In this document: in pieces, positions 1 through 35,908 of the stretch
How positions within the stretch are numbered: the first letter of the stretch is position 1
Layout of the letters: each line of letters opens with the position of its first letter
Assembly (NCBI GenBank): GCA_902519235.1
Contig: CABYJE010000009.1
Location: forward strand, 1 to 35,908
Length of the DNA stretch: 35,908 bases
Reading direction: 5' to 3'
Source: an uncultured Prochlorococcus sp.
GTDB lineage: Bacteria > Cyanobacteriota > Cyanobacteriia > PCC-6307 > Cyanobiaceae
The notes under the pieces: model-generated
What the model saw: only the letters and a program-made list of their open reading frames with translations
What the model was told of the DNA's origin: nothing
Database searches by the model: none
Position numbers and translations under genes: made by a program

Positions 1-152
1 AAAACTAACTTATTTTTATGGTTAATTAATTTATGAAATTTATCATTTCCAAAAAATAATGAGTCTTCCAAAATCAAAACTTCACAATTTATTTTTAAGA
101 TTGGGCTTTCTCTAAAAAGTTGATTCGGGAAAATAATTGATACTTGTTTCAT
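1..152 (-). CDS. Photolyase/cryptochrome-related protein (DPRP type), N-terminal fragment
   Basis: Only the first 50 residues are present; the gene runs off the left edge. The fragment starts [13 protein letters not shown] and continues with [10 protein letters not shown] and a KFH motif. This pattern matches the N-terminal alpha/beta domain of the deoxyribodipyrimidine photolyase-related (FeS-BCP/DPRP) family, flavoproteins with a 4Fe-4S cluster that repair UV lesions or act as cryptochromes. The ATG overlaps the stop of the upstream DUF2256 gene as ATGA, so the two are probably translationally coupled. The catalytic FAD domain and Fe-S cysteines lie outside the window, so the assignment rests on the N-terminal motif and on the neighbours. 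Confidence 0.72.
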
Positions 153-280
153 CTTTGCGACTTCCTGTTACTGCATCTTTTTGAACAGTAGATAACATCA
201 TCCCAACAGTTTTTCCATTTTTTACGCCACTCAAACGGCCTATTGCAAACAGGACAAGTTTTAGTAGAAAGATTTTTCAA
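149..280 (-). CDS. DUF2256 family small zinc-finger-like protein (43 aa)
   Basis: This short gene was found by reading the minus strand. It opens with TTG (an in-frame TAA lies two codons upstream and no ATG is available) and ends in a TGA that overlaps the next ATG. The protein has CPVC at residues 9-12, a PFEWRKKW segment, then YC at 31-32 and RC at 35-36. This C-x2-C...C-x3-C layout is typical of DUF2256 and suggests one bound zinc. The family has no established function, but it recurs beside photolyase/cryptochrome-related genes, as here. It sits 3 bases after the TIGR03643 gene. Confidence 0.85.
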
Positions 281-283
281 AAT

Positions 284-520
284 TTATAATTTTCTTTTAT
301 GAGTAGATTTAAATCTAGTTGAATCTTTAAGGGCCATATGTTTTGTATTTCTTCCCGAAACTCTCTTTCTCCAGACTTTGAAAGATTTGGGTTTAAGATT
401 TTGACGCATAATTTTTATAGCATCTTCCTCTTTTAAACCAAATTGATACTCGATAGCTTCAAAGGGTGTTCTATCTTCCCAACACATTTCTATTATTCTG
501 TCTATATCGATACTTTCCAT
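284..520 (-). CDS. TIGR03643/DUF2805 family protein (78 aa)
   Basis: This small basic protein contains IIEMCWEDRTPFEAIEYQFG, the recognisable core of the DUF2805/TIGR03643 family, followed by a helix and a WRKRVSGRNTKH segment. The N-terminal part looks like a helix-turn-helix-type fold, and the C-terminus is rich in Lys and Arg, which would suit nucleic-acid binding; that is inference. No function is established for the family. It lies 2 bases downstream of the DCC-family gene and 3 bases upstream of the DUF2256 gene, so it probably shares a transcript with them and the photolyase-related gene. Confidence 0.88.
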   Translation of the reverse strand: MESIDIDRIIEMCWEDRTPFEAIEYQFGLKEEDAIKIMRQNLKPKSFKVWRKRVSGRNTKHMALKDSTRFKSTHKRKL

Positions 521-522
521 AT

Positions 523-927
523 TTATTGTTCACATTGTGAGGTACAAAGTTTTTCAATATCGGATCTACCTGTAATTTGAAGTCTATATTTTGCCCAATA
601 TCTGTAAACCAATCTTAATAATGGAGATAAGAACTTAATCTTCAAGGGATAGTAAACCCAACCTAAACCAACTAATTCATAAGAATATGCAAGTACATCT
701 AGTCCCCTAATAATTTCACCATTTTCAATAATCCCATGCAGGTTTGACATGGCTTCTGAATACGAGATGTCATTAAAAAGACTTTGATCATAATCCTTAC
801 TATTAATATCTATAAATGCAATTTGATTTAAGGTATCTCTTTTTTTAAGAAAATTTGTTTCTCTTAAACAAAGTGGACAACCACCATCGAATAAAAAGGT
901 TAATTTATTTTTCATATTTTTATCCAA
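523..927 (-). CDS. DCC-family thiol-disulfide oxidoreductase-like protein (DUF393)
   Basis: A 134-aa protein. FLFDGGCPLC at residues 11-20 is the family signature: Asp14 followed by the C17-P-L-C20 redox pair. A hydrophobic stretch lies around residues 75-105. The C-terminus has two further cysteines (LCTSQC). DCC proteins have a thioredoxin-like fold and presumably exchange thiols and disulfides with an unknown partner. It is the first gene of the run leading to the photolyase-related gene, so a link to redox maintenance or cofactor loading of that enzyme is possible but unproven. Met5 is an alternative start. Confidence 0.88.
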   Translation of the reverse strand: MDKNMKNKLTFLFDGGCPLCLRETNFLKKRDTLNQIAFIDINSKDYDQSLFNDISYSEAMSNLHGIIENGEIIRGLDVLAYSYELVGLGWVYYPLKIKFLSPLLRLVYRYWAKYRLQITGRSDIEKLCTSQCEQ

Positions 928-1046
928 ATATAGAAATTAAATAACTTTTTTGTGGAATAAAAATTTTTTTTTAGAGTACAAGCTTTATAAAGCCTTAATA
1001 ATTGCCAGTTCTAATTTAGTGAAATTATATTATCTTATTAATTAAT

Positions 1047-1078
1047 AAGCCATTGATTAAGGGATACATCAATGGTTT
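1047..1078 (-). terminator. Hairpin downstream of the 67-aa gene, possible terminator
   Basis: An 11-bp stem (CCATTGAT core plus flanking A/T and one G-T pair) encloses a 10-base loop. It lies about 15 bases after the stop of the 67-aa gene when read on the minus strand. The tail is TTATTAATT rather than a clean T run, so it may be a weak terminator or simply a stabilising 3' hairpin. The rest of 928-1092 is AT-rich with no visible gene. Confidence 0.4.
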
Positions 1079-1092
1079 AAAACTATTAATGA

Positions 1093-1296
1093 TCATTCAT
1101 CTAGAAGATGAACTCCTTCTCCTACGTCAGGAGTAAATTTACAATACTTTTCAAAAATAAGTCCAACACCTCTCATTTTTTCTCCTAATTCATCGTTAAA
1201 TCTATTCCATTCTTCCGATTCACGCTCAGGTAAATCCCACCCTTGTTTTTCTACCATACTTGTTATTACTGTATAGTCCCATTCTATGTATGCCAT
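1093..1296 (-). CDS. Conserved-looking hypothetical protein (67 aa)
   Basis: I do not recognise a named family. The protein is acidic and soluble: it has no signal peptide or membrane segment, it is rich in Glu, Asp and Trp, and it ends in GEGVHLLDE. It is flanked by non-coding DNA on both sides and ends close to a hairpin, which supports a separate small transcription unit. The sensible start at MAYIEWDY, the unbiased composition and the lack of an overlapping gene suggest it is real. Confidence 0.65.
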   Translation of the reverse strand: MAYIEWDYTVITSMVEKQGWDLPERESEEWNRFNDELGEKMRGVGLIFEKYCKFTPDVGEGVHLLDE

Positions 1297-1363
1297 TGAG
1301 TTAATTTAAACTACCAAAATATTATAAACCAAGAGATTTAATAGGTAATCAATATTTTTTGAA

Positions 1364-1369
1364 TATAAT
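1364..1369 (+). promoter_or_regulatory. Candidate -10 box for trmH
   Basis: A consensus TATAAT lies 23 bases upstream of the trmH ATG and would give a leader of about 17 bases. No clear -35 is seen, as is common in Prochlorococcus. In DNA this AT-rich the match alone is weak evidence. Confidence 0.4.
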
Positions 1370-1392
1370 TTAAAAGTGTGAAAAAATTATAA

Positions 1393-2064
1393 ATGTCAAT
1401 TTTGCCAAGAAGATTTGAACGCATCAAAAGTGTTTTAAATTGTAGAATGAAAAACTTGACTGTTTTAGTTGAGGATGTCAATAAACCTCATAATTTATCT
1501 GCGATATTAAGAACATGTGATGCAGCAGGAGTTTTCGAAGCAAATTTTATTAGCAAAACGAATGCCGTTAAGACTTTTAATAGTACTGCTCAAGGAAGTC
1601 AAAAATGGGTAAAACTGAATAATCATGAAAACACTATCACGGCAATATCTGATTTAAAGAATAAGGGTTTTAAATTATATGGAACGACTCTTAATAGTGA
1701 ATCAATAGATTATAGAAATTTTGATTATTCTCAAAATACATGTTTTGTTTTAGGAGCAGAAAAATGGGGAATAAGTAATGAACTTATATCAATGGTTGAT
1801 CAATCAATTTTTATACCTATGAGAGGTATGGTTCAATCTCTGAATGTTTCAGTTGCTGCTTCTATATTATTATTTGAAGCTGTTCGCCAAAGAAAAAATA
1901 AAAGTATATTGCCCTCTAATGGAGAAGGGTTAAATATGGATGAATATCAAAAAACACTTTTTGAATGGTGTTACCCAGAATTAGCTACGGTGTATAAAAA
2001 ATCAGCTAAAGAATATCCAAAGTTGAATGATCAAGGAGAACTTGATCCTATTACAGATAACTAA
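1393..2064 (+). CDS. trmH: tRNA (guanosine(18)-2'-O)-methyltransferase TrmH
   Basis: A 223-aa SPOUT-superfamily enzyme, close to the usual TrmH length. It carries the three SpoU motifs: NLSAILR at 34-40 (Asn34 and the catalytic Arg40), LGAEKWGIS at about 120-128, and IPMRGMVQSLNVSVAAS at 141-157, the knot that binds SAM. TrmH methylates the ribose of G18 in the tRNA D-loop. The C-terminal helix extension after residue 170 is typical of TrmH rather than RlmB. It is the only plus-strand gene in this part of the window, and its stop lies 2 bases from the convergent permease gene. Confidence 0.93.
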   Translation: MSILPRRFERIKSVLNCRMKNLTVLVEDVNKPHNLSAILRTCDAAGVFEANFISKTNAVKTFNSTAQGSQKWVKLNNHENTITAISDLKNKGFKLYGTTLNSESIDYRNFDYSQNTCFVLGAEKWGISNELISMVDQSIFIPMRGMVQSLNVSVAASILLFEAVRQRKNKSILPSNGEGLNMDEYQKTLFEWCYPELATVYKKSAKEYPKLNDQGELDPITDN

Positions 2065-2066
2065 AT

Positions 2067-2912
2067 TTATTCAGAATTTTGACTATCAAAAATTTCTTCA
2101 AGGTCCTCTCCAATAAAAGAAAGACCTAAAACTAAAAAAAACATTGCCAAACCTGGGAATAAAGCCGTCCACCAGATACCTGTAGGTAAAGCTGCAAGAG
2201 CCAGATTTAAATCACTTCCCCACTCTGGGACATCTGCAGGAACGCCAAGGCCTAAAAATCCTAAACTTCCTAATACCAAAACAGCATCTGCAGCATTTAG
2301 GGTAAGCAGAATAGGCAATGGTGTTATTACATTTGGGAGAATATATTTAAAAATAATTTTTTTAACATCTGCCCCTGCAACTTGAGCTGCCTCCACATAA
2401 GTTTCGGATTTAACCAATATTGTCTGATTTCTGATTAATCTAAAATATTGAGGAGAGTAAACAATACACAATGCCAAAGCCGCGTTAAGGATACCCTTAC
2501 CCAATACAAAAGCCACAACAACTGAAAGCAAAATTACAGGTATTGAAAAAATAGTATCCATTATTAGTGATAAGCATTTATCAAAAAAACCACCAAAATA
2601 TCCACTTAATAATCCCAATGGCAAACCTAAACTTAATGAAAAAAGAATAGCTAAGAATACAACTTCTATCGCTAATGATGATCCTTGCAAAGTTCTTAAG
2701 CAAACATCTCTTCCTAATCTATCAGTGCCACAAAAATGATTAAGAGAAGGAGGGGCAAAGATATCATTGCTTAACATTGAAAATGAATAGCCAAAAAAAT
2801 TATTGGCCTCTAAAAATTTCATTATTAAAACAACAAGAAGATAAAAAAGTACAATTAAAAATCCAGCTTTTCTGATATTTGCGCCGACACGATTAAATGA
2901 GTTAATATCCAA
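2067..2912 (-). CDS. ABC transporter permease, DppC/OppC family
   Basis: A 281-aa inner-membrane permease. HFCGTDRLGRDV at 59-70 is the signature of DppC/OppC-type subunits. EAAQVAGADVKK at 174-185 followed by ILPN at 191-194 is the EAA loop that contacts the ATPase. Hydrophobic segments lie near 17-33, 83-105, 120-140, 142-155, 197-225 and 248-268. The family imports peptides, nickel or similar solutes. No DppB, ATPase or binding-protein gene is nearby, so the substrate cannot be named and the partners must be encoded elsewhere. Confidence 0.9.
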   Translation of the reverse strand: MDINSFNRVGANIRKAGFLIVLFYLLVVLIMKFLEANNFFGYSFSMLSNDIFAPPSLNHFCGTDRLGRDVCLRTLQGSSLAIEVVFLAILFSLSLGLPLGLLSGYFGGFFDKCLSLIMDTIFSIPVILLSVVVAFVLGKGILNAALALCIVYSPQYFRLIRNQTILVKSETYVEAAQVAGADVKKIIFKYILPNVITPLPILLTLNAADAVLVLGSLGFLGLGVPADVPEWGSDLNLALAALPTGIWWTALFPGLAMFFLVLGLSFIGEDLEEIFDSQNSE

Positions 2913-2990
2913 AATCTTTTTTAAAGATATAAATGAAATATACCGAATTCTTTTAAAAATAAATAGCTATAAATTTTAAATTAAAAGAAA

Positions 2991-4799
2991 TTACTGGTTT
3001 AATTTCAAGACTGCCATAAAAGCTTCTTGAGGGACTTCAACTTTACCCATTGCCTTCATCCTCTTTTTACCTTTGGCTTGTTTCTTTAAAAGTTTCTTTT
3101 TCCTAGAAATATCACCCCCATAACATTTAGATAAAACATCTTTTCGCAAAGCACTTATGCTTTCACTTGCAATAATCCTGCTACCGATTGAAGCTTGAAT
3201 AGGTATTTTAAATTGTTGTTTTGGAATAAGTTCTTTTAATTTCTCAACTAAACTTCTGCCAATTCCATAAGCCTTATCTTTATGAACAATAGAAGTTAAT
3301 GGATCTGCTCTTTCTGAATTTATTAGAACATCTAATCTAACAAGGTCATTTTTTCTATAGCCAATCAAATGATATTCCATTGATGCATAACCTTGGGTTC
3401 TACTTTTCATTTGATCAAAAAAATCTGTAACAACTTCTGCTAATGGAATTTCATAAATCAAGGTAACTCGATCTGTTGTTATGTATTTCATATCTATAAA
3501 TACTCCCCTTCTTTCCTGACATAAACCCATTAATGTTCCATTAAATTCATTGGGAGCATAAATTTCCATTTTCACATAAGGCTCTTCTATTGATTCTCTA
3601 AGTTGTGGATCAGGAATTGTAGAAGGATTATCAATAAAGATATGTTCCTGCTGATTTAAATTAACTTTATAAATAACTGATGGTGCAGTTACGATTAGAT
3701 CCAAGTCATATTCTCTTTCTAATCTTTCTTGAACAATCTCCATATGAAGAAGTCCTAGGAATCCGCATCTAAATCCGAAGCCCATTGCGCTACTGGTTTC
3801 GGGCTCATATTTTAAAGCTGCATCAGATAATTGTAATTTTTCGAGTGATACTCTTAAATCTGGGAATTGATCAGCATCAGTCGGGAATAAGCCACAAAAA
3901 ACCATAGGATTTGCTGTCTTATATCCAGGCAAAGGATCATTGGCAGGTGAATTTAAAAGAGTAATTGTATCTCCCACTCTCGCATCAGCAACTGATTTTA
4001 TAGAAGCAGCTAAATAACCAACTTCTCCTGCATGTAATTCATCAACTTGCTGCTGATCAGGCGCCATTATTCCTATCTCATCTAGTTCATAATTTTTCTT
4101 ACTTGCCATTAATAATATTTTTTCTCTCTTATTTAAAGACCCAGATATCACCCTGAAATAAACAATAACTCCCCTGTACGGATCATAATAAGAATCAAAA
4201 ATCAGTGCCTTTGTAGGTAGTTTAATTTCATCTTGAGGAGGAGGGACTCTTCTAACGATTGCTTCCAAAATATCTTTAATACCAACTCCAGTTTTTGCTG
4301 AACAATTTATTGCATTGGATGTATCAAGTCCAATAATTTCCTCTATTTCTTGTTTTATTTTTTCAGCATCAGCCCCTGGTAAATCAACTTTATTTAAAAC
4401 AGGAATTATTTCAAGATTATTTTCTAAGGCAAGATAGACATTAGCTAAGGTTTGAGCTTCTACTCCTTGACTTGCATCAACAACGAGTAAGGCGCCTTCA
4501 CAAGCTTGAAGAGATCTACTAACCTCATAAGAGAAATCAACATGCCCTGGAGTATCTATTAAGTTCAAAACATATTCTTGGGAATCGTCAGCTTTATATT
4601 TCATCCTAGCGGCCTGTAACTTGATAGTAATTCCTCTCTCTCTTTCAAGATCCATACTGTCCAAAAATTGTTCTTGCATATCCCTTTGCTGCACAGTACC
4701 AGTATCTTGAAGCAACCTATCTGCAAGGGTAGATTTACCATGGTCAATATGAGCGATTATGCAGAAATTTCTAATTTTTGAAACCGATATATCAGTCAT
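2991..4799 (-). CDS. lepA: Elongation factor 4 (LepA), back-translocating GTPase
   Basis: A 602-aa translational GTPase of full family length. The G1 loop is AHIDHGKST at 16-24, the switch motif RERGITIK is near 53-60, G3 is DTPGHVDF at 82-89, and G4 is NKVDLPGAD from about 136. The C-terminal domain unique to LepA is present, with [20 protein letters not shown] and a basic tail. LepA acts on the ribosome during initiation and stalled elongation, especially under ionic or light stress. It precedes the permease gene on the minus strand with a 78-base gap. Confidence 0.98.
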
Positions 4800-4854
4800 A
4801 TAGAAAGAAAAATTCTCCTCTTATTACATCTTGATTAATATTAGCTAATTAGAA

Positions 4855-6351
4855 TTATGGATGGAAACCAAAAATGGAATTGTTTCTTTTTTTAATTTCT
4901 TTTATGAAGGTACTGTTTTTTTCAGAGGCTGATCGTTCTGGATAAATTAAGTCATTTATTTTTTTCTTAAGATTATGCTTGTCGTTTAAAAATAAGACTG
5001 ACTTTTCTAGAACCTCAACCATAATTGAGACCGCAGTACTTGCTCCGGGAGATGCTCCTAACAAAGCAGATAATGATCCATCAGATGAATTCACAATCTC
5101 AGTTCCAAATTTCAAAGAGCCACCGCCTTCAGTTTTTTTAATTATTTGGACTCTTTGACCAGCATTCTTTAAATACCAATCAGAAGGATTAGCTGATGGC
5201 ATCATATTTTTTAAATTCTCAACTCTTGAGTTATGGCTCTTTAATGATTGTGATATTAGGTAATTAATTAAATCGTTGTTCTTGAAACCAACGTCTAACA
5301 TAGAAAATATATTATTCTTCTTTATTGAACTAAATAAGTCAAAGTATGAACTTTGTTTTAAAAATTTCGTTGTAAATCCAGCAAAAGGTCCATATAAGAG
5401 AAGTTTTTTATTATCAATCCATCTGGTGTCTAGATGAGGCACAGACATTGGTGGCGATCCAATATCAGCTTTACCATAAACTTTTGAATTATGTTTTTCT
5501 GTTAGATCTTTTTTCTCGCAAATAAGCCATTTCCCACTAACAGGAAATCCACCATAACTTTTTGCTTCTGGAATTTTTGATTTTTGCAAATAATTAATTG
5601 TTTTTCCACCAGCACCAAGAAAAACATAGCCAGTTCTAATTGAAGTTTTTCTACCTTCAGAACTAATTTCTAGTTCCCATTGTTTTTTATCAATTTTCTT
5701 TAAATCTATTAATTCTGTTTTGTATCTAATTTCAACATTTTTGTTTAAGGAAACTAATGACAAATACTCTTTAGTTAAAGCCTCAAAATTAATATCAGTT
5801 CCTCTGCCTATTCTGGTAGCAGCAATTTGAGTAGATGGATTTCTATCTTTTGTTATTAGAGGAGCCCATGATGAAATTTCATCAAAAGATGTAGAAAATT
5901 CCATATCGATAAATTCAGGATTTTCGGTCATTTTCTGAAATCTTTTTTTTAAAAAAGAAATATTATCCTGACCAGACACAAAGCTAATATGAGGAATAAA
6001 TTTTAGAAACTTCTTAATATCAATTTTCCCTGCTTCATACAATGAGGCCCATAAAGACATGGATGTTTCAAAAGAACGATTTATTGAGAGCGCTTTATCT
6101 ATTTTTAGATTTCCTTTTTCATCTAAAGGGGTATAGTTTAATTCGCAATTGGCTGCATGTCCTGTACCTGCATTATTAAAAGCGCCAGTACTTTCACTTC
6201 CTGGAGCATTTAATTTTTCTATAATAACAAATTTTATATCTGGAAAAACTTCTGAAATTAGGAGGGCTAAAGTACTACTCATTATCCCTCCTCCTACTAA
6301 GACTGCATCAAAGTAGCTATTGTCATTAGTGGGATTTTTAGATGAAGTCAC
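4855..6351 (-). CDS. mqo: Malate:quinone oxidoreductase
   Basis: A 498-aa FAD enzyme that oxidises malate to oxaloacetate and passes electrons to quinone at the membrane surface. The N-terminal dinucleotide fold reads [13 protein letters not shown] (residues 17-29). Family markers follow: [17 protein letters not shown], the PVSGKWL segment, and the C-terminal [13 protein letters not shown] flavin-binding stretch. The length matches the family. The gene diverges from nfu across 70 bases, so their promoters share that gap. Its stop is about 55 bases upstream of the lepA start on the same strand. Confidence 0.96.
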
Positions 6352-6421
6352 AACAGAAAATTATCTTTTTTGCAATTAATCAGATTTCTTTCTAGGCTTA
6401 TTATAAAGTTAATCCAAAATT

Positions 6422-6667
6422 ATGAGTACTGAAACACTCTCGCTGACAAACGAAAATGTAGAAAAAGTCCTTGACGAGCTAAGACCTTTTTTAATTTCTG
6501 ATGGAGGTAATGTAGAGATTGCAGAAATAGATGGTCCAATTGTCAAAGTCAGACTTCAAGGAGCATGTGGTAGTTGCCCAAGTAGCACTATGACTCTCAA
6601 AATGGGCATTGAAAGAAAGTTAAAAGAAATGATTCCTGAAATAAGCGAAGTTGTCCAGGTTTTATAA
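6422..6667 (+). CDS. nfuA: NifU C-terminal-domain Fe-S scaffold protein
   Basis: An 81-aa protein made only of the Nfu domain. It has the SDGGN turn near 26-30 and CGSC at 49-52, whose cysteines bridge a 4Fe-4S cluster between two subunits. In cyanobacteria this short Nfu is the main scaffold that hands clusters to photosystem I and ferredoxins. The length matches the cyanobacterial single-domain form rather than the longer E. coli NfuA. It is transcribed alone, divergent from mqo and convergent with the 85-aa membrane protein. Confidence 0.93.
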
Positions 6668-6688
6668 AAATTTTTTAACTGAAATATA

Positions 6689-6946
6689 TTATTTAGTTTT
6701 TAATTCCTTCAACAAAGATGATTCCATATCAAGGCAATCAATTGGAAGTCCTTGACCAATAGCGATTAAAAGAGGTGCAAGAATTCCTAAAGTAAAAACT
6801 AAATTTGATTGGCTTACATCATATTTACTCAAAGTAAAAGTTATCAAATAAATAATTGAAAAGTAAGCATGTAGTGAAAAAAATTCTTTTGGCTTTAACA
6901 CTGGCCACCTTAAAGTATTTCCCAAGAAATATAAAAAACCTGTCAT
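6689..6946 (-). CDS. Small membrane protein (85 aa), function unknown
   Basis: I do not recognise a family. Two hydrophobic segments are visible, at about residues 28-40 (FSIIYLITFTL) and 48-65 (LVFTLGILAPLLIAIG), joined by a short polar link, with a charged C-terminal tail. This suggests a two-span thylakoid or plasma-membrane protein. It faces nfu tail to tail with a 21-base gap and no clear hairpin between them. Confidence 0.65.
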   Translation of the reverse strand: MTGFLYFLGNTLRWPVLKPKEFFSLHAYFSIIYLITFTLSKYDVSQSNLVFTLGILAPLLIAIGQGLPIDCLDMESSLLKELKTK

Positions 6947-7096
6947 AAATAAATAGTTACATGAAGATTAAACCAAATATAAACATAATCCTTTTTAGAG
7001 ACTATTTATAAAAAAATTTACCTAAGATAATAATTAAAAAAACATTAAATCTTCGTTTCTATTTGTAAAAGCTAGACATGCAGTTAAAAATACGCT

Positions 7097-7102
7097 TATA
7101 AT
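7097..7102 (+). promoter_or_regulatory. Candidate -10 box for the riboswitch-peptide unit
   Basis: A perfect TATAAT lies 26 bases upstream of the first paired base of the aptamer, in the right place to start an RNA near 7108. No perfect NtcA box precedes it. The AT-rich background lowers the weight of the match. Confidence 0.5.
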
Positions 7103-7127
7103 AATTGTGTAGCAATCGCTACTTTTT

Positions 7128-7177
7128 CGTTCACCCTCATTTGAGGGCGCAGTTCGAGTCATACCATGGAACGGGGG
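7128..7177 (+). promoter_or_regulatory. Glutamine-II ('downstream-peptide') riboswitch aptamer
   Basis: Outer stem P1 is CGTTC (7128-7132) with GAACG (7169-7173). The inner hairpin is CCCTC (7134-7138) with GAGGG (7143-7147). Between them lies the joining segment GCGCAGTTCGAGTCATACCA, and a run of G follows P1. This order (CGTTCA, small hairpin, GCAGTT, ATACCA, GGAACG) matches my memory of the cyanobacterial downstream-peptide RNA, shown in published work to bind L-glutamine. It lies directly before a small conserved peptide gene, as the class always does. The G run after P1 could serve as the ribosome site that ligand binding hides. Confidence 0.88.
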
Positions 7178-7201
7178 ATGGCCGTGTTGTCACATCGAAA
7201 C

Positions 7202-7375
7202 ATGACTACTTTAACTTACAGAGGTAAAAACTACGTTCAAAACAAAGAAGCTGCTAAAAAGCAACTTGTTGAACTTACCTACAGAAGAAACGTATACACC
7301 AACAGAATGGATGACGCTTCTTCAAGTAATGAAAAAGCAGAATTAAATTACAGAGGTGTTAATTACACTAAATAA
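7202..7375 (+). CDS. Riboswitch-controlled DUF4278-like small protein with three YRG repeats (57 aa)
   Basis: Read from the ATG at 7202, the protein opens MTTLTYRGKNYV, the usual start of DUF4278 and 'downstream peptides'. It holds three imperfect nine-residue repeats: LTYRGKNYV (4-12), LTYRRNVYT (25-33) and LNYRGVNYT (48-56). The linkers are charged. It is soluble and basic, with no Cys. The frame is open further upstream (ATG 7166 and 7178, GTG 7184, TTG 7187), but those starts fall in or just after the aptamer. No textbook Shine-Dalgarno lies just before 7202, so the true start is uncertain. By analogy with the glutamine-synthetase inhibitors under glnA-type riboswitches, it may tune nitrogen metabolism; this is not shown. 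Confidence 0.85.
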   Translation: MTTLTYRGKNYVQNKEAAKKQLVELTYRRNVYTNRMDDASSSNEKAELNYRGVNYTK

Positions 7376-7391
7376 TTTAATTAAACAAATT

Positions 7392-7424
7392 AAAAGCCCC
7401 TTTTTTCAGGGGCTTTTTTTTTTA
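7392..7424 (+). terminator. Strong intrinsic terminator after the small peptide gene
   Basis: A 9-bp stem, AAAAGCCCC (7392-7400) with GGGGCTTTT (7409-7417), encloses an 8-base loop and runs into a T tract to 7423. It closes the riboswitch-peptide unit and isolates it from the methyltransferase gene. Confidence 0.92.
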
Positions 7425-7454
7425 GCTATATTTATCAAGAGTCCTTTAAAAAAT

Positions 7455-8249
7455 ATGTCTGAAAGTTGCTGTAATACAAATACATCGAATAAAGCATCTA
7501 ATCAATTCGATCATAAAGATGCGATTCAAGAAAGATATGGTTCAGCCGCACTTGAACAAGAAAGTTGTCTTTGTACACCAGTTGGTTTTAATCCCGTTTT
7601 ACTTGAAGCAATTCCTCAAGAGGTTATAGAAAGAGACTATGGATGTGGTGATCCAACAAAATATGTTCAAAAAAATGATATAGTCTTAGACCTTGGAAGT
7701 GGTAGCGGCAAAAATGCTTTTATTTGTGCCCAAATTGTTGGAAAAGAAGGGAAAGTTATTGGAGTTGATCAGAATCCTGACATGCTTTGTTTATCAAGAT
7801 CAGCCTCTAAAGAAGTTACAAAAAATATAGGTTTTAACAATACAGAATTTCTTGAAGGATCAATTGAAAAACTTGATGAATTAGATGAAGATTTAAATCC
7901 ATTAATCGCCGACAAATCAGTCGATATTATTTTAAGTAATTGCGTTTTAAACTTGGTAAGTCCAGAATCTAGAAATAACCTTCTAAGAAATATAAAAAGA
8001 GTTTTAAACGATAATGGAAGAATTGCAATTAGCGATATTGTCTCTAACAAAAAAGTACCTTTAAGATTGCAAAATGATCATGATCTATGGACAGGATGTA
8101 TTAGTGGAGCATGGTATGAACCAGACTTTATAAGTGATTTTAAAGAACTAGGATTTAAAAATTTAGAATTTGCAGAAAGAAGTGCTGAACCTTGGAAAGT
8201 AATTGAGGATATTGAATTTAGAACAGTAACTTTAGTGGGCAATATTTAA
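7455..8249 (+). CDS. arsM: ArsM-like SAM-dependent methyltransferase (264 aa)
   Basis: The start at 7455 is preferred because the longer open frame runs back through the terminator. The SAM site is LDLGSGSG (78-85), with GVDQNPDM at 103-110. The three As(III)-binding cysteines of arsenite methyltransferases have counterparts here: YGCGDP (Cys64), SNCVLNL (Cys163) and TGCISGAWY (Cys215). The N-terminus has an extra Cys pair (5-6) and C-L-C at 38-40. ArsM methylates arsenite to volatile or less toxic products, relevant where phosphate is low and arsenate is taken up. A related arsenosugar-pathway or sulfur-substrate methyltransferase is possible, so substrate confidence is moderate. Confidence 0.75.
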   Translation: MSESCCNTNTSNKASNQFDHKDAIQERYGSAALEQESCLCTPVGFNPVLLEAIPQEVIERDYGCGDPTKYVQKNDIVLDLGSGSGKNAFICAQIVGKEGKVIGVDQNPDMLCLSRSASKEVTKNIGFNNTEFLEGSIEKLDELDEDLNPLIADKSVDIILSNCVLNLVSPESRNNLLRNIKRVLNDNGRIAISDIVSNKKVPLRLQNDHDLWTGCISGAWYEPDFISDFKELGFKNLEFAERSAEPWKVIEDIEFRTVTLVGNI

Positions 8250-8279
8250 AAAATTCAAGAGTTTAAAATATAAATTTCC

Positions 8280-9455
8280 ATGAGAAATAATCTAAGAGAT
8301 CAAATACCCGCATTAAAAAATAAGTATTATTTCAACTATGGCGGTCAAGGACCATTACCAAAATCTTCTCTAGAAGCAATAGTTAAAACTTGGGAAATTA
8401 TACAAGATTTAGGACCATTTACTAATGATATGTGGCCTTTTATTTATAAAGAAATATTGACCACAAAAAGAATCATTGCACAAAAATTAGGTGTCAATTC
8501 AAAGAATGTAGCTCTTACCGAAAACATCTCTTCTGGTATGATTTTGCCCTTCTGGGGAATAAAAGTAAAAGAGGGAGAAGAGTTGTTAATAAGTGACTGT
8601 GAACATCCTGGAGTAGTGGCTGCAAGTCGTGAATTTTGCAGGAGAAATAAACTAATATTCAAAATTTTGCCAATCCAAAAAATTAAAAATCTAAACGACG
8701 AAAATATAATTTTAGAGATTTTGAAAAATCTAAATAGTAAGACTAAGATCCTAATTATTTCTCATATCTTATGGAACTTTGGATATAAAATCCCTTTAAA
8801 AAAAATTTCTATCGAATTAAAAAATAATCGAGAAGATTCTTATTTACTTGTTGATGGTGCTCAAACCTTTGGTCACATAAATATTGAAAAAGAAGTTTTT
8901 TATTCCGATTTATATTCAATAACTTCTCATAAATGGGCATGTGGACCAGAAGGACTTGGAGCAATTTATGTCTCAGATAGATTTATTCATGAAACAGATC
9001 CAACAATAATTGGTTGGAAATCATTAAAAAAAGAACAAGGTATTTATGAGCCTTCACATAATCTTTTTCATGATGATGCAAGGAAATTTGAAATAGCTAC
9101 CTCTTGTATTCCTTTACTTGCTGGGCTTCGGAATTCTTTAGATCTTTTGGATAAAGACTGCCATGAAAAAGAAAAAAACAAAAATATCAAAAAATTAAGT
9201 GGAAAACTTTGGGATGAATTAAATCAATCAAAGGGTGTTGAATTAGTTTTAGAAAAAAAATATTTAAATGGGATTGTTAGTTTTAATATCGAAAATATTA
9301 AAGATAAGGATAAATATGTAAAGAAACTTGGAGAAAAGAAAATTTGGATTAGAGTTATAGAAGATCCAAAATGGTTTAGAGCATGCGTACATCAAATGAC
9401 TACAGAAGCTGAGATTGATTTACTTGCTAGGGAAATAAAAAAAATATTAACTTAA
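8280..9455 (+). CDS. Aminotransferase class V PLP enzyme, cysteine/cystine lyase (C-DES)-like
   Basis: A 391-aa fold-type I PLP enzyme. NYGGQGPLP lies at the N-terminus, His109 (CEHPG) should stack on PLP, Asp192 (VDGAQTFGH) binds the ring nitrogen, and Lys218 (SITSHKWACG) forms the Schiff base. The mobile active-site Cys loop of true cysteine desulfurases is not evident. This favours the cyanobacterial cysteine/cystine lyase (C-DES) branch, which releases persulfide from cystine, or an epimerase-like relative. The gene starts 30 bases after the ArsM-like gene on the same strand and is probably co-transcribed with it. Confidence 0.8.
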   Translation: MRNNLRDQIPALKNKYYFNYGGQGPLPKSSLEAIVKTWEIIQDLGPFTNDMWPFIYKEILTTKRIIAQKLGVNSKNVALTENISSGMILPFWGIKVKEGEELLISDCEHPGVVAASREFCRRNKLIFKILPIQKIKNLNDENIILEILKNLNSKTKILIISHILWNFGYKIPLKKISIELKNNREDSYLLVDGAQTFGHINIEKEVFYSDLYSITSHKWACGPEGLGAIYVSDRFIHETDPTIIGWKSLKKEQGIYEPSHNLFHDDARKFEIATSCIPLLAGLRNSLDLLDKDCHEKEKNKNIKKLSGKLWDELNQSKGVELVLEKKYLNGIVSFNIENIKDKDKYVKKLGEKKIWIRVIEDPKWFRACVHQMTTEAEIDLLAREIKKILT

Positions 9456-9483
9456 AGATCTATTGATATAAAAAAAATTTAGT

Positions 9484-10188
9484 TTACCAAGGTATCTCCG
9501 AATTGTCCCATGCAATAAATTTCCCTGTAGATTCTGGTGATTGATTTTTAATAATATTTATCAGGAATTGGGAGGATTTTTCTTTACTAAATAATTTATG
9601 TTCTGGAACAAATTTATGAAAAGGTCTAGATAAATCAGTATCTACTGTTCCTGGATGAAGTAATGTGATAGCAGCCTTTGGGAAACGTCTAGCCCATTCA
9701 ATACTTAAAGATTTAAAAAACTGATTTTGCGCAGATTTTGCAGCTCTATATGAATACCAACCTCCAGTTTGATTATCTCCAATGCTACCAACTCTTGCAC
9801 TTATACTTGCAAAATTAAAATCGCAATCTTTTGGTATAAATTCTTCAATCGCTTTAGCTAATAAAATAGGAGAAAAGGCATTTATTGAAAAACTTTCCAT
9901 CATATTCTTTTTATCAAGATGTTGTAATCTTTTTTCTGGTTGAAGAGAATCACTATGAAGTCTACCTGTAGCATTAACAACTAGCCTTAATTTTGAAGGA
10001 TGATTTGATATTTTATTTTTCAACTGCAAAAGGGATTGCGAATCCTCTATATCTAATTCCCAAAAAGGATTAAATTCACTTTTTCTTCCACACAAAACAA
10101 CATCTAAATCTTTTTCACTTTCATTCAGATCTTTAGCTAGTTGTGTTCCAATTCCACCTGCGCCTACAACTAAGGCTAAGCCTTTCAT
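9484..10188 (-). CDS. Short-chain dehydrogenase/reductase (234 aa)
   Basis: A classical SDR fold. The cofactor motif is VVGAGGIGTQLA (7-18), with GAGGIG replacing the usual TGxxxGIG. NATG lies at 72-75, and the catalytic pair is Tyr147/Lys151 in YRAAK, with Ser130 or Ser135 upstream. ALLHPGTVDT-type sequence (LLHPGTVDTDLSRPF) follows. The overall pattern resembles the CsgA/C-factor-like SDR group common in cyanobacteria. The substrate is unknown. It is transcribed toward the class V aminotransferase gene and ends 28 bases from it. Confidence 0.88.
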   Translation of the reverse strand: MKGLALVVGAGGIGTQLAKDLNESEKDLDVVLCGRKSEFNPFWELDIEDSQSLLQLKNKISNHPSKLRLVVNATGRLHSDSLQPEKRLQHLDKKNMMESFSINAFSPILLAKAIEEFIPKDCDFNFASISARVGSIGDNQTGGWYSYRAAKSAQNQFFKSLSIEWARRFPKAAITLLHPGTVDTDLSRPFHKFVPEHKLFSKEKSSQFLINIIKNQSPESTGKFIAWDNSEIPW

Positions 10189-10269
10189 TTTATTAAAAAT
10201 AACTTCATTGATTCTAAGAAACTTTTCTTGTGATTTGCGTAAAAATCTTTCTTATTTGATTAGGAAATT

Positions 10270-11805
10270 TTATTGAGATTTATTTTTTTCTTTTAATAAT
10301 TTATAAGCTATTTTTCTATCATCAAAATTAATAACTTTATCATTGAGAATTTGGTAGTCTTCATGTCCTTTTCCTGCAATTAAAATAATATCTTTTTTAT
10401 TGGCAAATTTAATAGATTCATTTATTGCTTTAAATCTATCAATTTCAATTGTTATTTTTTCTCTTTTTTTTATACCCATCAAAATATCATTCACTATCTT
10501 TTGTGGTTCTTCTGATCTTGGATTATCTGAAGTTATAAAAAGTTGATCAGACAACTCTTCAGCTATTGATCCCATCAAAGGCCTTTTACTACGATCACGA
10601 TCTCCGCCACAGCCAAAAACAGTTATTAGTTTCCCGTCACAAAGTTTTTTAATTGATTGCAAAACTTTTTTTAATCCATCAGGAGTGTGAGCATAATCAA
10701 CAATTACTGTTGGAAGAGATCTTGAAACGTCATTATCATCAATCTGTATTTTCTCCATTCTCCCAGGAGCACCAGGGAAAGATTGTATTAGCTTTGATAA
10801 ATCTTTTAAAGAAAAATTCAGTTTATACAAAATTGTTATTGCTTGAATCGCATTCATTAAATTAAATTCACCAACAAGTGGAACAAACAGTTGAATTTTT
10901 TCCCTAGGTGTATGAAAAATACAAGTGGAACCACTTTCAGTAAATTTTTTATCTGTTACGAAAAAAAAATCATCATTTTCAAATTCACTTTCAGTAATCT
11001 TTGTAGACACTAATGAAGATCTTTTTTCAAGATCAGACGATAATTTAGATATCCAATGGTCATCGTGATTTAATACAGAAATTCCATCCTTTTCTCTTAA
11101 ATAAGGTGGGAAAAACAATTTTCTTTTTGTTTGAAAATAAGATTCCATATCTGAGTGATAATCAAGATGATCTTGAGTTAAATTAGTAAAAATAGCCGCC
11201 TCAAATTCGCATCCTGATATCCTCTTTTGAGCAATAGAATGAGAACTTACCTCTAATATCGCGAATTCAGATTCAGCCTCAACAGCAGCATTTAATTTCT
11301 TTTGAAGTTTATCGGCGAAATCAGTTGTATGAGAAGCCACTTCTGAGAAGCCAGGCCATCTATTAAACAAGGTCCCAAATAATGCAGTCTTTTTCCCTAA
11401 TTTTTTTAAAAGATATTCCAATAAGAAAGTAATTGTCGTTTTTCCATTAGTACCAGTAACACCAATAAGTTTAAGTTTTCTTGAAGGCCTATTCCAAAAC
11501 TCAGCGACAATTTGACCAAAAATATAATCTAAATTATCCTCAATAACCAAAATCCTTTCTCGATCAATAGATCCAATTCTCTTTTTTGCAGCAGGCCCAA
11601 TAATGGCAGCCTCCGCGCCATTTTCAATTGCCTCAATACAAAATTTTCCTCCATCAACATTTAAACCAGGCATTCCTAAAAATAAAGTTCCTTTTTGTGC
11701 TTCTTTAGAGTTAAAAGAAATATTATTGATTTCATGATCGATTAAATCTAACGAAGGAATAATTCCTACTAAATCTAAAAGTTTATGTAATTTTATAGAT
11801 CTCAT
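10270..11805 (-). CDS. murE: UDP-MurNAc-L-Ala-D-Glu:meso-DAP ligase MurE
   Basis: A 511-aa Mur ligase that adds meso-diaminopimelate to the peptidoglycan precursor in the cytoplasm. The ATP loop is GTNGKTT (118-124). TNLTQDHLDYH lies at 207-217, and the probable carbamylated lysine is in YFQTKRKLF (Lys227 region). DNPR at 427-430 is the motif that reads meso-DAP rather than lysine. The length and the three-domain order are normal. It follows the glutaredoxin-like gene by 9 bases and so probably shares a transcript with it and yidD. Confidence 0.97.
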   Translation of the reverse strand: MRSIKLHKLLDLVGIIPSLDLIDHEINNISFNSKEAQKGTLFLGMPGLNVDGGKFCIEAIENGAEAAIIGPAAKKRIGSIDRERILVIEDNLDYIFGQIVAEFWNRPSRKLKLIGVTGTNGKTTITFLLEYLLKKLGKKTALFGTLFNRWPGFSEVASHTTDFADKLQKKLNAAVEAESEFAILEVSSHSIAQKRISGCEFEAAIFTNLTQDHLDYHSDMESYFQTKRKLFFPPYLREKDGISVLNHDDHWISKLSSDLEKRSSLVSTKITESEFENDDFFFVTDKKFTESGSTCIFHTPREKIQLFVPLVGEFNLMNAIQAITILYKLNFSLKDLSKLIQSFPGAPGRMEKIQIDDNDVSRSLPTVIVDYAHTPDGLKKVLQSIKKLCDGKLITVFGCGGDRDRSKRPLMGSIAEELSDQLFITSDNPRSEEPQKIVNDILMGIKKREKITIEIDRFKAINESIKFANKKDIILIAGKGHEDYQILNDKVINFDDRKIAYKLLKEKNKSQ

Positions 11806-11814
11806 ATAAAAAAA

Positions 11815-12117
11815 TTATTTCTCCAGAATGGTACTAATATTTTTTTTAAACCAATTCTTTAATTGATCATCTTTTAATCTTGGAGAAATGCGAGGCAATT
11901 CTATGATCTCCTCAGACCTAATTCTTTCAATAGCAATAACAGGTACTTCATAATCATATTTTTTATATTTATCTTTATATAAATCGACCCTATCAATATC
12001 AATTTCTTTAAGCTCTTCTAAATTAGGGAATAACTCATTAAGATTTATTTTTGCCAGTTTGTTTTTTAATGAATCACAAAGGCAACATCCCTGCCTAACA
12101 AAAATAAATATTTTCAT
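11815..12117 (-). CDS. Glutaredoxin-like protein (DUF836 type, 100 aa)
   Basis: A thioredoxin-fold protein with C11-C-L-C14 in the first loop (VRQGCCLCDSL) and the cis-proline region YEVPVIAI near residues 57-64. This arrangement is typical of small DUF836/glutaredoxin-like proteins found widely in cyanobacteria. Its substrate is not known. It lies between yidD (4-base gap) and murE (9-base gap), which implies a single operon for cell-envelope and redox functions. Confidence 0.88.
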   Translation of the reverse strand: MKIFIFVRQGCCLCDSLKNKLAKINLNELFPNLEELKEIDIDRVDLYKDKYKKYDYEVPVIAIERIRSEEIIELPRISPRLKDDQLKNWFKKNISTILEK

Positions 12118-12121
12118 TCAT

Positions 12122-12358
12122 TTAGTCAGGCACAGGGTCACATCCACAGGGAGTTAAAGGATGACATCTGCTTAATCTTTTTAAAGTTAACCACCCTCCC
12201 TTCCAAGGACCATGTCTAGTAATTGCCTCATATCCATAAGAGCTGCAACTTGGAATAAATCTGCATCTTGGTCCAAAAAAAGGAGAAAACCATTTTTGAT
12301 AAAACGAAATCATAAAAAGAAGTATAGAAGTAATTGATTTATTAATAGTTTTGATCAC
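12122..12358 (-). CDS. yidD: Membrane protein insertion efficiency factor YidD
   Basis: A 78-aa protein with an amphipathic hydrophobic N-terminus ([18 protein letters not shown]), then the family core [15 protein letters not shown] and [19 protein letters not shown], ending in GCDPVP. Five cysteines are present in the conserved core and tail. YidD sits at the inner face of the membrane and aids YidC-dependent insertion. It is the first gene of the minus-strand yidD-glutaredoxin-murE group and diverges from rpsD across 95 bases that must hold both promoters. Confidence 0.95.
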
Positions 12359-12453
12359 TTTAATGATGTAAAATAATAGTTCCAGTAGTAATTAGTTTAA
12401 TTGAATTTAATCAATTATCCAATTTATTGCAAATTTCTATTTAATTTAAAATT

Positions 12454-13062
12454 ATGTCAAGATACCGCGGCCCCAGATTAAGGGTTACGCGTCGCTTGGG
12501 AGAACTACCAGGTCTCACCAGGAAAGCTTCAAAGAAGTCTAATCCTCCAGGTCAGCACGGCCAAGCCCGTCGCAAGCGATCAGAATATGCAATTCGTCTA
12601 GAAGAAAAGCAGAAACTTAGGTTTAATTATGGAGTTTCTGAAAAACAACTAGTTCGTTATGTAAAAAAAGCTAGAGCTCAAGAAGGATCTACAGGAACTA
12701 ACCTACTAAGACTTTTGGAAAACAGACTTGATAATGTTTGTTTTAGATTAGGTTTTGGAGGTACCATTCCAGGCTCAAGACAATTAGTAAATCATGGCCA
12801 TGTAACCGTTAATGGAAAGGTTCTTGATATTGCTGGTTATCAATGCAAATCAGGCGATGTAATCGGAATTAAAGAAAACAAAGCAAGCAAAAAACTTGTT
12901 GAAGGTAATATAGAATTCCCTGGCTTAGCAAATGTTCCACCTCATCTTGATTTAGACAAACCTAAATTAACGGGAAAAATAAATGGAAAATGCGATAGAG
13001 AGTGGGTGGCTCTTGAAATAAACGAACTACTTGTTGTTGAATATTATTCAAGAAAAGTTTAA
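12454..13062 (+). CDS. rpsD: 30S ribosomal protein S4
   Basis: A full-length 202-aa S4. It starts [20 protein letters not shown], has the [16 protein letters not shown] segment, and carries the S4 RNA-binding domain around residues 92-155 ([19 protein letters not shown], then [13 protein letters not shown]). S4 nucleates assembly of the 30S body on 16S rRNA. The cyanobacterial gene stands alone here, outside the alpha operon, and ends in its own strong terminator. Confidence 0.98.
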
Positions 13063-13082
13063 TACTACTTTTCTTTGGATTA

Positions 13083-13131
13083 TTAAATCTCTCATTAAAA
13101 AAATGAGAGATTTAATTTAATTCTTATTTTT
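13083..13131 (+). terminator. Perfect 14-bp stem-loop terminator after rpsD
   Basis: TTAAATCTCTCATT (13083-13096) pairs perfectly with AATGAGAGATTTAA (13102-13115) around a five-A loop. A T-rich tail follows (TTTAATTCTTATTTTT). It lies just after rpsD and just before the metB-like start, and should separate the two units. Because the stem flanks are A/T, it could also work on the other strand. Confidence 0.85.
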
Positions 13132-13140
13132 AAAAAAATA

Positions 13141-14304
13141 ATGGGAAATAAGGAAAATAATATCAAAAAGCCAGGTTTTAAGACCCTATCTATTCACCAT
13201 GGGGAAACATTTGCAGAAGAAACTGGATGCGTTATGCCTCCTATTTTTTCTACATCCACTTTTAAACATGGAAATAAAGATAATTTCGACTACACCAGAT
13301 CAGGCAATCCAAACTTTAGAATTCTAGAAAGCGTCCTTAAATCAATAGAAGATTCTAAATACTGTACAGTTTTTGGATCTGGGATTAGCGCGGTAACTGC
13401 AATTTCATCAACACTAAAATCAGGTGACAAGATACTCTGCGAGTCAAATCTCTATGGTTGTACAGTGAGGATGTTCGAAAAAGTTTTCAAGAAATTTGGG
13501 CTAGAAGTTTTATACACAGATTTTACAAACGAAAATAATATCAAAAAGATTTCATACTTCGAGCCAACCTTGATATGGCTAGAAAGTCCAACTAATCCAC
13601 TTTTGAAGGTACTTGATATTAAGGCGATTTGTGATGAAGCGAATAAACTACAAATCCCAGTAGTAGTAGACAACACCTTTTCAACGGCACTTATTCAAAA
13701 ACCATTGGACCTTGGTGCAACACTATCACTTGTAAGCACAACAAAATTCATTAATGGACATAGTGATGCACTTGGTGGAGCAGTACTTACAAATAATGAG
13801 GTATGGAATAGTAAGATGCTTTTCTCTCAAAAAGCTCTAGGGCTTCAACCATCTCCTTTTGATAGTTGGCTCATTACGAGGGGAGTAAAAACTCTTCCTT
13901 TAAGAATCGAACAACAAACGCAAAGTGCAAAATTAATTTCTGAAGAATTAGACAATCATAAAATAATTAGTAAAGTAATTTATCCTTTTAATCAAAAACA
14001 TCCGCAATTTAATTTAGCAAAATCGCAAATGCGATCTGGAGGTTCGATGATCACCATAAAATTAAATTTAAATAAAGAGGATACTTTTAAATTTTGCAAA
14101 TCTCTCAAATATTTCTCGCTAGCAGAAAGCCTTGGAGGAGTTGAAAGTTTAATTTGTCACCCCGCAACAATGACTCATGCTTCTGTTGATGATGAAACAA
14201 AAAATCTTTTAGGGATAAATGATGCTCTTGTCAGATTATCGATTGGATGTGAAGAAACTAATGATTTAATCTCAGACATATTATTTGCTTTAAATAAATT
14301 CTGA
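13141..14304 (+). CDS. metB: Cystathionine gamma-synthase family enzyme (Cys/Met metabolism PLP)
   Basis: A 387-aa trans-sulfuration enzyme. YTRSGNPN at 51-58 provides the Tyr/Arg that hold PLP phosphate from the neighbouring subunit. VVDNTF places Asp177 at the ring nitrogen, and Lys202 in STTKFINGHSD forms the Schiff base. It joins activated homoserine with cysteine (or sulfide) on the route to methionine; separating MetB from MetZ/MetY by eye is not safe. It is followed after 3 bases by a second, more divergent member and then cysK, forming a sulfur amino acid cluster. Confidence 0.85.
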   Translation: MGNKENNIKKPGFKTLSIHHGETFAEETGCVMPPIFSTSTFKHGNKDNFDYTRSGNPNFRILESVLKSIEDSKYCTVFGSGISAVTAISSTLKSGDKILCESNLYGCTVRMFEKVFKKFGLEVLYTDFTNENNIKKISYFEPTLIWLESPTNPLLKVLDIKAICDEANKLQIPVVVDNTFSTALIQKPLDLGATLSLVSTTKFINGHSDALGGAVLTNNEVWNSKMLFSQKALGLQPSPFDSWLITRGVKTLPLRIEQQTQSAKLISEELDNHKIISKVIYPFNQKHPQFNLAKSQMRSGGSMITIKLNLNKEDTFKFCKSLKYFSLAESLGGVESLICHPATMTHASVDDETKNLLGINDALVRLSIGCEETNDLISDILFALNKF

Positions 14305-14307
14305 AAA

Positions 14308-15777
14308 TTGAGAGATTTACTTAAAAACCCTATATGGAAAAATTTAGAGTTGGGATATTCTATTCCTGATAGTATTCATGCTGTTTCTGTAGCATTACCA
14401 ACTTGGAATGATGTAATAAATTACGAGGAAAAAAATCAAGCATGCATGAATTTATTGCAGTCCATTTACCCAAGATTCGGGCTAAACCCCATAGTGAAAA
14501 GATTATGTGAAAAAGTAAAAAAGGAAAATTATTACAACAATACAAGTATCTGGCCATATCCGAATGAAAGCATAGCTTTTAAAGCTAAAAAATACATCGA
14601 TAGAAATACTTCTGAACAATCCTCATTAATTGAGAAAAGAGATAATCTAGCTTTCTTAATAACTGAAAAAGAAGGCAGTATTTATGCAAAATCTTTTTGG
14701 CAACATACTGGTCTTGGCATATCTTCAAGGGCTGCTGCTATAGAACTAGGTCTTGAAGATTGCCCTCCAAAATCTTACGTAAATGAATGTTCTCAAAGAA
14801 TAAAAAATAGAATTTCTAAATCTACAAAAATTAACTCTAATAATATTCACTTAACTTCATCTGGCATGTCTGCATTGCATACATCATTAGAAATCATATA
14901 TAAATTATTTCCGGCTAAACCAACACTACAAATTGGTTTCCCATATGTAGATGTACTTAAATTACCAATGAATATCTTTTATGGAGCCAAGTTAATTACA
15001 GAAGAAAATTGCGAGGATATTGAATTAGAAATCAAAAGCATAAATCCATCAGCATTAATTATTGAACTACCGAGTAATCCAATGCTCAAATGTGTAAACA
15101 TTAAAAAAATTTCAAAAATAGCTAAAAAGTTAAATATCCCATTAATTGTAGACGATACGATTGGATCAAATTTAAATATAAATTCCCTAGAACATGCAGA
15201 TATAGTTTTTACTTCACTTACAAAAATTTTTTCTGGTAGTGGTGATATTCTTGCGGGATCATTAATACTAAATCCAAAAAGCAAATGGATTGATCAATTT
15301 AGAAATGCATTAAACGACATTAATCTTCCAACACTTTCCGATGGAGATACAGTTTATCTAGAGAAAGTTAGTAGAGATGTAAATCAAAGAGTTTTTGAAC
15401 AAAATAAAGCATGTTTAGAATTAAAAAAAAGATTAGAGACCCATAGCGAGATTAAAAATATTTTCCATCCTGAAAATTGTCCAAATTTTAATTCTTTACT
15501 TACTTCTGATGGAGGGTACGGCTGCTTATTATCATTTGAATTAAATGGAGGATTGAACAAAGCTAAAAAATTTTATGATTCTCTTCAATTATCTAAAGGA
15601 CCTAGTTTAGGTACAAAATTTACTCTAGTTTGTCCTTATGTTTTACTAGCTCATTATGACGAGTTGGATTGGGCTGAAAGTTTTGGTATACCATCGCACC
15701 TTATTAGAGTATCAGTTGGATTAGAAGACCAAGATCAATTGTGGAAAAGCTTTTCTGAAGCACTAAATAATTTCTAA
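14308..15777 (+). CDS. Second cystathionine gamma-synthase homologue, long fungal-like form (489 aa)
   Basis: The start is TTG at 14308, 3 bases after the metB-like stop; no ATG fits near the N-terminus. A 120-residue extension precedes the PLP domain and contains LGYSIPDSIHAVSVALPTW and YPRFGLNP, a pattern I associate with fungal cystathionine gamma-synthases. The usual YxRxGNP phosphate loop is replaced by FWQHTGLGISSRAA (130-143). Asp282 (VDDTIGS) and Lys306 (SLTKIFSG) keep the PLP chemistry. The protein may be a specialised paralogue or may pair with the first enzyme. It differs greatly from its neighbour, so a recent tandem duplication is unlikely. Confidence 0.8.
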   Translation: MRDLLKNPIWKNLELGYSIPDSIHAVSVALPTWNDVINYEEKNQACMNLLQSIYPRFGLNPIVKRLCEKVKKENYYNNTSIWPYPNESIAFKAKKYIDRNTSEQSSLIEKRDNLAFLITEKEGSIYAKSFWQHTGLGISSRAAAIELGLEDCPPKSYVNECSQRIKNRISKSTKINSNNIHLTSSGMSALHTSLEIIYKLFPAKPTLQIGFPYVDVLKLPMNIFYGAKLITEENCEDIELEIKSINPSALIIELPSNPMLKCVNIKKISKIAKKLNIPLIVDDTIGSNLNINSLEHADIVFTSLTKIFSGSGDILAGSLILNPKSKWIDQFRNALNDINLPTLSDGDTVYLEKVSRDVNQRVFEQNKACLELKKRLETHSEIKNIFHPENCPNFNSLLTSDGGYGCLLSFELNGGLNKAKKFYDSLQLSKGPSLGTKFTLVCPYVLLAHYDELDWAESFGIPSHLIRVSVGLEDQDQLWKSFSEALNNF

Positions 15778-15861
15778 ATTCCTAGTATTTACCGTATAGA
15801 AACTTATATACTCTTTTTCTAAATAATAGTTAGTATTAGAATATATTTTCTCAATATATAA

Positions 15862-16848
15862 ATGGCAAAAATTTATGAGGACAACAGTTTTGCTATTGGA
15901 AACACTCCATTAGTAAAATTAAAATCAGTTACTAAAAACGCGAAAGCTACAGTACTTGCAAAAATTGAAGGTAGAAACCCCGCCTATAGTGTCAAATGTA
16001 GGATTGGCGCGAACATGATTTGGGATGCAGAGAAAAGTGGGAAGCTTACAAAAGACAAAATTATTGTTGAGCCAACTTCTGGAAATACAGGAATTGCTCT
16101 AGCTTTTACTGCTTCAGCAAGAGGTTATAAACTGATCCTTACAATGCCAGAATCCATGTCAATTGAAAGAAGAAGGGTTATGGCAGTGTTGGGGGCTGAA
16201 ATTGTTTTAACAGAGGCATCTAAAGGTATGCCTGGAGCAATAGCTAAGGCTAAAGAAATTGCAGAAAGTAATCCTTCTCAATATTTCATGCCAGGTCAAT
16301 TTGATAATCCAGCAAACCCTGAAATTCATTTCAAAACTACTGGACCAGAAATCTGGGATGATTGCGATGGTGAAATTGATGTCCTAGTTGCAGGGGTTGG
16401 AACTGGTGGCACAATTACAGGAGTTTCAAGATACATTAAGCAAGAGAAGGGCAAGAATATTACTTCTGTAGCTGTAGAACCATCACATAGTCCTGTTATT
16501 ACACAGACAATGAATGGAGAAGAGGTTAAATCCGGACCACACAAAATCCAAGGAATTGGAGCAGGATTTATTCCTAAGAACCTTGACTTATCAATTGTTG
16601 ACAAGGTTGAACAAGTAACAAATGACGAATCAATAGAGATGGCTCTTAGACTAGCTAAAGAGGAAGGTCTATTAGTAGGAATATCTTGTGGAGCTGCTGC
16701 TGCTGCTGCTGTTAGATTAGCTGAACAAGATGAATATGCTGGAAAGACAATTGTAGTTGTTCTACCTGATTTAGCAGAGAGGTATTTATCATCAATTATG
16801 TTTACTGAAGTTCCAAGCGGAATCATTCAAGAACCTGTCAAAGCCTAA
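15862..16848 (+). CDS. cysK: O-acetylserine (thiol)-lyase / cysteine synthase
   Basis: A 328-aa fold-type II PLP enzyme that makes cysteine from O-acetylserine and sulfide. Lys45 (YSVKCRIGA) binds [12 protein letters not shown] is the substrate loop near 75-83, and [10 protein letters not shown] binds the phosphate. The SCGAAAAAA stretch near residues 273-281 is part of the C-terminal PLP site. It follows the two cystathionine synthase genes on the same strand with an 84-base gap, completing a cysteine-to-methionine block. Its 3' end overlaps the convergent queA by 11 bases. Confidence 0.96.
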
Positions 16849-17974
16849 ATCTATTTTTCTCCAGTAATGACTCTGGTGAAATATACATCGCATCGCCATA
16901 AGAGAAAAATCTAAATTTTTCTTTTATGGCTTTTTTATACAAATCTAATAACCTTTCTCTACCAATCATTGCACTTACTAAAAGTAATAATGAACTTTTA
17001 GGAAGATGAAAATTAGTTAATAACCCATCAACTACCTTAAATTTATAACCTGGCTTAATTACTAAATCCACGTACTTCGCAATGGGAACATAGTCATTAA
17101 TTTCATTAGAATAACAACTTTCAAGAGCTCTTACGCTAGTTGTACCAATAGCAATTATTTTTCTATCTGTTTTCTTTATTCTTTTTATTTCCTCCACTAC
17201 TTCCTTATTAACACTTACCCATTCTTTATGAAGTTTTAAGTTACTTAAATCTTCTTGATCAATTGGTTTGAATGTTCCATAACCCACGTGCAAAGTTATC
17301 GGTAAGATTATAACTCCTTTTTTTTTTAGATTGGAAATAAGACTTTTGCTTAAGTGTAAACCAGCTGTTGGTGCAGCAACTGCCCCCGGATTAGTTGCAT
17401 ACTCAGTTTGATAACTTTTCTCATGAAAAGATTCTTCTTCGGAATTTTTTATATAAGGAGGGAGAGGGATTTCCCCGTATTTATCAAGAAGTTCATTCAT
17501 TGAATTGAGACAAGTTATATTTTCCGGAAATTTAATAAATCTCCCTCCAGTTTCTTCATCAATCCCATCAACAATCAAATTAATATCTTGTGCCAAAGGA
17601 GATTTTAATTTTAATTTTCTATTTATTTTTAACTTTTTCGCTGGCTTTGCCAAACATAACCAAACACATTCGTGGGATCTTTCTAAAACTAATAATTCGA
17701 CTAATGTCTTATTTTCTAATTCAACCTTTAACCTAGCTTTCATTACCTTAGTATTATTTACAACTACAAGATCGCCTTCTCTAAATTCATCTAAAAGATT
17801 CTTGGTAAATTTATTTGCTAAACATTCTTCTTCTAAAACACTATTTCTAACTATCATCAATCTTGATTCATGCCTAATTGCAGAAGGTTTACTAGCAATT
17901 AATGTAGGATCAAGTGAATAATCATAAGATTCAAGCTTATAATCTCTTTCTTCTTTATTAATTTGAGAACTCAA
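16838..17974 (-). CDS. queA: S-adenosylmethionine:tRNA ribosyltransferase-isomerase QueA
   Basis: A 378-aa enzyme that transfers the ribosyl part of SAM to 7-aminomethyl-deazaguanine in tRNA during queuosine synthesis. Family markers include [56 protein letters not shown] and [16 protein letters not shown]. It is slightly longer than many homologues because of inserts in the middle domain. It starts 6 bases after the pyruvate dehydrogenase E2 stop, so it is probably transcribed with it. Its end overlaps cysK tail to tail. Confidence 0.96.
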
Positions 17975-17980
17975 TTACAT

Positions 17981-19348
17981 CTAGGAGACAAGAGTCTCTG
18001 GATCATTTTCAATTAGGGAAGCCAAGTCTTTTAAGAATGAAGCTCCATCTGCTCCATAGATCACTCTATGATCAGCTGTAAGATTTACTTGCATTATTTT
18101 TTTAACAGATATTGAGCTATCACTATTAGCAACAACGGTTGGCTTAGAAGATGCTATGGCTAAAATAGCACCGGTACCAGGAGGAAGAATTGCGTCAAAT
18201 CTATCAACTCCAAACATACCAAGGTTAGACAAAGTGAAGGTTCCCGTTGAGTATTCATCAGGTTCTAATTGTTTTGATCTTGATCTTTTTACAAGATCTT
18301 TCCATTTCCTAGATAATTCAAATAAATCAGTACTGCATGGTTCTTTTAATACTGGAGTTATTAGTCCACCATCTTCCATCGCGACAGCAACAGCAATATT
18401 TATATTTTCTGGATAAGAAATTCCATTTTCTGAAAAACTTGAGTTAACTTGAGGATGTTTCTTTAGTGTCTTTGCAACTGCCTTTACAAGTAAAGCAGTC
18501 ATAGTCACTCCATTCTGTTTTACCTTTTTGTAGAAATTATCTAATTTATCTGTGTTGATGGAGTATCCCACCCTAAAACATGGAACATCTAAACTAGATT
18601 CCATATTTTTATTTACCGCTTTTTGAAGAGTATTGAATTGGACTGTTTCTCCAGGATTACCAAAACTATTTCCTGAAATTTCTGGTTTACTTTCAACTCC
18701 CAAATTTGAACCAGTGATACTTACAGGAGAAGCACCTTCCCCTATCCATGGTATAGAAACAGGTTGGCCATTAGCTTTTAAAATATCATCGGCTTGAATC
18801 CTTCCGTGAGGGCCAGATCCATTAACCTTTGCTAAATCAACACCCATTTGAGAGGCTAGTTTTTTAGCCCTTGGAGATGCAATTATCCTTGAAGAAACAT
18901 TACTTGTAGCTGCATTAATTTGGTCGGTATTAAAAGATGGTACTGGCTTTTCACTCTTTAAGACAACTTCTTGTGCTTCTTTTTGAATATTTTCAGTCTG
19001 AACTACTGATTTTTCTTCAGTTTTATTACTTACCAATTCAAGTTGATCAGAACTAGAAACTTCAGGTTGATTTCCTTTATTTTGTTCTTGAACAGAAGCT
19101 ATTTCATCCTCATTTTCTACAATAAGACCAATAGTCTCTCCTACTGGTGCAGTGCTGCCAGCAGGCATTAAAACAGCCGCAAGATATCCATCTTGAAAAG
19201 ATTCAACATCCATATCCGCCTTGTCAGATTCAACAACCAAGACAGATTCACCTCTTTCAACTTTATCTCCTGGATTTTTCAACCATTCCACAATCTTGCC
19301 CTCGGTCATAGTAGAACTCAAGGCAGGCATGAATATTTCGTGAGACAT
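17981..19348 (-). CDS. pdhC: Pyruvate dehydrogenase E2, dihydrolipoamide acetyltransferase
   Basis: A 455-aa E2. The lipoyl domain is at 1-78 with the lipoylated Lys43 in ESDKADM. A flexible Glu/Ser/Asn-rich linker follows, then the E1/E3-binding domain near 155-190 (ASPRAKKLASQMGV and GSGPHGRIQADDI), then the catalytic domain ending in LTADHRVIYGADGA, which holds the active-site His-x3-x2-DG motif. It builds the core of the complex that makes acetyl-CoA. It has its own candidate promoter and a leader with a hairpin. lipB, about 2.7 kb away on the same strand, makes its cofactor. Confidence 0.95.
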   Translation of the reverse strand: MSHEIFMPALSSTMTEGKIVEWLKNPGDKVERGESVLVVESDKADMDVESFQDGYLAAVLMPAGSTAPVGETIGLIVENEDEIASVQEQNKGNQPEVSSSDQLELVSNKTEEKSVVQTENIQKEAQEVVLKSEKPVPSFNTDQINAATSNVSSRIIASPRAKKLASQMGVDLAKVNGSGPHGRIQADDILKANGQPVSIPWIGEGASPVSITGSNLGVESKPEISGNSFGNPGETVQFNTLQKAVNKNMESSLDVPCFRVGYSINTDKLDNFYKKVKQNGVTMTALLVKAVAKTLKKHPQVNSSFSENGISYPENINIAVAVAMEDGGLITPVLKEPCSTDLFELSRKWKDLVKRSRSKQLEPDEYSTGTFTLSNLGMFGVDRFDAILPPGTGAILAIASSKPTVVANSDSSISVKKIMQVNLTADHRVIYGADGASFLKDLASLIENDPETLVS

Positions 19349-19395
19349 AAGAAAATTGTTATTGCATAAGTTTCAAGGGATTTCTACCAAACTTC

Positions 19396-19443
19396 CTAAA
19401 GTTTTTATGATTAAAAACCCTTTAGACTCTTGTTATAATTATA
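19396..19443 (-). promoter_or_regulatory. Candidate pdhC promoter and leader hairpin
   Basis: On the minus strand a TATAAT at 19443-19438 could serve as -10 for pdhC. Just downstream the leader holds a hairpin: CTAAAG, two unpaired G, TTTTTA, loop ATCA, then TAAAAACTTTAG (19425-19396). The -10 lies in the palindrome TATAATTATA, so the direction is ambiguous. The rest of 19349-19565 is AT-rich with no further gene seen. Confidence 0.4.
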
Positions 19444-19565
19444 CGAAATCATGTTCACAGTGGAAACTCTTAAAACTTAAGAAAGTAATAATTTAGATCA
19501 ATTAGAGTTTAAAACTTTTCGAAATTAAGATTTACTTATATTTATCAAAATACTAAATCTTCTCT

Positions 19566-20009
19566 TTAATTATTATCTATAGATTGAATAACTCCATCTT
19601 TAACAGTAATCGAGACTTGCATTTTTTTAATAAGATTGTCACCCACAGTGACGTCACAGAAACTATCCACTTGCCCTTGATCGACAATTTCGTCCATTTT
19701 TAATTCGCGAACTTGACTCTGTTGTTGAAGAAGATTTCTTTTTTGTTCTTCAATTTCATTTCGTTTTGCTGCGACTTGTTGTTGCACCTGACTAACCTGT
19801 TCTTGAACTCTTGGATCTAGAGGATTAACCGATTGGGATCTAATATTATTAACTATTTGCTGCCCCTCCTGCTCAAGTTGAGACAATTGCTGGTCAATGT
19901 TTGAAATTGCTTTGCTTAATTCTTTTTCAGCATCTTCCTTCCAAGTTGGTGTAACTACAGCCTTAATAGCTATGGAGCGCTTTATAGATATAGAGTTTTT
20001 TGTTTCCAT
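19566..20009 (-). CDS. YlqD family coiled-coil protein (147 aa)
   Basis: The N-terminal strand ISIKRSIAIKAVVTPTWKEDAEKELSK-type opening and the Gln/Glu-rich heptads from about residue 25 to 105 match the YlqD family. The middle is a long coiled coil (QLSQLEQEGQQIVNNI, then VQQQVAAKRNEIEEQ). The C-terminal beta part (VTVGDNLIKKMQVSITVKDG) is also typical. The family's function is unknown. It follows the acyl-activating enzyme gene with a 39-base gap on the same strand. Confidence 0.85.
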   Translation of the reverse strand: METKNSISIKRSIAIKAVVTPTWKEDAEKELSKAISNIDQQLSQLEQEGQQIVNNIRSQSVNPLDPRVQEQVSQVQQQVAAKRNEIEEQKRNLLQQQSQVRELKMDEIVDQGQVDSFCDVTVGDNLIKKMQVSITVKDGVIQSIDNN

Positions 20010-20048
20010 AAAAAATTAAATTATCTTATTAAATATATATAGAACAAA

Positions 20049-21992
20049 TCAAATTTTCTTACTAAATTTGTTTTCATACATATTTTTTATTTGTAATGAA
20101 TACTTTTTTTCTATTTCTTTTCTTTTTTGTTTAAGAGTTTGTGTTAACAAACCATTTTCTAATGTAAAGGCATCAACAAAATAACAATCTAATATTTGTT
20201 CTTCTGATCTTGCTCCTAATCGACTTTTAAGCAAATTATTAATTTTTGATTTAAAAAATGTACCAATATTCTTATTAAGGTTTAATGTCGACAGGTCTTC
20301 TTCCAAAAACTTGTTTTTAACCAATTCGACATTAGGCACCACAAGGGCTGTTAAACATTTCTTGTCTTGTCCTACTAGTTGAATCTGATTAATAAATTCA
20401 GAACTAAGAATTTCGGTCTCAAGCGGATTCGGTTCTATATTTTCACCACTTGATAGCACTATTGTATCCTTGGCTCTTCCTGTTATAAAAAGAGAACCAT
20501 TTGGTATTAGGAAACCTAAATCACCAGTATCAAACCAACCATCCTTGGATAAAACATCCTTTGTAGCTAATTCATTATTAAGATAACCTTTCATTACTTG
20601 TGGCCCCTTAACAAGAATTTTCCCGACTTCTCTGAACTTCAGAATCTTTTTTTTATTATCATTTACTATTTTGATTTCAGTAAATGCTAGAGGCTGACCG
20701 GATGATCCTCTAACATTTAATTCTCTTCGCCTACAAGTTAACACTGGACTCGTTTCTGTGAGGCCATATCCAACCAAAACATCTACACCTAAAGATTCAA
20801 AAAAAAGATCCACATGTTCTGGCAATGCACCTCCTCCGTTAATGGGAAATTTCAGTTTTTCTCCGCATAATTGTCTAAGAATATTCGGCCATAAAAAAAT
20901 AGTAGACAATTTATGTAAAGGATATCGGCCAATAACAGAACCAAGTAAGGGGATTTTTGATTTTAAAGTTGTTTGATTGATATCTAAATTTCTTATCTTT
21001 CTTAGACTTCTTTTAAAAAATGAACTATTACTTATCAAAAACTTAATAAGTTTTTGCTTTTTGGAAGGCATTTTTTTCAACGCCTGAAAAAAACCATCAT
21101 GTATTGCCTCCCATAGTCTTGGTACAGTAGCCATGACAACAGGTTTTACCTGTGTAATATCATCTTTCAGAAATTTTGGAATTGTATAGTACTGAGAACA
21201 ACCACATGAAAAAAAGAAGTATTCAGCGCTCCTCTCATATGAATGCCAGATAGGCAACACGCTCAACACAGAGGTCCCGGGTTCTGGATCAGCGATATAG
21301 GCTAAATTGATTATTTGATGTAAAAAATTTGCATGAGTCAAGGGTACGCCTTTAGGTTTCCCTGTTGTCCCAGAAGTATAAAGAATAGTAGCGACGTCAT
21401 CAATTTCTAGATTATCTTTTTTAAGATTATTATTCTGAAGATTTTCTTTATCTACTGAACTTATAAATTTACTCCAACTTATTAAACTTTCAAATTGTTC
21501 ATCTTCTAAATTGATTATAAATTTCAGTCTTTTTTTTAATTCTTCTTTGTTGTTTAACTTTAGCCAAATCTCCTTAGATTGAACTATTAAACCTACTGAA
21601 TTAGAGTGATTAATAATATAATTTAATTCTACTGAAGGCGAATTAATACCTCTTACTGCATTTATAGCTCCTAAACGCATTAAGCCTTGATCAACTACTA
21701 GCCACCTTGGAGAATTTTCAGATATAACAGTAACTACATCACCCTTTACTAAACCATAATTTTTTAAAGAAAAAGAGACTTTTGTTATTAAATCAGCCAG
21801 CTCAGAATAAGAAAATTTTTCTTTGTATTTCCCTCTTAAATCGCAAACAGCTAAAGTATCACCACATTTAAATTTTAATTTTTCCCAAATTTGATCTATA
21901 TGATGAAGGTTCTTGATAAAGTCTCTATTTTTAGCAAATTTATCTTTTTTTGAAAGAGGTTTGGCTGAAGGCCAATATGCTAAATCACCCAT
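20049..21992 (-). CDS. aas: Long-chain acyl-ACP/acyl-CoA synthetase (AMP-binding)
   Basis: A 647-aa member of the acyl-adenylate superfamily. The ATP motif TSGTTGKPKG is at 206-215, followed by SVLPIWHSYERS, YGLTETSPV and GWFDTGDLGF, and the hinge region GRAKDTIVLSSGENIEP. Cyanobacteria of this type usually carry a single such gene, which recycles free fatty acids to acyl-ACP (Aas) rather than feeding beta-oxidation. The sequence alone does not prove the thiol acceptor. It lies between lipB (31-base gap) and ylqD on one strand. Confidence 0.9.
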   Translation of the reverse strand: MGDLAYWPSAKPLSKKDKFAKNRDFIKNLHHIDQIWEKLKFKCGDTLAVCDLRGKYKEKFSYSELADLITKVSFSLKNYGLVKGDVVTVISENSPRWLVVDQGLMRLGAINAVRGINSPSVELNYIINHSNSVGLIVQSKEIWLKLNNKEELKKRLKFIINLEDEQFESLISWSKFISSVDKENLQNNNLKKDNLEIDDVATILYTSGTTGKPKGVPLTHANFLHQIINLAYIADPEPGTSVLSVLPIWHSYERSAEYFFFSCGCSQYYTIPKFLKDDITQVKPVVMATVPRLWEAIHDGFFQALKKMPSKKQKLIKFLISNSSFFKRSLRKIRNLDINQTTLKSKIPLLGSVIGRYPLHKLSTIFLWPNILRQLCGEKLKFPINGGGALPEHVDLFFESLGVDVLVGYGLTETSPVLTCRRRELNVRGSSGQPLAFTEIKIVNDNKKKILKFREVGKILVKGPQVMKGYLNNELATKDVLSKDGWFDTGDLGFLIPNGSLFITGRAKDTIVLSSGENIEPNPLETEILSSEFINQIQLVGQDKKCLTALVVPNVELVKNKFLEEDLSTLNLNKNIGTFFKSKINNLLKSRLGARSEEQILDCYFVDAFTLENGLLTQTLKQKRKEIEKKYSLQIKNMYENKFSKKI

Positions 21993-22023
21993 ATTTATTA
22001 AATTGATTTTGAAATTTTAATTT

Positions 22024-22674
22024 CTATTTTGATACAAAATCAAAATTAAATTCTTCCTGAATGATTTTTTTAACAATTCTCTTGACTTCTTGAATATTTA
22101 AATTTTTATTATAATCAATCATATTTGCCATAAGACAATTTTCTATTCCGCAAGGAACAATTTTATTAAAGTTTTCTAGTTCGCAGTCAATATTGATTGA
22201 AAATCCATTTATCGTGATCCATCTTTTACACCCAATTCCAATTGATGCAACTTTCTTATTTCCTATCCAAACACCAGTAAATCCTTTTCTAGAGTGACAA
22301 TCTATATTAAAAGTTCCAAGGATTTTTATTATAATTTCTTCAATTTTTCTTAAGTACCAATTTAAGTCTTTATTAAAATTTTTCAAATCTAAAACCAAAT
22401 ATGTTACTAATTGTCCTGGCATATGACAAGTTACCTCACCTCCTCTATCAATCTTAAAAACATCATATTTATCATCATTCAGAGAAAACAGTAAATTATT
22501 GTAATTAGATCCTCTACCCAATGTATAACATAGTTGATGCTCCCCTATCCAAATAAAATCAGGATTAGATTTATTTAAAATCAATGCCTCTTGATATTCT
22601 TTTTGTAATTTATAAACATCATTGAAAAAAGAAATTTTATCAGGTTGTTTAATTATTGCTGTTCTATTAACCAT
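22024..22674 (-). CDS. lipB: Octanoyl-[ACP]:protein N-octanoyltransferase LipB
   Basis: A 216-aa enzyme that moves the octanoyl group from ACP to lipoyl domains, the first step of lipoate synthesis. The signature [11 protein letters not shown] lies near 79-89; it is a slightly altered form of GGxVTYHGPGQ. The catalytic Lys is in KKVASIG, and the catalytic Cys is in VPCGI. Its targets include the pyruvate dehydrogenase E2 encoded nearby and the glycine-cleavage H protein. It diverges from hpf/lrtA across only 44 bases. Confidence 0.95.
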
Positions 22675-22718
22675 ATTTAAGTAGATTTAGAAAGTAAGTA
22701 AATATTTTTAGATTTGTT

Positions 22719-23303
22719 ATGAAAATTTTAATCCATGGAAAGAATCTTGAGCTCACTGGAGCATTAAAAGAATATACTGAGGCAAAGATAGAAAAAGCAA
22801 CTCATCATTATAAAGATATCGTTAAAGAAGCAGACATACACCTTTCAATAGAAAAGAACCCAAGAGTCTCGTTCCAAACTGCAGAAGTTACTATTTTTGC
22901 AAATGGCACCGTAATTAGAGCTGAGGAAAAAACTGAAAATTTATATTCAAGCATCGATTTAGTTTCAAATAAGCTTTGTAGAAAATTGCGTAAATACAAA
23001 GAAAGAAACAATAAAACAACTCATAACAATCAATTTAAAAATAAAGAGTCTTTACTAATTGAAAGTATGGAATCAAGATTTTTAGATAAAGCTTTACTTA
23101 AGGAAGGAATGGAAGCAAGTCTGCCTGAGCCATCTATAAAAAATAAATACTTTGAAATGACTCCAATTTCATCAGATGAAGCAAGAAAACAATTAGATCT
23201 AATTGATCATGATTTTTATGTTTTTAGAAATAAGAAAAATAATCAACTTCAAGTTATATATAAAAGGAATCATGGAGGTTATGGACTGATTCAATCTAAA
23301 TAA
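22719..23303 (+). CDS. hpf: Long-form ribosome hibernation promoting factor (LrtA/HPF)
   Basis: A 194-aa protein with an N-terminal HPF domain (1-105: KILIHGKNLELTGALKEY, then RKLRKYKER) and a C-terminal dimerisation domain from about 145 (MTPISSDEARKQLDLIDHDF, then VIYKRNHGGYGLI). The long form pairs 70S ribosomes into inactive 100S dimers. The cyanobacterial version is the light-repressed LrtA, so its message is expected to rise in the dark; no element for this is obvious in the 44-base upstream gap. deoC-like follows 7 bases later. Confidence 0.95.
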   Translation: MKILIHGKNLELTGALKEYTEAKIEKATHHYKDIVKEADIHLSIEKNPRVSFQTAEVTIFANGTVIRAEEKTENLYSSIDLVSNKLCRKLRKYKERNNKTTHNNQFKNKESLLIESMESRFLDKALLKEGMEASLPEPSIKNKYFEMTPISSDEARKQLDLIDHDFYVFRNKKNNQLQVIYKRNHGGYGLIQSK

Positions 23304-23310
23304 CTTTTAA

Positions 23311-23970
23311 ATGCCCAATATTGATTATGAATTAAACAAGAAAATTCACGCGATTATTATTAATCCCTATCTAACCTGGGAAGATTTCCTTGTGAATTGC
23401 GATTTAATAAAAAAATACAATATCAAGAATATTTCTACTTCACTTAATTATTTGGATGATTTTAAAAAACTTTTGGGTAATTACAGCCCGAATATAAACG
23501 CACTCATTTCTTACCCTTTAGCAGATTTACCAGTTTCATTTATTGAAGAATTAGTTTGTTTTGCAAAAGATAAGGGTGCAACAGGAATTGAATATATCCC
23601 AAACTTTATTAATTTATCCAAAAGTAACTTAGAAACTTTCGCTGCTGAAATTGAGCAAGTGAAGTTATCTGGATTACCAGTTTCAATAATCATAAATAAA
23701 TCAAAACTACAAAAAGAAGTTTTGTACAATGCGATAGAAATATCTTTGGAATTAGGAATAAAAAATTTTCAATTCGGGGACGGGTTTGGGCCTCCTATTA
23801 CATCAAATGATGTATCGGAAATACGAAAAATAACAGGCTCCCAAAATCAAATCAAAGTAGTAGGTGGTATAAAAAAGCTGAAACAAGTTATTGATTTGTT
23901 TGATAATGGAATTAGTTGCGTGGGAACTTCTAATTTTTGTGAAATTTTTCAAGAAGTAAAGTTTATTTAA
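23311..23970 (+). CDS. deoC: DeoC-fold protein, probably lacking aldolase chemistry
   Basis: A 219-aa TIM-barrel protein of the deoxyribose-phosphate aldolase family, judged by SYPLADLP (68-74), the KDKGATGIEYIPN strand (87-98), NFQFGDGFGPP (152-162), IKVVGGIK (181-188) and the GTSNF phosphate loop (205-209). Aligned by these landmarks, the Schiff-base lysine of the canonical VKTSTGF motif is replaced by Gln154, and the catalytic Asp of the EID motif by Glu94. The second lysine (Lys182) and the phosphate site remain. Sugar-phosphate binding without normal aldolase turnover is the likely outcome. The stop codon abuts the recO ATG directly. Confidence 0.8.
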   Translation: MPNIDYELNKKIHAIIINPYLTWEDFLVNCDLIKKYNIKNISTSLNYLDDFKKLLGNYSPNINALISYPLADLPVSFIEELVCFAKDKGATGIEYIPNFINLSKSNLETFAAEIEQVKLSGLPVSIIINKSKLQKEVLYNAIEISLELGIKNFQFGDGFGPPITSNDVSEIRKITGSQNQIKVVGGIKKLKQVIDLFDNGISCVGTSNFCEIFQEVKFI

Positions 23971-24756
23971 ATGTCCGGTTCTGGTGAGTGCAGACTAGAA
24001 GGTCTCTGTATTAAAGCTTCTCCACTAGGCGAGAATGATAGATTAATAACTATTCTTACTGATGAGCAAGGGATTGTTCGATTAGCGGTACCTGGTGCGA
24101 GGCGTCCTAAAAGTAGTCTTGCCGCAGCTGCTCCATTAACGTATTTAAGTCTGCAGATTTTTGGAAAAAGAAATCTTAAATCTGTACGTCAAATTAAAAT
24201 ATTAAAAAGCTATTCTGGTCTAGGGAAAAATATTGAATGTCTTGCAGCCGCGCAAGCAATAACTGAATTAACTTTTTTATTAATAGGTAATAATGACAAG
24301 CAACAAAACTATTTATCTTGTGTTCTTGCACATTTAGATAGGATTTACTTGTATGAAGAATCTAAAGAAAAAGATATTAAAATGCTCTCAATGAGTATTC
24401 AATCTTTAATCCATCTTTTAGCTATAGGAGGTATAAATTTACCAATTCATCATTGCTGCAAAACTGGAGATCCTATTATTCCGCCTTTAGGAAATTGGGA
24501 ATGGAGTTGTTATTATTTGCCAAGTGAAGGGTTTTCATCCATGGAAGATCCTCAAAGTAATCTAAAAATAAATGCATCTGAAGTTGCTCTATTACAGAGA
24601 CTTCTTTTCCCCGAATTACCAATAAAATCTAATGGAGAGTTATTGGGACCTAAAAAAGTTTGGCTTAAAATATTATTTATTATTGAAACTTGGATCTCTA
24701 CTCAACTAGAGAAAGATTTATCTTCACTAAAAATGTTGAGAGAAATATATAGTTAG
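23971..24756 (+). CDS. recO: DNA repair protein RecO
   Basis: A 261-aa protein with the N-terminal OB fold (LEGLCIKASPLGENDRLITIL, then GARRPKSSLAAAAPLTYL) and a helical C-terminal domain with HHCCKTGDPI around residues 157-166. RecO helps load RecA on SSB-coated gaps with RecF/RecR. Its ATG begins immediately after the deoC-like stop, and it is the third gene of the hpf-deoC-recO run. It is of normal family length. Confidence 0.93.
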   Translation: MSGSGECRLEGLCIKASPLGENDRLITILTDEQGIVRLAVPGARRPKSSLAAAAPLTYLSLQIFGKRNLKSVRQIKILKSYSGLGKNIECLAAAQAITELTFLLIGNNDKQQNYLSCVLAHLDRIYLYEESKEKDIKMLSMSIQSLIHLLAIGGINLPIHHCCKTGDPIIPPLGNWEWSCYYLPSEGFSSMEDPQSNLKINASEVALLQRLLFPELPIKSNGELLGPKKVWLKILFIIETWISTQLEKDLSSLKMLREIYS

Positions 24757-24839
24757 CATTTTCTTGAACCATTAACAATTAAAAATTATGATCTTGGGGC
24801 GTCTGACTGTTAACTTAATAAGTAGTTCATTAAATTAAA

Positions 24840-26006
24840 GTGGTTCATATTGCCTGGTTGGGTAAGAAATCTCCTTTTTGTGGGAACGTAACATATGGCA
24901 ATTCAACAACTGAGGAATTAAAAGCCAGAGGGCATAAAATTAGTTTTATTCATTTCGATAATCCCTCTAGTTCAAATTCATCAACACCGTTATTTCTGGC
25001 AAATGATCCTGAAGTAAGTCTCCCGTATTTAATTAAGTCCCAGGTTTATACAATACCCTCCCCAAGAGCAGAAAAAGAGCTGAGGGCTTCATTGGAAAGA
25101 TTAAAACCCGATATTGTTCACGCTAGTCTAACTTTATCTCCATTAGACTTTAGGCTTCCAGAACTTTGTAATGAAATTAATGTTCCTCTTATAGGAACTT
25201 TTCACCCACCATTTGATTCTAAAAATAGAAATTTAACTGCAAGCACTCAACAATTAACTTATCAACTTTATGCTCCCTCTCTTTCAAAGTTCGATAAAAT
25301 AATCGTTTTTTCTGAACCTCAAAAAAATGTTCTTAAAAAATTAGGTGTGCCAAAAGAAAAACAAATAATAATTCCAAATGGAGTTGATGAAAATATTTGG
25401 AAACCAATTTGTGAAAAAAACAAAAAATATGATCAGGTAAAAAACAAACTAGGCAATGAAAGAATCTTTTTATATATGGGAAGGATTGCCAGTGAAAAAA
25501 ATATCGAAGCACTTTTGCGTTCTTGGCGCCAAACAAAAAACAAAAATTGCAAATTACTCATTGTTGGAGATGGACCAATGAAGCCTACACTTGAAAATAG
25601 TTTTTCTAACTTGAGTAAAGAAAAATTAATTTGGTGGGGTGCCGAATTAGATTTGGAAACTAGAGTAGCGATAATGCAAATAGCAGAAGTTTTTTTCTTA
25701 CCAAGCTTAGTTGAGGGGTTGTCATTATCACTTTTAGAGGCAATGTCTACTGGCACTGCATGTGTAGCCACAGATGCAGGAGCTGATGGTGAAGTTTTAG
25801 ATGACGGGGCAGGAATAGTAATTTCAACCGATAATGTTGCCACACAACTAAAAACTATAATCCCTATCCTGATAGAACATCCTTCATTTACAAAAAATCT
25901 TGGGGAAAAAGCTAGAGAAAGAGTAATTGAAAGATATACTATTACCAAAAATATAAATTCTCTTGAGAAAGTTTATATTAATTTAAAAGATAATTTCAAA
26001 AACTAA
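24840..26006 (+). CDS. GT4-family glycosyltransferase
   Basis: A 388-aa GT-B enzyme starting with GTG (VHIAWLGKKSPFCGN). The N-terminal Rossmann half has GNVTYGNSTTEELKARGH, and the C-terminal half has FLYMGRIASEKNIEALL, LLIVGDGP, and the nucleotide-sugar motif SLVEGLSLSLLEAMSTG with the paired glutamates of GT4 retaining enzymes. The acceptor is unknown; lipid or polysaccharide glycosylation is plausible. An 83-base gap separates it from recO, so it may have its own promoter. Its 3' end overlaps convergent proC by 4 bases. Confidence 0.88.
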   Translation: MVHIAWLGKKSPFCGNVTYGNSTTEELKARGHKISFIHFDNPSSSNSSTPLFLANDPEVSLPYLIKSQVYTIPSPRAEKELRASLERLKPDIVHASLTLSPLDFRLPELCNEINVPLIGTFHPPFDSKNRNLTASTQQLTYQLYAPSLSKFDKIIVFSEPQKNVLKKLGVPKEKQIIIPNGVDENIWKPICEKNKKYDQVKNKLGNERIFLYMGRIASEKNIEALLRSWRQTKNKNCKLLIVGDGPMKPTLENSFSNLSKEKLIWWGAELDLETRVAIMQIAEVFFLPSLVEGLSLSLLEAMSTGTACVATDAGADGEVLDDGAGIVISTDNVATQLKTIIPILIEHPSFTKNLGEKARERVIERYTITKNINSLEKVYINLKDNFKN

Positions 26007-26815
26007 CTAAACTCTTTACTTCGATTACTAGCTGAAACTACTGATTCAATTAATGCTGATCTTACACTCTTTTTTTCTAAAACCCGTAAGGCAGAAATAG
26101 TTGTTCCCCCAGGAGAGGTTACTAAATTTTTAAGCTCTGAAGTAGTAAGTTTATTTTCTTTTATCAAACTGATAGTCCCTTGTATCATCTCCATTACAAG
26201 TTCTTCTGACAGAATTTTTGGTAGTCCACCGCTCAACCCGCCATCACTTAATGATTCTATAATTAAAGCAACAATTGCAGGCCCCGATGAAGTTAACGCT
26301 AAAAATATATCAAGATAATCTTCAGAAAATTCGTAAATCTTACTAGTATTTTCAAACAATTTTTTGGTAAAAATTTCCTGATCTTTTGAAACTTTTTCAC
26401 CCCAAGCAATTCCAGTTAAACCCTTTCCAACAGTTATTGGAATATTAGTAACAACTCTCACACATTTATGATTAGGAAATTTTTGAGTAAGTCTATTTAT
26501 CGACACCCCTGCAAGAATTGATACTAATAAATTATTCTTGTCTTTTAAATTATCGCCTTCATTTATATCTTGAAGATGTTGAGGTTTAATCGAAAGGAGT
26601 TTAAATTGACAATCCCAAATTATTTTTGACTCTTTGGAGCCTGATTGATAAACGTTAATATTATGTTTATAATTTTTCTTTATTTTTTCTAAACTTTTTT
26701 TTGAATTTACAACACAATAAACATTCTCAGGTTGTATTAATTTCTTATCTAAAAGAGGAGTTATTATAGCATTTGCAATATTTCCAAAACCAATAATCGC
26801 AATTTTATCAGTCAC
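26003..26815 (-). CDS. proC: Pyrroline-5-carboxylate reductase
   Basis: A 270-aa NAD(P)H enzyme for the last step of proline synthesis. The Rossmann motif is IGFGNIANAI (8-17). The C-terminal dimer domain carries LTSSGPAIVALIIESLSDGG and the signature VTSPGGTTISALRVLE. It lies directly after sepF with a 7-base gap, the usual cyanobacterial order pipX-pipY-sepF-proC. Confidence 0.96.
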   Translation of the reverse strand: MTDKIAIIGFGNIANAIITPLLDKKLIQPENVYCVVNSKKSLEKIKKNYKHNINVYQSGSKESKIIWDCQFKLLSIKPQHLQDINEGDNLKDKNNLLVSILAGVSINRLTQKFPNHKCVRVVTNIPITVGKGLTGIAWGEKVSKDQEIFTKKLFENTSKIYEFSEDYLDIFLALTSSGPAIVALIIESLSDGGLSGGLPKILSEELVMEMIQGTISLIKENKLTTSELKNLVTSPGGTTISALRVLEKKSVRSALIESVVSASNRSKEFS

Positions 26816-26822
26816 AGATTAA

Positions 26823-27398
26823 TCATGAAAAAGCACTTAATTTAGAATTACCCCATGCTGGTTCAGGAGCAGTGTTGTTTCCCAAATTATATTGTGGTGT
26901 ATTACTAGTAGGCACATTTGAAGGAGAAGCTTCTTCAGGAGAAGAGCTTGTTACATTAACACAACTTGGAGCAAAAAGAAAAATACTTTCACCTACTCTC
27001 TCTTGATGTCCATCGATTGCATATGTTCCCCCAGCTACAAAATCGACAGCTCTTTGAGCCTGATCGGGATCCATCATAGTTAAATTAAGAATTACAGTTT
27101 TTCTTTCTCTTAATGCTTGTATAGCTTGAGGCATCTCATCGAAACTTCTTGGTTCCATTAAGCTTACTTCTGAAGATGAATTAGAGATCCCAGGCATTCC
27201 AACTACTTTTGATGATCTGTTATTGTTCATAAAATCGAACGGATTTGAATTTGCAAGGGCATTTGAATTTCTCTGATTTTGTTTAAAATCATTAATATCA
27301 TTTAACTCATCCTCTGAGGCATAATCCAAATCATCAAAATCATCATCGAGATACTCATCCCCTGCAACAACAGCTTTTAATCTAGAAATAATTGACAC
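26823..27398 (-). CDS. sepF: Cell division protein SepF
   Basis: A 191-aa protein with an N-terminal amphipathic helix ([13 protein letters not shown]), an acidic Asp/Glu linker (20-45), and the SepF/DUF552 core near 85-150 ([19 protein letters not shown], then [15 protein letters not shown]). SepF anchors and aligns FtsZ filaments at the membrane. It is preceded by 149 bases without a gene, which hold repeated 7-8-mers, so it probably has its own promoter, with proC following on the same message. Confidence 0.95.
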
Positions 27399-27430
27399 CT
27401 TTTAAATCCTCTTAAAATTGATTAATAAGG

Positions 27431-27488
27431 TTTAAGTACCTTAAGTAATAGATTCATTTTTAAAATGAAAAGACTACCTATACTTAAA
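27431..27488 (-). repeat. TTTAAGTA repeats and a small palindrome upstream of sepF
   Basis: TTTAAGTA at 27431-27438, TTAAGTA at 27441-27447, and the inverted TACTTAAA at 27481-27488 flank a near-perfect palindrome, TTCATTTT-T-AAAATGAA (27453-27469). All lie 33-90 bases before the sepF start. They could be a regulator site, but A/T-rich short repeats are expected by chance here. Confidence 0.35.
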
Positions 27489-27547
27489 TAACGTTACTTG
27501 TACTTTACTGCAAGTTTATAAATAAGATTTTTATAAAAAATTACTTA

Positions 27548-28183
27548 TTAGGATCTATCTCCAAAAATTAATGATCCTAACCTTAACCATGTTGATCCAG
27601 CGTCAATAGCTTCTTCCCAATCCCCAGACATTCCCATAGAACAATCTGGAAGTTGAAGAGAATCTGCTAAAGAGCGGCATTGTTTAAACAATTCTGTATT
27701 TTCTTTGGAACTTAGTCCTTTTGGATTAATAGTCATCAAACCAGTTATTGTAATATTTTTCAATTCTTGAATTTCTCCCCATTTTAATTTTAAAAGGTTA
27801 GGGTCAAAACCTCCTTTAGTAGGGTCATTACTAAACTTAACCTGCAACATTATTAGTGGATTTTTATTCTCTTCATATGAAATATTAGAAATCTTTTGCA
27901 ACTTTTCAAATGAATCTACAGAATGAATGAATTTAAAATTTTGAACAATCTTCCTTACTTTATTGCTTTGTATTCGTCCAATAAAATGCCACTTTATATT
28001 TTTAAGGTCCTTGAGGATTAATTGCTTCTCAAAAGCCTCTTGAAACTTACTCTCACCAAAATCATTTTGACCTATATTTTGAATAATCTTGATTTCTTGA
28101 CTTTTAAATCCTTTACTTACAGCAAGAATATTTACATTTGATGGAATTTTATTTTTTATTTTCAAATAATTTGAAAGGTCCAC
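27548..28183 (-). CDS. pipY: PLP homeostasis protein PipY (YggS family)
   Basis: A single-domain PLP-binding TIM barrel related to alanine racemase. PLP Lys lies in ILAVSKGFK, followed by GESKFQEA, WHFIGRIQSNK, HSVDSFEKL and the C-terminal GMSGDWEEAIDAGSTWLRLG. It regulates vitamin B6 and amino/keto acid balance. The open frame extends 13 codons further, to an ATG at 28222, but that would overlap the conserved C-terminus of pipX by 34 bases. The GTG at 28183, 5 bases after the pipX stop, gives a 211-aa protein of normal size and is preferred. Confidence 0.9.
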   Translation of the reverse strand: MDLSNYLKIKNKIPSNVNILAVSKGFKSQEIKIIQNIGQNDFGESKFQEAFEKQLILKDLKNIKWHFIGRIQSNKVRKIVQNFKFIHSVDSFEKLQKISNISYEENKNPLIMLQVKFSNDPTKGGFDPNLLKLKWGEIQELKNITITGLMTINPKGLSSKENTELFKQCRSLADSLQLPDCSMGMSGDWEEAIDAGSTWLRLGSLIFGDRS

Positions 28184-28188
28184 TTTTT

Positions 28189-28455
28189 TTATAAAAAAGT
28201 TTGTGTAAATAAATTCTCCCATTTAGGTAGATCTTCAGATACTTTTCTTCTAGCTCTTTGAAGGTTTAATTCGGCCTGATTACGGGCATCTAAGTAAGGT
28301 ATTACTTCAAAAAAAACTTCTCTTTGTTTAATTTCTACTAAAAAAAACATTTTTTGCGCATATAAAGTCGCATAAATATCTCTCCCATCATTTCCAGGAG
28401 ACACTTGATACAACATTCCAAATGTTGGATGATTTAAATAACGCTCGGAACTCAA
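28189..28455 (-). CDS. pipX: PII-interacting protein PipX
   Basis: An 88-aa protein, one residue shorter than the well-known S. elongatus form. The Tudor-like part opens SERYLNHPTFGMLYQV and continues with IYATLYAQKMFFLV; two C-terminal helices follow, and the protein ends FTQTFL, as in the family. PipX swaps between PII (low 2-oxoglutarate) and NtcA (high 2-oxoglutarate), where it co-activates nitrogen genes. It sits immediately upstream of pipY, its usual partner, with cbiQ 18 bases before it. Confidence 0.95.
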   Translation of the reverse strand: MSSERYLNHPTFGMLYQVSPGNDGRDIYATLYAQKMFFLVEIKQREVFFEVIPYLDARNQAELNLQRARRKVSEDLPKWENLFTQTFL

Positions 28456-28473
28456 ACTAAAATATTGTGTTAT

Positions 28474-29388
28474 TTATAATGCACCATACAGTTTTCTAAG
28501 AAAAATTGCTATGCAAATAAAACATATCGATAATGTATTAACAATTACATTGAGAGGTTTTGAAGGATTAGAACTTCTAAATCTACTGGTTTTTATAATA
28601 ATTTTTTTCTTAGAAAACAATGATTCTGCACCTTGATCAATTCTGAGGAATATATTTTGAAATAACCTCTCCACTAAGATTAACAAAACATTAAAAGATT
28701 TCTTTAATCCTAAATTCCGAAAATTTATCGATCTTACTGAAACTGATTTGATTATATTTTGAAATTCTTCCTGTACTAGGGGAATAAAACGTAACGCAAT
28801 TAACAACTGAAAAAGCCACTTACTAGTTGGCAATCCAATCTTTCTTAATGGATACATAAACCAACTTAATCCCCATACAATGTCTTCCTGCAATGTGGTT
28901 AAAAGCATCAAATTCACACTATGAATAACGGTAAATATCAAAGTGGAGGTTTTTATTCCTATTTCAAAAGCTTTTCTTGATAAGTTATAGGGACCAAAAT
29001 TAATAAACCATATCTTCTGCGAAGGAATTTGCAAAATATTCCATTCTTTTTGGCTTTCCAGTAATACTTGCAACTCATTGGGATTTCTCAAGTAGCCATC
29101 AAGAGATTGAATATCAGAAGAGGCAAGAATTGATATACATCCAATTAAAAGTGACAAGCATGAGAGAAAAAATAATGATCGCCACCATACTCTAGATGGC
29201 AATAAACTTAAAAAAGTAATTAATAGTAAAAAACCAACTAAACTCAATCTCCATATTGGACCTGCCCAGATTGGAGTGATTAAAAATATCATTACGATAA
29301 TTATTTTTAATCTACTATCAATAATTCTTAGCCAACTTCTATTACCATGAACGTATTGACCAACAGAAAATTTGGTTAGCAAATTCAT
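28474..29388 (-). CDS. EcfT/CbiQ-type transporter transmembrane protein
   Basis: A 304-aa membrane protein of the energy-coupling-factor T family. The N-terminus holds SWLRIIDSRLKIIIV, and hydrophobic segments lie near 27-45, 48-62, 70-90, 145-165 and 283-298. The cytosolic helix with SVSVRSINFRN carries the Ala/Val-Arg-Ser coupling motif that grips the ATPases. Such proteins work with two ATPases and an S component for a vitamin or metal; none is nearby. Its ATG overlaps the der stop as TAATG, the usual cyanobacterial arrangement. Confidence 0.88.
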   Translation of the reverse strand: MNLLTKFSVGQYVHGNRSWLRIIDSRLKIIIVMIFLITPIWAGPIWRLSLVGFLLLITFLSLLPSRVWWRSLFFLSCLSLLIGCISILASSDIQSLDGYLRNPNELQVLLESQKEWNILQIPSQKIWFINFGPYNLSRKAFEIGIKTSTLIFTVIHSVNLMLLTTLQEDIVWGLSWFMYPLRKIGLPTSKWLFQLLIALRFIPLVQEEFQNIIKSVSVRSINFRNLGLKKSFNVLLILVERLFQNIFLRIDQGAESLFSKKKIIIKTSRFRSSNPSKPLNVIVNTLSICFICIAIFLRKLYGAL

Positions 29389-30761
29389 TAATCTTTTTGA
29401 ATTAACTCAATATTTTCTCTTTCGACTTCTTTATTTAAAGCTCTTTGCTGTTTCCCTCTCCAAAGTAAAATGAGGGGTGTGCCTTCAAAGCCTAAATTTA
29501 CTCTAATTTGTTTTTCAATATATCTTCTATAAGTTATTCCGAATAACTTAGGGTCATTTACAAAAAGAGTAAAAGTGGGAGGTTTGTTTTTTACTTGAGT
29601 ACCGTAATAAAGCCTACCTTGCTTTCCGCTTCTCTTCGTTGGAGGACTTTTCCAACTGATTGATTCTTTAAGTACTTCATTAACTACAGATGTTGTAACT
29701 CTTCTTCTATGTTGATTTACAGCATTAAGAGCATGCTCAAAAATATTATTAACCCTTTGACCAGTTAGGGCAGATATAAAAATCATTTTTGACCAGTGTA
29801 AAAAATAAAGTTTAGATCTAAGTTCTTTTTCTACTTGATAAATTGTTGAACTATTTTTTTCTACAAGATCCCATTTATTAACAACAATTATGCAAGCTCT
29901 GCCTTGTTCTTCTATGCGCCCAGCCAGCTTCTGGTCTTGATCAGTTACTCCATCAATAGCATCTACAACTAAAACACAAACATCACTTCTATCTATAGAT
30001 TTAAAAGCCCTATTAATACCAAAAAATTCAGTGCCATATTTAACATTTTTCTTTCTTCTAATCCCTGCAGTATCAATAATTTTCCAATGATTATCACCTT
30101 TTTTAATGAGCGTATCTATTGAATCAGTTGTCGTACCACTAATATCACTAACTATTGCTCTTTTTTCTCCACAGATTGAATTTAACAAACTAGATTTACC
30201 AACATTAGGCCTACCAATAATAGACATCATTATCTTTTCTTCATCATCCTGGATATTATTTTCAGGAAGTTCGCCAATAACGAGATCTAAAAGATCTCCA
30301 GTACCTGAACCATGAATAGCTGAAACAGGGTTAGGTTCGCCCAATCCTAATTTCCAGAACTCTGAAGCTAGGGATATTCCTAGAGTAGTCGATTCACATT
30401 TATTAACAGCAACAATTGTTTTACAGCTTGAGTTTCTTAACCATTTTGCTATTGATAAATCACCATCAGTAACTCCTTGATTCCCATCTACCACCAGTAA
30501 CGCGAGTGAAGCCTCTTCTAGAGCTAAGAAAACTTGTGTCCTTATCTCTGGAAGAAATTCACTATCATCATCAAAAACTAAACCTCCAGTATCAACTATT
30601 TGAAATTCCTTACCTCCCCATGAAGCATTTTGATAAGTTCTATCTCTTGTAACACCTGGCTTATCAAATACTATTGCATCATTACTTTGGCAAAGACGAT
30701 TAACCAAGGTAGATTTCCCAACGTTAGGTCTTCCGATAATTGCTATTGTAGGAAGATTCAA
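29388..30761 (-). CDS. der: Ribosome biogenesis GTPase Der (EngA)
   Basis: A 457-aa protein with two G domains in tandem, unique to Der. The first P-loop is GRPNVGKST at 10-18 and the second is GRPNVGKSS near residue 184, each with DTGG/DTAG and NKC/NKW motifs. The KH-like C-terminal domain follows from about 355. Der is essential for 50S assembly. It is co-transcribed with cbiQ through a 1-base stop/start overlap. Confidence 0.98.
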
Positions 30762-30835
30762 TTCTTCTCTCCAAAGAAAATAGTATCCATTACAAATATA
30801 CCTTTAATAGAATCATTTACCTTTTTCAAAAAAAC

Positions 30836-31321
30836 TTATTTAATTTCTGGATCGCCAAAATGTCCTTTAACTGGATTAACAGGGGGGGGACTAAGACTTG
30901 GCTTTAATCCATTGTCTTTTGAAAAACAATCATTTTCAATCGCCCAATAAATCAACCAATTTACTGCCGTCGCTCTTCTAGTTCTTCTTGGATAGAGTTC
31001 ATTAATCTTATAACCTTTAAAATTGAGAAAATTTTTCAATCCCTGTTTATATTCTTTTGGAATTGATCGAGTCAAATGTATTGAGGCTGGTCGCTCTGAA
31101 ATGATTTGAGGAGCTTTTTCAAATTTTTCTGACCAATAAGAAGGAGTTAATGCGCTAAAGGCCCAATCATTTATAGAGAGTTCTTTAGTATAAAAAAGTC
31201 TTTCCCAAACCAATTCACAAACAAAAACATCACTAACCCTATCTTCTAGAACAAGAAATAATAAATCCTTACATATTGGCCATGTAAATTTATTTTCAAC
31301 TAATTTTTCTTTCTTATACAT
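30836..31321 (-). CDS. DUF1823 family protein (161 aa)
   Basis: This small soluble protein contains DRVSDVFVCELVWERLFY, YWSEKFEKAPQIISERPASIHLTRSIP and a basic LYPRRTRRATAVNWLIYW helix. I associate this set with the cyanobacterial DUF1823 family, whose function is not known. There is no signal peptide or membrane segment. Its ATG shares one base with the cobI stop, and der follows 74 bases downstream. Confidence 0.82.
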   Translation of the reverse strand: MYKKEKLVENKFTWPICKDLLFLVLEDRVSDVFVCELVWERLFYTKELSINDWAFSALTPSYWSEKFEKAPQIISERPASIHLTRSIPKEYKQGLKNFLNFKGYKINELYPRRTRRATAVNWLIYWAIENDCFSKDNGLKPSLSPPPVNPVKGHFGDPEIK

Positions 31322-32076
31322 TAATCGAACCTTATCAAAATCAAAGAAAAATAAGGCATAAATTCCTTATTATATTGTGATGCATATTGAATAATTTGAT
31401 CAGGCATCCCAACACTCAAAGCTATTAATGTTGTATTGATGATATCCTCTTTTTTTAAAATTTCCCTAACTAAATTCCATCTTTTGCCAACTTTCATAAT
31501 GGCCAATACCGTTTTATTTGCCTTACTTTCCCTAATTAGGGTTGTTAGTTCAGATTCTGAAGAAGGGCATTCTTTGATGATTAATGTCTCGCCTTTTTTT
31601 ACCAAATCAAAATCATTCAAAGCTGCTGCCGCTGAAATAGAGGAAATACCAGGTATTGTTTTGGTAATAATTTCAGCATGATTATTTTTAATTAACCTCA
31701 AAATATTAGAAGAACTTGCAAATAGTGAAGTATCTCCAAGACAAAGTAAAACAACTGATTCGCCATTTTGTATAAATTTCACAATTTTTTCTACAGCTTT
31801 AGACCATATTTCATCTGCATCAAAATCCTTCCTAGCCATTGGAAAGATAATAGGAATATTTTTTTTAAATTTGGTATATTTCTTGACTATTTCCCCAGCG
31901 AAACTTTTTTTATTATCATCTGATATTGGGAAAACTATAACTTTCGCTTTTTTTATTGCATCCACAGCAGCAATTGTTAAAAGTGATGGATCTCCAGGAC
32001 CTACACCAACTATGGTGAATGTTGGTAAATCAGTTTTATATAGATTACGTAAACTTAAAAACTTGTTAATTATCAT
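31321..32076 (-). CDS. cobI: Precorrin-2 C20-methyltransferase
   Basis: A 251-aa SAM-dependent enzyme of the tetrapyrrole methylase family that adds the C-20 methyl group in cobalamin-type corrin synthesis. The N-terminal loop VGVGPGDPSLLT is at about 23-34, the central motif LLCLGDTSLFAS lies near 110-121, and TIPGISSISAAAA near 142-154. The length and order fit CobI/CbiL better than CobM or CobJ. Marine picocyanobacteria make pseudocobalamin and need this pathway. A start a few codons downstream is possible, as the first 20 residues look like extra sequence. Confidence 0.88.
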   Translation of the reverse strand: MIINKFLSLRNLYKTDLPTFTIVGVGPGDPSLLTIAAVDAIKKAKVIVFPISDDNKKSFAGEIVKKYTKFKKNIPIIFPMARKDFDADEIWSKAVEKIVKFIQNGESVVLLCLGDTSLFASSSNILRLIKNNHAEIITKTIPGISSISAAAALNDFDLVKKGETLIIKECPSSESELTTLIRESKANKTVLAIMKVGKRWNLVREILKKEDIINTTLIALSVGMPDQIIQYASQYNKEFMPYFSLILIRFD

Positions 32077-32092
32077 TTTTATTTTATTAATT

Positions 32093-32701
32093 TTAGCTAT
32101 GTACCCTTGGCAATATAAAAGTTTCAGCTAGTATTTCTGACTCAATTTCAGACAATTCCTCTAACCTTTTGAAAGTTTGATTTTTAGTGAATTTAGTTTG
32201 CGCTAATTTCCAATAAACTCCAAAATGTCTTGCCTCACTCTCTAGCAGCGACTCATAAAGAGATTTAAACGATTTATCTTCAGAATTCAGCGCAAGCAAG
32301 CTTAATCTTTCATGACTTCTTGCCTCAATAAGTCCTGCTATTAAGAAACTATCAAGCATTCTATTGGGCTCTTCCTTTCTTATATTCTTGGACAATTCAG
32401 CTCCATATGGAGGCGGTTTTAAGGACTCAAGAGAATGTCCAAGATCCTTTAAAAAATAAAGTATTTTTTCAAAATGCTCTAATTCCTCTCTCGCTATTGG
32501 ACTTAGAACTTCTGCCAGATATGGTTCTGATGGATATCTAAACATCAATTGAATAGCTACTCCTGCTGCTTTTCTTTCACAATGAGCATGGTCAATAAGA
32601 ATATCGATTGGATTAGATAATGCGAGTTTTATCCACTCATCTGAGGTAAATGACGATAAATATTTAATATGAGAAATGGGCCTTTTAAAATCGACTAGCA
32701 T
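32093..32701 (-). CDS. miaE: tRNA-(ms2io6A37) hydroxylase MiaE-like
   Basis: A 202-aa helical di-iron protein. The probable iron ligands are Glu42 (CERKAAG), Glu73 and His76 (EELEH), Glu126 (EARSHE), and Glu156 with His159 (ESEARHFGVYW). This ferritin-like layout matches MiaE, which hydroxylates the isopentenyl group at A37 of tRNAs. The stop of aroQ abuts the start, so the pair is tightly coupled. Hydroxylase activity in cyanobacteria is inferred from the family. Confidence 0.9.
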   Translation of the reverse strand: MLVDFKRPISHIKYLSSFTSDEWIKLALSNPIDILIDHAHCERKAAGVAIQLMFRYPSEPYLAEVLSPIAREELEHFEKILYFLKDLGHSLESLKPPPYGAELSKNIRKEEPNRMLDSFLIAGLIEARSHERLSLLALNSEDKSFKSLYESLLESEARHFGVYWKLAQTKFTKNQTFKRLEELSEIESEILAETFILPRVHS

Positions 32702-33145
32702 TTAATCTTTAATACTCAAATATCCAATGATTCCTTCAAGAGCTAAGGAATAACTGGATATACCAAATCCACTAATAATTCCTATAGCTTTATCTGTAAG
32801 AAAGGATTCTTTACGAAAATCTTCTCTACTGAAAATATTTGAAATATGCAATTCTACAAAAGGAATTTTCGATCCAATTAAAGCATCACGAATAGAAATC
32901 GAGGTATGAGTAAAAGCGCCAGCATTTATAAGGATACCTTGGATACTTTTTACAGACTCCTGAATTTTATCTACTATTTCTCCTTCATGATTACTTTGAA
33001 AACATTCAAGATTAATACTTTTTTCTTTAGCAACTTTAGTTAAATCTTTTTCTATATCACTCAATGTTTTATTACCATATATTTCAGGTTCTCTAGTGCC
33101 CAAAAGATTTAAATTTGGTCCATTTATCAATAAAATATTCATCAT
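32702..33145 (-). CDS. aroQ: 3-dehydroquinate dehydratase, type II
   Basis: The start at [16 protein letters not shown] (33145) is preferred over an upstream in-frame ATG, because family members begin here and the extra 21 residues are unrelated hydrophobic sequence. It gives 147 aa, the normal size. Catalytic Arg18 and Tyr23 lie in [37 protein letters not shown] and [14 protein letters not shown] follow. The enzyme forms a dodecamer in the shikimate pathway. It leads the long minus-strand operon and diverges from tRNA-Tyr. Confidence 0.95.
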
Positions 33146-33244
33146 CAATAAAGTCTTCTCTTTACAAATGCTATCTAGAAAGAAACAAAAAAACCAAAAC
33201 AATTTCACACAAAGTGTCCATTAACTGATAAGTTCAAATAGTGG

Positions 33245-33326
33245 GGGTCGGTGCCCGAGTGGTTAAAGGGGGCGGACTGTAAATCCGCTGGCTCTGCCTA
33301 CGTTGGTTCAAATCCAACCCGGCCCA
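33245..33326 (+). tRNA. tRNA-Tyr(GTA)
   Basis: The acceptor GGGTCGG pairs with CCGGCCC (one T-G pair) and the discriminator is A. The anticodon arm GCGGACTGTAAATCCGC presents GTA. The long variable arm (CTGGCTCTGCCTACG region) and the T arm TTGGTTCAAATCCAA follow. At 82 nt with an extra arm, this is a class II tRNA, as expected for bacterial Tyr. CCA is not encoded. Confidence 0.96.
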
Positions 33327-33336
33327 CTTCAAAATT

Positions 33337-33408
<72 letters not shown>

Positions 33409-33437
33409 TAAAACCCCTCAAACTTTACCAGTGAGTT

Positions 33438-33470
33438 ACTTATCGAAGGGATAAGTCTTTTTCTTTTAAA
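33438..33470 (+). terminator. Intrinsic terminator downstream of the tRNA pair
   Basis: ACTTATC (33438-33444) pairs with GATAAGT (33450-33456) around GAAGG, followed by CTTTTTCTTTT. It is correctly placed to end the tRNA-Tyr/Thr transcript. The remainder, to 33623, is very AT-rich, with no gene or RNA I can support. Confidence 0.8.
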
Positions 33471-33623
33471 TTAAAACTAAGTATAAAGGGTCTAATAATT
33501 TAAAATAATTTAATTTATTAAAGAATAATCAATATAAGGATATCTAGCATATCAAACTAGTTCTCAATAAATTTAATTCGTTAATTAAAATCATTATGAA
33601 AATCTCAAAATTATAAAATTTAT

Positions 33624-34595
33624 CTAAGAAGGTTCATAAAAGTTTTTGATTATTAAAGATTGATTCTCAAATACAATTATCCCGGAAGACAAAACACCAA
33701 CAACTGAAGCATCATCAAATAAGCTTGCTAGGTAATCTAAGGAATAAAAATTACCGAATTTCAATTTCATCAACCCAAGCTTTAATAAGCCATTAGCTGA
33801 TATAAATCTAATTCCATGTTTTTTTAAATTATGATAGAAAGTTTTCGATCTATTTCCAACATTACTTGTACACTTTTGATTATCAAATGGTAATAAATCA
33901 GTTTCTTCTCCACCAATTAAGAGAAAAGTATAAAAAGTTTTTGATTTCAAAATATTTTTAATTTCTTTCTTATATGCAATTATTTGGGAATAATATCTAT
34001 CCTCATCCATCATTTTATGAAATGTTATTTTGGCTTCTGCCACAAACAAATTACCTCCGCTGGATGCACAAATATCCATCCTGCCTCCTCTATTCCTACT
34101 TTTAATTTTCATACCCACCTCAAGAGCGACTTTAGGATTATCCTCTTTAGCTAAAAATTCAATTACTTTTGCACCCCAAACAGAGATATTTTTAGTTTCA
34201 TTTATTCCAGTAAAGTCCTCAAAACTTTTATATTTTATTTTATTTTTAAGAGATTTTATTATAGGGAGTTTAATAAGATTATTTTCTGAAGAAACATCAT
34301 TTCTAAAATCAATTTTTCCACAATCTGAGCATTGAGAATTTAATTTATATTTATCATCAATATTTATAAGATTTCCTGGACATGAGAAAACGCAAAACAT
34401 GCAACTTATACATTTGGTATTATCGATTTCAATAGCACTTTTAGAGCTATCAATACAATCTATTTCATGAGCCACCATATTATTCTTTAAACCTTTAGGA
34501 GAATTATTTATAAAATCCGACAAATAACTAAACTTTTTTGTTTCTAAAGTTAAGCATGGTTGAAATTTGTTATATTCGAAAGAGCAATTTTTCAT
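33624..34595 (-). CDS. 4Fe-4S ferredoxin-like domain fused to a PD-(D/E)XK nuclease (323 aa)
   Basis: The N-terminal part has C62-x2-C65-x2-C68-x3-C72-P (KCISCMFCVFSCPGN), a full ferredoxin-type 4Fe-4S motif. C89-x2-C92 follows, and C4, C14 and C47 might help a second metal site. The C-terminal part has Glu159 (ALEVGMKI), Asp174 (GRMDICAS) and Glu187-x-Lys189 (FVAEAKIT), the PD-(D/E)XK active-site pattern, and then Gln204-x3-Tyr208 (QIIAY), the RecB/Cas4-type QxxxY motif. Together these indicate a redox- or structure-dependent DNA nuclease. I know no named family with this exact order. It overlaps the 390-aa gene by ATGA. A restriction or defence role is inference. Confidence 0.82.
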   Translation of the reverse strand: MKNCSFEYNKFQPCLTLETKKFSYLSDFINNSPKGLKNNMVAHEIDCIDSSKSAIEIDNTKCISCMFCVFSCPGNLINIDDKYKLNSQCSDCGKIDFRNDVSSENNLIKLPIIKSLKNKIKYKSFEDFTGINETKNISVWGAKVIEFLAKEDNPKVALEVGMKIKSRNRGGRMDICASSGGNLFVAEAKITFHKMMDEDRYYSQIIAYKKEIKNILKSKTFYTFLLIGGEETDLLPFDNQKCTSNVGNRSKTFYHNLKKHGIRFISANGLLKLGLMKLKFGNFYSLDYLASLFDDASVVGVLSSGIIVFENQSLIIKNFYEPS

Positions 34596-35764
34596 GAAAG
34601 GATGTGTTTTATTATTTTTAAAATTTCATAGGGCGCATTAAGATTTAATTCTTGCATATTTAACCCACATAATGGTTTAACATTTAAGTCATCAATAACT
34701 CTAAAGGGTATCCCTGCAGCAAATCCAATTTTAATTTCCTCAAACATTATATCTTCAAAATTTTTATCATCAACAATAAATTGATCTGGAAAGCTTTTCA
34801 TTTTTATAATTAAATTTTTTATATTTAACAATCTATTTTTTTTATATGCGTCGTTTAAAGAATGTAATAAAGCTAGTCTTCTATTTTTGATTTTAGGCTC
34901 AACCTCAAGTGTTACTTTTCTAATATTTTGTTGATTATTTTCTCGAAGGGCACGAGTTAGTTTAGTTAAATTATTATAGTCCAAAGGTTTTTCAGTTATA
35001 AATTCATTTTCGAAGATGAAAAAAGGAAATTCATCAATTAAATAATCTCTTCTATTTCTATTTTTTTGAAGAACATAATTTCTTTTATCTGCTATTTGAG
35101 AATTTTTAAGATCTATTGGATAGAAGAAATTAAGCCATGTTCCCCAAGCTAATAAACAACTTTTTGTCCTAGTATTGCTATCTTTTTCTGAACCACTTGA
35201 GATTATAATTCTTTCATCATTATAGGTAACATATTCTTTACCAGTATTAGGGTATCCAACGTAAATATCCTCTGTTTTAAAACTTTTTTTATTTTCGATA
35301 TAAATCTGTCCTAATAATCCAATCATCAAACCATTTTTCAGAATACTTTCCTTAAAGATTGATAAAAAAGTTTCGCTATTAATTTCACTATTTGCAAATT
35401 TCAATCCTAGATTTGTTAGTCTTATTTCCTTATTTTTTCTTTCAAATAAACCTAATGAGTGCAAAGCGTTTATGGTATTGCTTACCTCTTTCTGTTTAGT
35501 TGAGTCAATATATACGCCATTTGTTAAGGCACAACCTGATTCATCTAGTGGATTCTCTTTATAAGGACAATAATTTAAATCTTTTATTGAATTATGTTTC
35601 TCTAAAATACTACAAAAATTATGGATATTTAGTGAATTCTGATCAAATTTTATATCCTTCATATTAAAAATTTGATCTGTTGAAAATTTAGTCGCTGTAA
35701 ACTGACATATTGCATGTAAACATATTGGTCTTGCTGGAGGATTGCGATTAATAAGATATGACAT
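34592..35764 (-). CDS. Unknown cysteine-containing protein with predicted winged helix (390 aa)
   Basis: I do not recognise this protein. Near the N-terminus C15-x4-C20 is followed by C66 and C78, which might form a metal or Fe-S site. Residues about 90-125 (KEVSNTINALHSLGLFER, then IRLTNLGLKFA) look like a winged helix, with a recognition helix and wing. The rest is mixed alpha/beta and helical, Lys/Asn-rich, with a basic QKNRNRRDYL stretch near 233-242. There is no membrane segment. It is translationally coupled to the Fe-S nuclease, so a DNA-recognition or regulatory subunit is plausible but unproven. Confidence 0.72.
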   Translation of the reverse strand: MSYLINRNPPARPICLHAICQFTATKFSTDQIFNMKDIKFDQNSLNIHNFCSILEKHNSIKDLNYCPYKENPLDESGCALTNGVYIDSTKQKEVSNTINALHSLGLFERKNKEIRLTNLGLKFANSEINSETFLSIFKESILKNGLMIGLLGQIYIENKKSFKTEDIYVGYPNTGKEYVTYNDERIIISSGSEKDSNTRTKSCLLAWGTWLNFFYPIDLKNSQIADKRNYVLQKNRNRRDYLIDEFPFFIFENEFITEKPLDYNNLTKLTRALRENNQQNIRKVTLEVEPKIKNRRLALLHSLNDAYKKNRLLNIKNLIIKMKSFPDQFIVDDKNFEDIMFEEIKIGFAAGIPFRVIDDLNVKPLCGLNMQELNLNAPYEILKIIKHILS

Positions 35765-35774
35765 CAGAAAATTT

Positions 35775-35908
35775 TTAGTATTTTATATAGGTTATAAAAT
35801 TTGAGAGATTTTCTTGTATTGAATTAATTACTTCATTATTTGGCAAATTCCTGGTTCCGATAAAACCTTCAAATATAAATTTAGTTGCATTATATTTTTC
35901 TTTTATAA
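35775..35908 (-). CDS. C-terminal end of an unknown gene cut by the right edge
   Basis: Reading the minus strand from the right edge, an open frame of 43 whole codons ends in TAA at 35775. It reads NATKFIFEGFIGTRNLP and ends FITYIKY. It stops 10 bases before the 390-aa ATG, which fits a continuing operon. The fragment is too short to assign, and its reality rests on the spacing and the open frame. Confidence 0.55.
   Translation of the reverse strand, partial: IKEKYNATKFIFEGFIGTRNLPNNEVINSIQENLSNFITYIKY

Follow-up and report, generated by a model that had tools for sequence, protein, structure and literature searches.

Gene C, the 323-amino-acid open reading frame with an ATG start at positions 33624-34595 (minus strand) of the window, the whole 35,908-nucleotide stretch of uncultured Prochlorococcus DNA analysed here, probably (we put it at about 0.6) encodes the DNA-cutting subunit of a multi-subunit restriction endonuclease, A-B-C, in a Type II-like restriction-modification (R-M) system that entered beside a tRNA-Thr gene. 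The protein combines a Cys cluster with a PD-(D/E)XK-like motif, and its gene is the last of the operon A-B-C, which the contig end cuts inside gene A. The observations behind this reading are a B-C gene order that recurs with 31-32% identity in a distant member of the phylum, nuclease motif residues that are invariant between the two, two methyltransferase genes adjoining the operon of that relative, and a junction at the tRNA where homology to other genomes of the genus stops.

In the mechanism we propose, B, which is winged-helix-like, would recognise the site and C would cut through a PD-(D/E)XK active site made of D174, E187 and K189, with Mg2+ assumed as cofactor, while A, seen whole only in the relative, might be a partner or a half-active subunit. 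Host DNA would be shielded by two SAM-dependent methyltransferases, which only the relative shows, and the presence of two suggests an asymmetric recognition site. The Cys clusters would hold Fe-S centres that steady the fold or the subunit contacts rather than shuttle electrons; the Fe-S centres of Cas4 and AddB stabilise fold or subunit contacts in this way.

Gene C and its sequence motifs

The initial annotation had placed the 323-residue frame correctly, with its strand (minus) left unstated, and the residues it named, C62, C65, C68 and C72 followed by proline, C89 and C92, E159, D174, E187-A-K189, Q204 and Y208, are all found where it put them. On the minus strand, the CxxCxxCxxxC (C62, C65, C68, C72) is encoded at 34380-34412, the second CxxC (C89, C92) at 34320-34331 and the nuclease motif, E159...R172, D174...E187-x-K189...Q204xxxY208, at 33972-34121. 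Beyond residue 92 the only Cys are C176 and C242. The CxxCxxCxxxCP motif arose in none of 200,000 shuffles of the protein, and the Pfam Fer4 model scores 22.0 bits against a cut-off of 21.1; the remaining eight Fer4-type Pfam models listed all fall short of their own cut-offs.

Outside the Cys region no significant match was obtained for gene C in Pfam, PADLOC or the PDB. The C-terminal 200 residues were matched by no Pfam model and by one PHROG of unknown function (E 0.36), and a PDB profile search with residues 119-323 returned nothing up to E 10. Up to E 1, neither Pfam nor PADLOC gave a Cas4 match, and none was among the NCBIfam matches listed (25 of 45). An assignment to BREX (BrxP, E 0.003) was rejected because the match spans the Cys region alone.

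Structure prediction yielded models of low confidence, with a pLDDT of 29.4 for gene C predicted alone and 36.9 for the nuclease part predicted with two sequences. In the latter model a helix (19-31) is followed by three strands (37-42, 55-61, 64-70), a helix (81-98) and a strand (106-108), which is the order expected of the alpha-beta-beta-beta-alpha-beta PD-(D/E)XK core, but at this pLDDT the model is weak. Foldseek found no PDB match to it at E<=0.001, and the 926 matches at E<=10 were treated as meaningless.

A relative with adjoining methyltransferase genes

Searches with gene C found its own genome only, both in the genus (1/266; 0/87 among genomes at least 90% complete) and in an order sample (1/399). 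The phylum sample gave 16 of 386: the own genome, one full-length relative (genome G742; E 4.5e-34, 32% identity over residues 17-317 of gene C) and 14 others whose matches are confined to residues 25-94 and which are taken as unrelated Fe-S proteins or chance. Gene B was found only in its own genome in a family sample (1/400) and, as a two-row profile, in a class sample (1/204); the genus, order, phylum, family and class samples overlap. Among 289 genomes from the class to which the relative belongs, 13 matched the profile at E<=0.001; the match covers the full length in the relative and the Cys region only (profile positions 15-93) in the other 12. Scanning genome contigs returned nothing with the gene C protein and the same relative only (CASDWH010000020.1) with a two-row sub-alignment. 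Viral contig scans revealed no family member, and no full-length match came from plasmid proteins searched with C, B and the relative's C, B and A, or from phage proteins searched with C, B and the relative's B. The family thus has two members found in this analysis, and one of them carries the methyltransferase link. A search for homologues and their neighbours had been suggested in the initial annotation, and what it brought to light is this one full-length relative, a conserved B-C pair and two methyltransferases next to it.

The relative's locus (L018) holds C (294 aa), B (401 aa) and A (205 aa), all on the minus strand; a tmRNA lies upstream of A. The C-B order and the 4-base overlap of C and B are the same in this distant member of the phylum as in the window. 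The two C proteins share 31% identity over 309 positions (E 3e-38) and the two B proteins 32% over 401 positions (E 1e-57). In the nuclease domain, where identity is 34%, all seven residues checked (E159, R172, D174, E187, K189, Q204 and Y208) are identical, D...ExK included, and the RecB-like nuclease motif read earlier from gene C is thereby corroborated; the name of the QxxxY motif goes with RecB-like nucleases.

Convergent with the relative's C, and separated from its end by 2 bases, are two methyltransferase genes (360 and 271 aa) that overlap each other. Both products match Pfam N6_N4_Mtase (55.7 and 159.6 bits, cut-off 26.7) as well as PADLOC Type II methyltransferase models, and it is the adjacency of the C relative to two DNA methyltransferases that points to restriction-modification. 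The resulting five-gene cassette is bounded by the tmRNA and by one further gene, presumably nitroreductase-like, and has a G+C content of 30.0% against 36.6% for the rest of the 20-kb locus.

The same arrangement may be read in another way, with A-B-C as a defence nuclease complex outside R-M that responds, for example, to a different mark on the DNA or to a DNA structure; the methyltransferases would then belong to an independent system next to it, in a defence spot common to both. We regard this as the foremost competitor, albeit an unlikely one. In its favour, the methyltransferases and A-B-C do not form one operon, searches of the genome to which the window belongs turned up no such methyltransferases, and the tRNA site of the window holds unrelated systems in relatives; but the gap between the last methyltransferase and C is minimal and the five genes are grouped, and in many known R-M systems the M and R genes are likewise convergent. 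As to the own genome, which is 71% complete, the searches that found neither of the relative's two methyltransferases nor its A (E<=10) had no positive control, and a search that found no PF01555 match there was positive in 11 of 14 control genomes.

The 360-aa methyltransferase matched four plasmid records at 23-31% identity. In two of them, from Helicobacter and Pseudanabaena, the homologue comes directly after a second methyltransferase, and in the Pseudanabaena record an annotated HNH endonuclease comes after the pair. The Priestia and Bradyrhizobium records have no adjoining second methyltransferase, and in the latter an annotated restriction endonuclease lies two genes upstream of the homologue. 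These few examples would fit a picture of paired methyltransferases serving various restriction enzymes.

Genes A and B

Gene B (34592-35764, minus strand, 390 aa) overlaps C by 4 bases and is the proposed DNA-recognition subunit of the A-B-C restriction endonuclease. The proposal follows weak winged-helix matches around residues 92-161, namely Pfam AAA_assoc_C at residues 94-161 (E 6.7e-5, short of the model's cut-off) and PADLOC WH_III-A at residues 92-126 (E 0.012). When the two-row profile of B was compared with the PDB, a designed helical repeat protein came out best (E 0.52), ahead of an iron-dependent repressor of winged-helix type (E 0.88, positions 90-139); since the designed protein outranks the winged-helix one, neither match is significant. 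Library searches gave no GTPase match for gene B or for the relative's B.

Only the C-terminal 43 residues of gene A (35775-35908, minus strand) are encoded in the window, the remainder lying beyond the contig end. The tail has the position of the third gene in the relative's operon, and its similarity to the relative's A is not significant (376 of 2000 shuffles score as high). In the relative's A we noted the series RRIDL...CLIKV...EQIETY, possibly the trace of a D...K...QxxxY motif that has lost the Glu of ExK. Comparison of the relative's A with C, and of the C profile with A, shows the Cys motif alone at a score that is not significant, and A can therefore be proposed as a paralogue of C by inference only. 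For the relative's A, B and C, Pfam and PADLOC yielded nothing below E 0.02, the weak matches being Usp-48 for A (E 0.026) and EF-hand_7 for C (E 0.16), with none for B, and NCBIfam yielded nothing up to E 0.1. The best match to the nuclease region of the relative's C is PADLOC PDC-S26 (E 0.13, residues 144-206).

The stretch 33624-35908 has a G+C content of 26.6% compared with 31.6% for bases 1-33410, and this is below all 312 overlapping stretches of the same size from those bases.

The Cys clusters

C62, C65, C68 and C242 of gene C are identical in the relative, C72 faces a gap, and C92 lies one column from the relative's C66 and may be the fourth ligand. Fer4 is absent from the relative's C up to E 1. 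The ferredoxin-type domain of the initial annotation is accordingly supported in part: the window protein has the CxxCxxCxxxCP in full and Fer4 just over its cut-off, and the relative keeps CxxCxxC only. Since the nuclease motif is kept and only CxxCxxC of the ferredoxin motif is kept with it, the alignment points to an accessory site, probably of Fe-S type, rather than to a ferredoxin module. Gene B has four Cys (C15, C51, C66 and C78) in common with B of the relative, and the relative's A holds a CxxCxxCxxxC at 65-75, a motif that 110 of 200,000 shuffles also give.

Spacings such as CxxCxxC and CxxCxxCxxxC are typical of 4Fe-4S sites rather than of zinc knuckles, and the former is kept in both C proteins and the latter present in the relative's A; these facts make it rather improbable that the Cys bind zinc in a purely structural role with no Fe-S cluster. 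Such zinc binding would be compatible with the R-M reading, and is favoured by a fourth ligand that is not fixed between gene C and the relative's C and by the Cys4-zinc motifs described for certain restriction enzymes, DpnI and other PD-D/EXK enzymes among them (PMC4081073). More doubtful is a three-subunit Fe-S restriction endonuclease with a cluster in every subunit, at least one of which gates assembly or cutting. Were this true, restriction would be licensed by iron or redox state, and a class of restriction enzymes would be under metabolic control. A redox-gated nuclease of the kind put forward in the initial annotation, in which cutting is switched by a 4Fe-4S centre that responds to oxygen, to the light-driven redox state or to nitrosative stress, could appeal to the Fer4 score (22.0 bits against 21.1) and the full CxxCxxCxxxCP of the window protein, but is highly improbable and, like an electron-transfer module, finds no support, because the canonical ferredoxin signature is not conserved in the relative, which has CxxCxxC without the CP cysteine and no Fer4 match, and no redox partner is among the genes seen up to the contig end, which truncates the window's operon.

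Comparison with known systems

Cas4 and AddB have most of their Cys, in Cas4 a trio, on the C-terminal side of the nuclease core. Gene C differs in that its CxxCxxC stands about 90 residues before the core, and resembles AddB and the Cas4 and RecB-family Fe-S nucleases (PMC4176176) in having a RecB-like PD-(D/E)XK motif with QxxxY plus a Cys site. With ferredoxins (Pfam Fer4) the window protein has the CxxCxxCxxxCP in common, a signature that is incomplete in the relative. A 4Fe-4S ferredoxin-type Cys region has been described for a phosphorothioation-type BREX protein and a subset of SspD (PMC12839542), and a 4Fe-4S centre for DndC (PMC10853773).

By analogy, LlaJI may serve as the closest working model for A-B-C. 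This system is described as having two methyltransferases, which are of the 5mC type, one specificity restriction subunit, R1.LlaJI, with an McrB-like GTPase, and a separate PD-D/EXK cleavage subunit (PMC1459862). Compared by description, the likeness consists in two methyltransferases, as seen in the relative, and in the separate specificity and PD-D/EXK subunits that we propose. A-B-C differs from LlaJI in that B has no GTPase match, that the relative's methyltransferases are N6_N4 enzymes and that sets of Cys occur in A, B and C. A comparison with descriptions of the Type IIT enzymes BbvCI and BtsI (PMC4081073, PMC6326814, PMC2909958) shows a likeness in the non-identical restriction subunits and perhaps in an asymmetric site, which for A-B-C is suggested by the two methyltransferases; unlike BbvCI and BtsI, A-B-C comprises three genes, one of them winged-helix-like. 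The words "iron", "Fe-S" and "ferredoxin" do not occur in the main text of PMC4081073, and among the papers listed in a literature search, with REBASE and most subscription journals outside its scope, no Fe-S restriction endonuclease was apparent from titles and abstract openings.

A-B-C is thus plausibly a new and rare multi-subunit restriction endonuclease with Cys-cluster subunits rather than a redox-gated nuclease acting alone. The idea of an undescribed system survives in part, since a little-known defence system fits, but gene C is one gene of an operon and not a lone nuclease. If confirmed, A-B-C would represent a family of restriction endonucleases that have Fe-S proteins as subunits, and would bring in a further recognition module; one may then ask what would lead a marine phototroph with a small genome to invest iron in restriction.

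The tRNA-Thr site

The operon lies beside a tRNA-Thr (GGT) gene at 33336-33409 (plus strand), a probable integration site that is flanked on its core side by a tRNA-Tyr gene (33245-33327, plus strand). Query 32702-33420 gave a long match in 20 of 24 other genomes of the genus and short pieces only in the other four. All but one of the long matches (19/20) stop at query positions 707-719, which is the 3' end of the tRNA-Thr, and the remaining one stops at 566, at the end of its own contig. With the query extended to 33500, the match in 11 relatives stops at 33408-33421, and downstream of the tRNA-Thr none of these 11 has a stretch of more than 150 bases (E 1e-10) in common with the last 2.5 kb of the window.

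Open reading frames of at least 120 aa were listed at the site for six of the 11 relatives. In four of these (L065, L066, L070 and L074) inspection by eye found no integrase among them, and beyond a few kb of variable sequence the four have DNA in common. In L067 (G005:C1:338000-357200) and L069 (G101:C11:26000-42000) an integrase comes directly after the tRNA-Thr, and a second tRNA-Thr lies about 17 kb and about 13 kb away, respectively; neither feature is seen in the 2.5 kb that the window covers beyond the tRNA. The site of L067 holds matches to Mza B, C, D and E together with Vsr, and that of L069 a C5 methyltransferase with an LlaMI-type restriction endonuclease. The earlier description of the genus as having few known defence genes therefore fails for this site, which we read as an integration spot able to carry defence genes. 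For tRNA-borne integrative islands the term "tycheposon" is in use (PMC10872708), and of the features of this type, a tRNA attachment site, a tyrosine recombinase and a repeated piece of the tRNA, the window shows the tRNA-Thr junction.

On another contig of the own genome (C21; L063, G000:C21) positions 7306-7375 form a 70-base, 96% copy of the tRNA-Thr region with no complete tRNA gene, possibly the trace of an earlier insertion. The same contig has at 1-3255 a long open reading frame, open at the contig start, that by sequence reading resembles a fusion of a RecB-like nuclease with a superfamily 1 helicase. Two small proteins encoded at 5839-6156 and 8502-9071, otherwise different, have the N-terminal leader MKRLLLPLLAALALP in common, and the small open reading frames at 5291-5842 and 7525-7929 have starts similar to it.
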